This document shows, in pieces, positions 1 through 64,000 of a DNA stretch of 64,000 bases. How positions within the stretch are numbered: position 1 is the stretch's first letter; the number at the start of each line of letters is the position of its first letter. The translations under genes and the position numbers were made by a program. Origin of the DNA: Bacillota bacterium (lineage in GTDB: Bacteria; Bacillota; Dehalobacteriia; UBA4068; UBA4997); NCBI GenBank assembly GCA_017397935.1, contig JAFQHN010000024.1, forward strand, positions 1-64,000. The letters are read 5' to 3'. The notes under the pieces are model-generated. The model did not search any database, was not told the DNA's origin, and worked only from the letters and a program-made list of their open reading frames with translations.

Positions 1-2
1 GA

Positions 3-92
3 TTTGAATATGAGAAGTGGTTGAAGTTGAAGGCTGTGCCCGATTGGCAGAGTTTGGAGAACACCTGGTCTACGGCCTATGTGCAGAAATAG
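3..92 (+). CDS. C-terminal end of an unidentified protein (partial)
   Basis: The third frame is open from the first complete codon to a TAG at 90-92, giving 29 residues that end in ...STAYVQK. The peptide is rich in Trp, Lys and Glu. A good intrinsic terminator follows 15 bp later, which supports this being the true 3' end of a gene. I cannot recognise the family from so short a tail, and the start lies outside the window. Confidence 0.55.
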   Translation, partial: FEYEKWLKLKAVPDWQSLENTWSTAYVQK

Positions 93-106
93 CTGAATAA
101 TAACTG

Positions 107-144
107 ACAGGGGCAGGATGATAAATTCTGCCTCTGTTTTTTTT
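107..144 (+). terminator. Intrinsic terminator after the upstream gene
   Basis: A 10-bp stem (ACAGGGGCAG with CTGCCTCTGT, one G-U pair) has an 11-nt loop and is followed by an uninterrupted run of eight T. It separates the partial upstream gene from the proS region. Confidence 0.85.
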
Positions 145-239
145 GTGTGCATGAGGATTCTTCACGAAATTGGTGAGACAGATTGGCATAAAAGTAATGG
201 AAAATTCTAAAAAACAGTACAAAACAGGGTTTGACGTGG

Positions 240-245
240 TATAAT
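240..245 (+). promoter_or_regulatory. Extended -10 promoter candidate
   Basis: TATAAT is preceded by TGG, an extended -10 arrangement. No good -35 lies 17 bp upstream. Transcription would begin around 252, right at the base of the inverted repeat at 255-326. A second, similar extended -10 lies at 386-391. Confidence 0.45.
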
Positions 246-254
246 ATACTATAT

Positions 255-326
255 CAGACGCTTTTGGCGGGGGAGACATACTGCGGACGGATTTGCGGAT
301 AAATTGCTGCGTAAATCAGGCGTCTG
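255..326 (+). ncRNA. Structured RNA candidate upstream of proS
   Basis: CAGACGC (255-261) pairs perfectly with GCGTCTG (320-326). Just inside its 3' arm, GATTTGCG (290-297) pairs with CGTAAATC (310-317) through one G-U pair. The outer stem starts about 3 nt after the expected start site of the promoter at 240-245. I see no T-box consensus (AGGGTGGNACCGCG), so this is not recognisably a tRNA-sensing leader. Class and function are unknown, and chance pairing cannot be excluded. Confidence 0.35.
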
Positions 327-362
327 TTACATAGGTTTTTAAGAGGTTTGGCGAACTAATGC

Positions 363-391
363 TATACAAAGAACAACTTGTATGGTATAAT
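363..391 (+). promoter_or_regulatory. Probable proS promoter
   Basis: TATACA (363-368) and TATAAT (386-391) are separated by 17 bp, and TG lies one base before the -10. It is 100 bp upstream of the proS start. The remaining sequence between 93 and 490 holds only the terminator, the structured repeat and AT-rich leader; I see no gene there. Confidence 0.5.
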
Positions 392-490
392 AAACTGTTG
401 GCCGCGAAAATACGGTTGATTTGTTGAAATATTTATAAAAAAATATCTTAATTTTATAATGAAAAAATTGTTTTGCAGGAGGAAAAGTTG

Positions 491-2206
491 ATGAAAGCCA
501 GTAAAATGTTAGCTCCTACTCTGAGAGAGGTACCCGCCGATGCGGAAATCAGCAGCCATAAGCTGATGCTGCGCGCCGGTATGATGCGTAAAGTTGCGTC
601 CGGTGTGTATACTTATCTGCCTCTGGCGTGGCGCTCTATCAAGAAGATTGAAAATATTATCCGTGAGGAGATGGATAACAAAGGCGGCCAGGAATTGCTG
701 ATGCCGGCGGTACAGCCTGCCGAAATTTGGCAGGAAAGCGGCCGCTGGGGTGTGTACGGTGCCGAGCTTTGGCGTGTAAAGGACCGTAACGGCCGTGATT
801 TCTGCCTTGGCCCCACCCATGAGGAATTGATCAGCGTGACCTTCCGCAACGATGTGCGCTCTTATAAGCAGCTGCCGCAGATGCTGTACCAAATCCAGAC
901 CAAATACCGTGACGAGCGCCGTCCGCGCTTTGGTTTGATGCGCAGCCGTGAGTTTATTATGAAGGATTTGTATTCCTTTGACGCTGATGAGGCCGGTTTG
1001 TCGGTAAGCTATGATATGATGTATGATGCGTACTCCCGCGTGTTCAGCCGCTGCGGTTTGGACTTCCGCCCGGTTGAGGCAGACAGCGGTGCCATCGGCG
1101 GCAAGGGCAGCCATGAGTTTATGGCGCTGGCCGAGGCTGGCGAGAGTGCTATTCTCTATTGCGACACCTGCGATTATGCGGCTACCGATGAGATTGCGGG
1201 CCGTGATCCCCTGCCGGTGGCAGCCGAGGAAATGCTGGCTATCGAGAAGGTGGACACCCCCAACTGCGCTTCGGTGGAGGAGGTTGCGGCCTTCTTGAAT
1301 GTGCCGACCAACCGCATTGTAAAGACCATGTATTACAAGGCTGACGAGGAGTTGGTGGTTGTGCTTATCCGCGGCGACCGCACCATCAATGAAATCAAAT
1401 TGCAGGGCCTGCTGGGCTGCAACGAACTGATGCTGGCCGATAACGCCGACATTGAGCAGGGCGGCAGCAAGGTTGGTTATCTGGGGCCGATCGGCATTGA
1501 GGGCGTGAAGATTTATGCTGATGCCGAGGTGCCGCTGATGTATAATGTTATCGTGGGGGCCAATGACGGTGAGCGCCACCTGCTGAATGTAAACTATCAG
1601 CGCGGTGACTTTAAGATTGACCAAGTGGCTGATTTGCGTTATCTGGAAGAAGGCGAGCAGTGCCCGCATTGTCATGGGCATTTGAAGATGGCCCGCGGTA
1701 TTGAGGTTGGCCAGATCTTTAAGCTGCACACCAAGTACAGCGAGAGCCTGCACGTTTATTATACCGGTGAGGACGGCGTGGAGCGCCCGGTGGTAATGGG
1801 CTGCTACGGCATTGGTGTGGGTCGCACCCTGGCTGCGGTTATCGAGCAGAGCCATGATGATGACGGCATTATCTGGCCGATGGCGGTGGCACCGTATCAG
1901 GTGGTGGTTATCCCGGTTAATGACCGTGAGGAGGAGCTGGTGCAGGCCGCCGGCAAGGTTTACGATGAGCTGACCGCTGCCGGTATCGAGGTTGTTTTGG
2001 ATGACCGCGGTGAGCGTGCCGGTGTTAAGTTTAAGGATGCCGATTTGATCGGCTATCCCGTGCGCGTTACTGTTGGCGCCAAATCTCTGGCACGCGGTAA
2101 TGTAGAGGTTAAGATCCGCAAGACCGGTGAGATGCTGGAAGTGCCGGTGGCCGAGATTGCAGGCTGGATCAGCGATTATGTTAAGGCGGAAATGGCTGCA
2201 AAATAA
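491..2206 (+). CDS. proS: Prolyl-tRNA synthetase
   Basis: This 571-residue class II aminoacyl-tRNA synthetase charges tRNA-Pro in the cytoplasm. It has the bacterial layout: an N-terminal catalytic part with motif 2 (about residues 135-165, YRDERRPRFGLMRSREF), an inserted editing domain (roughly 220-400) of the YbaK/INS type, motif 3 (GIGVGRTLAA) and a C-terminal anticodon-binding domain (PYQVVVIPVN onward). Length matches bacterial-type ProRS (565-575). The ATG at 491 follows AGGAGG (477-482) with 8-nt spacing; an in-frame upstream codon at 473 would overlap that site and is rejected. The gene is followed 33 bp later by the prenyl synthase pair, so it may head a short operon. Confidence 0.95.
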   Translation: MKASKMLAPTLREVPADAEISSHKLMLRAGMMRKVASGVYTYLPLAWRSIKKIENIIREEMDNKGGQELLMPAVQPAEIWQESGRWGVYGAELWRVKDRNGRDFCLGPTHEELISVTFRNDVRSYKQLPQMLYQIQTKYRDERRPRFGLMRSREFIMKDLYSFDADEAGLSVSYDMMYDAYSRVFSRCGLDFRPVEADSGAIGGKGSHEFMALAEAGESAILYCDTCDYAATDEIAGRDPLPVAAEEMLAIEKVDTPNCASVEEVAAFLNVPTNRIVKTMYYKADEELVVVLIRGDRTINEIKLQGLLGCNELMLADNADIEQGGSKVGYLGPIGIEGVKIYADAEVPLMYNVIVGANDGERHLLNVNYQRGDFKIDQVADLRYLEEGEQCPHCHGHLKMARGIEVGQIFKLHTKYSESLHVYYTGEDGVERPVVMGCYGIGVGRTLAAVIEQSHDDDGIIWPMAVAPYQVVVIPVNDREEELVQAAGKVYDELTAAGIEVVLDDRGERAGVKFKDADLIGYPVRVTVGAKSLARGNVEVKIRKTGEMLEVPVAEIAGWISDYVKAEMAAK

Positions 2207-2239
2207 GGCGGCTGAATATAAATTTGGGGTGATGATGGG

Positions 2240-3025
2240 ATGATGATGGAGAAACCGGCAGTAAAAGCTGATAAAACTGAATTGAACAGCGGCTTGCTGG
2301 CGGTCCGCTCTGCCCTGACACGGGAGTATCTGCCGGTGGCTGCGCGTTTGCCTGAGAATTTGCAGCCTGAAGCGAGTTGGCCGGAAAGGGAAGTGCTGCC
2401 GACTTTGGTGCTGCTGCCGACTTTGGGTAAGGCCGATTTGCGTCCCCGTGCCGAAAAACTGGCCTTGGCCATGGAACTTTGTTATCTGGCCGGGCGGGTG
2501 CATGATCTGGCGGCGGCTGCGGCCGATGCTGACGGTATGTACGGGCGTTCCATCCTCACCGGGGATTATTTGTATGCGGCAGGCGCTGTGCAGCTGGCCA
2601 ACGCCGGGTATGATAATCGGCTGGGCAAGGTGGGGCGGATACTCTCCCGCCGGGCCGAGGCGCGGTTGGTAAGTGAGCGCTGGAATGAGCGTGCTTATGT
2701 GCCGGAGAGCGAGAAGATCGCCAATCTGGCCAAGGATACTGCCGAGGGATTTTCTCTGGCGGCAAGCATGGCGGCTGATTTGGCGGGGTTATCTGCCGAA
2801 CAGCAGCAGGCGTATACCGAATTTGGCTTTTATCTGGGCGTTTTGCAGGGTATAAGCCTGAACGGCTACCGCAAGGGGGCGGCGGCTGATGAGGCGCTGG
2901 TGTATTGCCGGCGGGCGCTGTTACATATACCTGAATGTGCGGCTTTGGCCGAGGAAATGCTGCTGAGTAAATTGGCGGAGGAAAAGACGGTATCTGTGCC
3001 GAAAGCGGCGTATAACAGGGCGTAA
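2240..3025 (+). CDS. Degenerate polyprenyl synthase subunit (HepS-like)
   Basis: A 261-residue all-alpha protein. Its middle (about 75-150) resembles the core of trans-isoprenyl diphosphate synthases: a helix with the LAGRVHDLAAAAAD stretch where active enzymes carry DDxxD, and ILTGDYLYAAGAVQLA, which resembles the LxGDFLLARA region. Neither aspartate-rich motif is intact. It lies directly before a catalytically complete synthase (30 bp gap), as the non-catalytic HepS subunit accompanies HepT in Bacillus. I infer a regulatory or chain-length subunit of a heteromeric enzyme. Three consecutive ATG codons (2240, 2243, 2246) make the exact start uncertain. Confidence 0.6.
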   Translation: MMMEKPAVKADKTELNSGLLAVRSALTREYLPVAARLPENLQPEASWPEREVLPTLVLLPTLGKADLRPRAEKLALAMELCYLAGRVHDLAAAAADADGMYGRSILTGDYLYAAGAVQLANAGYDNRLGKVGRILSRRAEARLVSERWNERAYVPESEKIANLAKDTAEGFSLAASMAADLAGLSAEQQQAYTEFGFYLGVLQGISLNGYRKGAAADEALVYCRRALLHIPECAALAEEMLLSKLAEEKTVSVPKAAYNRA

Positions 3026-3055
3026 AATTGGTTGCTGATTTGGAGGTTGGCTTGG

Positions 3056-4078
3056 GTGGCAGTTGATATTACACAAAAAATAACGGCCAAAAACCGGGCC
3101 AAGGCCGCCAAATGGCAGCAGCTGGTGCAGCGGGAACTGAGTTGCTTGGAGGATTATCTGAAAAACTCACTTAACTCGGAGGACACGCTGATACAAACGG
3201 CGGCGCTGGGCTTGATTGAGGCTGGCGGCAAGCGGATTCGCCCGGCCTTTGCGTATCTGGCAGGGCGGATTTGGGGAGCAGACCGTGACAGCCTGCTGCC
3301 TTTGCTGGCCGCGTTAGAGCTTATCCACACCGGAAGCCTGGTGCATGATGATATTATCGACAAGGCCACTCTGCGCCGCGGCAAACCGACGGTGAGCTAT
3401 GTGCATGGGCCGGCGGCTGCGCTGTATGTGGGCGATTTTTTGATCGGTCGGGCGCTGGAACTGGTATCTGTTTATCAAAATGAGCGCGTGGATGTGAGCC
3501 TGAACCGCACAGTGCTGCAAATGTGTCTGGGTGAGTTGAAGCAGGAGAAGGATTTTTTCCGCTTATCACAAACACCGCACGATTATTTTGGCCGCATACG
3601 CCGAAAAACCGCGCTGCTTTTTGCTGGCAGCTGTGAGTGCGGGGCGGCGCTGGCCGGTGCGACGGATGAGCAGGTAAATGCGCTATGGCGCTTCGGTTAT
3701 AATCTGGGGTTGGCTTTTCAGATCATTGATGACCTGCTGGATTTGCTGGCCGATGAGGAAACGATTGGCAAGCCGGCGGGCAACGATTTGCGGCAGGGTA
3801 ACTTATCCTTGCCGGTGATTTTGGCGCTGCGTGAGGCCGAGGGAGAGCAGTTGGCTGCCGCTATCCGTGGTATTGAGCAGGGAGAAGCTGAGGCTTTGCC
3901 GAGGGCGCTGGAACTGGTGCGGAAATCTGCGGGGCCGGAAATGGCTGCTAAGACGGCGCGGAGATTTTTGGATAAGGCGGCCGCTGATTTGCAGCCCTTG
4001 CCGAACTGCCGTGAAAAACAGGCGCTTAGCTCTGCGATGCAGGATTTTATTGCGCAAATTGACAGGCTGATGCGGTAA
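3056..4078 (+). CDS. hepT: Polyprenyl (heptaprenyl-type) diphosphate synthase, catalytic subunit
   Basis: This 340-residue trans-isoprenyl diphosphate synthase elongates allylic diphosphates with IPP to make long-chain prenyl diphosphates, for menaquinone or a similar quinone. Both Asp-rich motifs are present: LVHDDIIDKATLRRGKPT at about residue 100 (FARM) and QIIDDLLDL at about 223 (SARM), plus the GGKRIRPAF substrate-binding segment near residue 58. The GTG at 3056 is chosen because GGAGG (3042-3046) sits 9 nt ahead; an in-frame codon at 3032 has no such site. It follows the degenerate paralogue and probably pairs with it. Product length cannot be read with confidence, so the symbol is provisional. 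Confidence 0.85.
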   Translation: MAVDITQKITAKNRAKAAKWQQLVQRELSCLEDYLKNSLNSEDTLIQTAALGLIEAGGKRIRPAFAYLAGRIWGADRDSLLPLLAALELIHTGSLVHDDIIDKATLRRGKPTVSYVHGPAAALYVGDFLIGRALELVSVYQNERVDVSLNRTVLQMCLGELKQEKDFFRLSQTPHDYFGRIRRKTALLFAGSCECGAALAGATDEQVNALWRFGYNLGLAFQIIDDLLDLLADEETIGKPAGNDLRQGNLSLPVILALREAEGEQLAAAIRGIEQGEAEALPRALELVRKSAGPEMAAKTARRFLDKAAADLQPLPNCREKQALSSAMQDFIAQIDRLMR

Positions 4079-4080
4079 AA

Positions 4081-4117
4081 ACGCCTGCTTGACAAGTTGT
4101 TGCAGGCGTGATAAAAT
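4081..4117 (+). promoter_or_regulatory. Sigma-A promoter embedded in an inverted repeat
   Basis: TTGACA (4089-4094), a 17-bp spacer and TAAAAT (4112-4117) make a near-consensus promoter for the riboswitch transcript. Arms ACGCCTGC (4081-4088) and GCAGGCGT (4102-4109) form a perfect 8-bp inverted repeat flanking and overlapping the -35 element. No T-run follows, so it is not a terminator of hepT. An operator is the more likely reading. Confidence 0.7.
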
Positions 4118-4121
4118 GTTG

Positions 4122-4330
4122 GTGAAAAATTGAATACCGATATATAGAGGAAAGTGGTGAAAGTCCACACACAGAAACGGTACTGTAAGCACGAGGCCGC
4201 TCCGAAGCAGCATAAGTTGTTGATTTTTTAATCGCCACTCGGATTTTATCCGGGGAAGGTAGGAGAGGGACGCAGGGAAGAACCCATAGTGTAAGTCAGT
4301 ATATTCTATATGTTGGGTTGGGGTACTCTG
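4122..4330 (+). promoter_or_regulatory. Cobalamin riboswitch
   Basis: The conserved elements appear in order: GGTGAAAGTCC (about 4152-4163), an ACGGTACTGTAA segment, CGCCACTCGGA...TCCGGGGAAGG (about 4231-4259), and AAGTCAGTA near 4292. These match the adenosylcobalamin aptamer (B12 box and core). The aptamer lies immediately downstream of a strong promoter and is followed by an intrinsic terminator at 4369-4413, so control is probably by transcription termination when cobalamin is bound. The regulated gene would be the DUF2292 ORF at 4473. The 5' and 3' edges are approximate. Confidence 0.85.
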
Positions 4331-4368
4331 CTTTCCGGAGATCCTTTGGGAGTGCATAAAGAACGTTT

Positions 4369-4413
4369 GCACCGAAAATATGGTTGTTTTGGCCATGCTT
4401 TCGGTGCTTTTTT
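4369..4413 (+). terminator. Riboswitch expression-platform terminator
   Basis: GCACCGAAA (4369-4377) pairs perfectly with TTTCGGTGC (4399-4407), with an inner ATGG/CCAT extension, followed by TTTTTT. It lies between the cobalamin aptamer and the DUF2292 start, as expected for a B12-controlled terminator. Confidence 0.85.
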
Positions 4414-4472
4414 ATTGCCGTAGCCTGAGGTATTTGATTTTTGACGAAAATATTGGCCGAGGTGGTGATTTG

Positions 4473-4643
4473 ATGGAGGAATTGGCTAAGCAAGAGCAGA
4501 TTGATTTGGAAGTTATGAATGAGTGCGAGGAGGAAATTGTGCGGGCAATACGGCAGCTGGATTATGGTGAGGTTAATGTGATGATCAGAAACGGCAAGCC
4601 GGTGATGATGAAGGTAATAAAATCCCAAAAGCTGGAAAAATGA
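4473..4643 (+). CDS. DUF2292 (YezD-like) microprotein
   Basis: A 56-residue acidic N-terminal helix is followed by IRQLDYGEVNVMIRNGKPVMMKVIKSQK, which matches the small DUF2292/YezD family of Bacillota (role unknown). The ATG at 4473 has GAGGTGG about 7 nt upstream. A longer frame opening at 4380 would start inside the terminator hairpin and is rejected. It is the only gene between the cobalamin riboswitch and the next structured region, so it is the apparent riboswitch target. This suggests a role when cobalamin is scarce. There are no membrane segments or cysteines. Confidence 0.75.
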   Translation: MEELAKQEQIDLEVMNECEEEIVRAIRQLDYGEVNVMIRNGKPVMMKVIKSQKLEK

Positions 4644-4658
4644 TTTGTTGCTGCTGAA

Positions 4659-4777
4659 TACGGTAGAGAAATATCAAAAATTTTGTAGGCTGTGTGGTTA
4701 AGACTACCGTAATAACCGAAGCTCAGTAAAATATGCCCTGTGGGTGGGTGTGTTTTATTGGGCTTTTTTATTTGGCC
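4659..4777 (+). ncRNA. Pseudoknot-like structured RNA with weak terminator
   Basis: TACGGTAG (4659-4666) and CTACCGTA (4704-4711) form a perfect 8-bp stem. GGTTA inside its loop (4696-4700) can pair with TAACC just outside (4713-4717), an H-type pseudoknot topology. Further on, GCCC...GGGC then TTTTTT (about 4735-4777) looks like a terminator, with an alternative TAAAATA/TGTTTTA pairing. It may be only the 3' end of the DUF2292 transcript or a regulatory RNA. I recognise no known class. Confidence 0.35.
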
Positions 4778-4804
4778 GTAATATTTTTATAGGGAGTATA
4801 GGTT

Positions 4805-4891
4805 ATGAACGGAGTAAATTGTAGTAATATTACGCTGAGACGCATTAGGGCCCGGTTGATTATCATAGCCATATTTTTTGCTTGCTTATAG
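4805..4891 (+). CDS. Possible 28-residue hydrophobic peptide
   Basis: An ATG at 4805 has GGGAG 8 nt upstream and opens a 28-codon frame. It has a short polar start, a basic RRIRAR patch and a hydrophobic LIIIAIFFACL tail. The shape is that of a tiny single-span membrane or signal-like peptide. Its stop codon lies 2 bp after the -35 element of the next gene's promoter. It resembles no family I know; the Shine-Dalgarno and the amphipathic layout are the only support. Confidence 0.3.
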   Translation: MNGVNCSNITLRRIRARLIIIAIFFACL

Positions 4892-4910
4892 ACACAAGTT
4901 TTTATATAAT
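4882..4910 (+). promoter_or_regulatory. Promoter of the carbonic anhydrase-like gene
   Basis: TTGCTT (4882-4887) and TATAAT (4905-4910) have a 17-bp spacer. They lie about 100 bp upstream of the start codon at 5009. Confidence 0.65.
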
Positions 4911-5008
4911 ATGATGTAGAAAATAATGGCAACAAGGGCAGACTGTTTTTATATAACAACGGTATCTGCTGTCAAAATTTACAGAAAATTTAACAGGAGG
5001 AATTTATT

Positions 5009-5590
5009 ATGACGATTGAAAAATATATGGAGCATAGCCCCAAAATTGATGAGAAAACTTATGTTTCCGACTCTGCGGTGATCATGGGCATGGTGGAGAT
5101 CGGCGAGGGCAGCAGCGTTTGGCCCAATGTTACCATGCGCGGCGATGTGAACTACATCAAGATGGGCAAGTACAGTAATGTGCAGGATAACTCGGTGGTA
5201 CACGTGGCGGCTCAGCCTTGCCCCACCATCATCGGTGATTATGTGACTATTGGTCACAGCGCCACTGTGCACGCCTGCATTATCGAGGATAACTGTTTGA
5301 TCGGTATGGGCTCGGTAATTCTGGATGGCGCAATTATCGGCCACGGCTCGATTATCGGTGCCGGTTCGGTGGTGCCTCCGGGCAAGGTTATCCCGCCGTT
5401 CTCCAAGGTTATGGGCATCCCCGGCAAGGTGGTGGCCGAGCTGACACCTGAGGATGAGCAGGGCACTATCCGCCATTCCCGCCGCTACTGGAATCTGGCC
5501 ACCCGCTATATCCCCGACGGCGAAAAATACCGTGTGGATGAGCCGGAAATTGAAATGGTTACCGCAGAAAAATATCAGAAATATCTTTAA
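5009..5590 (+). CDS. Gamma-carbonic anhydrase family hexapeptide-repeat protein
   Basis: This 193-residue protein is made largely of left-handed beta-helix hexapeptide repeats, for example IGEGSSVWPNV, IGDYVTIGH and IIGAGSVVPPGKVI. Three histidines in the gamma-CA zinc arrangement are visible: VVHVAAQ (about residue 70), TIGHSA (about 87) and TVHAC (about 92). It fits the YrbE/PaaY/CaiE-like clade, usually a trimeric metalloprotein that may hydrate CO2; catalysis in such homologues is often unproven. The ATG at 5009 follows AGGAGG (about 4997). The gene is monocistronic: its own promoter is upstream and recA has a separate one. Confidence 0.85.
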   Translation: MTIEKYMEHSPKIDEKTYVSDSAVIMGMVEIGEGSSVWPNVTMRGDVNYIKMGKYSNVQDNSVVHVAAQPCPTIIGDYVTIGHSATVHACIIEDNCLIGMGSVILDGAIIGHGSIIGAGSVVPPGKVIPPFSKVMGIPGKVVAELTPEDEQGTIRHSRRYWNLATRYIPDGEKYRVDEPEIEMVTAEKYQKYL

Positions 5591-5643
5591 TAAAAAAACA
5601 ATCTTTAATAAGAAAAATATTTGAGAAATTTGCCAAAAAACTC

Positions 5644-5672
5644 TTGTATTTTGGGCGGAAATAAGGTACAAT
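5644..5672 (+). promoter_or_regulatory. recA promoter
   Basis: TTGTAT (5644-5649) and TACAAT (5667-5672) are separated by exactly 17 bp, 57 bp upstream of the recA start codon. The LexA-type box begins 5 bp after the -10. Confidence 0.7.
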
Positions 5673-5677
5673 CAATA

Positions 5678-5691
5678 CAAACAAATGTTCG
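5678..5691 (+). promoter_or_regulatory. LexA (SOS) box at recA
   Basis: CAAACAAATGTTCG matches the Gram-positive SOS operator CGAAC-N4-GTTCG with one mismatch. Its position just downstream of the -10 is where LexA would block recA transcription. No lexA gene is in the window. Confidence 0.75.
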
Positions 5692-5728
5692 GTTGTGTTG
5701 ATGCCGACCGCAAATTGGAGGTTAGCAA

Positions 5729-6763
5729 ATGTCTGATAAATCTACGGCGCTGGAAGCTGCGCTGCAACAAATTGAAAAAAACTTCGGTAAGGGCTCGATT
5801 ATGAAGTTGGGCGCAACTGCGGCGCAGGGTATTGATGTTATCCCCACCGGCTGCTTGCCGTTGGATATTGCGTTGGGTGTCGGCGGTATTCCGCGTGGCC
5901 GTATTGTGGAGATTTACGGCCCTGAATCTTCCGGTAAAACCACCGTGGCTTTGCATATTGCAGCCGAGGCGCAGAAAATGGGCGGCACCGCTGCTTTTAT
6001 TGACGCTGAGCACGCGTTGGACCCGGTTTATGCCCACAATTTGGGTGTGGATCTGGACGAGCTGTTGGTATCTCAGCCGGACACCGGTGAGCAGGCGTTG
6101 GAAATTGCCGAAGCCCTGGTAAGAAGCGGCGCTGTTGATTTGGTGGTGGTGGACTCGGTGGCCGCATTGGTGCCTCGTGCCGAGCTGGAAGGAGATATGG
6201 GCGATGCTCATGTTGGGTTGCAGGCACGCTTGATGAGCCAGGCGCTGCGTAAATTGACCGGTGCGGTGAATAAGAGCCGCTGCGCGATCGTTTTCATTAA
6301 CCAGCTGCGTGAGAAGGTTGGCGTGATGTTTGGCAACCCGGAGGTTACTCCCGGCGGCAGAGCGCTGAAATATTATGCCACCGTGCGTATTGATGTGCGC
6401 CGTGTGGAGACCTTGAAGCAGGGCGGCGACAGTGTGGGCAACCGCACCAAGGCTAAGATTGTGAAGAACAAGGTGGCGCCGCCGTTTAAGATGGCCGAGT
6501 TTGACATTGTGTTTGGCGAGGGTATTTCCCGGGCCGGTTCTCTGGTGGACTTGGGCGTAAATCTGGGTGTCATCGACAAGAGTGGCTCCTGGTTTGCCTA
6601 TAAGGGCGAGAAGATTGGCCAGGGGCGCGAAAACGCCAAGAAATATTTGAAGGAAAATCCGGAAGTCTTTAATGAGATTGAGACGCGTGTGCGTGAGCTT
6701 TCGGTGACCTCCAACCGTTTGTCTTTTGGCACCACGGATGATGACGAAAGACCGGGCGAATAA
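5729..6763 (+). CDS. recA: Recombinase RecA
   Basis: This 344-residue DNA-dependent ATPase performs strand exchange and triggers LexA self-cleavage. It shows the Walker A motif GPESSGKT (about residues 64-71), Walker [11 protein letters not shown] (about 140), the [17 protein letters not shown] loop region and the GGRALKYYA segment typical of RecA. Length is standard. The start at 5729 has GGAGG about 8 nt upstream. It is monocistronic, with an SOS box in front and a strong terminator behind at 6802-6838. Confidence 0.98.
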
Positions 6764-6801
6764 GCTGAGTTTGGTGTAGAATTTAATCTGATTTTGATAG
6801 G

Positions 6802-6838
6802 ACAGGTATCCGCAGTATTGGCGGGTGCCTGTTTTTTT
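6802..6838 (+). terminator. recA terminator
   Basis: ACAGGTATCCGC pairs with GCGGGTGCCTGT (12 bp including G-U pairs, 7-nt loop) and is followed by seven T. Confidence 0.85.
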
Positions 6839-7023
6839 GTGAAAAAAATTTTTTGGCAATATTTGGTGTTGTATGGGAGATGAAATAGTTTTCCACAACA
6901 ATATGTGGGCATCTTTGGTTATGATGATACCACAGGTTGATTTTGGCGTAAAATCAGGCAAATTTTGCCGGATTTTGGACAAATTTTATCCGGCCGGCTG
7001 CTGAAAAATCTTAAAAAATACTA

Positions 7024-7052
7024 TTGCAATTTTCTTAAAACTTGTATAAAAT
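7024..7052 (+). promoter_or_regulatory. Promoter of the division/cell-wall cluster
   Basis: TTGCAA (7024-7029) and TAAAAT (7047-7052) have a 17-bp spacer. They are directly followed by the TGGTG repeats at 7052-7109. An alternative extended -10 (TATAGT, 7107-7112) sits at the end of the repeats. From the recA terminator to here (6839-7023) I see only AT-rich sequence. Confidence 0.55.
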
Positions 7053-7109
7053 GGTGCTAAGGTGCAAAAAAGTGGTGAATTGGTGCATCTTGGTGTTAAA
7101 AAGTGGTAT
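7052..7109 (+). promoter_or_regulatory. MraZ-type operator: six TGGTG direct repeats
   Basis: TGGTG-like hexamers begin at 7052, 7060 (AGGTGC), 7073, 7081, 7091 and 7104, all on the same strand. MraZ is known to repress its own operon by binding short GTGG/TGGG-type direct repeats next to the promoter. Repeats of this type directly upstream of mraZ therefore fit autoregulation. Confidence 0.75.
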
Positions 7110-7167
7110 AGTTTATTGTTGTGGGATTGCGGCCAGAGCCGAAAATATCAACGGGAGGTGAGAGCAG

Positions 7168-7620
7168 ATGTCGTTCATGGGGATGTATCAGTATAATGTT
7201 GATCCGAAGGGTCGGGTTAGTATTCCCGTGAAGTACCGTGATGCTCTCGGCGAACGTTTTTATGTCACCAAAGGTTTTGACCGCTGCATTGATGTTCATA
7301 CGGTGGAGGGCTGGGAAAGTCTGGCCGCCAAGCTGCAAAAGTTATCGGTGACCAAGCGTGATATGCGTGATTTTGTGCGTTTTATCTTTGGCAACGCCAC
7401 CGAGGTTGAGCTGGACAAGCAGGGCCGCATTTTGCTGCCCGGTTTGCTGCGTGAAACCGTGGGCATTGAGAAGGAAGTTGTTGTGATGGGCGTGGGCAGC
7501 AAGATTGAAATTTGGGACAAGGCTGTTTGGGATGAACACCAGCAGCAGTTGACGCAGCATATCGCTGAGATCTCGGAGAATGTGGGCGCGTTTGATGTGG
7601 ATTTTGATTTTGAGCTGTAA
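7168..7620 (+). CDS. mraZ: Transcriptional regulator MraZ
   Basis: The 150-residue AbrB-fold protein carries two SpoVT-AbrB repeats: YQYNVDPKGRVSIPVKYRD near the start and VELDKQGRILLPGLLRE near residue 80. Each contains the DxKGR-type signature. Family members form ring-shaped oligomers that bind direct repeats upstream of mraZ and repress the division/cell-wall operon. GGGAGGTG about 10 nt upstream sets the start at 7168. It is the first gene of the cluster and lies 59 bp after the repeat array. Confidence 0.95.
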   Translation: MSFMGMYQYNVDPKGRVSIPVKYRDALGERFYVTKGFDRCIDVHTVEGWESLAAKLQKLSVTKRDMRDFVRFIFGNATEVELDKQGRILLPGLLRETVGIEKEVVVMGVGSKIEIWDKAVWDEHQQQLTQHIAEISENVGAFDVDFDFEL

Positions 7621-7705
7621 CGCCGCGGTTGTGGCAGGTATGGTGGTGTGTATGTGGGGCGCGGCTGCGCCGAAAATTCAATGAAACAACGGCAGGGTGG
7701 GGATT

Positions 7706-8662
7706 ATGGCAGAGAAAACGGCAATCAATTTTAAGCATTTACCGGTTTTGTTTGCCGAGACGATGCAGAGTTTGGCCCTGAAAGACGGCGGCATTTATGT
7801 GGACGGCACGCTGGGCGGCGGCGGACATACCGAGGGTATGTTGCAGCGGATAGCACCCACGGGCGTGGTTATCGGCATTGACCAGGATGATGATGCGCTT
7901 ATGTCAACCGGCGAGCGTTTGGCGGTTTACGGTGAGCGTTTCTGTCCGGTGAAATCTAACTTTGCCGAGATTACCGCGGTGCTGGACGAGTTAAATGTGG
8001 CTGCTGTTGACGGTGTTTTGTTGGATATCGGGGTGTCATCTTATCAGTTGGACACGCCCGAGAGAGGTTTTTCTTATATGAACGATGGGGCGCTTGATAT
8101 GCGTATGGACAGACGCAGCGGGCGCACAGCGGCAGATTTGCTGGCAGAACTTTCGGCCGAGGAATTGGCGAATATTATCTATAAATACGGTGAGGAGAAA
8201 TTTTCTCGTCGGATTGCCCGAAAAATTGTGGAGCAGCGGGAGTTGCAGCCGATAACCGGCACCTTGCAGTTGGCCGAGCTGGTAGCCGAGGCGATACCGG
8301 CGGCGGCACGGCGGCAGGAAAAGCAGCACCCGGCCAAGAGGACTTTTCAGGCGCTGCGGATTGCGGTAAACGACGAGCTGGGCGTGCTGGAAAGGGGTTT
8401 GGCGGCAGGATTTGCGGCGCTTAAACCGGGCGGCAGGCTGGCGGTTATCACCTTTCATTCGCTGGAAGACCGTATTGTTAAGGAATATTTTGCGGGGCTT
8501 TGCAAGGGCTGTATTTGTCCGCCGGAGTTTCCTATCTGTGTTTGCGGCAAAACGCCGCAGGGCAAGCTGGTTAATCGTAAGCCGATTACGGCAGGCACCG
8601 AGGAGTTGGCGGATAACCCCCGTTCTCGCAGCGCCAAGCTGAGGGTAATTGAGAAGTTGTAA
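7706..8662 (+). CDS. rsmH: 16S rRNA m4C1402 methyltransferase RsmH
   Basis: This 318-residue SAM-dependent methyltransferase modifies N4 of C1402 in 16S rRNA. The glycine-rich SAM motif VDGTLGGGGHTEGML is at about residue 33. DIGVSSYQLD (about 110), ERGFSYMNDGALDMRMD, the conserved KRTFQALRIAVNDELG (about 212) and the TFHSLEDRIVK signature also appear. The ATG at 7706 follows the G-rich stretch GGGTGGGG; an upstream in-frame GTG at 7697 would sit inside it. The C-terminus LVNRKPITAGTEEL...SRSAKLRVIEK is typical. The second gene of a dcw cluster is almost always rsmH. Confidence 0.97.
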   Translation: MAEKTAINFKHLPVLFAETMQSLALKDGGIYVDGTLGGGGHTEGMLQRIAPTGVVIGIDQDDDALMSTGERLAVYGERFCPVKSNFAEITAVLDELNVAAVDGVLLDIGVSSYQLDTPERGFSYMNDGALDMRMDRRSGRTAADLLAELSAEELANIIYKYGEEKFSRRIARKIVEQRELQPITGTLQLAELVAEAIPAAARRQEKQHPAKRTFQALRIAVNDELGVLERGLAAGFAALKPGGRLAVITFHSLEDRIVKEYFAGLCKGCICPPEFPICVCGKTPQGKLVNRKPITAGTEELADNPRSRSAKLRVIEKL

Positions 8663-8755
8663 TCATATAAGAAAATCCAAATCGTATTTGATTGGGATTG
8701 TAAGAAAATTAAAAGGAATTGACGAAAAAATGTTGGCGGTGGATAAACTGCTGCC

Positions 8756-9361
8756 GTGATACCTGAACAGAAAGGGGTGTGGGCGAATTTGCAAAGTGCA
8801 GTAAACAGTAAGCTTACCGAAGCAGAGCAGCGTCGCCGTGCCTTGCAGGTATATGAAAAAACGCCGGCCGAGGCAGCTGAAATTGAGGCACAGAAGGAGC
8901 ACGCGGCCGAGCTTAGACGCAGCAGAATTTCCTTGCTGTGCGGTATTTCTTTGGTGTTTGCGCTGTGTATGGGATATATGCTGCTGAATACCCAGGTGAC
9001 GGTTATCGGTTATGAAATCAACCGGCAGATGGCGGCCAACAATGACCTGGCCAATGATAACACCCGCCTGCTGTTGGAGATTGAGCAGGCGACCTCACCG
9101 GAGAAAGTGGCCAGCTTTGCCATGGAGCATTTTAACATGGTAACAGCCACCGAGGATTCGGTTATTTATTATGATGCCGGTGCGGTGTACGATGATGCCC
9201 CTGCCATGCGGACCGGTATGGCGGTGGATGAGGCGGTGCTTGGGTTTGGTACGGTGGAGGTGCTGGTCGAAACCGAGGACAGCGGATTTATCCAAACATT
9301 TGGCAATTTCTGGCAGCAGATAACCTCCGGCGGAGGAATCCAGCTGGGCATGAAGGATTAA
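8756..9361 (+). CDS. ftsL: FtsL-like septum protein
   Basis: A protein of up to 201 residues has a charged cytoplasmic N-terminus, one membrane span (about residues 56-78, ISLLCGISLVFALCMGYMLL), then a predicted coiled coil (IGYEINRQMAANNDLANDNTRLLLEIEQ) with the ATSPEKVASFA motif found in FtsL/DivIC proteins. An extended acidic C-terminal tail makes it longer than the usual 100-120 residues. It would bridge FtsQ/DivIB with the septal synthase. The start is uncertain: GTG at 8756 gives the longest frame, but TTG at 8789 has a better ribosome site (AAAGGGGTG, 9 nt spacing). Assignment rests on topology and position. Confidence 0.8.
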   Translation: MIPEQKGVWANLQSAVNSKLTEAEQRRRALQVYEKTPAEAAEIEAQKEHAAELRRSRISLLCGISLVFALCMGYMLLNTQVTVIGYEINRQMAANNDLANDNTRLLLEIEQATSPEKVASFAMEHFNMVTATEDSVIYYDAGAVYDDAPAMRTGMAVDEAVLGFGTVEVLVETEDSGFIQTFGNFWQQITSGGGIQLGMKD

Positions 9362-9377
9362 GCTTAATATGTTGACG

Positions 9378-9421
9378 GAAATAAAGCCTGTGCGTTGTAC
9401 CGGCTTTATTTCTCTGTTTTT
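9378..9421 (+). terminator. Intrinsic terminator inside the division cluster
   Basis: GAAATAAAGCC (9378-9388) and GGCTTTATTTC (9402-9412) form a perfect 11-bp stem with a 13-nt loop, followed by T-rich sequence. It lies between ftsL and the PBP gene and would separate or attenuate the two parts of the cluster. From 9422 to 9544 I see no convincing promoter or gene. Confidence 0.75.
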
Positions 9422-9544
9422 ACGCAGATTTTTTGGAGTGAATATGCAGCCGACGGCAGGTATTTTTGCCTTGGCGGGCAATATATATTTTAAGAATAAT
9501 TGTGATGTGATGTGTAAATTTTTGTGTGTTGGGAGGTGTTGGGC

Positions 9545-11767
9545 ATGAAAAGCAGCAACTATCAATCGGGCAAAAAGTTGATGGGTGTCTTTATGCTGCT
9601 GGTGGTTTGCTTTGCGGTGGTAATCGGCGGCCTGGGGTACCGCACGCTGGTGCAGGGAACCGAGCTGCAAGCCAAGGCGGAAAATTCCCGTACTCGCTCG
9701 GTGACGGTGGCGGCCAACCGCGGAACGATTTATGACCGTACCGGCTCGGTGTTGGCGGTAAGCGTCAGCACGGACTCGGTGGCGGTTAATCCCAGCCAGG
9801 TGGAGGCCGAAAATGTGCCTGAGGTGGCCGAGAAGCTGGCGGCGATTTTGGAGCTGGACTATGACACGGTATATCAGCGGTTGACCAAAAGCTCTTATTT
9901 TGAGTGGATTAAACGCAAGGCGGATTTTGATGCCGTGGCTGATTTGACGGTGGAGATGGAGGAGGCAAAGCTGCCCGGTGTAATGCTGGTGGAGGAAACG
10001 CAGCGGTATTATCCCAAGGTTACGCTGGCGGCCAATTTGCTGGGCTTTGCCGGCATTGATAATCAAGGCCTGGAGGGCGTGGAATACTCTTACGATGAGA
10101 TTTTGAAGGGCGTTGACGGCAGCATCGTAACCGAGTATGACAGCAAAAACAACATTGTTCAGCAGGCTATTCAGGAGTATAACCAACCGCAGGACGGCTA
10201 CAACATTTACCTGACGATTGATGAGAATATTCAGTATTTTGCCGAACGCGAGCTGGATGTGCTGATGAACAGCGAAACCCCGCCCAAGGCGGCGGCGGTG
10301 CTGGCTATGAACCCCCAGACAGGCGAAATTCTGGCGTGGGCCAACCGCCCGACTTATGACCCCAACAATTACCAGAATTATGCGGCAGAGTATCGGCGCA
10401 ATATGCTTATCACCGATACCTATGAGCCGGGCTCGGTGTTTAAGATTGTGACAGCCTCGGCGGCGTTGGATTCGGGGGCGGCTTCTCTTAATGACCGCTT
10501 TTATGACCCCGGATATATTCAGGTGGGCTCTCATAAAATTAAGTGCTGGCGATATTACCGTCCGCACGGCAGCCAAAGCTTTGCCGAGATTATCCAAAAC
10601 TCCTGCAACCCCTGCTTTGTTAATCTGGTGCATAAGATGGAGGAAAAGCAGAAGGGGACTTTTTATAAGTATATCCACGCTTTTGGGTTTGGGGATATTA
10701 CCGGTCTTGGTTTGCAGGGCGAGGCCAAAGGCATTGTTATCAATGAGGACAGAGTAACGACGCTGGACTTATCTACCATGTCCATCGGCCAGAGTATTGC
10801 GGTTACTCCGCTGCAAATGGTTACGGCTGTTTCGGCGGTGGCCAACGGCGGCACCCTGCTTACTCCGCAGATCGTGCATCATGTGACGGACAACAACGGT
10901 AATCTTATTCAGGATTACCAGAAAAAAGAGGTGCGTCGGGTAATCTCGGCTGATGTGGCCAAGGAAGTCTGCCTGATGTTGGAGGCAGTGGTTACCAAGG
11001 GTACCGGCTCCCGTGCTTATGTGGATGGCTACCGCGTGGGCGGCAAGAGCGGTACGGCGCAGAAACCCGGTGTGGGCGGCTATCAGGAGGGCAAATATAT
11101 CGCATCTTTTTGTGCGGTGGCGCCGGTGGATGACCCCCAGGTGGTTATGCTGGTGATGATTGACGAGCCAAGCGGTGAGCTGTATCAGGGCGGCCAGGTG
11201 GCGGCTCCTGTTTTGCAGAAGATTATGGCCGATACGCTGCGTTATCTGGGAGTAATCTCGCAGGTGACGGAGATTGATTCGGATAAAATCGAGGTTAAAG
11301 TTGAACAGCAGACTTCGGTGCCTGATGTGAGCAACTTGACGGTGGAGGAGGCCAAAAAGGTTATCAGCGTGGCCGGCTTGAAGTATGATATTTCGGGCAG
11401 CGGCGTATACATCGGCAGCCAGACGCCGGGGGCGTACAGCCAGGTGGCGGTGGGCACCGAGATTTTGCTGAAAACCGTGGGCAGCGCCGACAGCGAAACG
11501 GTTTTTGCGCCGGATTTGACGGGCAAATATGTGCGCGAGGTGGCCGAGATTTTGAATGCCATGGGCTTGAAGGTGAAAACCGAGGGCAGCGGCATTGCCG
11601 TGGAGCAAAACCCCGTGCCCGGCAGCCGCATTAAGCGTGGCGAGGTTATCACCGTGCGCTTTGAACCTGAGGTTGAGCCGAACGAGAATGACGGCGGCGC
11701 GGTCCAGTTCTTTGATGAGCACTATGACGAATTATACAGCGGCCAAAATAGCGGCCAAAATGAGTAA
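9545..11767 (+). CDS. Class B penicillin-binding protein with two PASTA domains (FtsI/SpoVD-like)
   Basis: This 740-residue septal transpeptidase cross-links peptidoglycan. Order: N-terminal membrane anchor (about 13-33), dimerisation domain containing NRGTIYDRTGSVLA, then the transpeptidase domain with SxxK in PGSVFK (Ser about 297), SxN in NSCNP (about 350) and KSGTAQK (Lys about 501). Two PASTA repeats follow (about 595-650, SVPDVSNLTVEEAKK, and about 657-710, APDLTGKYVREVAEI) and an acidic tail. GGGAGGTG precedes the ATG at 9545. Partnered in place by ftsW at 15903. Whether it serves vegetative division (FtsI) or spore cortex (SpoVD) cannot be decided from sequence; the cluster position favours division. 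Confidence 0.93.
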   Translation: MKSSNYQSGKKLMGVFMLLVVCFAVVIGGLGYRTLVQGTELQAKAENSRTRSVTVAANRGTIYDRTGSVLAVSVSTDSVAVNPSQVEAENVPEVAEKLAAILELDYDTVYQRLTKSSYFEWIKRKADFDAVADLTVEMEEAKLPGVMLVEETQRYYPKVTLAANLLGFAGIDNQGLEGVEYSYDEILKGVDGSIVTEYDSKNNIVQQAIQEYNQPQDGYNIYLTIDENIQYFAERELDVLMNSETPPKAAAVLAMNPQTGEILAWANRPTYDPNNYQNYAAEYRRNMLITDTYEPGSVFKIVTASAALDSGAASLNDRFYDPGYIQVGSHKIKCWRYYRPHGSQSFAEIIQNSCNPCFVNLVHKMEEKQKGTFYKYIHAFGFGDITGLGLQGEAKGIVINEDRVTTLDLSTMSIGQSIAVTPLQMVTAVSAVANGGTLLTPQIVHHVTDNNGNLIQDYQKKEVRRVISADVAKEVCLMLEAVVTKGTGSRAYVDGYRVGGKSGTAQKPGVGGYQEGKYIASFCAVAPVDDPQVVMLVMIDEPSGELYQGGQVAAPVLQKIMADTLRYLGVISQVTEIDSDKIEVKVEQQTSVPDVSNLTVEEAKKVISVAGLKYDISGSGVYIGSQTPGAYSQVAVGTEILLKTVGSADSETVFAPDLTGKYVREVAEILNAMGLKVKTEGSGIAVEQNPVPGSRIKRGEVITVRFEPEVEPNENDGGAVQFFDEHYDELYSGQNSGQNE

Positions 11768-11821
11768 AGTATAAGTGGAAAATAGAAAAGGCGGAACAAT
11801 CTGCCGGGGGAGGAATAAACT

Positions 11822-13309
11822 ATGAGATTAAGAGATATTGCGGTTTATCTGGGCATCAACCCCGAAACCGTGCCGGATATTCGGGTGAAAAATTTGCAGT
11901 ATGATTCCCGTACCGTGCAGCCGGAGGATATTTTTATTGCGCTGGTGGGTACCAATACCGACGGCCACAATTACATAGAAAGCGCTGTGGCCAATGGGGC
12001 GGTGGCGGTTATTGCCCAGGAGGCCCCTGCCGGTATTGCGGCACACACGCCGGTGCTGGTGGTGAAGGATACCAGAGAGGTGATTTCTCTGCTGGCCGAG
12101 CTTCTGCATGACTTCCCTGACCGCAAGCTGAAATTTTTGGGCGTGACGGGCACCAACGGCAAAACAACCACCACCAATCTGGTGCGGTATCTGTGGAATT
12201 GCCGCCGCATTAAGTGCGGCTTGATTGGTACGATTTGCAATTATTGCGGCAGCCGCCGTTTGCCTGCCGCCGCCACCACGCCCGAGCCGGTGCATTTGGC
12301 CGAGCTGCTGGCGATGATGGTTGAGGAGGAGTGTACCCATGTGGTGATGGAGGTTTCTTCTCATGCGTTGAAGCAGAAGCGTGTGGATGCCCTGCATTTT
12401 GACGGCGCTATCTTCACCAATTTAACGCAGGACCATCTGGATTATCATGTGACGATTGAGGATTATCTGGACGCCAAGCTGCAGCTTTTCCATATGCTGG
12501 ACCGTGATAATAAGGGCAGCCGTTTTGCCGTGGTTAATCTGGATGACCCCTATGCCGAGGCTTTTTGTGCGGCCAGCCATGCCGAGCTGTGGACCTATGC
12601 GATTGATAAACCGGCTACCTTGCAGGCCCAAAATTATCATCTGACCGGCAAGGGCACTGCTTTTGACGTATTTTATCAGGGCAAAACCTATCAGGCGGAG
12701 ATTCCGCTTTCGGGCAAATTTAATGTGTATAACTCGCTGGCGGCGCTGTGTGCCATGTTGGCGCAGGGCTTTGATTTGGCTGAATTGCTGGACGATCTGC
12801 GTAATGTGCCCCAGGTGCCCGGCCGCTTTGAGAAGGTGGACGGCGGACAGGATTTTGCGGTGGTGGTGGATTATGCCCACACCCCCGACGGTTTGGAAAA
12901 TGTGCTGAAAACCGCCCGCGATATTGTGCAGGGCAAGCTGATTGTGGTATTTGGCTGCGGCGGTGACCGTGACCGCGGCAAACGCCCGATTATGGGCCGG
13001 CTGGCGGTGGAGTTGGCTGATGTGGCCATTGTGACTTCTGACAATCCGCGTACCGAGGATCCGCTGTCGATTATTTCGCAGATTGAGGCAGGAATAGCCG
13101 AGGCCGGTGCGGAATATAAAAATAAGTATGAGGTGCAGGCTGACCGCCGTTTGGCCATTAAGCGCGCGATCGAGATGGCCCAAACCGGTGATGTGGTGCT
13201 GATTGCCGGCAAGGGGCATGAGGATTATCAGCTGGTCAACGGCCGTGTGCTGGATTTTGATGACCGCAAGGTGGCGGCGGAGTGTCTGGCCGAAATTATC
13301 AAGAAATAA
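11822..13309 (+). CDS. murE: UDP-MurNAc-L-Ala-D-Glu:amino acid ligase MurE
   Basis: This 495-residue ATP-dependent cytoplasmic ligase adds the third peptide residue (meso-DAP or L-Lys) to the precursor. Visible are the N-terminal UDP-binding part with LQYDSRTVQPEDIFIAL, the ATP loop VTGTNGKTTTTNL (about 110), the VMEVSSHALKQKRVD motif, DHLDYH, and the C-terminal GCGGDRDRGKRPIMG segment. The amino-acid-selecting motif reads TSDNPRTEDP, which contains the DNPR signature of meso-DAP-adding enzymes, so DAP-type peptidoglycan is inferred. GGGGGAGG precedes the ATG. murF, which usually follows, is absent. Confidence 0.96.
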   Translation: MRLRDIAVYLGINPETVPDIRVKNLQYDSRTVQPEDIFIALVGTNTDGHNYIESAVANGAVAVIAQEAPAGIAAHTPVLVVKDTREVISLLAELLHDFPDRKLKFLGVTGTNGKTTTTNLVRYLWNCRRIKCGLIGTICNYCGSRRLPAAATTPEPVHLAELLAMMVEEECTHVVMEVSSHALKQKRVDALHFDGAIFTNLTQDHLDYHVTIEDYLDAKLQLFHMLDRDNKGSRFAVVNLDDPYAEAFCAASHAELWTYAIDKPATLQAQNYHLTGKGTAFDVFYQGKTYQAEIPLSGKFNVYNSLAALCAMLAQGFDLAELLDDLRNVPQVPGRFEKVDGGQDFAVVVDYAHTPDGLENVLKTARDIVQGKLIVVFGCGGDRDRGKRPIMGRLAVELADVAIVTSDNPRTEDPLSIISQIEAGIAEAGAEYKNKYEVQADRRLAIKRAIEMAQTGDVVLIAGKGHEDYQLVNGRVLDFDDRKVAAECLAEIIKK

Positions 13310-13412
13310 ACCGGCGTAAATGCCGGGTGTTTGCTATGCCTTGGTTTGGCCGTTTTTGGCCGGGCCGAGGCTTATGCAGGTTAAATTTGTTTCTGTTTGG
13401 GGGCATAGTTTA

Positions 13413-14399
13413 ATGGATAAGGCATTGTTGGCGCTGGCGGCGGCTTTTCTGCTGGCGGCGTTGCTGGGGCGGCCGTTGATTGCCGGGTTGCGTTACTTAA
13501 AATTTGGACAAACTATTCGCGATGACGGGCCGAAGCGCCATTTGGTGAAATCCGGTACGCCAACCATGGGCGGCGTGATTTTTCTGCTGCCGTTTGTGCT
13601 GGTGGCGCTGCTGCTTTCGGGCGGTTCTCCCACGGTGCTGCTGTTTGTCAGCACGGTGCTGCTGTTTGGTTTGATCGGCCTGGTGGATGACGGGATCATC
13701 ATTATGCTGCATCGCTCGCTGGGGCTGACGGCCAAACAAAAGCTGGTGCTGCAATTTATTTTTGCGTTTGTATTCATTTATCTGGCCGAAAATTTCCTGG
13801 GGCGGGGGACAGAGCTGATTTTTCCCATCCTCGGCTGGAAGTGGGATTTGGGCGTATTTTATTATCCGCTGATTGCCACATATATGGTATTTATCGTCAA
13901 TGCCGTTAATCTGACGGACGGCCTGGACGGTTTGGCCGGCGGTATCAGCTTTCAGGTTTTGCTGGCCTATTTAACGGTGTGCCTGGTGGCGGTGTTGCAG
14001 CCTCCTGCCGTGGCGGTGGATTATGCGGGTCTGGGTCTCGCGGCCGGTGCTTTGGCCGGCGGTGTGCTGGGCTTTTTGCTGTATAACAAGTATCCTGCCA
14101 AGGTTTTTATGGGCGATACCGGCTCTTTGGCGTTGGGTGCGGCAGTGTTTGCGCTGGCCGTGCTGACCAAAACCGAGGTTGTCTTTCTGCTGCTGGGTTT
14201 GGTTTATATTGCCGAGGCGGTGTCGGTTATGCTGCAAGTGGCCAGCTTTAAGCTTTTTGGCCGCCGCATTTTTAAGATGAGTCCGCTGCATCATCATTTT
14301 GAGATGTGCGGCTGGAATGAAACGCGGATCGTTTATACTTTTTGGGCGGTGGCGGCGGTGGCAATTCTGCTGGGCCTGCTGCTGCTGGCATTAAGTTAA
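13413..14399 (+). CDS. mraY: Phospho-MurNAc-pentapeptide transferase MraY
   Basis: A 328-residue polytopic membrane enzyme with about ten spans, transferring phospho-MurNAc-pentapeptide to undecaprenyl phosphate to form lipid I. Conserved pieces: KSGTPTMGGV (about 47), LVDDGI (about 90; Asp pair), NAVNLTDGLDGLAGG (about 160), FMGDTGSLALG (about 231), and the C-terminal MSPLHHHFEMCGWNE loop. The ATG at 13413 has GGGGG about 11 nt before it and gives the family's normal length. The longer frame from 13320 would add an unrelated N-terminus. The 103-bp gap to murE holds a short hairpin without a T-run. Confidence 0.97.
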   Translation: MDKALLALAAAFLLAALLGRPLIAGLRYLKFGQTIRDDGPKRHLVKSGTPTMGGVIFLLPFVLVALLLSGGSPTVLLFVSTVLLFGLIGLVDDGIIIMLHRSLGLTAKQKLVLQFIFAFVFIYLAENFLGRGTELIFPILGWKWDLGVFYYPLIATYMVFIVNAVNLTDGLDGLAGGISFQVLLAYLTVCLVAVLQPPAVAVDYAGLGLAAGALAGGVLGFLLYNKYPAKVFMGDTGSLALGAAVFALAVLTKTEVVFLLLGLVYIAEAVSVMLQVASFKLFGRRIFKMSPLHHHFEMCGWNETRIVYTFWAVAAVAILLGLLLLALS

Positions 14400-14445
14400 A
14401 GCCTTTGGCGTAAATATTGGGCAAGAAATTGTTGTGGAGGGGTTT

Positions 14446-15819
14446 ATGGTGCTGAAAGATATTTTGGCAAATTTGGCAGGCGCACGGGTTTTGGTTATCG
14501 GTGCGGGGCTTTCCGGCCGGGAGGCGGCGTTGTTTTTGGCCGCAAAGGGTGCAAAAACCACGTTGACCGACAGTAAATCAGCCGACCGTTTGGAGGGTTT
14601 GGATGAACTTTCGGCGGCCGGTGTTAAGCTGTGCCTGGGAGGCGACCCTGAAAGTGTGGAGGATTTTGTGCTGGCGGTTATCAGCCCCGGTGTGCCGCTG
14701 ACCATACCGCTGGTGGGGCGGCTGAATGAGGCCAATGTGCCGCTGATCGGTGAGTTGGAGTTGGCTTATCAGTTCAGCCACAACCGTTTTTTGGCTATTA
14801 CCGGCACCAACGGCAAAACCACCACTACCTCTCTGTTGGAGCATATTATGTGCAAGGCCGAGCGTGTTAATCTGGTGGGTGGAAACATTGGTGCGGCGCT
14901 GGTAAACAGTGTGGAGGCGCTGCCGCCCGAGGCTGTTATTGTGGCCGAGCTTTCCAGTTTTCAGCTGGAAACCGCGGTAGATTATCGCTCTCATGTGGGT
15001 GCGTTTTTGAATTTAACGCCCGACCATTTGTATCGTCACGGCACCATGCAGGTTTACGGTGACACCAAGGCCAAGATTTTTGCGCACCAGACCAAGGATG
15101 ACTTTGCGGTGCTGAATTTTGATGATGAGCTGGTGCGTGCTTATGCGGCGGATTTGCCGGGTACGGTGGTATTTTTCAGCCGCAAGGCTGAGGTCGAGCA
15201 GGGTATGTTTGTGCGCGGCGGCCAGATCATCTGGCGGTTTGACGGCGTTGAGCAGGAGGTTATGCCGGCAGCAGAAATTATGATCAAAGGCCCGCATAAT
15301 TTGGAGAATGCGCTGGCGGCGGCAGCTATGGCGGCGCTGGATGGCGTTGATTTGCCGGTTATTCGGGCGGCGTTGGCGGATTTTGCCGGTGTTGAGCATC
15401 GGCAGGAGCCGGTGGGTGAGTTTGGCGGCGTGTTGTATGTCAACGATTCCAAGGGCACCAATCCCGATTCTACGGTTATGGCGCTGCTGGCCTGTGAGCG
15501 TCCCACGGTGCTGATTTTGGGCGGCTATTCCAAGGGCTCGGATTTTCGTCCGCTGCTGCCTTTGATTGCGGAGAAGGTCAAACATATTGTGTTGGTGGGC
15601 GAGACTTCCGATGTTATTGCCAAGACGCTGGATGAGGCCGGTTTTACGGCGTATCAGCACGCGGGCATGGATTTTGCCGAGTGCGTGCGGCTGGCGGTGG
15701 CGGCGGCCAAACCCGGTGATGAGGTGTTGTTGTCGCCTGCGTGTGCCAGCTGGGATATGTTTAAGAGCTTTGAGGAGCGCGGCGAGGTCTTTAAGCGACT
15801 GGTCAGTGAGCTGGCGTAA
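14446..15819 (+). CDS. murD: UDP-MurNAc-L-Ala:D-Glu ligase MurD
   Basis: This 457-residue Mur ligase adds D-glutamate to UDP-MurNAc-L-Ala. It shows a Rossmann-like N-terminal domain (ARVLVIGAGLSGREAALFL), the ATP loop ITGTNGKTTTTSL (about 117), SSFQLE, NLTPDHL (about 187) and YVNDSKGTNPDST (about 328), plus a C-terminal SPACASWDMFKSFEERG segment that is diagnostic for MurD. GGAGGGG lies 4-5 nt before the ATG at 14446, and an upstream GTG overlapping that site is rejected. Confidence 0.97.
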   Translation: MVLKDILANLAGARVLVIGAGLSGREAALFLAAKGAKTTLTDSKSADRLEGLDELSAAGVKLCLGGDPESVEDFVLAVISPGVPLTIPLVGRLNEANVPLIGELELAYQFSHNRFLAITGTNGKTTTTSLLEHIMCKAERVNLVGGNIGAALVNSVEALPPEAVIVAELSSFQLETAVDYRSHVGAFLNLTPDHLYRHGTMQVYGDTKAKIFAHQTKDDFAVLNFDDELVRAYAADLPGTVVFFSRKAEVEQGMFVRGGQIIWRFDGVEQEVMPAAEIMIKGPHNLENALAAAAMAALDGVDLPVIRAALADFAGVEHRQEPVGEFGGVLYVNDSKGTNPDSTVMALLACERPTVLILGGYSKGSDFRPLLPLIAEKVKHIVLVGETSDVIAKTLDEAGFTAYQHAGMDFAECVRLAVAAAKPGDEVLLSPACASWDMFKSFEERGEVFKRLVSELA

Positions 15820-15902
15820 AGGTATATCGGTGTAATGCGGTGCATAACATTGGTACGGAATATTTTGCAGATGTGATGTGTGTGTTGGCAGGAGGATGTG
15901 CC

Positions 15903-17009
15903 GTGAGCGATAAAAAAAAACGTGGCAGCGGTGCCATTGATTACTGGCTGTTTACGATTGTGTTTATTTTGTGCTGTATTGGTTTGATCATGGTGCTTTC
16001 GGCCAGCCAATATTCGGCGGCGTATGAGTTTGGTGATTCTTATTATTATTTGAAGCGGCAGTTTTTTAATATTGCCGTTGGTTTGGTGGCAATGCTGGTT
16101 GCCGTGAATGTTGATTACCGAATTTACGGGCGGCTGTCCTGGCCGATTTTCTGGTTTGGCTTTGGTTTGATGCTGCTGGTGCTGTTTTCCGGTCTGGGTG
16201 ACAGTGGCGGCGGCTCTCAGCGATGGATTCAGTTGGGATCTATTCGTTTTCAGCCGTCTGACGTGATGAAGCTGTCAATGCTGGTGCTGTTGTGTAAGCA
16301 GCTTGCCCAGCCGCAGGGAATGTTTGTGGGTAATCCGCTGGCGTATTTGCTGGTGGCCGGTATCAGCTGCGGTATTGTGGCCATCAATGACCTGGGCACG
16401 GGTATTGTGATGGGCATTACGGTGTGGCTGCTGTTTGCCATCGGCGGCATTAAGATGCGTTATTTGCTGGGCCTGATTGCGCTGGGTATTGCCGGTGTGT
16501 CGGCCATGATTATCCAAAAGCCTTACCGTCTGCGGCGGCTGACGGGTTTTTTGGACCCGTGGGCGGATTATTACGGCGACGGTTATCAGGTGGTGCAATC
16601 GCTGCTGGCCATCGGCTCGGGCGGTTTAATGGGCGTGGGCCTGGGGGAAGGCGGCGCCAAGTGGTTTTATCTGCCGGAGCGCCATACCGACTTTATCTAT
16701 GCCATTTTGGTAGAGGAGGGCGGTTTCATTGGCGGTACGCTGCTGCTGCTGCTGTTTTTTGCCTTTACCTGGCGCGGACTTACGATTGCCCTGCGAGTAG
16801 AGGATATGTTTGGGCGGCTGCTGGCCACCGGCCTTACGCTGATGATCACGGTGCAGGCGTTGGTCAATATTGCTATTGCGCTGGGTATGATGCCGGTTAC
16901 CGGTATTACGCTGCCGTTTATCAGTTATGGCGGTACTTCGCTGGTGATTTCGCTGGCGTCGGTGGGCGTGCTGCTGAATATTTCCAGATTTGCCAAGCGG
17001 AATAAATAA
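15903..17009 (+). CDS. ftsW: SEDS glycosyltransferase FtsW (SpoVE-like)
   Basis: A 368-residue polytopic SEDS protein polymerises lipid II at the septum with its cognate class B PBP. It has about ten membrane spans starting with IDYWLFTIVFILCCIGLIM, an external GGSQRWIQLGSIRFQPSD motif, the YQVVQSLLAIGSGGLMGVGLG segment, the catalytic-loop region LPERHTDFIYAILVEEGG, and MMPVTGITLPFISYGGTS near the end. The GTG at 15903 follows AGGAGG by about 7 nt. It lies in the FtsW slot between murD and murG; SpoVE is the same family and cannot be told apart by sequence here. Confidence 0.95.
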   Translation: MSDKKKRGSGAIDYWLFTIVFILCCIGLIMVLSASQYSAAYEFGDSYYYLKRQFFNIAVGLVAMLVAVNVDYRIYGRLSWPIFWFGFGLMLLVLFSGLGDSGGGSQRWIQLGSIRFQPSDVMKLSMLVLLCKQLAQPQGMFVGNPLAYLLVAGISCGIVAINDLGTGIVMGITVWLLFAIGGIKMRYLLGLIALGIAGVSAMIIQKPYRLRRLTGFLDPWADYYGDGYQVVQSLLAIGSGGLMGVGLGEGGAKWFYLPERHTDFIYAILVEEGGFIGGTLLLLLFFAFTWRGLTIALRVEDMFGRLLATGLTLMITVQALVNIAIALGMMPVTGITLPFISYGGTSLVISLASVGVLLNISRFAKRNK

Positions 17010-17060
17010 TCAACAACAGTTAAGAAGAAAATTTGCCAAATTGAGATTGGATTGAGATAT

Positions 17061-18197
17061 ATGCGTGAAAATTTGCGGGTGATGATCAGCGGCGGCGGCA
17101 CGGGCGGCCATATTTACCCGGCGCTGGCGATTGCCGAGGCGGTGCGGGCCAAATACACACGGGCGCAGGTGGTTTATGTGGGTAATGCCGATGGTATGGA
17201 GCATAAGCTGGCGGCCGAGGCCGGATATAAGTTTGTGCCGATAAGTGTGGCCGGTATGACATCGAAGAATCCGCTGAGGGTGTTGCAGGTGCTGGCCAAA
17301 AATGCCGCCGGTGTGCGTCAGGCCAAGCGCGCCATCAAGGATTTTATGCCGGATTTGGTGGTGGGCACGGGCGGTTATGCCTGCGGGCCGCTGCTGTTGG
17401 CGGCTGCTGAACTGAAAATCCCCACGCTGCTGCATGAGCAGAATGCGGTGATGGGCAAAACCAACCACATTTTAAGCGGCAAGGTGAGTAAACTCTGCCT
17501 GACATTCCCGATAAAGGCCCTGCCTGCTGAGGCTGCGCGCCATGCCGAGTTGACGGGTTTGCCGGTGCGGCAGGCTATTTTGCAGGCGGATAAGCAGGTG
17601 GGGCGTCTTAATCTGGGGCTGGCGGCTGATAAGCCGGTGCTGCTGCTGACGGGCGGCAGCCAGGGTGCGCGTCACCTGAATATGGCGTTGGCGGAACTGT
17701 GGCAGGAGCTGCTGGCGGCGGATGTGCAGGTGGTGCATCTCTGCGGAGAGAAGCTGTTTGCCGAAACTGCCGAGCTGGCCAAAAAGGCCGGTCTGCCGGT
17801 GGATTTTGCCGATAACAAGGCTAAGGGCGGCTTTTTGCTGCTGCCGTATTTGCACCACATGGAGTGGGCGATGAGCGCGGCCGATGTTGTGGTGGGGCGT
17901 GCCGGGGCGTCTTTTCTGGCAGAGCTGGCGACGATTGGCCGGGCGGCGGTGCTGGTGCCGTACCCCTTTGCGGCCGGCAACCACCAGGCATATAACGCTG
18001 CGGCTTTTGTGGAGGCCGGTGCGGCCCTGCTTATCGAAGATGACAAGTTAAGCGGCGGCACCCTGCGCGCGGCTTTACAAAAAACGCTTTTTGATATAGA
18101 ATTAAACAGGCAAATGGCGGCAAACTGTGCTGCTTTGGGGCATAAGGATGCAGCGGCGGCGATTTTGGCGGCGGCAGAAAAGATTATGCGCAAATAA
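17061..18197 (+). CDS. murG: UDP-GlcNAc:lipid I N-acetylglucosaminyltransferase MurG
   Basis: This 378-residue GT-B transferase at the inner face of the membrane makes lipid II. Motifs: the N-terminal glycine loop SGGGTGGHIYPALAIAEA (about residue 11), TGGYACGPLLLAA (about 97), LLHEQNAVMGKTN (about 120), LLTGGSQGARHLN (about 197) and the C-terminal donor site VVGRAGASFLAEL...PYPFAAGNHQAYNA. No strong ribosome site is visible before the ATG at 17061; a TTG nine bases earlier is an alternative. It sits 51 bp after ftsW. Confidence 0.96.
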   Translation: MRENLRVMISGGGTGGHIYPALAIAEAVRAKYTRAQVVYVGNADGMEHKLAAEAGYKFVPISVAGMTSKNPLRVLQVLAKNAAGVRQAKRAIKDFMPDLVVGTGGYACGPLLLAAAELKIPTLLHEQNAVMGKTNHILSGKVSKLCLTFPIKALPAEAARHAELTGLPVRQAILQADKQVGRLNLGLAADKPVLLLTGGSQGARHLNMALAELWQELLAADVQVVHLCGEKLFAETAELAKKAGLPVDFADNKAKGGFLLLPYLHHMEWAMSAADVVVGRAGASFLAELATIGRAAVLVPYPFAAGNHQAYNAAAFVEAGAALLIEDDKLSGGTLRAALQKTLFDIELNRQMAANCAALGHKDAAAAILAAAEKIMRK

Positions 18198-18253
18198 ATC
18201 AGAAGAATAAACCCAAGCTGCGGCAAAGCGGCTGACGGGGAGGAGAATATACT

Positions 18254-19639
18254 TTGTTTGATATTGTTAAACATGTGCATTTTGTGGGCGTGGGCGGCAT
18301 TGGCATGAGTGCGCTTGCGCGTATTTTGGTGGGCTGGGGCGTCAAAGTTTCCGGCTCTGACGTAGTGATGAGCAAGATGACCGATACGCTGGCGGGGCTG
18401 GGTGTAAACATCTACAACGGCCATGCGGCGGAGAATTTGGCGCAGGATGTGGATGTGCTGGTTTATTCCTCGGTTATCCATGACGATAACTCCGAATATG
18501 CCGAGGCCAAGCGCCGTGGTGTGCGCATCTGCTGCCGGGCCGAGCTGCTGGCCGAAATGCTGCGCCTGAAAAAGGGTATTGCGGTGGCCGGTGCCCATGG
18601 CAAAACCACCACCACGGGTATGATTGGTACGGCGCTCTTGAATATGCAGCAATCCCCGACGATTGTGGTGGGCGGTGTGCTTTCCACCATTGGGGCCAAC
18701 GCCTGCTGGGGCACAGGTGAATATCTGGTGGCCGAGGCTGACGAGAGTGACGGGTCTTTTCTGCTGCTGCCGGCCAAGGTGGCGGTGGTGAACAATATTG
18801 AGAATGACCATCTTGACCATTACGGCAGCATGGATAACTTAATTGCCGCTTTTAAGCAGTTTATCGGCCGGGTGCCGGCTGATGGTTTGGCGGTAATCGG
18901 TTTGGATTGCCCGATTTTGGCGGAAATGCAGCCGGAGATTGCGGTTAACCATGTCAGCTTTGCGGTACATAACCCGGCGGCGGATTACACGGCCGGTGAG
19001 ATTTGCTATGCTGATTTTGGCAGCCGCACCAAAGTTTATCATCACGGAGAGCTGCTGGGCGAGCTTAATCTGGCGGTGCCCGGTGAGTATAATGTGCAGA
19101 ATGCGCTGGCTGCGGTGGCCACCCTGCATACTTTGGGCTTTGATTTTGCCGAAATTGCCGAGGGTTTGGCGGCCTTCCACGGCACGGGGCGGCGATTTGA
19201 GCTGTTGGGCGAGGATAAGGTGCGTAATATCCGCGTTTATGACGATTATGCCCACCACCCCAGCGAGATCAAGGCGTTGCTGAACGGTGCGCGCAACGTG
19301 GCCAGGGAGCGTTTGGTGGTTGTCTTCCAGCCGCACAGATACAGCCGCACCAGCCTGTTGTTTGATGAATTTGCCGGTGCCTTCGGCGCGGCGGATGTGC
19401 TGGTGCTGAATGAAGTTTATGCTGCCTTTGAGCAGCCTATTGAGGGGGCAAACTCCCGTGCGCTGGCGGCGGCTATTAAGGAAAAAGAGCCTGCTTTGCC
19501 GGTTTATTATGCCGCCACCGAGGCGGATGTTCTGCAAACCCTGGCGGATATTGCGGCGGACGGTGATGTGATAATGATCGTGGGCGCCGGGCCTATTCGC
19601 CATGCCGGTGAGGTTTATGCGGCGAGCATTATGGGTTAA
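18254..19639 (+). CDS. murC: UDP-MurNAc:L-Ala ligase MurC
   Basis: This 461-residue ligase starts the peptide stem by adding L-alanine to UDP-MurNAc. Seen are HFVGVGGIGMSALARIL near the start (UDP-binding Rossmann loop), AGAHGKTTTTGMI (about 113, the Mur ATP loop), EADESDGSF (about 157), NIENDHLDHYGSM (about 180), and VYDDYAHHPSEIKA (about 330). The family length is normal. The start is a TTG at 18254 supported by GGGGAGGAG 9-10 nt upstream. Confidence 0.96.
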   Translation: MFDIVKHVHFVGVGGIGMSALARILVGWGVKVSGSDVVMSKMTDTLAGLGVNIYNGHAAENLAQDVDVLVYSSVIHDDNSEYAEAKRRGVRICCRAELLAEMLRLKKGIAVAGAHGKTTTTGMIGTALLNMQQSPTIVVGGVLSTIGANACWGTGEYLVAEADESDGSFLLLPAKVAVVNNIENDHLDHYGSMDNLIAAFKQFIGRVPADGLAVIGLDCPILAEMQPEIAVNHVSFAVHNPAADYTAGEICYADFGSRTKVYHHGELLGELNLAVPGEYNVQNALAAVATLHTLGFDFAEIAEGLAAFHGTGRRFELLGEDKVRNIRVYDDYAHHPSEIKALLNGARNVARERLVVVFQPHRYSRTSLLFDEFAGAFGAADVLVLNEVYAAFEQPIEGANSRALAAAIKEKEPALPVYYAATEADVLQTLADIAADGDVIMIVGAGPIRHAGEVYAASIMG

Positions 19640-19654
19640 TATCAAGGGGCGAGA

Positions 19655-20608
19655 ATGATGAAAACTCCTAAAAAAATTTATGCGCTGCCCAAAAGTTTTT
19701 TGCAGCAGTTTGCCGATAAAATCACGGCGCTGGCGGATATGCGGCGTTACACCTCCTGGCGGATCGGCGGTGCGGCGGATTGGCTGATAGAGCCGGAAAC
19801 CGAGGCCGATGTGCTGGCGGTGATGGATTTTTGCGGCCAAAACAAACTGCCGCTGATGGTGATTGGCCGCGGTACCAATTTGCTGGTATCTGATGCGGGG
19901 ATTGCCGGTTTGGTTATGCGTATCGGTGAGAAGTTCTCGGCGGTGGAATATCTGCCGGATAACCGGGTGTGGGTATCGGCGGGGGCGCTGCTGGCGGCAG
20001 TATCCAAGGAAACGGCGGCGAAATCGCTGACCGGCCTGGAATGGGCCTGCGGCATACCGGGCAACATCGGCGGTGCGCTGATGATGAACGCCGGTGCTTA
20101 CGGCAGCTGTATGGCCGATGTGGTAACCGAGGTTAGGGCGGCCGCATATACTGGGGCAGAAGAAAAAAAGGCGGTTTTGCGCACTGTGGGCGGTGATGAG
20201 CTGTGTTTTGGCGGCTACCGCAGCGGTTGTATTGCCGGGGATATGGTGGCGCTTTCGGCGGTTTTGCAGCTGGCTGAGGGTGATGCCGAAAAATCTTTGG
20301 CCCAAATCAGAGAAACGATTGCCACCCGTGCCAAAAACCAGCCGTTGGAATATCCCTCTGCCGGCAGCGTTTTCCGTAATCCGGAGGGTTCTCATGCCGG
20401 ATATTTGGTGGAGCAGACAGGTTGCAAGGGTTGGCAGGTTGGCGGTGCCCAGGTATCGGAGAAGCACGGTAATTTTATTATTAACATCGGGGATGCCAAG
20501 GCCGGTGATGTGCTGATGCTGATCAAGCGTGTGCAGACTCATGTTTTGCAGCAAACCGGCTATGCTCTGGAAACCGAGGTGCGCCTGCTGGGGAGGGATT
20601 CCGACTGA
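19655..20608 (+). CDS. murB: UDP-N-acetylenolpyruvoylglucosamine reductase MurB
   Basis: This 317-residue FAD enzyme reduces the enolpyruvyl group made by MurA, using NADPH. The FAD-binding part contains YTSWRIGGAADWLIEP (about residue 30), VIGRGTNLLVSDAGI (about 68) and GLEWACGIPGNIGGALMMNAGAYG (type II MurB pattern with PGNIGG). The catalytic serine region SAGSVFRNP (about 230) is intact. The start is at 19655 or the next ATG at 19658, with AAGGGGCGAGA ahead. It lies 15 bp after murC. Confidence 0.96.
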   Translation: MMKTPKKIYALPKSFLQQFADKITALADMRRYTSWRIGGAADWLIEPETEADVLAVMDFCGQNKLPLMVIGRGTNLLVSDAGIAGLVMRIGEKFSAVEYLPDNRVWVSAGALLAAVSKETAAKSLTGLEWACGIPGNIGGALMMNAGAYGSCMADVVTEVRAAAYTGAEEKKAVLRTVGGDELCFGGYRSGCIAGDMVALSAVLQLAEGDAEKSLAQIRETIATRAKNQPLEYPSAGSVFRNPEGSHAGYLVEQTGCKGWQVGGAQVSEKHGNFIINIGDAKAGDVLMLIKRVQTHVLQQTGYALETEVRLLGRDSD

Positions 20609-20624
20609 GCGGGAGGTTGCCCCT

Positions 20625-21932
20625 ATGAAAGCTGTTGTGGATGTTGCAGCGGATAAGAACAAATCCAAAACCCCGATAAAACAAGAAAAGATTGTAACGG
20701 TTGGCGGCGGCAGCCTTAACGGAGAGGTGGCCATAAGCGGTGCCAAAAATGCGGTGCTGCCTTTGATGGCGGCTGCCCTGCTGACCGAGGATGAATGCAT
20801 TATCAATAACGCGCCCTGTCTGGACGATGTTTTGGTAATGCTTTCTGTTTTTAAGGCGCTGGATGGACGGGCGGAGTTTGACGGTCATCAACTGCGCCTG
20901 AACAGCCGTGGTGTGGAGCCGCGGGCTGTTAAACCGGAAATTTTGCGGCAGATAAGAGCCTCCAACTTGATTTTGGGGCCGCTGCTGGCACGGTTTAAGG
21001 AGGCGGAAATTGGGGCGTGTGGCGGTTGCAGCATCGGCAGTCGGCCCATGGATATTCACTTTGCCGGCATGGAGGCGCTGGGTGCCAAAATCCTGCCGCT
21101 GGCCGGCGGCTATTTTGCTTTTGCGCGGCAGCTTAAAGGTACGGATATTTATTTGAAATTCCCCAGCGTGGGCGCGACGGAAAATTTGCTGATGGCGGCG
21201 GCGTTAAGCGAAGGGCAGACGCGGCTGCATAATGCGGCGGCCGAGCCGGAAATTGAGGATCTGGCGGCGTTTATCAATGCGATGGGCGGTAGTATCAGCG
21301 GCGCAGGCACGGCGGATATTGTGATTGACGGCGCAAGAAAACTGCATGGTGTGGAGTACACCGTGATGCCTGACCGTATCGAAACGGGGACTTTTCTGCT
21401 GGCCGGGGCGCTGCTGGGCGGTAAAATACGGCTGCTGGGGGCGCGGGCGGCGGATGTGCAGGTTCAGCTTTCGGTGCTGCGGCAGATGGGAGTAGAGTAT
21501 CAAAGCATGGCAGGTGAGATTACGGTGCAGGGTGGGCCGTTGAAGGCGGTTCGGGTGGAAACCGCGCCTCATCCCGGCTTCCCCACCGATTTGCAGCCGA
21601 TATTGGCGGCGGTGCTGTGCCATGCCGAGGGCGAGTCGATAATATGCGAACAGATTTTTGAAAATCGATTTGGCTACATAAATGAGTTGAAAAAACTGGG
21701 CGCGGCTATACAAATCCGGGATAATTGTGCTATAATAAAAGGCAGCAAGCAGAATGATTGGCACGGTGCCAAGCTGGCGGCGTCAGATTTGCGGGCAGGT
21801 GCGGCGTTGGTGCTGGCGGCTTTATCGGCCGAGGGACAGAGCGAAATAACCGGTGTGCATTATATTGACCGCGGTTATGAGGATTTGGTGGGCAAATTGC
21901 GGCGGCTGGGGGCAGATATTAAACGCTGCTGA
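20625..21932 (+). CDS. murA: UDP-N-acetylglucosamine 1-carboxyvinyltransferase MurA
   Basis: This 435-residue first committed enzyme of peptidoglycan synthesis transfers enolpyruvate from PEP to UDP-GlcNAc. The UDP-GlcNAc loop is ISGAKNAVLPLMAAALL (about residue 37). The PEP-binding loop GGCSIGSRPMDIHF carries Cys at about 135, the residue targeted by fosfomycin, so no Cys-to-Asp resistance change. The ATG at 20625 follows GGGAGG; the frame extends upstream over murB but has no start signal there. About 20 residues precede the usual N-terminus (MKAVVDVAADKNKSK...), a short lysine-rich extension. Confidence 0.96.
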   Translation: MKAVVDVAADKNKSKTPIKQEKIVTVGGGSLNGEVAISGAKNAVLPLMAAALLTEDECIINNAPCLDDVLVMLSVFKALDGRAEFDGHQLRLNSRGVEPRAVKPEILRQIRASNLILGPLLARFKEAEIGACGGCSIGSRPMDIHFAGMEALGAKILPLAGGYFAFARQLKGTDIYLKFPSVGATENLLMAAALSEGQTRLHNAAAEPEIEDLAAFINAMGGSISGAGTADIVIDGARKLHGVEYTVMPDRIETGTFLLAGALLGGKIRLLGARAADVQVQLSVLRQMGVEYQSMAGEITVQGGPLKAVRVETAPHPGFPTDLQPILAAVLCHAEGESIICEQIFENRFGYINELKKLGAAIQIRDNCAIIKGSKQNDWHGAKLAASDLRAGAALVLAALSAEGQSEITGVHYIDRGYEDLVGKLRRLGADIKRC

Positions 21933-21974
21933 GGGAAGGCAAGTGCTGTGTGATTAAGTGATGCGGAGGAAGTT

Positions 21975-22751
21975 ATGGGTAGTGTGGTATCGTTGGCCGA
22001 TGAGAAGAAAAAACGCAGACGGCGGGCAGGCAGCCTGGCTTGGCTGTGGGTTACGCTGTTGCTGCTGGGCTGTCTGGTTTTTGGTTACGGCGTGGCGCAA
22101 TCAGCGATTTTTAACATACGCACGGTGCAGGTGGATGGGCTTAACCGCCTGACCGAGGCCGAGGTGGTAACGCTTTCGGGCATCCAAACCGGCACCCATA
22201 TATATGAAACCAACCTGGCCAAGGCGCAGAATATGATTGCCACCAACCTGTGGGTGGAAACGGTAACTGTGGAGCGTAAATTGCCTTCTACTGTGGTGAT
22301 AACCGTGCAGGAGCGTGTGCCGGCAGCGGCTATCACCACGGCGGAGGGACTTTATGTGGTCGATACCACCGGCGTACTGTTGATGCAGCAAAAGCTGTTG
22401 GACGGTCTGGCGGTGCTGGTGATATCGGGGGCGGAGGATGTGCCGGCTGATGTGCGGCTGGGTACCAAATTGGAAAATCCCTCATTGTCGGCGGCGCTGG
22501 CGGTTATTCGGCAGATGGATGAGTCCTCGGCGGCGGTCATATCCGAGCTGAATGTGGCCGATTTGCAGCGGATTGTGGCGCATACCAGCTACGGTGTAGA
22601 TTTTTATTTGGGTGATAAGAGCAATTTTGCCGAGAAATTCAAGCTGGCCATGCAAATTTTGCAGAATGAGACTAAAAAAGGCTTGGAGGAGAGCGTGGAT
22701 TATATTGATGTGGCGCTACCCAAGCAGCCGGTACTGGCGTATCTGTCATGA
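21975..22751 (+). CDS. ftsQ: Cell division protein FtsQ/DivIB
   Basis: A 258-residue bitopic protein has a basic cytoplasmic start (EKKKRRRRAG), one membrane span (about 21-42, LAWLWVTLLLLGCLVFGYGVA), and then a POTRA-like domain beginning FNIRTVQVDGLNRLTEAEVVTLSGI, followed by the FtsQ beta domain (LWVETVTVERKLPSTVVITVQERVPA). It stabilises the FtsL/DivIC-type divisome complex outside the membrane. GGAGGAAG precedes the ATG. It is the last gene before ftsZ; no ftsA lies between. A 12-bp tandem duplication (22744-22767) spans its stop codon. Confidence 0.92.
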   Translation: MGSVVSLADEKKKRRRRAGSLAWLWVTLLLLGCLVFGYGVAQSAIFNIRTVQVDGLNRLTEAEVVTLSGIQTGTHIYETNLAKAQNMIATNLWVETVTVERKLPSTVVITVQERVPAAAITTAEGLYVVDTTGVLLMQQKLLDGLAVLVISGAEDVPADVRLGTKLENPSLSAALAVIRQMDESSAAVISELNVADLQRIVAHTSYGVDFYLGDKSNFAEKFKLAMQILQNETKKGLEESVDYIDVALPKQPVLAYLS

Positions 22752-23032
22752 TGGCTGTCATGACGGCTGTAAGGCGGTAAATTAAGCAAAAAATTTAAGA
22801 AAAAGCAAAAAAAACTGTAAAAATAGCAGCTTGTCGGCAGGATTTGCAAAATAAATGCCGAAGAATTTATAGATTGATTATTTAAGTAGGGATAAGTGGG
22901 CAAATTTTTAATATGGCCTTGATGTTTCACTTAAAAATCAGCGGAAAAATTAAGTAAAATAAGCGCAAATATCAGCATATACGCTGTTTGGACAAGCATT
23001 TTTTTAGATGACCGGAAAGGGGTTTGTGTGAT

Positions 23033-24133
23033 ATGGAAAACCGGGAGACCGATTACCAGAACAACAATGCAAAAATTTGTGTCGTAGGTGTGGGCGGCGG
23101 CGGCAATAACGCCGTAAACCGCATGATTGAGTGTGGCTTGGATACGGTGGATTTTCTGGCGTTGAATACCGACAGCCAGGCTTTGCAGAAATCCAAGGCC
23201 CAGGATAAAATTCAGATTGGCCTGCGTTTGACCAAAGGTTTGGGCGCCGGCGCTGACCCGGAAATCGGCCGCAAAGCTGCCGAGGAAACCCGCGAAGAAA
23301 TTAAAAACCACTTAAAGGGCGCCGATATGGTGTTCATCACTGCCGGTATGGGCGGCGGCACCGGCACCGGTGCGGCTCCTGTGGTGGCTGATGTTGCCAA
23401 AGAGCTGGGTGCCTTGACCGTTGGTGTTGTTACCAAGCCTTTCAGCTTTGAGGGCCGCAAGCGTGCCCAGAGCGCGGAGATGGGCATTACCGATTTGAAG
23501 GAAAAGGTGGATGCTATTATCACCATTCCCAATGATAAAATTTTGCAGATGATTGATAAAAAGACCTCTATGGCCGAGGCATTCTCCTATGCCGATGAAG
23601 TTTTGCGTCAGAGCGTGCAGGGTATCTCCGAAATGATTACCGCCACCTCCTTCATTAACGTGGACTTTGCCGATGTTAAGACGGTAACCAAGAATGCCGG
23701 TACCACCATGATGGGTATTGGTATTGCCGATGGCGAGAACAAGGCTGTTGAGGCTGCTCAGGCTGCGGTTTCCAGCAAGATGTTGGAGACCAGCATCGAC
23801 GGCGCCAAGGGCATTTTGTTCACCATTACCGGTGGTGCCAATATGTCGATGATGGATATTAACGAGGCATCTGACTTTATTTACAGCGTGGCTGATCCTG
23901 ACGCTACCATTATTATGGGCGCCGGCTATGATGAATCTCTGGGCGAAGCTATCCGCGTTACTGTGGTGGCTACCGGTGTTGACGGCAAACCGAAGGGCAA
24001 TCCCTTTGGCGGCCTGAACAGCGGTCTGACCACTTCTGCCGCACCGAAGAAACCCGCACAGGCAGAGTCTGCTCCTTTTAAGGCTCCCTCTTTTGATGAT
24101 GTGGAAATTCCTTCTTTCATGCGTCGTAAATAA
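23033..24133 (+). CDS. ftsZ: Cell division GTPase FtsZ
   Basis: This 366-residue tubulin homologue forms the Z ring. Seen: [16 protein letters not shown] (about residue 16), the [13 protein letters not shown] signature (about 107), the TTxxx-type T7 loop region [14 protein letters not shown] (about 205-220), and a conserved C-terminal tail [10 protein letters not shown], which binds membrane tethers or other partners. The ATG at 23033 has AAAGGGG about 10 nt upstream. The 281-bp gap from ftsQ is AT-rich with no obvious promoter consensus, though a separate ftsZ promoter would be expected there. A strong terminator at 24180 ends the cluster. Confidence 0.98.
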
Positions 24134-24179
24134 TGGCCGGTGGCGAATAGCGGTTTAATGATTTTCTCTTGATTGAACA

Positions 24180-24213
24180 GGGGGCGGCTTTTGGACAAGG
24201 TCGCCCCCTTTTT
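24180..24213 (+). terminator. Terminator of the division cluster
   Basis: GGGGGCG pairs with CGCCCCC across a 15-nt loop, followed by TTTTT, 46 bp after the ftsZ stop. Confidence 0.85.
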
Positions 24214-24263
24214 GATGATTTGTGATAATTTGCGGCAAGGTGTTATATCGTAAGGCGGTGTTG

Positions 24264-25070
24264 ATGATGCGGAAAAAACTGACGGCGATTTTGCTGTGCG
24301 TGTTGATGCTGCTGTGCTTCTGTGGCTGCGAGGGTGAGAAAAAGCCCGAAACTCCGGCCACTATGCTGGCTTGGATGCTGGATGACCATTTGGCTGATCT
24401 GGACCTGGCGGAGCAGCAGGATCTGTTCTGGGATTATTACAATTATTACGCCGAGGAGAGCGTGGTGGGTTATGAGATGAGCCACCATAACGAGCTGCGT
24501 TTTCTGCCGGATTTTGCCGAGGGTGAGCAGCCAAGCTGGGACAGCGCCTTTATCTTTCTGATGGATTTTGCCGACATTTGGCGCAATGATGATGGGTATG
24601 TTTGTTGGCCGCAGTCGGGTTTGGAGGAGGCGGCGGATGTGCTGCTGCCGGATTATGTAATTCCGGAGGAGAGCAACGGTTGGGTTGATTATCATGCCGA
24701 GGACGGCGGCTATTTTCAATCGGTCGGCTGGTCAATAGGCGGGGCGGTGTATTATTGGCTGACTACACCGGTGCAGTTGGAAGACGGTGTTTATCACGCG
24801 GAATTTTTGGGTTATGCCCTGGATGAAGTGTGGTATGATGCTGTTGATTTTGGCCCCGCTGTGAGTAATGAGGCCAAGCTTTGTCAGATTGCCCTTGATG
24901 CCGGTGTAGAGCCGATAAAATATGATTTGCAAAAGCACCTGCCGGATATTTTGCAGGCAGGGCAGCTGACGCCTTGTGAGAAGTTAACGGTCAGCTTTAA
25001 GCTTTCGGGTGATGATAAATTGCCGCTGACTTACCTTTCGGCGGAGCGTTTGCAGCTTACAGCCAATTAA
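24264..25070 (+). CDS. Predicted lipoprotein of unknown function
   Basis: A 268-residue protein begins MMRKKLTAILLCVLMLLCFCGCEGEKK, a basic start, a hydrophobic core and cysteines at a lipobox-like site (loosely fitting), so export and lipid attachment are likely. The mature part is acidic and rich in Trp and Tyr (for example DLFWDYYNYYAEES, VGWSIGGAVYYWL), with no family I recognise. The ATG at 24264 follows AAGGCGGTG; 24267 is an alternative. It stands between the ftsZ terminator and rel and seems to have been placed here independently of both. A role as a secreted or surface-exposed factor is only inferred from the signal peptide. Confidence 0.7.
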   Translation: MMRKKLTAILLCVLMLLCFCGCEGEKKPETPATMLAWMLDDHLADLDLAEQQDLFWDYYNYYAEESVVGYEMSHHNELRFLPDFAEGEQPSWDSAFIFLMDFADIWRNDDGYVCWPQSGLEEAADVLLPDYVIPEESNGWVDYHAEDGGYFQSVGWSIGGAVYYWLTTPVQLEDGVYHAEFLGYALDEVWYDAVDFGPAVSNEAKLCQIALDAGVEPIKYDLQKHLPDILQAGQLTPCEKLTVSFKLSGDDKLPLTYLSAERLQLTAN

Positions 25071-25119
25071 AGGCCGGCTGTGAAAATTTTCCCAACTTCT
25101 ATTAAAGGGGATGATATAA

Positions 25120-27357
25120 ATGAAATCTGATACTATGGTTGCCACCGAGCTTGACGAGCTGTTGGCCCAAATCGAAGAATATAACCCGACTTTTAATCGG
25201 GAGAAAGTTACGCAGGTTTATGAGCTGGCGGCCGAGCTGCATAAAGAGCAAAAGCGGGATTCCGGTGAGCCTTATATCTTGCATCCATTGGCGGTGGCCA
25301 GCATTTTGGCTTCTTTGCACATGGATGACACTACGATTATGGCCGGCCTGCTGCATGACGTGGTGGAGGACACCGACATGACGCTCGAAGATATTCGTCG
25401 TTTGTACGGTGATGATATGGTGGTGCTGCTGGACGGCGTAACCAAGTTATCCAAGCTGGCATTCAGCTCCAAGCAGGAGCGTCAGGTGGAAAACCTGCGT
25501 AAAATGTTCCTGGCGATGAGCAAGGACATTCGCATTATCATTATCAAGCTGGCAGACCGTCTGCACAATATGCGTACTCTGGCCAGCCATCATTCCGAGC
25601 TGCGTAAAAAGGAAATTGCCCTGGAAACGCAGGAGATTTTTGCGCCGCTGGCTCACCGTTTGGGTATCTATAAAATTAAATGGGAGTTGGAGGACCTTTG
25701 CCTGCGCTATTTGGAGCCGGATGCTTACGCCAATCTGGTGGAGCAGATCACCATGAAGCGTGACGAGCGGGAGGCTTTCCTTACTGAGGTTTCCGATACC
25801 ATCAAGCATCATTTGCAGGATACCAATATTGATTGCGAGATTACGGCGCGCCCCAAGAATTTTTACTCCATTTACCGCAAGATGGTGCGCCAGAGCAAAT
25901 CCTTAAACGAGATTTATGATATTCACGCCGTGCGTGTGCTGGTGGACACCGTAAAGGATTGTTACGGTGCGCTGGGCGTGGTGCATACCCTGTGGAAGCC
26001 TATGCCCGGGCGTTTTAAGGATTATATTGCCATGCCCAAGGCCAATATGTATCAAAGCCTGCATACCACCGTCATCGGCCCTGCCGGCCGCCCGGTGGAG
26101 GTGCAGATCCGTACTTATGATATGCACAGCGTGGCTGAATACGGTATCGCGGCCCATTGGAAGTATAAAGAGGGCAAGACGGGTGACAGTTCTGCGGCGG
26201 ATAAAGAGGTGGATAAGCGTCTGAACTGGATGCGCCAGATGATTGACTGGCAAAAAGAAGTCAGCGATGCCAAGGAGTTTGTGGAGGGCGTTAAGGGAGA
26301 TTTGTTCGGCGACCAATCGGTGTTTGTGTTTACGCCTGTCGGTGATGTAATTGAACTGCCGGAGGGCTCTACGCCAATCGACTTTGCTTATCGTGTGCAT
26401 ACGCAGGTGGGCCACCAATGTGTGGGCGCCAAGCTGGACGGCCGTATTGTGCAGCTGGATACTCCCCTGCAAAACGGCAATATTGTAGAGATTTTGACCA
26501 CCAAAGGTACCGGACCCAGCCGTGATTGGTTGAAGGTGGCCAAGACCAACCAGGCCAAGAATAAAATTCGCCAGTGGTTCCGCAAAGAGGGCCGGGATGA
26601 GTTCTCGGTGCAAAAGGGCCGCGCGATGCTGGAAAAAGAAGCGCTTAAAAATAATATCGAAGTGGCCGCCATGTTTAAGACCGAGCGCTTGAATGATATT
26701 TTGAAACGCACCAATTTTGTCTCGCCCGAGGATATGTATGTGGCGATTGCCGAGGGCGCCATCACTACCCTGGGCATCATCAACAAGATCAAGGATGACC
26801 CGGTGCTGCGCAAGGCTCTGCTGCCTGAGCAGGAAAGTGCTACCCAGCAGGTGGGCCAGGCCATGAAGGTTCGGCCTTTCAGCGGCAGCAACGCCACCCA
26901 TGATAAGGGTGTTTGGGTTAAGGGTGAGGCTGATTTGATGGTGCGTATCGCCAACTGCTGCCAGCCCCTGCCCGGTGACAGTATTGTGGGTTATATTACC
27001 CGTGGGCGCGGCGTTTCCATCCACAAGGATGACTGCGCCAATGTGCGTTATTATCGTGAGCATGAGCCTGAGCGGCTGGTGGATGTTCAATGGGATAACG
27101 ATAAAACCGGCGTGTTCCAGGCCGAGATTGAAGTGGTGGCCATGGACCGTGATGCGCTGGGTATGAACATTATGGCAGCGATTTCCGAGACCAAAACCCG
27201 CATCAATTCCATCAATTTTGATGTTGATGCCGATAAGATTTGTCACGGCACCGTAAAAATGGAGATCAACAACCTTAACCAACTGGAATATATTATCAAT
27301 AAGCTGAAAAAAATCCGCGGCGTAACGGCCGTAAACCGAAAGGTGGGCACAAAATGA
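25120..27357 (+). CDS. rel: Bifunctional (p)ppGpp synthetase/hydrolase Rel
   Basis: This 745-residue stringent-response enzyme has all domains in order: HD hydrolase (about 30-180, with [23 protein letters not shown] and [11 protein letters not shown] intact, so hydrolysis is likely), synthetase (about 230-350, [43 protein letters not shown]), TGS (about 395-455, [28 protein letters not shown]), helical and zinc-finger-like region ([29 protein letters not shown]), and a C-terminal ACT domain. AAAGGGG precedes the ATG. It overlaps dtd by four bases (ATGA), the classic rel-dtd arrangement. Confidence 0.97.
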
Positions 27358-27806
27358 GGGCGGTGGTACAGCGGGTAAAATCCGCAGCCGTAACCTTGCA
27401 GGAGACCGGCGTGGAAAGCGGCAGAATCGGCCGCGGCGTGGTGGTGCTGCTGGGTGTGGGGCAGCAGGATACCGAGGCGGATGCGGTATGGCTGGCTGAT
27501 AAAATCCTTAATCTGCGTATTTTTGAGGATGAAGCCGGTAAAATGAATAAAAGTGTGCTGGACATCGGCGGCGAGGTGCTGGCGGTTTCGCAGTTTACGC
27601 TGTTCGGTGATTGTCGTCACGGGCGGCGGCCGGGATTTTCGGATGCGGCGGCACCGGAGGAAGCCGAGCGTCTGTATCAGCACTTTGTGGAGCTGCTGCG
27701 CAAAAATATCAATGTGGATACCGGCGTTTTCCGCACGGATATGCTGGTGGAAATCAACAATGACGGCCCGGTAACCCTGCTGATCGACAGCAAAAAAGCT
27801 TTTTAA
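27354..27806 (+). CDS. dtd: D-aminoacyl-tRNA deacylase
   Basis: This 150-residue enzyme hydrolyses D-aminoacyl-tRNA (and Gly-tRNA-Ala) to protect translation. The two family signatures are present: [17 protein letters not shown] (about residue 78, the SQFTL motif) and [12 protein letters not shown] (the NxGPVT motif) near the C-terminus. Length is standard. The start overlaps the rel stop codon (ATGA), so the two are translationally coupled. Confidence 0.97.
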
Positions 27807-27832
27807 GCAATCCTTTTAACGGAGGAAAATAT

Positions 27833-28501
27833 ATGAGAAACAATATGGTGGAATATAAGTTGAAAAACGCCAATTTACAGCTGCTGCGGTTGGAGTTGGG
27901 CGAAATCGGCACCAACTGTTATCTGGTGGCCGACCGTACCAATAAAGAGCTGGCGGTGATTGACCCGGCCGGCGATTTCCCGGTGCTGTGGGAGGCGATT
28001 GAGGCTGTTGGCTATCCGGTGAAGTATATCATCAATACCCACGGCCATTGGGACCACATCGGCGCCAACAAGGAGCTGCATGAGAAAAGCGGCGCGCCGA
28101 TTTTGATTCACGAAAAAGACGCTGATATGTTGAAGCTGGGGGCGGACAGAACCTTTCGTGTGCGCTTTGCGCCGTCTGAGGCTGATAGGCTGTTGGCTGA
28201 CGGTGATGAACTGCCGTTTGGTGCGTATAAGCTTAGGGTGCTGCATACGCCGGGGCATACGCAGGGCGGTGTGTGCATCGTGCTGGCAGGGGCGGCCGGT
28301 GATGAGCTGGTTTTTGCCGGTGATACGCTGTTCCAGCTTTCTATCGGCCGTACGGATTTGCCCGGCGGTGACACCGACCAACTGTTGGAATCGGTGCGTA
28401 CCAAGCTGTTTACGCTGGATGAAAAGCTGCCGGTTTTTCCGGGGCATGGGCCGCATACTTTTATTGCGGATGAGAAACAGTATAATCCGTTTTTGCGCTG
28501 A
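27833..28501 (+). CDS. Metallo-beta-lactamase-fold hydrolase (glyoxalase II-like)
   Basis: A 222-residue MBL-fold protein with the zinc ligands THGHWDHIG (HxHxDH, about residue 69), LHTPGHTQGGVC (about 139), FAGDTLF (about 163) and FPGHGPHT (about 204). It belongs to the YcbL/GloB-like small hydrolases found beside dtd and hisS in Clostridia; the substrate is unproven, with S-lactoylglutathione or a similar thioester possible. GGAGGAAAATAT precedes the ATG at 27833, only 26 bp after dtd, so it is in the same operon. Confidence 0.88.
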   Translation: MRNNMVEYKLKNANLQLLRLELGEIGTNCYLVADRTNKELAVIDPAGDFPVLWEAIEAVGYPVKYIINTHGHWDHIGANKELHEKSGAPILIHEKDADMLKLGADRTFRVRFAPSEADRLLADGDELPFGAYKLRVLHTPGHTQGGVCIVLAGAAGDELVFAGDTLFQLSIGRTDLPGGDTDQLLESVRTKLFTLDEKLPVFPGHGPHTFIADEKQYNPFLR

Positions 28502-28548
28502 TTTGGTGTAAAACCGTTAATTTTTTTGATGATTTTGGGGGAGAATTT

Positions 28549-29814
28549 ATGTTGACTAAAAGGCCGAGGGGCACCAATGATTTTTTGCCCGAGGATACCG
28601 TCAAATGGCAGTATGTGGAGAATATGCTGCGTGAGCTTTGCCGACAGTTTGGTTATGAGGAGCTGCGCACACCGATTTTTGAGGAAACCGAGCTTTTCCT
28701 GCGCGGCGTGGGTGATACCACCGACATTGTGCAGAAAGAAATGTATACTTTTGAGGATGCCGGCGGCCGCAGCGTGACTTTGCGGCCGGAGAATACTGCC
28801 TCGGCGGTGCGCGCTTATGTGGAGAACAAGATGTTTGCTGGGGCACAACCCACCAAGCTGTTTTACATCGGCCCCATGTTCCGCTATGAGCGTCCGCAGG
28901 CAGGGCGTTTCCGTCAGTTCCATCAGTTTGGTATCGAGTGCTTTGGGGCGTCCTCGCCCGCTGCCGATGCCGAGATCATTGTGCTGGCCTGGGAGTTTTA
29001 TCGCCGTCTGGGGCTGAGAAATCTGGAATTGAATGTGAACAGCGTGGGCTGCCCGGAATGCCGTCCCGTTTATCGCAAGGCGCTGCAAGATTTTCTGCGT
29101 CCCAATCTGGACAAGCTGTGCGGCACCTGCCAGGAGCGTTTTGAGAAGAACCCGCTGCGTATTCTGGACTGCAAAAACCCCGAATGTCAGCATCATTTGG
29201 TGGGTGCACCTACTACGATTGATGCGCTGTGTGATGATTGCCGTGAGCATTTTAACGCTGTGCTGCGGCATTTGGATGCGGTGGGTATCCCTTACAAAAT
29301 CAATGAGAAGCTGGTGCGCGGTTTGGATTATTATACCAACACCGCCTTTGAGATTTTGCTCTCTGATATTGGGGCGCAGAGTGCTGTTTGCGGCGGCGGC
29401 CGTTATAACCGTCTGGTGGAGGAGATTGGCGGTAAACCGACCCCCGGTGTGGGCTTTGCGCTGGGTATGGAGAGAGTTTTCAATGCGTTGCAGGCGCAGG
29501 GCATTGAACTGCCTATCAAGCCGAAAATCGATGTTTTTGTGGCGGCGCTGGGTGCCGAAGCCTCTGATGTGGCCTTCCGTCTGGTGACCGAGATGCGGCG
29601 GCTGGGTCTGGCGGCTGAGCACGATATGATGGGCCGCAGCCTGAAAGCGCAGTTTAAGTATGCCGATAAATTTAATGCGGCGTATACGCTGGTGGTGGGC
29701 GGCGATGAGTTGTCCCGCGGCACCGTACAGCTTAGAGATATGAAGGGCAGTGAGCAGCAGGAGATCCCGCTTGATAAGGCGGCTGAAATTCTTGCGGCAA
29801 AATTTGCATTATAA
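28549..29814 (+). CDS. hisS: Histidyl-tRNA synthetase
   Basis: A 421-residue class II synthetase with TVTLRPENTASAVRAYV-type N-terminal region, motif 2 FRYERPQAGRFRQFHQFG (about residue 111), the HisA motif LVRGLDYYTNTAFE (about 258), motif 3 GVGFALGMERV (about 302) and the C-terminal anticodon-binding domain (VFVAALGAEASDVAF onward). An inserted segment carries pairs of cysteines (CPEC, CGTC, CKNPEC), common in this HisRS subgroup. GGGGGAG precedes the ATG at 28549. No T-box leader is visible. Confidence 0.96.
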   Translation: MLTKRPRGTNDFLPEDTVKWQYVENMLRELCRQFGYEELRTPIFEETELFLRGVGDTTDIVQKEMYTFEDAGGRSVTLRPENTASAVRAYVENKMFAGAQPTKLFYIGPMFRYERPQAGRFRQFHQFGIECFGASSPAADAEIIVLAWEFYRRLGLRNLELNVNSVGCPECRPVYRKALQDFLRPNLDKLCGTCQERFEKNPLRILDCKNPECQHHLVGAPTTIDALCDDCREHFNAVLRHLDAVGIPYKINEKLVRGLDYYTNTAFEILLSDIGAQSAVCGGGRYNRLVEEIGGKPTPGVGFALGMERVFNALQAQGIELPIKPKIDVFVAALGAEASDVAFRLVTEMRRLGLAAEHDMMGRSLKAQFKYADKFNAAYTLVVGGDELSRGTVQLRDMKGSEQQEIPLDKAAEILAAKFAL

Positions 29815-29817
29815 TAG

Positions 29818-29845
29818 TTGCTTGTGGCAAAAATTGTGCTATAAT
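29818..29845 (+). promoter_or_regulatory. aspS promoter candidate
   Basis: TTGCTT (29818-29823), 16-bp spacer, TATAAT (29840-29845), 76 bp before the aspS start codon. Confidence 0.5.
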
Positions 29846-29920
29846 AATAAATTGGAAAATAATTTTGGATAAATCCGGAATAATTTTATATTATTGATTG
29901 TTGTATTGGAGGAAGTTCTG

Positions 29921-31720
29921 ATGAGTGAAGCGTTGAATGGCTTGCAGCGCAGCATGATGTGTGCAGAAGTTAGCTCGGCTCATATCGGCCAGGAAGTTGT
30001 GCTGATGGGTTGGGTACAGCGCCGCCGTGACCATGGTGGTTTGATTTTTATTGACTTGCGTGACCGTACCGGTATGGTACAGATTGTTTTTGACCCGGAA
30101 AGCGGTGCCGATGCCTTCGGTAAGGCCGAGCGTGTGCGTAATGAGTATGTGCTGGCTGCTGTTGGTAAGGTTCGTCCGCGCCCGGAGGGTACTGTAAACC
30201 CCAATCTGGCCACCGGCGAAATTGAGGTTTATATCAGCGAGGTGCGTGTGCTGGCTGCCGCCAAAACCCCACCCTTTTACATCGAGGACGGCGTTGATGT
30301 GGACGAGCTGGTGCGCCTGAAATACCGTTATTTGGATTTGCGCCGCCCCGAGATGCAGAGAAATTTGCAGCTGCGTCATAAGGTGGCCTTTGCCATGCGT
30401 GATTATTTGAACCGCCACGGCTTTTTGGAGATTGAAACCCCCATGCTGGGCAAAAGCACCCCGGAGGGTGCCCGTGACTATTTGGTGCCCAGCCGCGTAC
30501 ACCCCGGCAATTTCTATGCTCTGCCGCAGTCTCCTCAGCTTTACAAGCAGCTGCTGATGGTGTCCGGTTTTGATAAATACTTCCAGATTGCCCGCTGCTT
30601 CCGTGATGAGGACCTGCGTGCCGACCGTCAGCCGGAATTTACCCAGCTTGACCTGGAAATGTCCTTTATTGATGAGGTTCAGTTGCAGACCCTGATGGAG
30701 GGCATGGTAGCTGAAATCTTTGACAAGGCTTTGGGCGTAACTATTCCCACTCCCTTTAAGCGCTTGACCTGGCATGAGGCTATGGAAACCTACGGTTCCG
30801 ATAAGCCCGATCTGCGTTTTGATTTGCCGCTGATCGATGTTGCTGACCTGGTTGTGGACAGCGAATTTAAGGTTTTTGCCAGCGTTGCCAAATCCGGCGG
30901 CCGTGTAAAGGGTATCAACGCCAAGGGCTGCGCCAAGTATTCCCGCCGCGAGATCGATGCGCTGACCGCTTATGTGGCCATCTACGGCGCCAAAGGTCTG
31001 GCCTGGCTGAAAGTTACCGAAAACGGCGTAGAATCTTCCATCACCAAGTTCTTTACTCCTGAGCAGTTGGAAGCATTGTGCCAGCGTATGGGTGCCGAGG
31101 CCGGCGACTTGCTGCTGTTTGTGGCTGATAAACCTGCTGTTGTGGCTGACGCATTGGGCCACCTGCGCTGTGAGATTGCCAAGCGTGAAGGCCTGATTGA
31201 TGAAAACGAATTCAAGTTCTGCTGGGTAGTGGAATTCCCGCTGCTGGAATGGTCGGAGGAAGAAAAACGCTTTACCGCCATGCATCATCCCTTTACCTGC
31301 CCGATGTTGGAAGATGTGCAGTATCTGGACGAAGACCCCGGCCGTGTACGCGCCCGTGCCTATGACATGGTGCTGAACGGTATCGAGCTGGGCGGCGGCT
31401 CCATCCGTATCCACAGCATGGAATTACAGGAGAAGATGCTGGAATGTCTGGGCTTTACCAAGGAGAGCGCACATGAGAGCTTTGGCTTCCTGCTGGACGC
31501 CTTTGAGTATGGTGTGCCCCCGCACGGCGGCATGGCTTATGGTCTGGACCGCATGATCATGCTGATGACCGGTGCCGAGAGCATCCGTGATGTTATTGCC
31601 TTCCCCAAGACTCAGAGTGCCGCTTGTATGCTCACTCAGGCTCCCGGCGAGGTTACTGACAAGCAGTTGAGAGAGCTGTCTGTTCGTGTTAGTATGCAGG
31701 CCAAGGCTGACAAAAAATAA
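29921..31720 (+). CDS. aspS: Aspartyl-tRNA synthetase, probably non-discriminating
   Basis: A 599-residue bacterial-type AspRS with an OB-fold anticodon domain, motif 2 ([23 protein letters not shown], read in parts, about residue 226), the GAD insert and motif 3 ([11 protein letters not shown] near the end). The residues corresponding to Pseudomonas aeruginosa His31 and Gly83 are His38 (RRRDHGG) and Gly90 (RPEGTVNPN), with the same 52-residue separation. That pair is known from mutational work on Pseudomonas AspRS to mark the non-discriminating form, which also aspartylates tRNA-Asn for GatCAB to amidate. I infer the same here. GGAGG precedes the ATG at 29921. Confidence 0.95.
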
Positions 31721-31748
31721 TTCCGTGTATTAAATTTTGCATATTGAT

Positions 31749-31782
31749 CGGTCGTCTGCCGTGGGGTGGGCGGCCGGTTTTT
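31749..31782 (+). terminator. aspS terminator
   Basis: CGGTCGTC pairs with GGCGGCCG (two G-U pairs) across a 12-nt loop, followed by a T-rich tract. Confidence 0.7.
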
Positions 31783-31829
31783 ATTGCCAAAATTTTGAGG
31801 CGGAGAATTGCGATAGGGTATTTACTTTC

Positions 31830-31858
31830 GGCGGCTGCTGTGTTAAACTTATGGTTAA
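31830..31858 (+). promoter_or_regulatory. Promoter candidate for the ferritin-like gene
   Basis: TTTACT, 17-bp spacer, TAAACT, about 50 bp before the start of the ferritin-like gene. Both hexamers deviate from consensus. Confidence 0.35.
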
Positions 31859-31904
31859 ATAAGAATGAGTCGCGGCATCGCCCGACAGAAAAGGAGTGGA
31901 AATA

Positions 31905-32417
31905 ATGGGTAAACATTCTGTAAAGATTGTTAATTTGGATGTTGAAAAATTGATCGAGCTGCTGAACGCCGCACTGGCGGAGGAGTGGCTGGCATATTAT
32001 CAGTATTGGATCGGCGCACGCGTGATGGAGGGCCCGATGCGCAGTGAGGTTGAGCCGGAGCTGCTGGTACACGCCAATGAGGAGCTGGCACACGCCGTGC
32101 TGATCGTTGACCGTATCATTCAGTTGGGCGGCACCCCGATTCTCAGCCCTGCTGAGTGGATGGAGCACGCCGGCTGCGAGTATGCAACTCCTATCGATCC
32201 CTATATCGAGGTTATTCTGGATCAGAACCTGGAAGGCGAGCGCTGCGCTATCAAGCGTTATCAGGAGCTGGCTGACTTCACCGAGGGCAAGGACCATTCT
32301 ACCTATCAGATGGTTGTTGGCATCCTGAGCGATGAGCTGGAACATGAGGAAGACTTGGAGAGCTGGCTGACCGATATTGAACGCCTTAAAGATGACATCC
32401 GCAAGATTCGCCTGTAA
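31905..32417 (+). CDS. Ferritin-like diiron protein (bacterioferritin/Dps family)
   Basis: This 170-residue four-helix protein has acidic and His ligands placed as in ferritin-like carboxylate diiron sites: LAEEWLAYYQYW (first helix), NEELAHAV (second), EGERCAIKRYQEL (third) and SDELEHEEDLESWL (fourth). It likely stores iron or detoxifies peroxide or oxygen. The length fits a Bfr/Dps-like rather than rubrerythrin subunit, and no C-terminal rubredoxin domain is present. AAGGAGTGG about 7 nt before the ATG at 31905 sets the start. Confidence 0.82.
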   Translation: MGKHSVKIVNLDVEKLIELLNAALAEEWLAYYQYWIGARVMEGPMRSEVEPELLVHANEELAHAVLIVDRIIQLGGTPILSPAEWMEHAGCEYATPIDPYIEVILDQNLEGERCAIKRYQELADFTEGKDHSTYQMVVGILSDELEHEEDLESWLTDIERLKDDIRKIRL

Positions 32418-32469
32418 GCGGCATGGAATAAACGGATAAAACTGCTTGGGGAAAATTTCAGTCTGCCGA

Positions 32470-32498
32470 TTGATTTTTTAATAGGCGGATGTTATAAT
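32470..32498 (+). promoter_or_regulatory. 6S RNA promoter
   Basis: TTGATT (32470-32475), 17-bp spacer, TATAAT (32493-32498). This strong sigma-A promoter would start transcription near 32505, just ahead of the 6S RNA. Confidence 0.75.
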
Positions 32499-32504
32499 AA
32501 TCAC

Positions 32505-32708
32505 AGCAGCGGAATAAACTATTCTTGCCCGACAGTGTGCGAAAAGAAGCCGATAAGTTTTGAGCCAACACTCAAAATACGGGAATCCTATATTTGTCTG
32601 TGGACTTAAAGCCTCCTTTGAGTGGACTAAGGAAGCAGCTTGCGGAATCCCACCTGCTTATGCAGGTTCAAAACATCGGCGACAACCGGCATTGTGGGGC
32701 ATTTGTTT
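32505..32708 (+). ncRNA. ssrS: 6S RNA (SsrS-like)
   Basis: The outer segments TGCCCGACAGTG (32526-32537) and CATTGTGGGGCA (32690-32701) pair over 12 positions with one mismatch, giving the closing stem of a long imperfect duplex. Between them lie GCCTCCTTT...AAGGAAGCAGCTTGCGGAATCC and the short terminal hairpin CACCTGCTTATGCAGGTTCAAA next to CGGC...CCGGC, the arrangement of Gram-positive 6S RNAs with a central bubble that mimics an open promoter and binds sigma-A RNA polymerase. Strong promoter at 32470-32498. Total about 180-200 nt, standard size; the exact ends are inferred. Recognised by pattern memory, not by a covariance search. Confidence 0.8.
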
Positions 32709-32740
32709 TACAAAAAATGCGCTGCACAGGAGGTTTTCAG

Positions 32741-33481
32741 ATGAGTTTAACGGAAGCTCAGGCAAAAGAGAAAGTAATTGTTGCTCTGGACGTGCCTACC
32801 CGGGCCGAAGCGCTGGATTTGGTGGAGCGTCTGTATAACGAGGTCGGCGCATTTAAGATTGGTATGCAGCTTTATAATGCCGAAGGCCCTGATATTGTGC
32901 GCGATATTCAGGCCCGTGGCGGCAAGGTTTTTGTGGATTTGAAGTTCCATGATATTCCCAATACCGTGGCCGAGGCTACCCGGGTTATCACCCGTCGCCG
33001 TGCCGCCATTATGACTTTGCACGCCGGCGGTGGCTTGAAGATGCTCTCTGCTGCGGCTGCCAGCGCCAGGGAAACTGCCGAGGCTATGGGCGTAGAGAAG
33101 CCCCTGGTGGTGGCGGTAACCGTGCTGACCAGTATCAGCCAGCAGGAGTTCGAAGAAGAAATCGGTATCAAACGCCCGATTGCCGAACAGGTTATCACAT
33201 GGGCCAAGATGGCACAGCAGGCCGGTTTGGACGGCGTTGTGGCTTCTCCCAAGGAGATTGCTGACATCCGCAAGGCTTGCGGTAATGATTTTGCCATCAT
33301 CACCCCCGGTATCCGTCCTTTGTGGGCGGCTGCCAATGACCAGAGCCGCATCATGACCCCCAAAGAGGCGGTTGAAGCAGGCGCAACCTATCTGGTTATC
33401 GGCCGTCCGATTACCGCACAGGAAAATCAGGTGGAGGCTGCCCGCAAAATCGTGGCTGAGATTATGGAGGCTAATATTTAA
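32741..33481 (+). CDS. pyrF: Orotidine-5'-phosphate decarboxylase
   Basis: This 246-residue enzyme catalyses the last step of UMP synthesis. Visible are VIVALDVPTRAEAL (first beta strand with Asp), the catalytic signature KVFVDLKFHDIPNTVAEAT (DxKxxDI, about residue 66), TLHAGGG, VTVLTSIS, and IITPGIRPLW...IMTPKEAVEAGATYLVIGRPIT (phosphate loop). The ATG at 32741 follows AGGAGG; a frame running upstream to 32594 lies inside the 6S RNA and is rejected. No other pyr genes are nearby. It lies only about 35 nt after the 6S 3' region and has no other visible promoter. Confidence 0.96.
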   Translation: MSLTEAQAKEKVIVALDVPTRAEALDLVERLYNEVGAFKIGMQLYNAEGPDIVRDIQARGGKVFVDLKFHDIPNTVAEATRVITRRRAAIMTLHAGGGLKMLSAAAASARETAEAMGVEKPLVVAVTVLTSISQQEFEEEIGIKRPIAEQVITWAKMAQQAGLDGVVASPKEIADIRKACGNDFAIITPGIRPLWAAANDQSRIMTPKEAVEAGATYLVIGRPITAQENQVEAARKIVAEIMEANI

Positions 33482-33517
33482 GCTGAAACTCTGGCCTCAA
33501 TACCAAAATAAAATATT

Positions 33518-33560
33518 AAAACCGACAATCCTTGTAAGCGTAAGGGTTGTCGGTTTTTTA
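33518..33560 (+). terminator. pyrF terminator (probably bidirectional)
   Basis: AAAACCGACAATCCTT pairs with AAGGGTTGTCGGTTTT around an 8-nt loop, with A- and T-runs on both sides. It ends pyrF and could also end the minus-strand P-type ATPase transcript. Confidence 0.85.
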
Positions 33561-33582
33561 TGTTTGGGTGGTTGATAAGTTT

Positions 33583-35832
33583 TTATTTGCGGTAAAGCAG
33601 ACGGATGGAATTCAGCAGGCAAAGCATGGCCACGCCGGTATCGGCAAAGACGGCCAGCCACAGGTTGGCGTCACCGTTAAGCCCCTGCCAAACCACCAGC
33701 AGCTTTACGGCCAGAGCAAAGTAAATATTTTGCCAGGCCACACGGCAGGTGCTTTGGGCCAGCGAGATTACCTGCGGAATGGCCTGCACGCGGTTGGTCA
33801 TAAAAACCACATCGGCGGCTTCCAGAGCGGCGTCGGCACCGCTGCCCATGGCTGCCCCCACATCTGCACCGGCTAGCACGGGCGCATCGTTTATGCCATC
33901 CCCCACAAACAGCACGCGGCCCCGTCGGCTGCGGATTTCCTGTAATGTTTGCAGCTTATCCTGTGGCAGCAGGTGGGCGTGTACCTCATCAATGCCGGCG
34001 TGTGCAGCCACAGCGTTGGCGCTGCCTGCGGTGTCACCCGTCAGCATGGCGGTGTGGATACCTTGCTTTTGCAGCAATTTTACGGCAGCGGCGGCGTCCT
34101 CTTTTATGCTGTCATCAATGATTAAATGCCCTGCGAATTGGCCGTTTACCGCCACCAGCACCTCGGCTCCGGATTCCTCCGGCCGGTATGCACTTAAATC
34201 AACACCGAATTCGGCCAGCAGCTTTTGGTTGCCGCACAGCACTTCGCCCTGTTCGGTGGTGGCTTTGATACCGTGTCCGGCAATTTCTTCCACCTTGGTG
34301 GGGTGGGCTATGCGCAGATTGCGCTCTCTGGCGGCGGCTGCAATACCGGCGGCTATGGGGTGGGTGGAGGATAACTCGCAGGCGGCGGCAATTTGCAGCA
34401 GCTCATCGGCCGAAAAGTCGGCGGCGGGCATAATTTTTTGCACGGTAAATTGGCCGTGAGTCAGCGTACCGGTTTTGTCCAGCACCACGGCATTGATTTT
34501 GGCCAGCGCTTCAATGGCAGAGCCGCCCTTGAACAAAATGCCCTGCCTGGATGCCGCCCCAATGCCGGAGAAAAAGGCCAGCGGAACGGAGAGCACCAGC
34601 GCACAGGGGCAGCTGATCACCAAAAATGTCAGCGCGGTTTTCAGCCAATACAGCCATTCTCCCTGCATGATAAGCGGCGGCAGCACGGCCACGCCCATGG
34701 CCAGCGCCACCACCAGCGGCGTATAAATGCGGGCAAAGCGGGTGATGAAGCGGTCTATCTGCGGTTTGCTGGCGGCGGCGTTTTCCACGGCGTCCAAAAT
34801 TCGGCTGACTGTGGAATCCTGCAATACCTTTTCCACGCGCATGGTCAAACGGCCGGAGATATTTACGCAGCCGGAGATTACCGGGGAACCTGAGGCAACA
34901 GCCTGCGGCAGCGGCTCACCGGTAACGGGTGCGGTGTCCACGCTGCTTTCGCCGGTGATAATTACGCCGTCCAGCGGTATGCGGTCGCCGGGGCGCATCA
35001 GCAAAATGTCACCCACCTGCGCATCCTCGGCGGCGATAATCTGCTCATCATTGCCCACCAGCCGCGTTATCACATCGGGGCGCAGCTCGGCAGCAGTCAT
35101 AATCTGACGGCGGCTTTGGGCTACGGCCCGGTGCTCAAAAAACTCGCCGATGCGATAAAACAGCATTACGCCCACGGCCTCGGGGTACTCTTGGATACCA
35201 AAAGCGCCCAGAGTGGCAATACTCATCAAAAAATTCTCGTCGAAAACCTGCCCCCGGCGGATGTTGCCAAGAGCCGTCAGCAGAACACGCCCACCCAGCA
35301 GCAGATAAGCGGCCACAAAAATCGGCAAAGCGGCAGGCAAGTTAAGATAAGCAAACAGCAGACCCACGGCAAACAGCGCCGCACCGGCCATAATGCTCCA
35401 TGGCGATTCGTTTTTTTCCATTTCCTCAGCCTTGGCCAATTTCTTGGGGATAACCACAATGTCCGGCTCCAAATCGGTGCAGATGGCGCTGATTTGCGGC
35501 AGTAGGGCTTCGGGGTCAGCAGCATCCAGACGCAGCTGGCGGGTGGCAAAGGTAATGCCGGCGTTTTTTACCCCAGGCAGCTTCCTGATACGCTGCTCAA
35601 TTTTGGACGCACAGTTGGCGCATCCCAAATTTTGCAGAATGAAAATATGCTGCCCTGTATCATGCTCATGCTCGTGTTCATGTTCATGGTGGTGTTCGTG
35701 TTGGTGTTCTGTATGTTCATGTTCTGTATGCTCATGGTGGCAATCACAGCCGTGGTGATGCTCATGCTCATGTTCGTGTTCATTACAGCAGCCGTGTGCG
35801 TGTCCATGATGATGTCCATGATGATGTGGCAT
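33583..35832 (-). CDS. Zinc/cadmium/lead-exporting P1B-type ATPase with His-rich N-terminus
   Basis: A 749-residue heavy-metal pump. The first ~65 residues are a His/Glu-rich tail of repeating HEHEHEHHHG- and TEHEHTEHQ-like units. An HMA domain follows with the metal site GCANCASK (about 73-80). The ATPase core has TGE (actuator), the membrane SCPCAL motif (about 405), the phosphorylation site DKTGTLTHG (about 450), an HP motif (STHPIAAG) and GDGINDAPVLAGADVGAAMG. The last membrane helices carry Lys (ALAVKLL) and Asp (VFADTG), as in ZntA-type Zn/Cd/Pb pumps rather than copper pumps. GGGGAGG precedes the ATG at 35832. Its promoter region contains an ArsR/SmtB-type operator. Confidence 0.93.
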   Translation of the reverse strand: MPHHHGHHHGHAHGCCNEHEHEHEHHHGCDCHHEHTEHEHTEHQHEHHHEHEHEHEHDTGQHIFILQNLGCANCASKIEQRIRKLPGVKNAGITFATRQLRLDAADPEALLPQISAICTDLEPDIVVIPKKLAKAEEMEKNESPWSIMAGAALFAVGLLFAYLNLPAALPIFVAAYLLLGGRVLLTALGNIRRGQVFDENFLMSIATLGAFGIQEYPEAVGVMLFYRIGEFFEHRAVAQSRRQIMTAAELRPDVITRLVGNDEQIIAAEDAQVGDILLMRPGDRIPLDGVIITGESSVDTAPVTGEPLPQAVASGSPVISGCVNISGRLTMRVEKVLQDSTVSRILDAVENAAASKPQIDRFITRFARIYTPLVVALAMGVAVLPPLIMQGEWLYWLKTALTFLVISCPCALVLSVPLAFFSGIGAASRQGILFKGGSAIEALAKINAVVLDKTGTLTHGQFTVQKIMPAADFSADELLQIAAACELSSTHPIAAGIAAAARERNLRIAHPTKVEEIAGHGIKATTEQGEVLCGNQKLLAEFGVDLSAYRPEESGAEVLVAVNGQFAGHLIIDDSIKEDAAAAVKLLQKQGIHTAMLTGDTAGSANAVAAHAGIDEVHAHLLPQDKLQTLQEIRSRRGRVLFVGDGINDAPVLAGADVGAAMGSGADAALEAADVVFMTNRVQAIPQVISLAQSTCRVAWQNIYFALAVKLLVVWQGLNGDANLWLAVFADTGVAMLCLLNSIRLLYRK

Positions 35833-35877
35833 ATATTTAACCTCCCCGGCAGAAGATTTTCTCGCAAATATTATCAA

Positions 35878-35893
35878 ATGAACATTTGTTCAT
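35878..35893 (-). promoter_or_regulatory. ArsR/SmtB-type metal-responsive operator
   Basis: ATGAACA-TT-TGTTCAT is a perfect 7-2-7 palindrome. It matches the ArsR/SmtB family operator core (ATGAACA-N2-TGTTCAT) used by zinc and cadmium sensors. It lies 12 bp downstream of the minus-strand -10 at 35905-35910, so a bound repressor would block the pump gene and release on metal binding. Confidence 0.75.
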
Positions 35894-35904
35894 GTGTTTA
35901 CTTT

Positions 35905-35933
35905 ATGATAAGCCCATTCTGTCAATTTGTCAA
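35905..35933 (-). promoter_or_regulatory. Promoter of the P-type ATPase gene
   Basis: On the minus strand TTGACA (35933-35928), 17-bp spacer, TATCAT (35910-35905). A second TTGACA is offset by 8 bp. Confidence 0.7.
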
Positions 35934-35956
35934 TCATTTTGCCGCAAATTCGGCGC

Positions 35957-35987
35957 AAAAAAACGGCCGGGATAGGCGCCCGACCGT
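35957..35987 (-). terminator. rqcH terminator
   Basis: On the minus strand ACGGTCGGG pairs with CCCGGCCGT (one G-U pair) across a 7-nt loop, then seven T. Confidence 0.8.
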
Positions 35988-36012
35988 TTGATTTAATATG
36001 CAGTTTGGCGGT

Positions 36013-37791
36013 TTAATCAGTGCCGTTTTCGTTGGCAGTTTCGTTGGCAGTTTCAATCGGCTGCAAATCCTTGGGGGTAACATACAGCGTTTGCTGCTCA
36101 AAATAAATCACCATGCCGGGTTTGGCGCCGTTGGGTTTCTTAACATTTTTAACGGCGGTGTAATCAACCGGCACTTTGTCAGCCTCGCGGGCCTGGCTGT
36201 GGCGGGCGGCCAGCGCAGCGGCTTCCGCCAGCGCTGTATCGCTGAAATCGCGGTTCGGCTCGCGGCGCAAGATTACATGGCTGCCCGGTATCTTCTGGGT
36301 ATGGAACCACAAATCCTCTTTGTCGGCAATTTTGCCGGTAAGGCGGTCATTCTGGCGGTTGTTGCGCCCCAGCAGCACCGTAAACCCATCGCTGGTGCGG
36401 AATTTTTCCGGCTCTTTTCGGGCGGCCGACTTGGCTTTGGGTTGGTTCTGTTGGCGCTTCAAATAGCCTGCATCCTGCATCTCCTGCGCGGTGGCCAGCA
36501 AATCTGCGGTGTTTTCGGCTTCGGCCAGCGCAACCAGCAGGCTTTCCACATATTCCAGCTCGCTGCGGTTGGCATCCAGCTGCTGCTTGATTTGGCGCTC
36601 GGTTTTCTTGGCCTTGTTGTAGCGGTGAAAATAGCGTTTGGCGTTATCCACCGCCGAAAGCTCAGGTTTCAGGTGAATTTTTACCTCTTTTTCCGGCTCA
36701 TAAAAATCGGGCAGGGCAATTTCCGTCTGCCCTGGTTTAATCATGTGCAGATAAGCCATAAGCAGGTCACCGGCGTTTTTGTACTTGTCGGCCTCCACCG
36801 CATCGGCATAATCAGCTTCTTCCAGCTTGATTTTTTTGGTCAGCCGCTGTTGTTCTCTGGTCAGCAGCTTATGCAGGTGACTATGCTCACCGGTAAATGC
36901 CTGCCTGTCCTGTCGTCTTTGGTAAAATGCGTCCAGCGCCTCGCTCATCGTGGCGAACTGTTGGTGAGGTTGGGCATCCTCCGGCGGCAGGGCGTAAAAA
37001 TCCTGCCAGGCGTGTTTTTGGCCCAGCAGTACCGGCTGAAAGCCGCCGTTTTCAATGATTGCGGCCAGCTTTTGCAGCTGCTCATGCAGGCGGGTGAGTT
37101 CATATTCGCCCAGTTCTTCGCTGTTTGCCCAATCCGCCAAGCCGCAAAGCGCACAAATTTTGCGGCAAAGATATGGGGATAGACCGGCCACATTGGTTTG
37201 CAGCAGGCGGGCAGGGGATTGCTGTAAATCGCTGTTTAACAGGGCCTCAGCCAGTTGCTCGGCGGTCAAGGCACTCCACAGCGGCTTATCACTTGGCGGC
37301 GGCGGCAGATAAGGCACCCCCGGCAGTACCTCGCGGTAGCGCGAAACCATGTGGGTGTAGCGTCTGGCTGCGTCGATAATCAAATTGGTGTCGGCGTCCA
37401 GCAAAATCAGGTTGCTGTGCTTGCCCATAACCTCCAACATCAGGCGGCGGTTGGTGGGCTGGCCGATTTCATCGTGGGCGGCAAAATCCATTTGCACTAC
37501 ACGCTCGCCCGGCAGTTGGACGATATTGGTGAGCCGTGCGCCGTCAAGGTGTTTACGCAGCACCATACAGAACAGCGGTGGCTTGGCAGGGTTGTCATAG
37601 GTGCGGTCGGTCAACTGGATTCGTCCGTCTACGGGGTGGGCGGAGAGTAACAGTTTGCAGTTGCCCTGCGGCCCATAGCAGCGCAGCAGCACCGAGAAAC
37701 GGTCTGGTTGGTGGATTTTGGTCAGCTTACTGCCTGCAAGCTGTTTGCAATCATGCACCGCGGCCGCCATTGTCAATGTATCAAAAGGCAT
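36013..37791 (-). CDS. rqcH: Ribosome-quality-control protein RqcH (NFACT family)
   Basis: This 592-residue protein binds stalled 50S subunits and recruits alanyl-tRNA to add C-terminal Ala tails to nascent chains. Domains: NFACT-N from the start (MPFDTLTMAAAVHDCKQLAG, with LLSAHPVDGRIQLTD and FCMVLRKHLDGARL), a long charged coiled coil (about 270-430), and the C-terminal NFACT-R domain (FRTSDGFTVLLGRNNRQNDRLTG...ADKEDLWFHTQKIPGSHVILRR). Older annotations call it a fibronectin-binding protein. The start at 37791 has CAGGAG 7 nt upstream. The gene is divergent from yicC and ends in its own terminator. Confidence 0.93.
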   Translation of the reverse strand: MPFDTLTMAAAVHDCKQLAGSKLTKIHQPDRFSVLLRCYGPQGNCKLLLSAHPVDGRIQLTDRTYDNPAKPPLFCMVLRKHLDGARLTNIVQLPGERVVQMDFAAHDEIGQPTNRRLMLEVMGKHSNLILLDADTNLIIDAARRYTHMVSRYREVLPGVPYLPPPPSDKPLWSALTAEQLAEALLNSDLQQSPARLLQTNVAGLSPYLCRKICALCGLADWANSEELGEYELTRLHEQLQKLAAIIENGGFQPVLLGQKHAWQDFYALPPEDAQPHQQFATMSEALDAFYQRRQDRQAFTGEHSHLHKLLTREQQRLTKKIKLEEADYADAVEADKYKNAGDLLMAYLHMIKPGQTEIALPDFYEPEKEVKIHLKPELSAVDNAKRYFHRYNKAKKTERQIKQQLDANRSELEYVESLLVALAEAENTADLLATAQEMQDAGYLKRQQNQPKAKSAARKEPEKFRTSDGFTVLLGRNNRQNDRLTGKIADKEDLWFHTQKIPGSHVILRREPNRDFSDTALAEAAALAARHSQAREADKVPVDYTAVKNVKKPNGAKPGMVIYFEQQTLYVTPKDLQPIETANETANENGTD

Positions 37792-37850
37792 AATGATCTC
37801 CTGAAATTCTATCAAATTACATCAAAAATTAGTGGTAAAACATACTTATT

Positions 37851-37879
37851 ATATTATCGCAAATTAAGCAGGAAAACAA
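37851..37879 (-). promoter_or_regulatory. rqcH promoter
   Basis: On the minus strand TTGTTT (37879-37874), 17-bp spacer, TAATAT (37856-37851), about 60 bp before the rqcH start. The rest of the gap to 38072 is very AT-rich; I see no convincing forward promoter in it. Confidence 0.55.
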
Positions 37880-38072
37880 GTGTCACCGTAAATCTATCCC
37901 AAATTGCCGTTAAATATTAAATCAACCTGAAATATCGCTGTCAAAATTTAACATTATATGCGGCAAAACGCGCCATTATAAAAATTTTAATAAATAAAAT
38001 GGCAGAAAAACACCATTTTAGCAGGAATTTTACAAATTTTTATAGAATAATTAAAGGCTAATTAGGAGGACT

Positions 38073-38141
38073 ATGCCCACAGATAGTTTGGTGCATGGTC
38101 TGCCGCAGGTTTGGGAGGTTGTTTTATGGTCAAAAGCATGA
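38073..38141 (+). CDS. Short leader ORF overlapping yicC
   Basis: An ATG at 38073 has an ideal AGGAGG (38064-38069) and opens a 22-codon frame (MPTDSLVHGLPQVWEVVLWSKA) that runs past the yicC start (38126) in a different frame and stops at 38141. The overlap would couple or attenuate yicC translation. No conserved family is recognised. The strong ribosome site is the main support. Confidence 0.4.
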   Translation: MPTDSLVHGLPQVWEVVLWSKA

Positions 38142-39007
38142 CCGGCTTTGGGCGCGGTATTGCCCAGGGCGAGCGTTATAAGATGACGGTAGAAATCAAA
38201 TCCGTCAATAACCGTTATCTGGAAGTTGCTTTGCACGCTCCCAGACTGATTTTGTTTCTGGAATCCGCTGTCAAAACACAGATTGCCCGTTATGCCGAGC
38301 GAGGCAAGGTTGATGTTTATGTGCAGCTGGAAACCGTGGGTGAGGCTCTGCCCCAGCTGAAAACCGACAAAGCTCTGGCTGTTGCTTATGTCGAGGCCGC
38401 TGCTGAGATTGCCGAGGCCACCGGTATGGCTGATAAATTGACGCTGGCCCAGCTTTTGCAGCTGCCCGGTATGTTCAGTATGGAAAAACCCGAGGACGAT
38501 TTGGAGGCTATCGAGGACGTTTTGATGTCGGCGCTGTCTCAGGCTTTGCAGGGGTTTGCCGATATGCGTGCGCTGGAAGGCGAGCGTTTGGCCAATGATT
38601 TGCTGGGCCGCCGTGCAACTGTCTGCGGCTATGTGGAGCAGATCGAACAACTCTCCGAGCAGGTCGTGCGTGATTATCAGGCCAAGCTTACTGCCCGAAT
38701 TGCTGAGTTGTTGGTCGGCACTGCCCAGCTGGATGAGAGCCGTCTGGCTAACGAGGTGGCGTATTTTGCTGACCGTGCCTGTATCAACGAGGAGCTGGTG
38801 CGCCTGCACAGCCATTTGCAGCAGTTGGCGGATTTGCTGCAATCTGACGGTGCCTGCGGCCGCAAGCTGGATTTTCTGATGCAGGAGCTTAACCGCGAGG
38901 TAAACACCATCGGCTCCAAGGCCAATTATCTGGCCATCAGCACTCTGGTTATCGACGCCAAGAGTGAGCTGGAAAAAATTCGTGAGCAAATCCAGAATAT
39001 TGAATAA
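38126..39007 (+). CDS. yicC: YicC/YloC family endoribonuclease
   Basis: This 293-residue protein has the N-terminal YicC domain starting MVKSMTGFGRG and containing KSVNNRYLEV, and a C-terminal DUF1732 domain ending RKLDFLMQELNREVNTIGSKAN...LVIDAKSELEKIREQIQNIE. Family members are ring-forming RNases. GGGAGG about 8 nt upstream supports the ATG at 38126. It heads the run yicC-mihF-remA-gmk-rpoZ-coaBC-metK, the normal yicC-remA-gmk neighbourhood with mihF added. Confidence 0.92.
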   Translation: MVKSMTGFGRGIAQGERYKMTVEIKSVNNRYLEVALHAPRLILFLESAVKTQIARYAERGKVDVYVQLETVGEALPQLKTDKALAVAYVEAAAEIAEATGMADKLTLAQLLQLPGMFSMEKPEDDLEAIEDVLMSALSQALQGFADMRALEGERLANDLLGRRATVCGYVEQIEQLSEQVVRDYQAKLTARIAELLVGTAQLDESRLANEVAYFADRACINEELVRLHSHLQQLADLLQSDGACGRKLDFLMQELNREVNTIGSKANYLAISTLVIDAKSELEKIREQIQNIE

Positions 39008-39089
39008 CCCAAAATCAAAGAATAAGCCTGTGTCGGGGCTTTGAACAGCCGGCAGAAGATCAAAAATTTTGCAGAAAGGTCGTTTTATT

Positions 39090-39401
39090 ATGTCTATTCC
39101 CAAGCTTACAAGTGCCGAAAGAAGCGAAGCCTTGAAGAAGGCCCAGCAGATGAGAAGTTTGCGTGCCGATGTACGCCGCCGTTTGAAGGAGGGTGCTCTT
39201 ACTCTTAAAGAGGTTTTGGAGCAGGCCGATGATGAAATTATTGGCAAAATGCGCGTAAAATACCTGTTGGAGAGTCTGCCGCAGGTGGGCAAAATCACTG
39301 CCGTTAAGATTATGAACGAAATAGGCATTGATGAGGTCCGCCGTGTTCAGGGTTTGGGCAGCCGCCAGAAGGCTGATTTGCTGCTGAAATTTGACAAATA
39401 A
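39090..39401 (+). CDS. mihF: Integration host factor, actinobacterial type (MihF)
   Basis: This 103-residue basic protein belongs to the helix-rich H2TH-containing mIHF family: SAERSEALKKAQQMRSLRADVRRRLKEGALTLKEVLEQ (read in parts) followed by VKYLLESLPQVGKITAVKIMNEIGI and QGLGSRQKADLLLKF. The LPQVGKITAVKIMNEIGI region (about residues 64-81) is the DNA-binding H2TH element. mIHF binds and compacts DNA; in Mycobacterium it precedes gmk, rpoZ, coaBC and metK, and the same order is kept here. The ATG at 39090 has GAAAGG upstream at loose spacing. Confidence 0.9.
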   Translation: MSIPKLTSAERSEALKKAQQMRSLRADVRRRLKEGALTLKEVLEQADDEIIGKMRVKYLLESLPQVGKITAVKIMNEIGIDEVRRVQGLGSRQKADLLLKFDK

Positions 39402-39434
39402 TTTGCCGTTATCACCATTAAAGGGGGATTATTC

Positions 39435-39698
39435 GTGACATCGTTGATTAACATAGGCTTCGGTAATATGGTTGCTGCCGAGCGTGTGGTAGCCATTGTC
39501 AGCCCGGAATCTGCACCCATCAAGCGCATTATTCAGGATGCCAGAGAGGGGCACGGTACCTTGGTGGACGCAACTTACGGCCGCCGTACCCGGGCTGTGC
39601 TGGTAATGGACAGCGGGCATATTGTGCTTTCTCCCATCCAGCCCGAGACTATTTCGCATCGTTTTGTGTATAATGATTTGGAGGTGTGTGATGACTGA
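39435..39698 (+). CDS. remA: Extracellular matrix regulator RemA (DUF370)
   Basis: An 87-residue RemA/YlzA protein: [29 protein letters not shown], then [23 protein letters not shown], typical of the family. In Bacillus it binds DNA and activates biofilm matrix and osmoprotection genes. GTG start at 39435 with AAAGGGGG upstream. Its 3' end overlaps gmk by 8 bp, so the two are probably coupled. Confidence 0.95.
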
Positions 39699-40266
39699 AA
39701 CCAAGGCATCGCTTTATGTAATTTCCGGCCCGTCCGGTGTGGGCAAGGGCACCGTGTGCAAGGCACTGCTGTCCCGTGATGACAGTCTGGCCTATTCTGT
39801 TTCGGCTACCACCCGCCAGCGTCGCCCCGATGAGATTGACGGAGTTCATTATCATTTCCTCACCAAAGAGGATTTTATGGCCCGGGTGGAGCGCGGAGAA
39901 TTTCTGGAATGGGCCAATGTTTATGAGAATTGCTACGGCACGCTGAAATCTTTTGTGCTGGAACAATTAGCCTCCGGTAAAGATGTGGTGTTGGAGATCG
40001 ATACCAACGGCGCTTTGCAGGTAAAAAAGCTGATGCCGGAAGCTGTGCTGGTTTTTCTGGCGCCGCCGAGTGCCGAGGAGCTGCTGAGCCGCTTGCAGGG
40101 CCGGGAAACCGAAACCGCCGAGGAAATTGCCAAACGCCAGAAATGCCTGGAATTTGAATTATCCCAGCAGGTTTTCTATGATTACACCGTTGTAAATGAC
40201 GAGGTGGAGCGTGCGGTCGATGAGATCCGCCAGATTATCGCTCGCCGTCATGCAGGTCAAAAATAA
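39691..40266 (+). CDS. gmk: Guanylate kinase
   Basis: This 191-residue enzyme phosphorylates GMP to GDP. P-loop [15 protein letters not shown] (about residue 11), the GMP-binding stretch [19 protein letters not shown] (about 40), and the lid-region REGEFLEW-like [18 protein letters not shown] are present. The ATG at 39691 has GGAGGTG 5 nt before; a longer upstream frame within remA is rejected. Confidence 0.97.
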
Positions 40267-40323
40267 TTTTGCCTGCCGCAGATTATTCTATAACATACTT
40301 TAACAACAATTCAGGAGGACACT

Positions 40324-40524
40324 ATGAATAAGCCTTATATCGACAGTATCACCACCAAATCCGATTCCAAATATGAGCTGATCGTGGCCGCCGCCAAGCG
40401 TGCCCGTCAGATTACGCTGGATGAGCCCGATTTGACTCGCTCCGGCAAAATCAACCCGGTTTCTCAGGCCTTGAAGGAAATCGACGAGGACATTGTTACC
40501 TGGGATACCGAGTCTGAGGACTAA
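40324..40524 (+). CDS. rpoZ: RNA polymerase omega subunit
   Basis: A 66-residue small subunit of RNA polymerase that assists beta-prime folding. The KYELIVAAAKRARQI motif (about 17-31) is the omega signature, followed by NPVSQALKEIDEDIV. AGGAGGAC precedes the ATG. Position between gmk and coaBC is canonical. Length is typical of Bacillota omega. Confidence 0.95.
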   Translation: MNKPYIDSITTKSDSKYELIVAAAKRARQITLDEPDLTRSGKINPVSQALKEIDEDIVTWDTESED

Positions 40525-40551
40525 TATCTTATCAAAGAAGAGGGTAATAAA

Positions 40552-41763
40552 ATGTTTGCAAATAAAAAGGTTGTGCTGGGCATCAGCGGCGGTATTGCGG
40601 CCTATAAAGCGGCTGATATTGCCAGTTGGCTGACCAAAAACGGTGCTGACGTGCGCTGTGTGATGACCAAACACGCCACCGAATTTATTTCCCCGGTGGT
40701 GCTGCAAGCTTTAACCGGCCATGCTGTGGTGCAGGAGGAGTTTGTGACCGGCCCCGGTTGGGGTATCGTGCATATTGATACCGCAGCCGATGCCGATTTG
40801 CTGGTAATTATACCGGCCACCGCCAACATTATTGCCAAAATTGCCAACGGTATCGCCGATGATGCGCTGACATCCACGGTGCTGGCGGCCACCTGCCCCT
40901 GCATGGTTGCCCCCGCCATGAACACCAATATGTACCGCAACGCTGCCACGCAGCACAATCTGCAAGTTTTGGCCGAGCGCGGCTGGCATATCTTAAAACC
41001 AGCCTGCGGGCATTTGGCCTGCGGTACGGTGGGAGAGGGTAAACTTCCTGCTGTGGAGGTTATCGAGGAGGAAATTACCGGCCTGCTGCTGCCCCGCCGT
41101 GATTTTGCCGGCCAAAAGGTGCTGGTAACTGCCGGCCCTACATCTGAGCCCATCGATCCCGTGCGTTATATCAGCAATCGCAGCAGCGGCAAAATGGGTT
41201 ATGCCATCGCCGAGGCTGCTGTCGCCCGCGGCGCCGAGGTGGTGCTGGTAAGCGGCCGTACCAATTTGCAGCCGCCCAAGGGCGTGCGTTTGGTTAATAT
41301 CGGCAGCGCACAGCAGATGTTGGAGGCTGTGCTGGCCGAGTATGAAACCTGTGATGTGGTTATCAAGGCGGCAGCTGTGGCGGATTACCGCGTGGCCACC
41401 CCCGCTGACCATAAAATCAAAAAGACGGATGACACCGATGAACTGGTGCTGCATCTGGTGAAGAACCCCGATATTCTGGCTGAGCTGGGTCGCCGCAAAC
41501 AGCATCAATTATTGGTGGGCTTTGCGGCCGAAACCAACAATGTGGAGGAGTACGCCAAGAAGAAGCTGGTGAAGAAAAACACCGATTTGCTGGTGGCCAA
41601 TGATGTCAGCCGCCCGGACGCCGGTTTTGATGTGGACACCAATCAGGTGATTATTTTCTCCGCTGACGGCGGCAAAATTACCCCTCCTCTGGCCAGCAAG
41701 CGCAAGACTGCCGATTATATTCTGGATGCGGTGCAGGATAAGCTGGCTGCCCGCAGCAAATAA
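40552..41763 (+). CDS. coaBC: Bifunctional phosphopantothenoylcysteine decarboxylase/synthetase
   Basis: This 403-residue bifunctional coenzyme A enzyme has an N-terminal FMN decarboxylase (CoaC; GISGGIAAYKAADIAS, VAPAMNTNMYRNAATQ, CGHLACGTVGEGKLP, about residues 1-180) and a C-terminal CTP-dependent ligase (CoaB; VLVTAGPTSEPIDPVRYISNRSSGKMGYAIAEAA, read in parts, and KAAAVADYRVA...KIKK). Both active-site regions are intact. It follows rpoZ by 27 bp. Confidence 0.97.
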   Translation: MFANKKVVLGISGGIAAYKAADIASWLTKNGADVRCVMTKHATEFISPVVLQALTGHAVVQEEFVTGPGWGIVHIDTAADADLLVIIPATANIIAKIANGIADDALTSTVLAATCPCMVAPAMNTNMYRNAATQHNLQVLAERGWHILKPACGHLACGTVGEGKLPAVEVIEEEITGLLLPRRDFAGQKVLVTAGPTSEPIDPVRYISNRSSGKMGYAIAEAAVARGAEVVLVSGRTNLQPPKGVRLVNIGSAQQMLEAVLAEYETCDVVIKAAAVADYRVATPADHKIKKTDDTDELVLHLVKNPDILAELGRRKQHQLLVGFAAETNNVEEYAKKKLVKKNTDLLVANDVSRPDAGFDVDTNQVIIFSADGGKITPPLASKRKTADYILDAVQDKLAARSK

Positions 41764-41802
41764 ACAGTTAATATAGTTTTGATAAAAATTGAGGTTTTAC
41801 AA

Positions 41803-42924
41803 ATGAGACGAATTTTTACTTCCGAGTCGGTAACCGAAGGCCATCCCGATAAAATTGCCGATAAAATTTCTGACTCTATTCTGGATGCCGCTCTGATGCA
41901 GGACCCTGATTCCCGTGTGGCCTGCGAGACTTTTACCAACACCGGCATGGTGCTGGTGGGCGGCGAGATCACTACGGGCGGTTACATTGATATTGCCAAA
42001 ATCGTCCGCGATACCGTGCGCGAAATTGGCTATACCGGCTCCGGCATGGGTTTTGATGCCGACACCTGTGCGGTGCTGACCAACATTGATGAGCAGAGCA
42101 GCGATATTGCGCTGGGTGTAGATGTGGGCGGTGCCGGTGACCAGGGACTGATGTTTGGTTATGCCTGCCGCGAGACCGAGCATTTGATGCCCATGCCTAT
42201 TACCCTGGCACATAATCTGGTGCGAGAGCTGACCAACCTCCGCAAAAGCGGTGAGCTGGCTTGGCTGCGCCCCGACGGCAAAGCGCAGGTAACGGTGGAA
42301 TATGATGCCAACGGCCGCCCCTGCCATATCCCGGCGGTGGTGGTTTCGGCCCAGCATGACCCTGATATTGCTACCGAGGATTTGCGCCGAGAGCTGAAAG
42401 AAAAGCTGATTACCAAGGTGCTGCCGGCTGAGATGATTACTGCCGACACTGTTTATCACATTAACCCCACCGGCCGTTTTGTAATTGGCGGCCCGCAGGG
42501 TGACAGCGGCCTGACCGGTCGCAAAATTATTGTGGATACTTACGGCGGCTACGCGCGCCACGGCGGCGGCTGCTTCTCCGGCAAGGACGGCACCAAGGTT
42601 GACCGTTCGGCCTCTTATATGGCACGTTACATCGCCAAAAACTGTGTGGCTGCCGGTTTGGCTGACCGCATGGAGATTCAGCTGGCCTACGCTATCGGTG
42701 TGGCCGAGCCGATTTCCGTTATGGTAGAAACCTTCGGCACCGGTAAAATGGCCGAGAGTGAAATCGTGGCCAAAATCAAGGCCAACTTTGATATGACGCC
42801 CGCCGGTATCATTAACACCTTTGGCTTAAAGCGCCCCATTTACGCTGCCACCGCTGCTTACGGTCACTTTGGCCGTCCGGAGTTCCCTTGGGAACAGTTG
42901 GATATGGTGGACAAGCTGGTGTAA
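41803..42924 (+). CDS. metK: S-adenosylmethionine synthetase
   Basis: A 373-residue enzyme that makes SAM from Met and ATP, slightly shorter than the usual 384-400. Signatures: [20 protein letters not shown] at the start, [12 protein letters not shown] (about 112), [25 protein letters not shown] (about 222) and [18 protein letters not shown] (about 250, with Cys where many have Ala and Gly where many have Pro). No SAM riboswitch is visible, so it is probably driven from the operon promoter. The ATG at 41803 has TGAGG about 10 nt upstream. Confidence 0.96.
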
Positions 42925-42948
42925 TGGCTGACCAAACTGTATAAAACA

Positions 42949-42979
42949 AAGTCCCTGTCGATATTGACGGGGACTTTTT
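42949..42979 (+). terminator. metK terminator
   Basis: AAGTCCCTGTC pairs with GACGGGGACTT (one mismatch) with a short loop and T-run. The A-run on the other side means it could also end the minus-strand DUF523 transcript. Confidence 0.8.
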
Positions 42980-42987
42980 ATGTTATA

Positions 42988-43479
42988 TTATTCAATTTCC
43001 TGCTCCAAGTAGGCAAGCAATTCCGGTAATTCATCCTCGCTGAAAAGCTTTAATCCCAGCTGAGCCAGAGCATGGGCGGCGACCCCTTGGCCCGGCTGCA
43101 AATCGCCGTTAAAATGGCCGCTGTGCACATAATGTACGCCGCAGGAGGGGCTGTTTTCTTTCAGCAGGGCAGCGGTGGCATGGTACTTTTCGGCCAGCGT
43201 ACAGGCAATTTTGGCCCCTGCGATAAAGCCTTCGGTGTAATCATCACCCTGTTGGTTTTTAATCTTGGCCTCGCCTGCCCACACAGCCGCAGCGCAGCCG
43301 CCGATAATTTCTCCGGCAGGGCGGGGAATAGGCAGCCTGCCGTCAGTCTCGGGGCAGATGGGCAGATAATCCACGCCGATTTTTTTATCCCGCAGGAAAT
43401 CAATAACGGCCTGATTGGGCTTGCTTTTGCCGTTGTAGCGGCAGTTTTCACCCAACAGGCAGCGGCTTACCAGCAGCAT
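42988..43479 (-). CDS. DUF523 family protein
   Basis: A 163-residue protein starting MLLVSRCLLGENCRYNG with the family's conserved cysteines: SRCLLG-x2-CRYNG, PICPE and KENSPSCG, a candidate metal or Fe-S-type set. DUF523 is linked with TudS-type desulfidases (thiouracil desulfidase), which use a [4Fe-4S] cluster; function here is inferred from that. The ATG at 43479 is chosen because AGGAGG lies 6-7 nt before it; the upstream ATG at 43485 overlaps the stop of the TtcA-like gene. Translational coupling with that gene suggests a shared thiolation-related pathway. Confidence 0.8.
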   Translation of the reverse strand: MLLVSRCLLGENCRYNGKSKPNQAVIDFLRDKKIGVDYLPICPETDGRLPIPRPAGEIIGGCAAAVWAGEAKIKNQQGDDYTEGFIAGAKIACTLAEKYHATAALLKENSPSCGVHYVHSGHFNGDLQPGQGVAAHALAQLGLKLFSEDELPELLAYLEQEIE

Positions 43480-43481
43480 TA

Positions 43482-44246
43482 TCATTCCTCCTCGCATTTT
43501 TGGTTGGTGTCGATTTTCTGGCGCAGCATATCGTGCCACTCGTTGCCGGGCAGGTGCTGCAAGGATGCAAGTATTCGCTGCTTGGCGATGGGGGAAAAGC
43601 CCTGAATCATTTGCAGTGCGTCCTTCATATCCTGCCGTTTGGTGCGGCCGTTGGCCGGACAGCAGCTGTTGATGACGGGCAGCTCCTGCTGACGGGCAAA
43701 GCCTGCGATAGTGCGCTCATCGACATAAACCAGCGGACGAATAACGGTGATTTGGCGGTTGGTCAGCCAGGTTTTGGGGCGGAAGCAATCTACCTTGGCA
43801 TTAAAACACATATTCAGCAGCACCGTCTCGGCCACGTCATCCAGATGATGCCCCAGCGCCATCTTGGGGTAGCCCTCGCGCACGGCCAGGTTGTTCAGCG
43901 CACCGCGGCGCATATTGGCACAGAGCGAGCAGGGGCTTTGCTCCTGCCGATACTCGAAAACGATTTGGCTGATGTCGGTTTTTTCCACAAAAAGCGGCAC
44001 TTCCAGTTCATCGCAGAACTTTTGCAGGGGGGCAATATCCGCACCAAAGCCGAGGTCGATATAACCTGCGGCCAGCGGATATTTGTATTTGGAAACGCGC
44101 AGAAAATTCTTCATGATTTTCAGCAGGGTCAGGCTGTCCTTGCCGCCCGAGAGGCCCACCATGATGCCGTCAGCGTTGTCTATCAAGCCGTAATCAATCA
44201 CCGCCTTGCGGAAGCCCTTCATAATCTTTTTCTCAATCGCTGTCAT
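43482..44246 (-). CDS. TtcA-like tRNA thiolation PP-loop ATPase
   Basis: This 254-residue protein has a PP-loop VGLSGGKDSLTLL (about residue 31), CSLCANMRRGALNNLA (CxxC, about 106), LGHHLDDVAETVLLNM, and a distal NSCCPANGRTKRQ. This is the pattern of the TtcA/TtuA family, which thiolates cytidine-32 or uridine-54 in tRNA using an Fe-S cluster. The ATG at 44246 follows GAGGTG. It overlaps the DUF523 start and is coupled to it. Exact tRNA position cannot be read from sequence. Confidence 0.88.
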   Translation of the reverse strand: MTAIEKKIMKGFRKAVIDYGLIDNADGIMVGLSGGKDSLTLLKIMKNFLRVSKYKYPLAAGYIDLGFGADIAPLQKFCDELEVPLFVEKTDISQIVFEYRQEQSPCSLCANMRRGALNNLAVREGYPKMALGHHLDDVAETVLLNMCFNAKVDCFRPKTWLTNRQITVIRPLVYVDERTIAGFARQQELPVINSCCPANGRTKRQDMKDALQMIQGFSPIAKQRILASLQHLPGNEWHDMLRQKIDTNQKCEEE

Positions 44247-44394
44247 GTAGCACCTCATTCACAAAAAATCCACATATTGAAATGTTTACATACCAATAAC
44301 CGCTGTTTTTAAGGCAGGAAAATGCAAGCCTTTGCCGAATTTTATATAAACATAGCGAGTTGTCGCCCTATGGCGGAGAATGTATTTTAGTTGT

Positions 44395-44400
44395 TATAAT
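44395..44400 (+). promoter_or_regulatory. mutS -10 candidate
   Basis: TATAAT at 44395-44400 with no convincing -35 at 17 bp. A short stem (AACCC...AGGGTT with TTTTT, 44425-44445) follows and could be a weak attenuator before mutS. Confidence 0.4.
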
Positions 44401-44489
44401 TGTAATATATTTTGCGGCATTTGCAAACCCCTATCAGGGTTTTTTGCGGTGTTTTTTCAAGTGAACGGGTTGTTTTTTTGAGGTGGATC

Positions 44490-47165
44490 GTGGCTATAAA
44501 TAAAGCGAAAAAGGAAAAATCCGGCCTGACGCCGATGCAGTTGCAGTATCAGGAGATCAAGCAGGAATATCAGGATTGTCTGCTGTTTTACCGTATGGGC
44601 GATTTCTATGAGATGTTTGGTGATGATGCCATTGTGGGTTCGCGGGCATTGGATATTACGCTGACGGCCCGCAGTAAAAGTGAGGGGGCGCTGCCGATGT
44701 GCGGCGTGCCTTATCACGCGGCAGATGTTTATATTGCCAAGCTGATTGAGCAGGGCTTTAAGGTGGCTATTTGTGACCAGATGGAGGACCCTAAGCTGGC
44801 CAAGGGCATTGTAAAGCGTGCGGTAACCCGTGTTATCACCCCCGGTACGGTGATTGATGATAACCTGTTGAAGGAAAATGCGGCTAACTATCTGGCGGCG
44901 GTTTTCCCCAAGGGTGACGGTTACGGTCTGGCTTATGCGGATATTTCGACAGGTGAGTTTTTTGCGGCCGAGGCCGGCGGAAGTGCGGCATTGGCCCGTA
45001 TTGGTGATGAGCTGGCGGCGGTTGACCCCAAAGAGTGCATTGTGCCCAAAGCGCTGCTGGATGAGCCGTTTTTTGCCAACCATGCGTGGAATATACACAG
45101 TAATGTGGTGATAACCCCTGCCAAGGATGAGATTTTTGTGCGGCAAAATGCCGAAACTCTGTTGCTGACGCAGTTTAAGCTGCCGTCCTTGCAGGCGTTG
45201 GGGCTGGCCGGTTTGGATGGTGCGGTGCAGGCGGCGGCGCAGCTTTTGTACTTCTTCCAGCTTACGCAAAAGCGGGAACTTTCGTACATTAACCGCTTGC
45301 AGGTGTATAATATTGAGAATTATTTGATTTTGGATGCCAACACCCGCCGCAATTTAGAGCTGGTAACATCAATGCGGACGGGCAAGAAGAAAGGCTCTCT
45401 GTTTGATGTGTGTGATAAGTGCAAAACGGCGCTGGGTTCCCGTCTGCTGAAAAAATGGCTGGAAAAACCCCTGCTAAACAGCGCGGCGGTCAACCTGCGG
45501 CTGGACGGCATTGAGGAATTGCTTAATCAGCCGCTTACCTTGCAGGATCTGCGCGAGACCTTAAAATCCATGGCGGATTTGGAGCGCTTGATTGGCCGTG
45601 TGGTTTATGGCAACGCCACGCCCCGTGATTTGCTGGCGCTGAAACATTCTTTTCAACTGCTGCCCCAGCTGGAAACGCTGCTGCTTGGCTTAAAGGCCGA
45701 CATCTTCCGCCAGCTTTACCGCCAGCTGGATGTGATGGAGGATATGTGCCGGCTGATTTCGGACACGCTGTTTGACGCATCGGAGCAAAAAGCTGAGGAT
45801 GAAAACGGCAAGGCGGTGCATAAAAGCCGTGATAAAGAGAAAATTATCCGCCCTGGGTGTAATGCCGAGGTGGACGAGCTTTGTTATATCCGCGATGAGG
45901 GCGGCGACATTTTGCTGGCCATGGAGGCCAAAGAGCGCGAGCGCACGGGCATAAAATCGCTGCGTATCAGCTATAATAAGGTTTTTGGCTATTATATTGA
46001 TGTAACCAAAACCAATCTGGATTTGGTGCCGCCGGAATATATCCGCAAGCAGACGCTGGTTGGCTCCGAGCGTTTTATTACGCCTGAGTTGAAGGAGCTG
46101 GAAAATAAGCTGCAAACGGCGGATGAGCGTTTGGCGGCGTTGGAACAGCAGATTTTGGCGGATTTGCGGGATAACATCATCAGGCAGACGGCTCGCATCC
46201 AAAAGACCGCCCAATGTGTGGCCTGGCTGGATTGTCTGGCAGGTTTGGCGGCGCTGGCCGAGGAAAACGATTATGTCAAGCCGCAGGTGGATGACAGCGA
46301 TTGCCTGATTTTGCAGGCGGCACGCCACCCTGTGGTGGAGCTGGCTATCGGCCGTGAGAATTATATCCCCAACGATACTTACATCAAGGGCGAGGAAAAC
46401 CGTTTTGCGCTGATCACCGGCCCCAATATGGCAGGCAAGTCCACTTATATGCGGCAGGTGGCGCTGGCGGTTATTATGGCGCGTATCGGCAGTTATATCC
46501 CGGCTGCGGCGGCGCATATCGGCAGGATAGACCGTATTTTTACCCGTGTGGGGGCCAGTGACGACCTTTCGGCCGGTCAAAGCACCTTTATGGTGGAGAT
46601 GAGCGAAACCTCCAACATCCTGCGGAATGCCACCCGAGATAGTCTGATTATCCTGGACGAGATTGGCCGTGGTACCAGCACTTATGACGGCCTGAGTATT
46701 GCCTGGGCGGTGTCGGAGTATATCTTGCAGCCCGAGCTTGCGGCCAAGGCGCTGTTTGCCACCCATTACCATGAGCTGATTGAGCTGGCGGCGTCTTACC
46801 CGCAGGTGAAGAATTACTCGGTGGCGGTGCGTGATAAGGGCGGCAGCATTGTTTTCCTCCGCAAAATCGTGGAGGGCGGCACCGATAAAAGCTACGGCGT
46901 ACACGTGGCCAAGCTGGCGGGGCTTCCGGACAGCATCATCCACCGCGCCAATGAGATTTTGAGCTGTTTGGAGCAGGATAACGGCCAAAATAACGGCAAA
47001 AAAGAAGTTAAAATCAGCGGGTTTCTGCGCCGGGATTACCAGCCTGCTGAGCCGATGACTGAAAACCCCGTGCTGCAAGAAATCGGCCGCCTGGATGTTG
47101 CTAATCTGCGGCCGGTGGAGGCGCTGTTATATATTGAAAAATGGCAGAAGGAGCTGCAAAAATGA
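44490..47165 (+). CDS. mutS: DNA mismatch repair protein MutS
   Basis: This 891-residue mismatch sensor ATPase begins with the mismatch-binding domain carrying the Phe-x-Glu motif in RMGDFYEMFGDDA (about residue 36). Connector, lever and clamp domains follow, and the C-terminal ATPase has Walker A ITGPNMAGKSTYMRQ (about 645), Walker B LIILDEIGRGTSTYDG (about 721) and ATHYHEL. A KKEVKISGFLRRDYQ-like charged stretch lies near the end. A GTG at 44490 is chosen with GAGGTGG about 7 nt before; the longer frame from 44412 would begin in the weak hairpin. It overlaps mutL by four bases (ATGA). Confidence 0.95.
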   Translation: MAINKAKKEKSGLTPMQLQYQEIKQEYQDCLLFYRMGDFYEMFGDDAIVGSRALDITLTARSKSEGALPMCGVPYHAADVYIAKLIEQGFKVAICDQMEDPKLAKGIVKRAVTRVITPGTVIDDNLLKENAANYLAAVFPKGDGYGLAYADISTGEFFAAEAGGSAALARIGDELAAVDPKECIVPKALLDEPFFANHAWNIHSNVVITPAKDEIFVRQNAETLLLTQFKLPSLQALGLAGLDGAVQAAAQLLYFFQLTQKRELSYINRLQVYNIENYLILDANTRRNLELVTSMRTGKKKGSLFDVCDKCKTALGSRLLKKWLEKPLLNSAAVNLRLDGIEELLNQPLTLQDLRETLKSMADLERLIGRVVYGNATPRDLLALKHSFQLLPQLETLLLGLKADIFRQLYRQLDVMEDMCRLISDTLFDASEQKAEDENGKAVHKSRDKEKIIRPGCNAEVDELCYIRDEGGDILLAMEAKERERTGIKSLRISYNKVFGYYIDVTKTNLDLVPPEYIRKQTLVGSERFITPELKELENKLQTADERLAALEQQILADLRDNIIRQTARIQKTAQCVAWLDCLAGLAALAEENDYVKPQVDDSDCLILQAARHPVVELAIGRENYIPNDTYIKGEENRFALITGPNMAGKSTYMRQVALAVIMARIGSYIPAAAAHIGRIDRIFTRVGASDDLSAGQSTFMVEMSETSNILRNATRDSLIILDEIGRGTSTYDGLSIAWAVSEYILQPELAAKALFATHYHELIELAASYPQVKNYSVAVRDKGGSIVFLRKIVEGGTDKSYGVHVAKLAGLPDSIIHRANEILSCLEQDNGQNNGKKEVKISGFLRRDYQPAEPMTENPVLQEIGRLDVANLRPVEALLYIEKWQKELQK

Positions 47166-49480
47166 CAAATAATTTAGATAACCTGGGCGTAATTCGTCAG
47201 TTGGATGAGCTGACGGCCAGCCAAATTGCCGCCGGTGAGGTGGTCGAAAGACCGGTTTCGGTGGTGAAGGAGCTGGTAGAAAATGCCATTGATGCAGGGG
47301 CAGGGCGGATTACTGTGCGCCTGACCGCTGATGAGGATTTGCAATATATTGATGAAATTCAGGTGGTGGATGACGGCTGCGGTATGCTGGCGGTGGATTT
47401 ACAGCGGGCTTTTGGCCGCCATGCCACCAGTAAATTGGCCGGTGCCGATGAGCTTTCTACCGTGCGGACGCTGGGCTTCCGCGGTGAGGCGCTGCCGTCT
47501 ATCGCGGCGGTAAGCCGGGTGGAGATTGCCAGTACGGCGCGCGGTGAGATTGCCGGCTATGCGGTGCTGGCCGCCGACGGCAAAGTGACTGATTTGGGTG
47601 AAACTGCGCTGGCCGAGGGTACCCGTGTGACGGTACGCAATTTGTTCTATAACACACCGGCGCGCAAGAAGTTTTTGAAGGCTTATGCCACCGAAACCGG
47701 CTATATCAGCAAGCTGGTGGGTGATTTGATACTCTCCCGTCCGGATATTGCCTTTGCGTTGGAGATTGACGGCCGCAAGGTGCTGCGTTCTCCCGGCGGC
47801 GGCAGTATGGATAAGGCGGATAAGGCTGTAATGTCGGTTTACGGGGCAGAGGTGCTGTCGGCGCTGCGGCCTGTGGCTTGCAGCCGGGGAGAGGTCAGCG
47901 TGGGCGGTTTTGTTTCGATGCCGCCGTTTGCCCGTTCCTCCCGCCGTTATTATCATTTCTTCGTCAACGGCCGTCTGGTGAAAAGTGCCGAGCTGAATTC
48001 CATTGTTGACACGGCATATCTAAGCCTGCTGCCGGAGAATAAACACCCGCTGGTGGTGCTGTATATTACGCTGCCCACGCAGACGGTGGATGTAAATGTG
48101 CATCCTGCCAAGACGGAAATTCGTTTCCATCAGCTGAATGTGGTGAGAGAAGCTGTCTTGCAGGCGGTGCGGCAGGCTCTGGCCTTGAAAGCTCCCGAAA
48201 AAGCAGCCGAACCCCCCGTTGAAAAGCCGGTTGAAAAGCCGCAGACGAGCAAGCCGCAGCCGGCGGCGGACGGTTTGCAGCTGATTATGTCCATTTTGTC
48301 GGGGCATAAGGCTGAACAGGTGCAGGCTGATGCCAGCCATTTGCCGCCTGCTTTTGCGCCTGCGGTTGAGAATGTGGTTGAAAATGAAGCGCCGCTTAAA
48401 GTTGCCGAGGATAATTTGAGCTGGTCTGATGAACTGGTAATTGAACCGAGTGTGGCTTATCAACCGCCGAAACAGACTGAGATAACCGAAAAAGATGGTG
48501 ATAATATGCAGAATAATACGCAAAATATTGAGAATAAAACGGAAAAACAGCAGAATGTGCCCAAAAGCAACATTAACAGCACCGAAAATCATATTGAGGA
48601 AAAGCTGGCCGAGGGTAAGGCTGCCGAACTGGATTTGACCAAGCTTTCCGGTGCGGAGCTGACTTCTATTCTGGGCAAGCAAGAGGAAAAGCCGGATATG
48701 GCCACCAAATTCTTCCAGAGCCTGCTGGCCACCGCACCCGGCCATAAAGTGGAGTATAGCAGGGATGACGGTGATTGGCTGGCCGAGAATTTCGGCATCA
48801 CCTATATGGAAAATTATGACCAACCCAAGCTGTTTGACGCCGAGACCAATCTGTTTTTGGCGATGAAGCCGCTGGGCCAGCTTAACAACTCTTATATTAT
48901 TGCGGCGCTGAACGAGGATTTGTATATCATCGACCAGCACGCGGCGCATGAACGCATTTTGTTTGAGGAATTTGCCCTGTCCTTTGGTATTGACAGCCGC
49001 GAAACCTCTCTGCTGGCGGTGCCGGTGCGGGTGGATGTTGGTGATCTGCACACCGAGCTGCTGCTTAACAACATCAATCGGCTGGCGGATTTTGGCTTCG
49101 TGCTGGAATATTTTGGCGGCAGCAGTTTTGTGGTGCGCGGCGTACCGCTGTGGTATGTACGCGGCAGCGAGAGTATCAACCAGCGTAAATCCAAGATTTA
49201 TGACAACGATGTGGCCGGCTTCTTCCTGGATGTGTTTGATATGCTGCTGGAAAGCGGCGAAGACGAGGTGCTGGATATTGCGCGCCTGAACAGCGTTGAG
49301 CTGTTTACCAAGGCTTGCAAGAGTGCCATCAAAGCCAACGCCCATTTGAATAACCAGGAGATCACCTGGCTGCTGTATAACCTCTCGGAGTGCGAGAAGC
49401 CGCAGACCTGTCCGCACGGCCGTCCCACCTTCTTTAAGCTGACCGATGAGGAAATTCGCCGCCGTTTTATGCGGAGTTGA
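47162..49480 (+). CDS. mutL: DNA mismatch repair endonuclease MutL
   Basis: This 772-residue protein has an N-terminal GHKL ATPase (IRQLDELTASQIAAGEVVERP, VDDGCGM, HATSKL, GFRGEALPSI), a transducer domain with VDVNVHPAKTEIRF (about 315), a long unstructured linker (about 345-520) and a C-terminal dimerisation domain with the DQHAAHERILFEE endonuclease metal motif (about 592) and CPHGRP near the end. The endonuclease motif means nick formation without MutH. The linker includes an Asn/Gln-rich part of AT-rich codons at about 48490-48600. The start overlaps the mutS stop. mutS-mutL-miaA-hfq is a classic order. Confidence 0.95.
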   Translation: MTNNLDNLGVIRQLDELTASQIAAGEVVERPVSVVKELVENAIDAGAGRITVRLTADEDLQYIDEIQVVDDGCGMLAVDLQRAFGRHATSKLAGADELSTVRTLGFRGEALPSIAAVSRVEIASTARGEIAGYAVLAADGKVTDLGETALAEGTRVTVRNLFYNTPARKKFLKAYATETGYISKLVGDLILSRPDIAFALEIDGRKVLRSPGGGSMDKADKAVMSVYGAEVLSALRPVACSRGEVSVGGFVSMPPFARSSRRYYHFFVNGRLVKSAELNSIVDTAYLSLLPENKHPLVVLYITLPTQTVDVNVHPAKTEIRFHQLNVVREAVLQAVRQALALKAPEKAAEPPVEKPVEKPQTSKPQPAADGLQLIMSILSGHKAEQVQADASHLPPAFAPAVENVVENEAPLKVAEDNLSWSDELVIEPSVAYQPPKQTEITEKDGDNMQNNTQNIENKTEKQQNVPKSNINSTENHIEEKLAEGKAAELDLTKLSGAELTSILGKQEEKPDMATKFFQSLLATAPGHKVEYSRDDGDWLAENFGITYMENYDQPKLFDAETNLFLAMKPLGQLNNSYIIAALNEDLYIIDQHAAHERILFEEFALSFGIDSRETSLLAVPVRVDVGDLHTELLLNNINRLADFGFVLEYFGGSSFVVRGVPLWYVRGSESINQRKSKIYDNDVAGFFLDVFDMLLESGEDEVLDIARLNSVELFTKACKSAIKANAHLNNQEITWLLYNLSECEKPQTCPHGRPTFFKLTDEEIRRRFMRS

Positions 49481-49507
49481 TCAGAAGATTGCGGGAGATT
49501 ATTGGTG

Positions 49508-50467
49508 ATGAAAATATCGCAGAAATTACCGCTGCTGGTGCTGCTGGGGCCAACGGCCGTGGGCAAAACCGCACTTTCGGTGGAGCTGGCTGACCGGCTG
49601 AACGCTGAAATTATCTCGGGCGATTCCATGCAGTTTTACCGCTATATGGACATTGGTACGGCCAAAATTCGCCCGGCGGAGATGTTATCCAAACGGGGGC
49701 GGCTGATAAAACACCACCTGCTGGACATTGTGGACCCTGATGAGCCGTTTAGTGTGGCCGATTTTCAGCAGCAGGCGGGGCGTAAAATCGCCGAAATTGC
49801 GGCCAAGGGCAAGCTGCCGATGCTGGTGGGCGGCACCGGCCTGTATATTCAGGCGCTGGTAGACGGATATGAGCTGGCGGAGACGGCACCCGGTGATGAG
49901 GAATTGCGCGCCAAATTGCAGGCTGAATATCAAATGCTGGGCGCCGGGGTTATGCATCAGCGGCTGGCGGCGGTGGATGCGGCGGCGGCTGCGCGGATTG
50001 CGCCGGAGGATGCCAAGCGGCTGGTGCGAGCCTTGGAGGTTTTTTCGCTGACGGGCAAGCCGATTTCCGAGCAGGGGAGGGCAGCGGAATCGCCGTATAA
50101 CCTGCTGCTGGTGGGCCTTAACCGGGAGCGCGACGAGCTTTATCGGCGGATTGAGCTGCGTGTGGATATTATGCTGGCCGACGGTTTTGCTGATGAGGTG
50201 CGCCGCCTGCTGGCTATGGGCTTTGCGGCGGATCATAAGCCGATGCAGGGTTTGGGGTATCGCCAGCTTGGCCAATATTTTAACGGAGATTTGGCGTATG
50301 ATGAGGCGGTGCAGCTTATCAAACGGGACACGCGGCGCTTCGCCAAACGGCAGCTTACCTGGTGGCGGCGGGATGAGCGTGTGCGCTGGTTTAACCCTGC
50401 CGAGCTGAGTGAGGATGAACTGCTGGCGGCCGTTTGTGCCGAGGCGCGCAAACAATTTGCAATTTAA
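49508..50467 (+). CDS. miaA: tRNA dimethylallyltransferase MiaA
   Basis: This 319-residue enzyme adds dimethylallyl to A37 of UNN-reading tRNAs. P-loop LLGPTAVGKTALSVELA (about residue 12), SGDSMQFYRYMDIGTAKI (about 38), HHLLDIVDPDEPFSVADFQ and VGGTGLYIQALVDG are all present, and GLGYRQLGQYF is near the C-terminus. The start is at 49508 or the GTG at 49505; GGGAGA lies upstream. It is followed by hfq, as in many bacteria. Confidence 0.96.
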   Translation: MKISQKLPLLVLLGPTAVGKTALSVELADRLNAEIISGDSMQFYRYMDIGTAKIRPAEMLSKRGRLIKHHLLDIVDPDEPFSVADFQQQAGRKIAEIAAKGKLPMLVGGTGLYIQALVDGYELAETAPGDEELRAKLQAEYQMLGAGVMHQRLAAVDAAAAARIAPEDAKRLVRALEVFSLTGKPISEQGRAAESPYNLLLVGLNRERDELYRRIELRVDIMLADGFADEVRRLLAMGFAADHKPMQGLGYRQLGQYFNGDLAYDEAVQLIKRDTRRFAKRQLTWWRRDERVRWFNPAELSEDELLAAVCAEARKQFAI

Positions 50468-50561
50468 CAATTTGAAATATAAATCACCCTGACCCAAGGC
50501 GGCGGATAAAATATAAGTAAGGCGGTGCCGCGTTTATATTGGCTGCGAGGAGGGGTTGCGG

Positions 50562-50789
50562 GTGAAGGAATGTTACAATGTGCAGGAGTATTTTCTGGAC
50601 GAACTGCAATTTGGCGGGCAGGCGGCCACCTTTTTTCTGCTGAACGGGTTTCAGTTGAAGGGCGTGCTGCTGCATTATGATGACCAGGTGCTGATCGTGG
50701 AAAGCGGCGGCAAAAAACAAATGCTGTTTAAGCAGGCGGTTTCCACCATCTGCCCGTCTGAGGCGGTGGAGTTTCCCAGCGAATATTGA
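50562..50789 (+). CDS. hfq: RNA chaperone Hfq
   Basis: A 75-residue Sm-like protein: NVQEYFLDELQFGGQAATFFLLNGFQLKGVLLHYDDQVLIVE (Sm1, read in parts) then KKQMLFKQAVSTI (Sm2 with the K-x-AVSTI motif). It lacks the acidic C-terminal tail found in proteobacterial Hfq. The start is the GTG at 50562 with GAGGAGGGG 6 nt ahead; an in-frame TTG at 50556 is rejected because the ribosome site is too close. It lies between miaA and the YnbB-like enzyme. Confidence 0.93.
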   Translation: MKECYNVQEYFLDELQFGGQAATFFLLNGFQLKGVLLHYDDQVLIVESGGKKQMLFKQAVSTICPSEAVEFPSEY

Positions 50790-50794
50790 CGAGA

Positions 50795-50842
50795 TATATT
50801 GGATTTTATATTGGATTTTATATTGGCTTTTATATTGGATTG
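50795..50842 (+). repeat. Four tandem 12-bp units
   Basis: TATATTGGATTT occurs four times head to tail (50795, 50807, 50819, 50831); unit 3 has one C for A and unit 4 ends in G. It falls in the gap between hfq and the next gene, in-frame with the YnbB-like gene. Confidence 0.95.
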
Positions 50843-50863
50843 AATGAGAGGTTTTTGGTAAAA

Positions 50864-52111
50864 ATGACGGATATTAAGATGAAATTGGCGGCTGCGGCCG
50901 AGGCAGCCGAGGCGGCTATGCAGGAATTTGCCCTGCGTTATGCTCCGGTGGCCGAGCAGAATTTTGCGCGGGTGCTGGATGCCATGCGCGCCCATAAAAT
51001 CAGCGAAAATCACTTGCGGGATTCCACCGGCTACGGCTACGGCGATGTCGGCCGGGATACCCTGGAACAAGTTTTTGCTGATGTTCTGGGCGCCGAAAGC
51101 TGCCTGCTGCGTCAGCAAATTGTCAGCGGCACACACGCCATCAGTTTGGCACTGCTGGGCAACCTGCTGCCGGGCGATGAGCTGCTGTATGTGGGCACGC
51201 CTTATGATACGCTGCAAAAAATCATCGGTTTGCAGGGCTACGCCCCCGGTTCTCTGCTGGAAATGGGCGGTAAATACCGTGAGATTGAGGTGGATTTTGA
51301 TAACCTGAACGCCGAGGAGATTGCCGCAGCGGTACGGCCCGAGACTAAAATTCTGGCCTTCCAGCGTTCTCGCGGCTATGCCTGGCGGCCGGCACTTTCC
51401 CTGGATATTCTGGGTGAGATCGTTGCCGCGGTGAAGAAACAGCACCCTCATGTCATCATTTTTGTGGACAACTGTTACGGCGAATTTGTGACCACGCGGG
51501 AGCCGATGAGTGTGGGCGCTGATTTGATTGCCGGTTCTCTGATTAAAAATCCGGGCGGCGGTATCGCCCCCTGCGGCGGTTATATTGCCGGCCGTGCGGA
51601 TTTGGTGGAGCGTGCCGCCTGCCGCTTAACGGCCCCCGGTATCGGTTCGGAGGTTGGCTGCTCTTTGCTGGCATCAAGGGTGTTCTATCAGGGGCTTTAT
51701 CTTGCTCCGCTGACGGTGCAGGAGGCCTTGTGCGGTGCGGAATTTACGGCGGCCTTCTGCCGTGAGCTGGGCTATAAGGTGCTGCCGGGGGTAGGAAGCG
51801 AGCGCTCGGATATTGTGGAATCCATTGAATTTGGCAACCCGGAGCAGCTTATTGCGTTTTGTCAGGGCATCCAGAAATATTCGCCGGTGGATTCTTATGC
51901 GCGGCCCGAACCTTGGGATATGCCCGGCTACACCGATCAGGTAATCATGGCCAGCGGTTCTTTTGTCAGCGGCAGTTCGATTGAGCTTTCGGCTGATGCG
52001 CCTATCCGCCCGCCGTATATTGCGTATTTTCAGGGCGGCTTAAACCGTTGGCACGCCAAAATTGCCGTAACCCGTACTTTTGCCGATATGGCTGAGGCAG
52101 GCCTGCTTTAA
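50864..52111 (+). CDS. Methionine gamma-lyase-like PLP enzyme (YnbB family)
   Basis: This 415-residue PLP enzyme belongs to the family once called aluminium-resistance protein and placed with Cys/Met-metabolism enzymes. Features: a GYGYGDVGRDTLEQVFADV segment near the start, SGTHAISLALLGNLLPGDEL (about 83), FVDNCYGEFVTTREP (about 204, Asp of the PLP site) and the Lys in GSLIKNPGGGIAPCGGYIAG (about 228, candidate Schiff-base lysine). GAGAGG is 12 nt before the ATG at 50864. A longer reading from 50786 would translate the tandem repeats and is rejected. The substrate is not certain. It follows miaA-hfq as in other Clostridia. Confidence 0.88.
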   Translation: MTDIKMKLAAAAEAAEAAMQEFALRYAPVAEQNFARVLDAMRAHKISENHLRDSTGYGYGDVGRDTLEQVFADVLGAESCLLRQQIVSGTHAISLALLGNLLPGDELLYVGTPYDTLQKIIGLQGYAPGSLLEMGGKYREIEVDFDNLNAEEIAAAVRPETKILAFQRSRGYAWRPALSLDILGEIVAAVKKQHPHVIIFVDNCYGEFVTTREPMSVGADLIAGSLIKNPGGGIAPCGGYIAGRADLVERAACRLTAPGIGSEVGCSLLASRVFYQGLYLAPLTVQEALCGAEFTAAFCRELGYKVLPGVGSERSDIVESIEFGNPEQLIAFCQGIQKYSPVDSYARPEPWDMPGYTDQVIMASGSFVSGSSIELSADAPIRPPYIAYFQGGLNRWHAKIAVTRTFADMAEAGLL

Positions 52112-52133
52112 GACATAAAATCGGCTGTGGCTC

Positions 52134-52162
52134 TTGTTATTTGGGGCGTTTTGCGTTACAAT
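52134..52162 (+). promoter_or_regulatory. leuS promoter
   Basis: TTGTTA (52134-52139), 17-bp spacer, TACAAT (52157-52162). About 90 bp of leader follow before leuS, too short for a T-box, and none is seen. Confidence 0.6.
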
Positions 52163-52254
52163 AATAGATAGTCTGATAACAGATTTATAAACGGCTAAAA
52201 TTTAATTTTTATAGTTTGCGGCGGTTTTCTCTGCCGGATTTGGAGGTTTTTGGG

Positions 52255-54717
52255 ATGGATAAGCAATATAACTTTCGGATGATTGAAAGTAAATGGCAGC
52301 AAATTTGGGCTGATGAGCAGATTTACAAGGTGGATGAAACCACCGATAAGGAAAAATATTATGTGTTGGAGATGTTCCCTTACCCCTCCGGCAACTTGCA
52401 CATGGGCCACGTGCGTAACTACTCCATCGGTGACGTGGTAGCGCGTTTTAAGCATATGCAGGGTTATAATGTGCTGCACCCCATGGGTTGGGACTCTTTT
52501 GGTCTGCCGGCCGAAAATGCGGCTATTAAGCACGGCGTTTTCCCCCGTGATTGGACTTTGGAGAATATGGCCAATATGCGTGACCAGTTGAAGAGCATGG
52601 GTATCAGCTATGACTGGGACCGAGAGGTGGCCACCTGCCTGCCGGATTATTACAAATGGACACAATGGCTGTTTATTCAGCTTTATAACAAGGGTTTGGC
52701 TTATAAAAAGCACGCCCATGTAAACTGGTGTCCCTCTTGCGCCACCGTTTTGGCCAATGAACAGGTGGTTGACGGCTGCTGTGAGCGCTGCCACGCTGTG
52801 GTGGAGAAGAAGGCGCTGGACCAGTGGTTCTTTAAGATTACCGATTATGCTCAGCGTTTGCTGGATGATTTGGAAAAGCTGCCCGGTTGGCCTGAGAAGG
52901 TTAAGACCATGCAGAACAACTGGATCGGCCGCAGCGAGGGCGTACAGGCTACCTTTAAGACCGAGGCAGGCGAGGATTTGCCCGTGTTCACCACCCGTGT
53001 GGATACCATCTTTGGCGTAACCTATATGGTACTGGCACCGGAACACCCGATGGTGGAAAAACTGGTGGCCGGTACCGAATATGAACAGCCTGTTGCCGAG
53101 TTTGTGAAGAAAGTTCAGCAGCTTTCCAACATCGACAGAACCTCCGGCAATCTGGAAAAAGAGGGTATGTTTATCGGCGCTTATGCCATTAACCCTGCCA
53201 CCGGCGGCCGTGTGCCGATTTGGATCACCAACTATGTTTTGATGGATTACGGCACGGGTGCGGTTATGGGCGTACCTTCTCACGATGAGCGTGACTTTGA
53301 TTTTGCCCATAAATATGATTTGCCGATTATCCGTGTTATCGCTGAAAGTGCCGATAAGGCTGATGAACCCTTGGAGGCTGCTTATACCGAAATCGGCGTG
53401 CTGGTAAATTCGGGCGAGTTTGACGGTCTGACCAATAAACCCGACGCCATCGATGCGATTGCCGCCTGGCTGGAAGAAAAAGGCCTGGGCAAGAAGGTTA
53501 TCAATTACCGCCTGCGTGACTGGCTGATCAGCCGTCAGCGTTATTGGGGCGCACCCATCCCGATGGTTTACTGTGAAAAGTGCGGCGTGCAGCCGGTGCC
53601 GGAGGATCAGCTGCCTGTGCTGCTGCCCACCGATGTAGAGTTCCAGCCTTTCGGTGAATCTCCGCTGAAAACCAGCCCCACCTTTGCCGAAACCACCTGC
53701 CCCTGCTGCGGCGGCAAGGCTACCCGTGAGATGGACACTATGGACACCTTTATGTGCTCCTCCTGGTATTTCTTGCGCTATTGTGACCCGCACAACGCTG
53801 ACGCTTCGTGGGATAAGGAGAAAGCTGCTTACTGGATGTCGGTTGACCAGTATATCGGCGGCGTAGAACACGCCATTTTGCACCTGATGTACTCCCGTTT
53901 CTTCACCAAGGCGCTGTATGATATGGATTTGGTGGATGTTGAGGAGCCGTTTACCAATCTGTTGACGCAGGGTATGGTATTGAAGGATGGCACCAAGATG
54001 AGCAAGAGCCTGGGCAACGTGGTCAGCCCCGAGGAAATTATCGGCAAGTACGGCGCTGATACCGCCCGTTTGTTCATCCTGTTTGCCGCACCGCCGGAAA
54101 GAGATTTGGAGTGGAATGATTCGGCCGTTGAGGGCTGTTATCGCTTCCTGAACCGCATCTGGAAGCTGGTGGCCGGCATTTACGGTGCTGATTACCGTAC
54201 CCGTGAGTTGACTTCTGCCGACAAAGAAATGCGCCGTGTGCTGCATACCACCATCAAGAAGGTTACCGATGATATTGCCGGTCGTTTCAATTTCAACACC
54301 GCCATCAGCGCGATGATGGAGCTGGTAAACGCTATGGTTGCTTATCGTGATGCCGAGGGCGAGGCCTGCAATGCCGATATTATTAAGGAAGCGGCTGACA
54401 AGCTGATTTTGATGCTTTCTCCCTTTGCACCGCACATTAGCGACGAAATGTGGCAGCAAACCGGCCATGAGGGTGTGGCTTATAATCAGCCCTGGCCGCA
54501 GTATAACGAGGAATTTACGCAGAAGGACGAGGTTGAAATTGTTGTTCAGGTTAACGGCAAGCTGAAAGCCCGTTTGGTAATTCCTGCCGGCATGGACAAG
54601 GCTGCGGCTGAGGCGTATGTGGCGGCTCAGGCTGATTATGCGGCTTGGTTGGGCGGCAAAACCGCAGTTAAAACGATTGTGGTGCCCGACAGACTGGTTA
54701 ACATTGTTGTAAAATAA
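52255..54717 (+). CDS. leuS: Leucyl-tRNA synthetase
   Basis: An 820-residue class I synthetase with the HIGH-type motif [15 protein letters not shown] (about residue 44) and KMSKS motif [12 protein letters not shown] (about 582). Zinc-type cysteine knuckles occur in CPSCATVL...CCERCH (about 162) and CEKCG/CPCCGG. The CP1 editing domain lies between about 220 and 400. The C-terminal anticodon-binding and extra domains are complete. The ATG at 52255 follows GGAGG. Length is normal for bacterial LeuRS. Confidence 0.97.
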
Positions 54718-54787
54718 AAATTTGTACCGGGAATATTACGCCGAGGACAGGGCAGACTAACAGGCATAACGATTAAAGGTGTTGCTT

Positions 54788-55306
54788 ATGCAAAGTCTGC
54801 CGGTCATTGGCTTATTGCCGTTATTTTTGCTGTTGTTATTGGCTTATCCTCTGCGGCTCTCGCTGCGGTTAGAAGCCGCCTGGCAGCAGCAAACGCTGCA
54901 AATTTACCTGCTGCCGCTGCCTTTGGGTGGTTGGCGGCTGGCGGTATTCCGTGAGGTTTTTAACTGGGCGGAAATTAAGAAAAAACGCCGTGTACCTGCG
55001 GTTGACCGTGATGTTTTGCTGCAAAGGCTGCGTGTCCGCAGTTTGGTGGTGCAGGCGGTTGTCGGTGGCGATGCAGCCTGGGGCGCGGTGTTGGCCGGCA
55101 CATTATCGGCGGCCGCTGAGGTGCTGCTGGGGCGGCTGAGTATGGCGGTAAAGGCGTGGCCTGCGGCTGATAATGTCAGCATGGATTGGCGTTTGCTGCC
55201 GTCTGCTGGCCGCAAGGAAAGCTGCCTGCTGGTGGATGCCGAGGGCAGCGTATCGGCGGCGGCGTTGCTGTGGGCGGTTTATTGCGGCCGCAAAACGGCA
55301 GATTAA
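54788..55306 (+). CDS. DUF2953 (YtfI-like) membrane protein
   Basis: A 172-residue protein begins with a hydrophobic segment (PVIGLLPLFLLLLLAYPLRL) and has a basic, otherwise soluble body with the DUF2953-like LRLRVRSLVVQAVVGGDAAWGAV-type region. The family is known from sporulation-linked ytfI, which precedes ytfJ in Bacillus; the same pair order occurs here, and this is the main support. AAAGGTG lies before the ATG at 54788. Function is unknown. Confidence 0.7.
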   Translation: MQSLPVIGLLPLFLLLLLAYPLRLSLRLEAAWQQQTLQIYLLPLPLGGWRLAVFREVFNWAEIKKKRRVPAVDRDVLLQRLRVRSLVVQAVVGGDAAWGAVLAGTLSAAAEVLLGRLSMAVKAWPAADNVSMDWRLLPSAGRKESCLLVDAEGSVSAAALLWAVYCGRKTAD

Positions 55307-55337
55307 GGCATAATAAGCACCGGAAAGAGGTGCGATA

Positions 55338-55757
55338 ATGTCCGGAGAGAAAAATATTGCGGGTCTGTTGGGCACGGCCATGGATAAGCTGGGCGGCATG
55401 GTGAATGTGAACACGGTGGTTGGGCAGCCGATTATGGCAGGAGAGCTGCTGATTGTGCCGATTTCACGCGTGAGTATGGGTTTTGTGGCCGGCGGCGGAG
55501 AATATACTGCCAAACAACAGGAGGACCCTGCCTTCGGTGGGGGCAGCGGCGGCGGTATGTCGGTAAATCCGGTGGGTTTTTTGGCATCAAGCGGCGGTAA
55601 TTTGCGTTACATCCCCGTAAACGGGCAGGAGCCGCTGGACAAATTGGTGGATATGACGCCCGATTTGCTGGATAAGCTGGAAAAAACGCTGAAATCCTGC
55701 CGAAACAATAAGATGGAACAAGATGATGAATTAACAGAGGTTGCAGATGATTCGTAA
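55338..55757 (+). CDS. ytfJ: GerW/YtfJ family sporulation protein
   Basis: This 139-residue protein has the family's core MDKLGGMVNVNTVVGQPI, LLIVPISRVSMGFVAGGGEY and GMSVNPVGFLASS. In Bacillus YtfJ (GerW) is a spore-inner-component protein needed for germination. GAAAGAGGTGCGATA precedes the ATG. Its end overlaps the next gene by 11 bp, so translation is coupled. The gene is common in clostridia, including some non-spore-formers. Confidence 0.9.
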   Translation: MSGEKNIAGLLGTAMDKLGGMVNVNTVVGQPIMAGELLIVPISRVSMGFVAGGGEYTAKQQEDPAFGGGSGGGMSVNPVGFLASSGGNLRYIPVNGQEPLDKLVDMTPDLLDKLEKTLKSCRNNKMEQDDELTEVADDS

Positions 55758-56922
55758 AATTAGCTTGTTATGTTGTCTGGCAGCGGTGGTCGCGGTGCTG
55801 GCAAGCTGGGGTCTGGCGGACGGCGGTTTGTCGGCCCGGGCAGCCACCACCGTACCGCCCTCATTGTATGCCGAGGCGGCGGTGTTGATTGAGCAGAGCA
55901 GCGGCAAGGTGCTTTACAAGCAGAATATGGACCAACAGCTTTATCCGGCCAGTACCACCAAGATTATGACGGCGTTGCTGGTGCTGGAAAATTTGCCGTT
56001 GGATGAGAAAATTACCCTGCCGGACGATTTTTATAATGTGGGCGAGACCGGTTTGGCGCTGAAACCCGGTGCTACACAGACGGTGGAGGAGCTGCTGATG
56101 GCGTTGATGCTGCGCTCGGCCAATGATGCGGCGCAGGCGTTGGCCATCGGCGTGGCCGGCAGCGAGCAGGCTTTCGTGCAGATGATGAACGATAAGGCGG
56201 CTGAGCTGGGCTTGCAGCATACGCATTTTACCAATCCGCACGGTTTACATAACGCCGAGCATTACTCATCGGCGCACGATTTGGCGGTGATTGCCCGCGA
56301 GGCGCTGGATAACGAGGAGTTCCGTCGTATTATTACCACCGAGAAATTCAAGATTGAGAAGTTGAACGGCGAGGAGGACTTTACGGTTTATAACCGCAAC
56401 GGCCTGTTGAAGCAATACAGCTCGGCCGACGGCGTAAAAACCGGTTATACGCGGCAGGCCGGCAACTGTTTTGTGGGCAGCGCCACCGAGGATGGTATGC
56501 AGCTGATTGCCGTGGTGCTGAACAGCACCGAGATTTATGATGATGCGCAGGCTCTGCTGGAATGGGGCTTTGATAATTTCCGTCCGTCGCTGATTTTGGA
56601 GGCCAACAGCGTAAAAGCCAGCGTGCCGGTGCTTAACGGTGGCCGTGATGATGTGGAGGTGCTTTCGGAGAAGCCGCTGTATCTTATCAGCGAGGACGGT
56701 GAGCAGGTTAACTTGACCGAGACTCTGGATCTGCCCAGCTCTGTCAATGCGCCGGTGCACCGCGGCGAGGTTATCGGCTCAATCACCTATGCCGACGACA
56801 ATGGCAACACTTACAGCACCAATCTGCTGGCCGCCAAGGATGTGGGCAAGTACAGCCTGCGTCTGGTAGTGCGGCAAGCCTTCCAGGGGGTTTGGCAGGT
56901 TTTTGTGGTGCCGTTCACTTAA
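55747..56922 (+). CDS. D-alanyl-D-alanine carboxypeptidase (DacA/PBP5-type)
   Basis: A 391-residue secreted serine carboxypeptidase: signal peptide (about 1-33, ends ARA), SxxK in PASTTKIMTAL (Ser about 64), SxN in RSANDAAQA (about 125) and KTG in DGVKTGYTR (about 240). The C-terminal beta-sheet domain follows (about 275-375), consistent with PBP5/6 or DacB/DacF. It trims pentapeptides in the wall. ATG at 55747 with GAGGTTG upstream; overlap with ytfJ couples the pair. The DacF/DacB split cannot be made by eye. A strong terminator follows. Confidence 0.93.
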   Translation: MIRKISLLCCLAAVVAVLASWGLADGGLSARAATTVPPSLYAEAAVLIEQSSGKVLYKQNMDQQLYPASTTKIMTALLVLENLPLDEKITLPDDFYNVGETGLALKPGATQTVEELLMALMLRSANDAAQALAIGVAGSEQAFVQMMNDKAAELGLQHTHFTNPHGLHNAEHYSSAHDLAVIAREALDNEEFRRIITTEKFKIEKLNGEEDFTVYNRNGLLKQYSSADGVKTGYTRQAGNCFVGSATEDGMQLIAVVLNSTEIYDDAQALLEWGFDNFRPSLILEANSVKASVPVLNGGRDDVEVLSEKPLYLISEDGEQVNLTETLDLPSSVNAPVHRGEVIGSITYADDNGNTYSTNLLAAKDVGKYSLRLVVRQAFQGVWQVFVVPFT

Positions 56923-56931
56923 TACAAATAT

Positions 56932-56975
56932 AAAACTGCTTCCGGTTATTTATCACCACCGGGAGCAGTTTTTTT
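56932..56975 (+). terminator. Terminator after the carboxypeptidase gene
   Basis: AAACTGCTTCCGG pairs with CCGGGAGCAGTTT across a 12-nt loop, then seven T. Confidence 0.85.
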
Positions 56976-57058
56976 ATGCGGAGTTGCTTCTTGTCTTCCA
57001 CTTATCAATGGATATAATTCATAATTTGGCTGCAAATCACCACTTTGGTTGTGATTAC

Positions 57059-57086
57059 AAAAAAACACCCCGTGTAATGCGGGGTG
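57059..57086 (-). terminator. Terminator of the DUF881-sbp operon
   Basis: On the minus strand CACCCCG pairs with CGGGGTG across a 7-nt loop and is followed by TTTTTTT. Confidence 0.8.
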
Positions 57087-57121
57087 CGTGGTGATAAATT
57101 CTGTTGATAGTCAGTAGAAAT

Positions 57122-57835
57122 TCAGTTTACAGGTGTTTCGGTCACACGCTGCATATAAACGGGTGTGGTTTGCTTGGCGGCCGCAGGTATGGTAACATTT
57201 TCTTCCTGCCGCACAATGGGGTAAATGCCATACAGAGTGTTCAGATTATCAATAATGCCGCCGGTAAAAATCAGGCCTTTTTCCAGCGTGTGGGCATCAC
57301 CAATGGCGGTGATGACAATAGGCGTCAGCAGGCGTTGACCGTCCAGCGCCAGAAAAAGCTGGTCATTTTGGTCAAACTCATGGGTGATATGACTTTTGGC
57401 TGTCAGTCGTTGGTTGTTGATGGCTACCGCCTCGGCACCGCTTACTTTCAGCTCATTGGCGATGTCAATAATGTCCATGCTGTAAACATCATAATCGGCG
57501 GTGATGGTAACGCTGACTCCGGGGCCGCTGATGGGCAGCGTGCCCGCAAAAACACGGCTGCTTTGCAGTTGATTTTCCAGCGTGGCCGTGGCCGAGAGGG
57601 TAGACTTGCTGCGTTCCAACTCGTCCAGCTCCACATTAAGCTTGGCACGGTAATCGTTAAGGTTGTGCACCATGGTAACCAGCGTTTCGGTGCTTTGGTT
57701 TTCCAGCGATTGCAGGCTGTTAGACTCAAAATTTATCTGGCAGACAATGGCAAAACTGAGTAATGTCAGCCCCAGAGAAAAGGTGAGCAGATTGTATTTT
57801 TGCTGTTGATTGCTCGGCTTGGTGTTGGTATCCAT
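57122..57835 (-). CDS. DUF881 family protein (YlxW/YlxX-like)
   Basis: A 237-residue protein with one membrane span near the start (about 16-35), a charged coiled coil (about 45-90), then the DUF881 domain with ISGPGVSVTITADYDVY, DIANELKVSGAEAVAINNQRLTA and TPIVITAIGDAHTLEKGLIFTGGI. This matches YlxW/YlxX of Gram-positive division operons, membrane-anchored and of unknown biochemical function. It follows sbp by only 3 bp. A second, diverged copy lies upstream at 58501-59256. Confidence 0.88.
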   Translation of the reverse strand: MDTNTKPSNQQQKYNLLTFSLGLTLLSFAIVCQINFESNSLQSLENQSTETLVTMVHNLNDYRAKLNVELDELERSKSTLSATATLENQLQSSRVFAGTLPISGPGVSVTITADYDVYSMDIIDIANELKVSGAEAVAINNQRLTAKSHITHEFDQNDQLFLALDGQRLLTPIVITAIGDAHTLEKGLIFTGGIIDNLNTLYGIYPIVRQEENVTIPAAAKQTTPVYMQRVTETPVN

Positions 57836-57838
57836 GGC

Positions 57839-58441
57839 TTAAACTTCCTTTTCTGCTGCTTTGGCCGAATTTTCAGTCTGCTCGGATTTTTCGGTTTTAT
57901 TACTGATGATGGCCTTCACCTTAACCGGCGATTGGTCAATATCAATGTCCACGGTTTCGGTGTCCCTGGCCGGTTGGTCGTTGGGGATGCTGTCCAGCAG
58001 CAGGCCGGAGATGGTATTTTCCAGATTAGGCTGGGCAGGTGCATTTTTGCTGCGGCGCACAATCTCCACGCGGTTGATTTTCTGGCGGGCCTTTTTCTCG
58101 CGGTATTGGGTGATAAGGTCTCGGCGGATAAAGGCCAGATTGGAGAAAATACGCAGCGCAAAGCAAATTGTGGCGGCCATAAACATATCAATACCGATTT
58201 GGTTGCCCAGAAAAGCCAGTGCCATGGCCAGCAGGGCGTTGGTGATGAAGCCGGAGAGCATAATCAAACCGTCATAAGTGTTCTCCAACAGCGAGCGGGC
58301 GCCGCCCAACACCGAATCCATGGCGGCCAGAATGGCGATGGACAGGTATTTGGCAATACCCAGCGAGGCATTTACGGTTAAAATAGAGCCGATGATCGCA
58401 CCGACCAACAAACTGATAACGGGCATAACAAACTTAAACAT
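57839..58441 (-). CDS. sbp: Small basic protein Sbp (DUF1290) with long C-terminal extension
   Basis: This 200-residue membrane protein has the DUF1290 part (about 1-115) with three hydrophobic helices: VMPVISLLVGAIIGSILTV, YLSIAILAAMDSVLGGARSLLE and ITNALLAMALAFLGNQIGIDMFMAATICFA (read in parts), ending in LRIFSNLAFIRRDLI. Typical Sbp is about 110-120 residues. Here a roughly 80-residue hydrophilic tail, first basic (REKKARQKINRVEIVRRSK) then acidic, is added. The start ATG at 58441 is preceded by GGAGA. Sbp is linked to YlxW/YlxX in many division clusters. Confidence 0.87.
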   Translation of the reverse strand: MFKFVMPVISLLVGAIIGSILTVNASLGIAKYLSIAILAAMDSVLGGARSLLENTYDGLIMLSGFITNALLAMALAFLGNQIGIDMFMAATICFALRIFSNLAFIRRDLITQYREKKARQKINRVEIVRRSKNAPAQPNLENTISGLLLDSIPNDQPARDTETVDIDIDQSPVKVKAIISNKTEKSEQTENSAKAAEKEV

Positions 58442-58500
58442 AACATTCTCCTAAAAATCTATACACTTTTTATTCACTGAAATTTATGCATAAAAAATGA

Positions 58501-59256
58501 TTACGGCTGCGGCACATCCACCACGGGTTGGGCATATTTGCTGATGATCGTACCGGTATAAGCAGGCAGCTGCAAATCATCGCTGCGGCTGACTTTTATC
58601 GGCATATTTTTATTCTTCAAATACAGATATTGGGATGATTCTTGCAGCGCACCCTCCAACAGGGCAGGTGAGCCGATCAGGCTTATCTCATAAGGCGGAG
58701 CCACACGGGTGGAGTTTATGATGATGACCGTACCCACGCAGCGAATATCCGAGGTATCCACGATACGCTGGCCGTTGATGGAGACAGCCTCGGCCAGATA
58801 TGCAACATCATTAAGCAGATAACGCAGGTTGCTGTCATGGATAATGTAATTCTCCGGGAAGTAATTCAGCGGGTCTGCCTGCTTGGCCGTTTCGGCGCCG
58901 GCGGTGTTATCATTAAGAGAGATGATGATGCCGCTGCCGCTGACGGCAGTTTGGCCGGAGTTAAATTGGGTGTCGGCCAGTTCCTGCTGCAAGCGGGTAA
59001 AGTAGGCACCGGCCTCGGAATCGGAAAAACCTGCGCCGGCCAACTCAGTACGTATGGCATCAATGGCGGTTTCCATGGCCAGATTTTCTGCCTCCAACTG
59101 ATTGATGACTTCCACCAGATTTTGCTGCTCGGTATGAACATTACTCTGCGAGTTGATAGCCCAGGCCTTCAACCAGATGCTGATGGCGATACCGGCTATC
59201 AGAAAAATCAGCGAAATGCTGAAAACATAACGGTTCTCCTGCAAAAATTTATACAT
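58501..59256 (-). CDS. DUF881 family protein, second copy
   Basis: A 251-residue protein with the same layout as the other DUF881 copy: membrane span (about 11-29, FSISLIFLIAGIAISIWLKA), coiled coil (about 40-90), then a DUF881 domain with VSGSGIIISLNDN, LRYLLNDVAYLAEAVSINGQRIV and PPYEISLIGSPALLEGAL. The two copies are clearly related but diverged. The ATG at 59256 is chosen because GAGG lies upstream; a longer reading adds only 10 residues. It is first in the operon. Confidence 0.86.
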   Translation of the reverse strand: MYKFLQENRYVFSISLIFLIAGIAISIWLKAWAINSQSNVHTEQQNLVEVINQLEAENLAMETAIDAIRTELAGAGFSDSEAGAYFTRLQQELADTQFNSGQTAVSGSGIIISLNDNTAGAETAKQADPLNYFPENYIIHDSNLRYLLNDVAYLAEAVSINGQRIVDTSDIRCVGTVIIINSTRVAPPYEISLIGSPALLEGALQESSQYLYLKNKNMPIKVSRSDDLQLPAYTGTIISKYAQPVVDVPQP

Positions 59257-59307
59257 AACAGCTGTTACCTCGAAAAAATTTAACAATACACTATGCCATC
59301 TTTACAC

Positions 59308-59320
59308 TGTATATTATACA
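59308..59320 (-). promoter_or_regulatory. Palindrome over the DUF881-sbp -10
   Basis: TGTATA-T-TATACA is a perfect 13-bp palindrome. It overlaps the minus-strand TATAAT (59318-59313), a possible operator or just the AT-rich -10 region. No good -35 is seen. Apart from this and a plus-strand TATAAT at 59402, I see nothing definite in 59257-59584. Confidence 0.35.
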
Positions 59321-59584
59321 TTAAAATTACAGTTTTTGTCTGCCAAAAATTGCCGAAAAACCAATATATTTGCGGCAGAAAAGTCTTTTATATATCATAT
59401 CTATAATACCTCTTGTTGCGCCATTGGGCAAGTAAAATTTATAGATTTTGTGGCAATTTTCAGAAAAATCTCTGGCTGATACAGGATTTGGACGGTAAGA
59501 TGTAGAATAAAAAATAATATACGATAATTTTGTAATCAAGCTTGGCTTTGTGCTGTTGTGTATATGTTTGGGGGTGCGGTAATC

Positions 59585-60439
59585 TTGTTGAACGGCCTGT
59601 TAAACAGCTTGTTTCATGGGGCAACTGTGGGCTCCACAATTTCCATGGTGCTGGATATTTTTATTGTTACGCTGCTGTTTTACTATGTATTTATGGTTAT
59701 GCAGGGTACCCGCGCCGTGCAGCTTATTAAGGGCCTGCTGGTTTTGGTGGCGGCTCTCTCGTTAAGCGGCTGGTTGCAGCTGGATGCGCTTGGCTGGCTG
59801 CTTAGTCAGTTGTGGTCGGTTATCATTCTGGCTCTGGCGGTAATTTTCCAGCCGGAGATTCGCCGTGCCTTGGAGCAGATTGGCCGCAGTCGTTTGTATA
59901 TTCGTCCGTTTGATGCGCCGCATACCGATATGAAGCCGGTGCATGATGCGGTAATTAAGGCTGCGATTGAAGAATCCAAACATAATGTGGGTATGCTGGT
60001 GGTTTTGGAGCGTGAAATCGGCCTGAACAACTATATTGAAAACGGTATTCAGATGGATTGTCTGGTTTCCGAACACGCACTGATCAATATTTTTGTGCCA
60101 AATACTCCGCTGCATGACGGTGCGGCCATTATCCGCGGTAATCGTATTGCGGCTGCTGCCTGTTTCCTGCCGCTTTCCGATAATCCCAATCTTTCGATGT
60201 CTTTTGGCACCCGTCATCGCTCCGGTATCGGCCTTTCCGAGGTTTCGGATGCGCTGGTGGTTATTGTATCGGAGGAAACCGGTGCAATATCGGTTGCTGT
60301 TGATGGGCGCATCTATGTAAATCTGGATGAACTTACCTTGCGGCAGCATATTGAGCAGCATTTTGGCGCACGGAATAAAGGTACAAAGCAGATACAGGCC
60401 CGTTTCCGCCGCAAGAGAGAGCGAGGTGCCCAGGAATGA
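59585..60439 (+). CDS. cdaA: Diadenylate cyclase CdaA
   Basis: This 284-residue protein makes c-di-AMP from two ATP. Three N-terminal membrane helices lead into the family segment MQGTRAVQLIKGLLVLVAAL (about residue 40) and then a DAC domain: HDGAAIIRGNRI (DGA, about 178) and GTRHRSGIGLSEVSDALVVIVSEETG (RHR, about 210). The TTG at 59585 is preferred since GGGGGTG is 8 nt ahead and the N-terminus then matches family length; earlier in-frame GTG/ATG codons at 59558 and 59564 lack a site. The ATG of cdaR overlaps the stop (ATGA). Confidence 0.94.
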   Translation: MLNGLLNSLFHGATVGSTISMVLDIFIVTLLFYYVFMVMQGTRAVQLIKGLLVLVAALSLSGWLQLDALGWLLSQLWSVIILALAVIFQPEIRRALEQIGRSRLYIRPFDAPHTDMKPVHDAVIKAAIEESKHNVGMLVVLEREIGLNNYIENGIQMDCLVSEHALINIFVPNTPLHDGAAIIRGNRIAAAACFLPLSDNPNLSMSFGTRHRSGIGLSEVSDALVVIVSEETGAISVAVDGRIYVNLDELTLRQHIEQHFGARNKGTKQIQARFRRKRERGAQE

Positions 60440-61653
60440 ATGAACTTTTCTCGTTGAAAGGCAAAGGCGTAAGCTGGGGCACTTTGGCACTGGCTTTTGC
60501 GTTGGCGGTATCCCTTTGGGTTTATGTTACGGTGCAGGATAACCCGGTGATTGAGCAGCGCTTTGAGGTGCCGGTTGATTATGTAAATTTGTCGGATAAT
60601 CTGGCGCTGGCCGATAAAACAGAGAATGTTAAACTGAGAGTTGCAGCCCCCACCAATGTGATGAACACGCTTTCGGCGGCCGATATTAACGCCGTGGTGG
60701 ATTTGTCCGGCGCGGTGCAGGGGCAGTATACGGCCAAGCTGCGTTTTGATTTGCCGCCCAATGTAGATTTGGTTTCGGCGGATGCCAACGAGGTTGTGCT
60801 GATGGTTGACGCCCTGCGGCAGGTGCAGAAGAAATTGCAGATCAACTATGAATCCGATTTGCCGGCAGAGGGCTTTATGCAGCTTGACGCGGTGTTGTCT
60901 CCGCAGGAAATTGTGCTTTCCGGCTCAGAGGAGAAGCTGCGGCTGATTGATGATGTGTATGTTTCGGTGGATTTGGCCGAGCTTACCGGCAATTATCGGG
61001 CCAGCCTGCCGGTGCAGGTGGTGGATGTCAACGGCAATTCTCTGCTTAACTGGGTAAAAGCGCAGCCTGCGATGGTCGATGTTTTGGTGCCGGTGGTGTC
61101 CGAGCAGCCATCCAAGGTGCTGCCGATTGATGTGACCATCTCCGGTGAGCCGGCGGAGGGCTATGTGATCTCCCGTGTGGTGGTAGACCCCGCAGTAACC
61201 ACGGCTTTTGGCGCATACAGCAAGCTGGATAAGCTGGATTATATTTATACATCGGCGGTAAATATCAATAATGCAACCAATAAAGTGTCACAATCGGTGA
61301 CTTTGCTGACGGTTGATGATGTTACCTTTGACCAAAGTGCGGATTATCAAGTGGTGGTGATGATTGAAAAAGAGGCCACCAGAGAGATTGACGATGTAGC
61401 CATATCCCTGGTAAATCAGCAATCCGATTATAATTATCAGTTGGGCCAGGCTACTTGCTCGGTGCAGGTCAGCGGCCCGGTTTCGGTGGTCAGCACGCTT
61501 ACCAACCGCGATATTGAGGCGCGGATTGATGTTGGCTCTTTGCTGCCGGGCAGTTATCGGCCGGTGGTAAGGGCGCTGACAACAGCCAATGTGGAGGCGG
61601 TGGCGCCGGATTCGATGAGCGTGGAGTTGAAGGTTACACGCAAACAGCCTTAA
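60436..61653 (+). CDS. cdaR: CdaR, YbbR-domain regulator of CdaA
   Basis: A 405-residue extracytoplasmic protein has one N-terminal membrane span (about 14-31, WGTLALAFALAVSLWVYV) and then tandem YbbR repeats, of which four are apparent (starting with EQRFEVPVDYVNL, LQINYESDLPAEGF, LPIDVTISGEPAEGY and DVAISLVNQQSDY). CdaR binds CdaA and adjusts its activity. It overlaps cdaA by four bases. The usual third gene, glmM, does not follow; a terminator and a GH18 gene do. Confidence 0.9.
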   Translation: MNELFSLKGKGVSWGTLALAFALAVSLWVYVTVQDNPVIEQRFEVPVDYVNLSDNLALADKTENVKLRVAAPTNVMNTLSAADINAVVDLSGAVQGQYTAKLRFDLPPNVDLVSADANEVVLMVDALRQVQKKLQINYESDLPAEGFMQLDAVLSPQEIVLSGSEEKLRLIDDVYVSVDLAELTGNYRASLPVQVVDVNGNSLLNWVKAQPAMVDVLVPVVSEQPSKVLPIDVTISGEPAEGYVISRVVVDPAVTTAFGAYSKLDKLDYIYTSAVNINNATNKVSQSVTLLTVDDVTFDQSADYQVVVMIEKEATREIDDVAISLVNQQSDYNYQLGQATCSVQVSGPVSVVSTLTNRDIEARIDVGSLLPGSYRPVVRALTTANVEAVAPDSMSVELKVTRKQP

Positions 61654-61673
61654 TCTAAACCAAAAAGTTAATT

Positions 61674-61707
61674 AAAACGGTTGTGCCGGTTGGTGCAGCC
61701 GTTTTTT
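61674..61707 (+). terminator. cdaA-cdaR terminator
   Basis: AACGGTTG pairs with CAGCCGTT (one G-U) across an 11-nt loop, followed by TTTTTT. Confidence 0.75.
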
Positions 61708-61771
61708 GTCTGCAAAATTGCCTGTATGAGTGCATATAATGCGGCAAAGACGGATTTGGCGGGGTATGGAT

Positions 61772-62914
61772 ATGGCAATTTATGTGGTGCAGGCAAGGGA
61801 TAATGTTGATGAAATCGCGTCGGGTTTTGGCATAACGGCGGCAGAGATTATTTATGCCAACCAGTTGATTTACCCCTATCGTCTGGCGGTTGGGCAGGCG
61901 TTATGGCTGCCTTTTGCGCAGGATGAGACGATTTTTGGGCGCGGAATTTTCAGCAACGGTTATGCATATCCCTTTATTGATACGGAGGTGTTGGCGGACA
62001 GTCTGCCGTATTTGTCGTCGCTTTCGATATTCTCTTACGGATTTACCGCCGGCGGATATTTGCTGGGCCCCAATTTGGCGGATGAGCCGTTGATCGCAGC
62101 GGCTTATGAGCAGGGCACACGGCCGATTTTGACGCTTACCCCCTTTGATGAGGATGGCAATTTTAACAATAACCTGATAACGCAAATGCTGGCCGATGCA
62201 GCGGCACGGGAGAGGCTGAATCGGCAGCTGGTGCAGGTTATGCAGCAAAAGGGATATCTGGGGGTTGATGTGGATTTTGAATATATTGCCGCAGCCGACC
62301 GTGATAAATTTACTGCCTGGGTGGGTGAGCTGGCCGAGGTTATGCACGCCAACGGTTTTACCATATCGGTGGCGTTGGCGCCCAAAACCTACGCAGAGCA
62401 GCCCGGCCTGCTATATGAAGGGCAGGATTATGCGGCACTGGGGGCGCTGGTGGACTATGTGCTGCTGATGACCTATGAGTGGGGCTATACTTACAGCGCA
62501 CCGCAGCCCATTGCGCCTCTGGATTGGGTGCGGCGGGTGGTGGAGTACGCGGTGACCGAGATTCCGCCTGAGAAAATTGACCTTGGTATTGCCAATTATG
62601 CCTATGATTGGACGCTGCCTTATGTTCGGGGCGAGAGCAAGGCTGAGAGTATGGGGCTGGTGCAGGCGATGCAGCGGGCGGCCGATGTGGGTGCGCAGAT
62701 TTTCTTTGATGATCAGGCGTATTCACCGTATTATAATTATGTATTGGGCGGCGTGCAGCATGAGGTATGGTTTGAGGATGCACGCAGTTTAAGCGGCAAG
62801 CTGGCTTTGATTGATGAGTTTGGTTTGCATGGCGGCGGTTGGTGGCAGATCATGCGGCTGTTTCGGGCGGGGTGGCTGACATTGGCTGCCAGCTTTTACA
62901 TCAATAAGCTGTAA
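61772..62914 (+). CDS. LysM-GH18 glycosidase (SleL/YaaH-like)
   Basis: This 380-residue protein has an N-terminal LysM repeat (about 1-50, YVVQARDNVDEIASGFGITAAEIIYANQL) joined to a GH18 domain with the catalytic motif GVDVDFEY (DxDxE, about residue 165). Conserved YVLLMTYEWGY (about 230) and QIFFDDQAYSPYY follow. No signal peptide is seen. Spore cortex lytic SleL/YaaH enzymes share exactly this layout and cleave cortex between muramic lactam and GlcNAc. The ATG at 61772 has GGCGGGG 7 nt ahead; an ATG at 61766 is the alternative. Confidence 0.85.
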   Translation: MAIYVVQARDNVDEIASGFGITAAEIIYANQLIYPYRLAVGQALWLPFAQDETIFGRGIFSNGYAYPFIDTEVLADSLPYLSSLSIFSYGFTAGGYLLGPNLADEPLIAAAYEQGTRPILTLTPFDEDGNFNNNLITQMLADAAARERLNRQLVQVMQQKGYLGVDVDFEYIAAADRDKFTAWVGELAEVMHANGFTISVALAPKTYAEQPGLLYEGQDYAALGALVDYVLLMTYEWGYTYSAPQPIAPLDWVRRVVEYAVTEIPPEKIDLGIANYAYDWTLPYVRGESKAESMGLVQAMQRAADVGAQIFFDDQAYSPYYNYVLGGVQHEVWFEDARSLSGKLALIDEFGLHGGGWWQIMRLFRAGWLTLAASFYINKL

Positions 62915-63028
62915 TACCCTTGTATATATATGCTTTAATACAGCAAAAATATAGTTTGGGGTGTTTATATTGGCTTGCACTGATAACCGCATTAAATGTT
63001 GAGTTGCGTGTAAAATTATACAAAATAC

Positions 63029-63049
63029 ATAGCAAAAAACATTTGCTAT
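63029..63049 (+). promoter_or_regulatory. Inverted repeat over the gdhA -35
   Basis: ATAGCAAA (63029-63036) and TTTGCTAT (63042-63049) form a perfect 8-bp inverted repeat with a 5-bp centre. It overlaps the -35 of the gdhA promoter, consistent with an operator. Confidence 0.5.
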
Positions 63050-63070
63050 TTTTAAGAAAAATAGTATAAT
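63043..63070 (+). promoter_or_regulatory. gdhA promoter
   Basis: TTGCTA (63043-63048), 16-bp spacer, TATAAT (63065-63070). A leader of about 95-100 nt follows. The sequence from 62915 to here is AT-rich with no gene. Confidence 0.6.
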
Positions 63071-63097
63071 TATAAAAGCTGACAGGTTAAAAGTTGA

Positions 63098-64000
<903 letters not shown>

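Follow-up and report, generated by a model that had tools for sequence, protein, structure and literature searches.

LicT and SacY are protein-dependent antiterminators that work with RAT hairpins. ANTAR proteins are also protein-dependent antiterminators (PMC8934654). The targets of cobalamin riboswitches fall into four functional classes in a survey of these elements (PMC3766115). In one study, yezD is among the genes given as unknown, and survival in deep starvation was no lower after its deletion (PMC6385201); the literature searched for DUF2292 and yezD mentions them in lists only. The window, a 64,000-nucleotide stretch of DNA from an anaerobic bacterium, contains a DUF2292 unit behind a divergent cobalamin riboswitch, and it is probable that DUF2292/YezD proteins are small RNA-binding attenuation regulators that act at an RNA element, referred to here as the box.

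The unit occupies positions 4089-4765 of the forward strand, in the order promoter, cobalamin-riboswitch homologue, intrinsic terminator, 56-codon DUF2292 gene and second terminator, which bears out the original prediction of an aptamer core, a terminator and a single 56-codon gene behind a promoter. The promoter-like site (4089-4117; TTGACA-17-TAAAAT with an extended -10 TG) agrees with the consensus at 11 of 12 positions and is a consensus match only; scan matches by themselves are no evidence. The aptamer (4126-4326) is followed by the intrinsic terminator of the expression platform (4369-4413), whose arms at 4369-4383 and 4393-4407 form a hairpin of -20.8 kcal/mol ahead of a T-run (T6 / TTTTTTAT). 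A transcription terminator platform is also described in Dehalobacter restrictus (PMC4285132). A Shine-Dalgarno sequence read from the DNA, AGGTGG (4460-4465), lies 7 nt before the ATG of the gene (4473-4643), whose 56-residue product passes PF10055 (26.8 bits, cut-off 22) and is the only DUF2292 protein in its genome. The second intrinsic terminator (4719-4765, -27.6 kcal/mol) precedes the next gene, which begins at 5009, so DUF2292 is the only cis target, again as predicted, and the unit is monocistronic. A riboswitch with DUF2292 as its sole target falls outside the four functional classes of the survey (PMC3766115). Past the second terminator, a 28-codon ORF (4806-4892, forward strand) has a ribosome-binding site and a signal-peptide-like sequence (RRIRARLIIIAIFFACL) and could be the stub of a lost secreted protein. 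At curated thresholds, Rfam matches the window at one place only, a 6S RNA (RF00013; 32524-32704, forward strand, 90.6 bits).

The full window scan at curated thresholds thus gave no cobalamin match. In a focused cmscan, RF00174 aligned with the aptamer from model position 1 to 189 and scored 25.0 bits (E 1.6e-4), short of the gathering score of 31.5 bits. A genome-wide RF00174 search returned the aptamer at E 1.5e-4 as the weakest of five, the other four scoring 72-96 bits. The core blocks GGTGAAAGTCC, TACTGTAA, GCCACTC, GGGGAAGG and AGTCAG are recognizable, and the leader folds better than its shuffles (MFE z -2.7). Comparison with 44 other aptamers found each odd base of the window aptamer singly in canonical aptamers, for example the U after CAG in the second copy at locus L038, and AUAU in a copy from the same genome and at L040. 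The aptamer therefore resembles RF00174 in its end-to-end alignment and core blocks but differs in its score and in lacking approximately 20 nt before the GGAAA block. Since a full-length alignment at E 1.5e-4 with core blocks is nonetheless below threshold, the aptamer, judged by sequence, is a divergent homologue, neither a chance match nor a certified member; the prediction that Infernal would score it as cobalamin held for homology and not for the gathering score.

The link between riboswitch and gene recurs elsewhere, as the original prediction anticipated. Five KSIKL-type DUF2292 proteins served as queries in a search of public genomes that relied solely on peptide patterns, with no riboswitch bait, and yielded 35 KSIKL-type loci, nearly all in Bacillota. 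Placement by Rfam scans and coordinates put a cobalamin riboswitch on the same strand within 450 nt upstream in 24 of the 35 and within 2.6 kb in 3 more. Among 101 unselected relatives, all nine members of the KSIKL subfamily scoring at least 71 bits lie in riboswitch-headed gene runs, six directly behind the riboswitch and three further along. Placement behind B12 riboswitches sets the window copy and the KSIKL members apart from DUF2292/YezD (PF10055) at large: no cobalamin riboswitch was found within approximately 1.5 kb of the sampled non-KSIKL loci, whose neighbors, named by reading the sequences, include O-acetylhomoserine sulfhydrylase, cysK, sulfate transport and NifX/NifH-like genes. 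The B12 link thus stands for the KSIKL subfamily but not for DUF2292 as such.

Downstream of KSIKL genes are found S-layer (SLH) and DUF4430 surface proteins and, by reading, apparent cobalt or corrinoid transport genes; KSIKL DUF2292 is usually first in operons for surface proteins and corrinoid/cobalt transporters. Transcobalamins have DUF4430 as their C-terminal domain (PMC4350170). Such a transcobalamin-type protein is encoded downstream in several KSIKL loci, whereas no such gene is found 3' of DUF2292 in the window genome. A terminator-like hairpin precedes the gene in 22 of 25 riboswitch-DUF2292 units and follows it in 21 of 25. The gene thus usually ends at a terminator of its own, which makes a solitary DUF2292 gene less unusual than it first looks. 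At L060 (5645-6587), a riboswitch, a DUF2292 gene and a box come before a further promoter-like site and cobalamin riboswitch, in what looks like another single-gene unit. At L028 (9340-12820), L041 (approximately 2000-5460) and L059 (approximately 1990-5460), the riboswitch-DUF2292 units have immediately upstream of them genes that, by reading, are NifH-like and NifD-like. Those at L028 are themselves directly behind a cobalamin riboswitch, and genes of this type possibly encode a B12-regulated nitrogenase-like reductase.

The window protein scores 38.2 bits with an HMM of the KSIKL subfamily and 36.6 bits with a general DUF2292 HMM. Members of the subfamily score 66-85 bits and end in KSIKL, whereas the window protein ends in KSQKLEK; the trait of a cobalamin riboswitch directly upstream is present at its locus. 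By these sequence scores it is an outlier, nearest to the KSIKL subfamily but intermediate. The predicted fold is alpha-beta-beta, a helix and two strands (pLDDT 75). AlphaFold models (pLDDT 75 and 79) gave no significant fold match in the PDB, and no solved structure of a sequence relative was found. MazE/AbrB/SpoVT swapped-hairpin proteins recurred among the matches at E 2.7-10, too weak to be taken as fold relatives. Tandem two-domain DUF2292 proteins exist and are compatible with a dimer.

A conserved stretch, CTGACCAGAAAACTGGAGG and its variants, was read 3' of DUF2292 stop codons, fused to the second terminator. This box is approximately 29 nt long and folds into P1 (approximately 5 bp), an internal loop of 5' UGA and 3' AG, P2 (3-4 bp) and an A-rich loop of 4-5 nt. 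It is found 3' of KSIKL DUF2292 stop codons, including those of loci that have no riboswitch, and 3' of sulfur-type DUF2292 genes; copies lie as much as approximately 100 nt beyond the stop codon, or in different operons. Among 39 sequences, all nine pairs are altered on both sides and 89.8% of cells are paired. The covariation score is 0.606 versus 0.294 for shuffled alignments, and none of 500 shuffles scored as high, counts that are not probabilities since the sequences are related. Smaller sequence sets showed covariation too, and sliding the pairing partners abolishes it. In 48 of 51 boxes, at least 3 nt of the P1 3' strand lie within the terminator 5' arm; because the strand is common to both, the box and terminator structures are mutually exclusive. 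The box has no match in Rfam 15 at gathering and, at five loci, none covering it at E up to 10. It is an uncatalogued RNA element with no Rfam 15 family, and the box sequences tried were not found in the paper texts searched. At L029 (12901), L030 (7387), L031 (1072), L039 (5523) and L044 (4635), a box lies approximately 90-130 nt upstream of a cobalamin riboswitch rather than after a DUF2292 gene, which gives the impression that the two switches can swap places.

One set of 398 genomes of the phylum was searched with both the box covariance model R2 and PF10055, at a cut-off of E 1e-4. Both were found in 41 genomes, the box only in 6, DUF2292 only in 26 and neither in 325; leaving out the genomes used to train the model gives 34, 6, 26 and 325 (Fisher p 1.6e-26, phylogeny ignored). 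Genomes with both span approximately 24 families by the labels of the tool. DUF2292 occurs without a box at this cut-off in 26 of 67 genomes, that of the window included. Some genomes with only a box at a looser cut-off are profile misses; G019, for example, has a KSIKL protein. Among the 87 boxes listed from non-training genomes, 17 are found immediately 3' of a DUF2292 gene, and 46 are either separated from every listed DUF2292 gene by more than 10 kb or on other contigs. Genes that follow boxes, named from NCBIfam with some matches below family cut-offs, encode sulfate adenylyltransferase, cysteine synthase (cysK), SsuA-like binding proteins, a YeiH-type exporter, NifH-like proteins and an MtaA-like methyltransferase, and inspection found further sulfur and methyltransferase genes. 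At L180 (2849-2877, contig 1 of G091), a box precedes an apparent CobW-type GTPase gene, and approximately 220 bp away an opposite-strand box precedes corrinoid methyltransferase-type genes.

The unit, its riboswitch link, the covarying box, the terminator overlap and the co-occurrence across genomes were all computed. From these we infer that DUF2292 binds RNA and antiterminates; it is the overlap of base pairs that suggests antitermination rather than termination. DUF2292 would bind the box and favor P1/P2 over the terminator, and with P1/P2 held in place termination would be prevented and the downstream genes transcribed. The boxes of a sulfur branch would act on the sulfate, sulfonate and cysteine genes that they precede. 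Within the KSIKL branch, DUF2292 would be made behind a cobalamin riboswitch, with a box and terminator usually separating it from the genes of corrinoid-capturing surface proteins, which would constitute a two-step switch, the riboswitch first and the protein at the box second. The window unit would be a single gene, DUF2292, that corrinoids repress through a diverged cobalamin riboswitch and its terminator platform. The broader proposal, that DUF2292/YezD is a new family of approximately 50-residue antiterminators serving sulfur and corrinoid-acquisition regulons through one hairpin-terminator element, and that in one branch DUF2292 is made only upon riboswitch-sensed corrinoid shortage and so forms a cascade, has on these sequence comparisons slightly better than an even chance of being correct.

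The covarying hairpin and its exclusion of the terminator, as befits an attenuator, were found across the boxes; a box at the window locus was not. The top scores of the covariance models were 6.5 bits within 4000-5200 and 4.4 bits within 4640-4800, and a candidate picked by eye at 4700-4730 (CTACCGTAATAACCGAAGCTC) fails both models. Genome searches with models R1 and R2, together with searches of selected stretches, found no box in the window genome at the cut-offs used. A 3-bp box model, looking in expected places, gave a weak candidate at G000:C26:56427-56450 (14.2 bits, E 0.4 in 166 kb). It reads GGAC-CCA-CGG-AAGAA-CCG-AC-GTCC, and the abutting terminator contains GTCC and so uses the P1 3' strand. 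The candidate lies between a cobalamin riboswitch and 132-aa ORF on one side and a secreted-protein gene on the other, and the 132-aa ORF is homologous to an ORF in the riboswitch-DUF2292-box operon of an order-level relative, L057 (37.5% over 56 aa, E 7e-10). A hairpin of this kind was found at none of nine riboswitch loci of same-genus or same-family relatives, in which no DUF2292 was found. The C26 hairpin appears to be a degenerate box and would be the most likely trans target of the solitary DUF2292 gene. On contig 13 of the same genome (L148, 2226-3929), a protein with CbiK and CbiX domains and a lipoprotein-like start is encoded behind a canonical cobalamin riboswitch.

The window gene may therefore have a target in trans; alternatively, the unit may be a remnant undergoing drift. 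It is possible, if doubtful, that a riboswitch-DUF2292-surface-protein operon arrived or moved here and lost its box and structural gene, leaving an aptamer and a protein that drift. The low scores of the aptamer (25 bits, where the other four in the genome reach 72-96) and of the protein (38 bits, where the subfamily has 66-85) fit such decay, as does the missing box. In seven same-genus genomes the flanking genes, encoding a polyprenyl synthetase and a gamma-carbonic-anhydrase-like protein, are adjacent and the insert is absent; its GC content is 32-47%, compared to 52-62% in those genes. No close copy of the 581-nt unit or its protein was found in approximately 60 relatives and plasmids searched, and no direct repeats beyond a 12-mer flank the insert. 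A 76% match to the gene start on contig 25 lies inside another coding sequence and is unrelated. Decay is harder to reconcile with an intact ORF, a good Shine-Dalgarno sequence, a near-consensus promoter and two strong terminators. The odd bases of the aptamer are also known from canonical aptamers, the C26 candidate offers a trans box, and L060 too looks monocistronic.

It is unlikely that the box is instead a metabolite-sensing riboswitch or the site of another factor, with DUF2292 merely a co-regulated member of the regulon. Boxes do stand ahead of many transport and metabolism genes, in the manner of riboswitches, and in the six box-only genomes DUF2292 was not detected at E 1e-4. Yet an RNA of approximately 29 nt with an A-rich loop and a small internal loop would be more like a protein-binding antiterminator, its presence tracks DUF2292 across unrelated loci, and boxes lie 3' of DUF2292 genes in both sulfur and B12 settings.

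Co-regulation with corrinoid capture and sulfur uptake genes would also suit a DUF2292 protein that itself handles corrinoids or sulfur intermediates, as a chaperone or transporter accessory needed whenever the operon is on, but this is quite improbable: the KSIKL subfamily has no invariant Cys or His, and the linked covarying hairpin and the distant boxes would be left unexplained. The role in corrinoid handling raised in the original prediction is thus not favored: a covarying attenuator hairpin that is tightly linked to DUF2292, and stands before sulfur genes too, indicates a regulator. That the ORF, short and between two terminators at most loci, is a leader peptide whose translation rather than product controls the following terminator is very improbable, given its conservation as a protein family, the placement of boxes in different operons or as much as approximately 100 nt beyond the stop, and the tandem proteins.

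With DUF2292 as an attenuation regulator, a widespread protein family without a function would gain a concrete, testable one, with a predicted RNA target and a gene list. The boxes form a candidate class of protein-linked attenuators missing from Rfam 15. A B12 riboswitch may here have a further regulator as its output, instead of a transporter or an enzyme, and corrinoid capture may be tied to sulfur assimilation via one regulatory module.

Finally, the box system resembles LicT/SacY-RAT and ANTAR systems in having a small hairpin that overlaps an intrinsic terminator, in the many copies before co-functional genes and in the regulator gene found in the same genome. The RNA differs from the elements of those systems in its P1/P2 helices, UGA/AG internal loop, A-rich loop and lack of an Rfam match. 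The presumed regulator, at approximately 50 aa, is much smaller than theirs and is neither a PTS nor an ANTAR protein.
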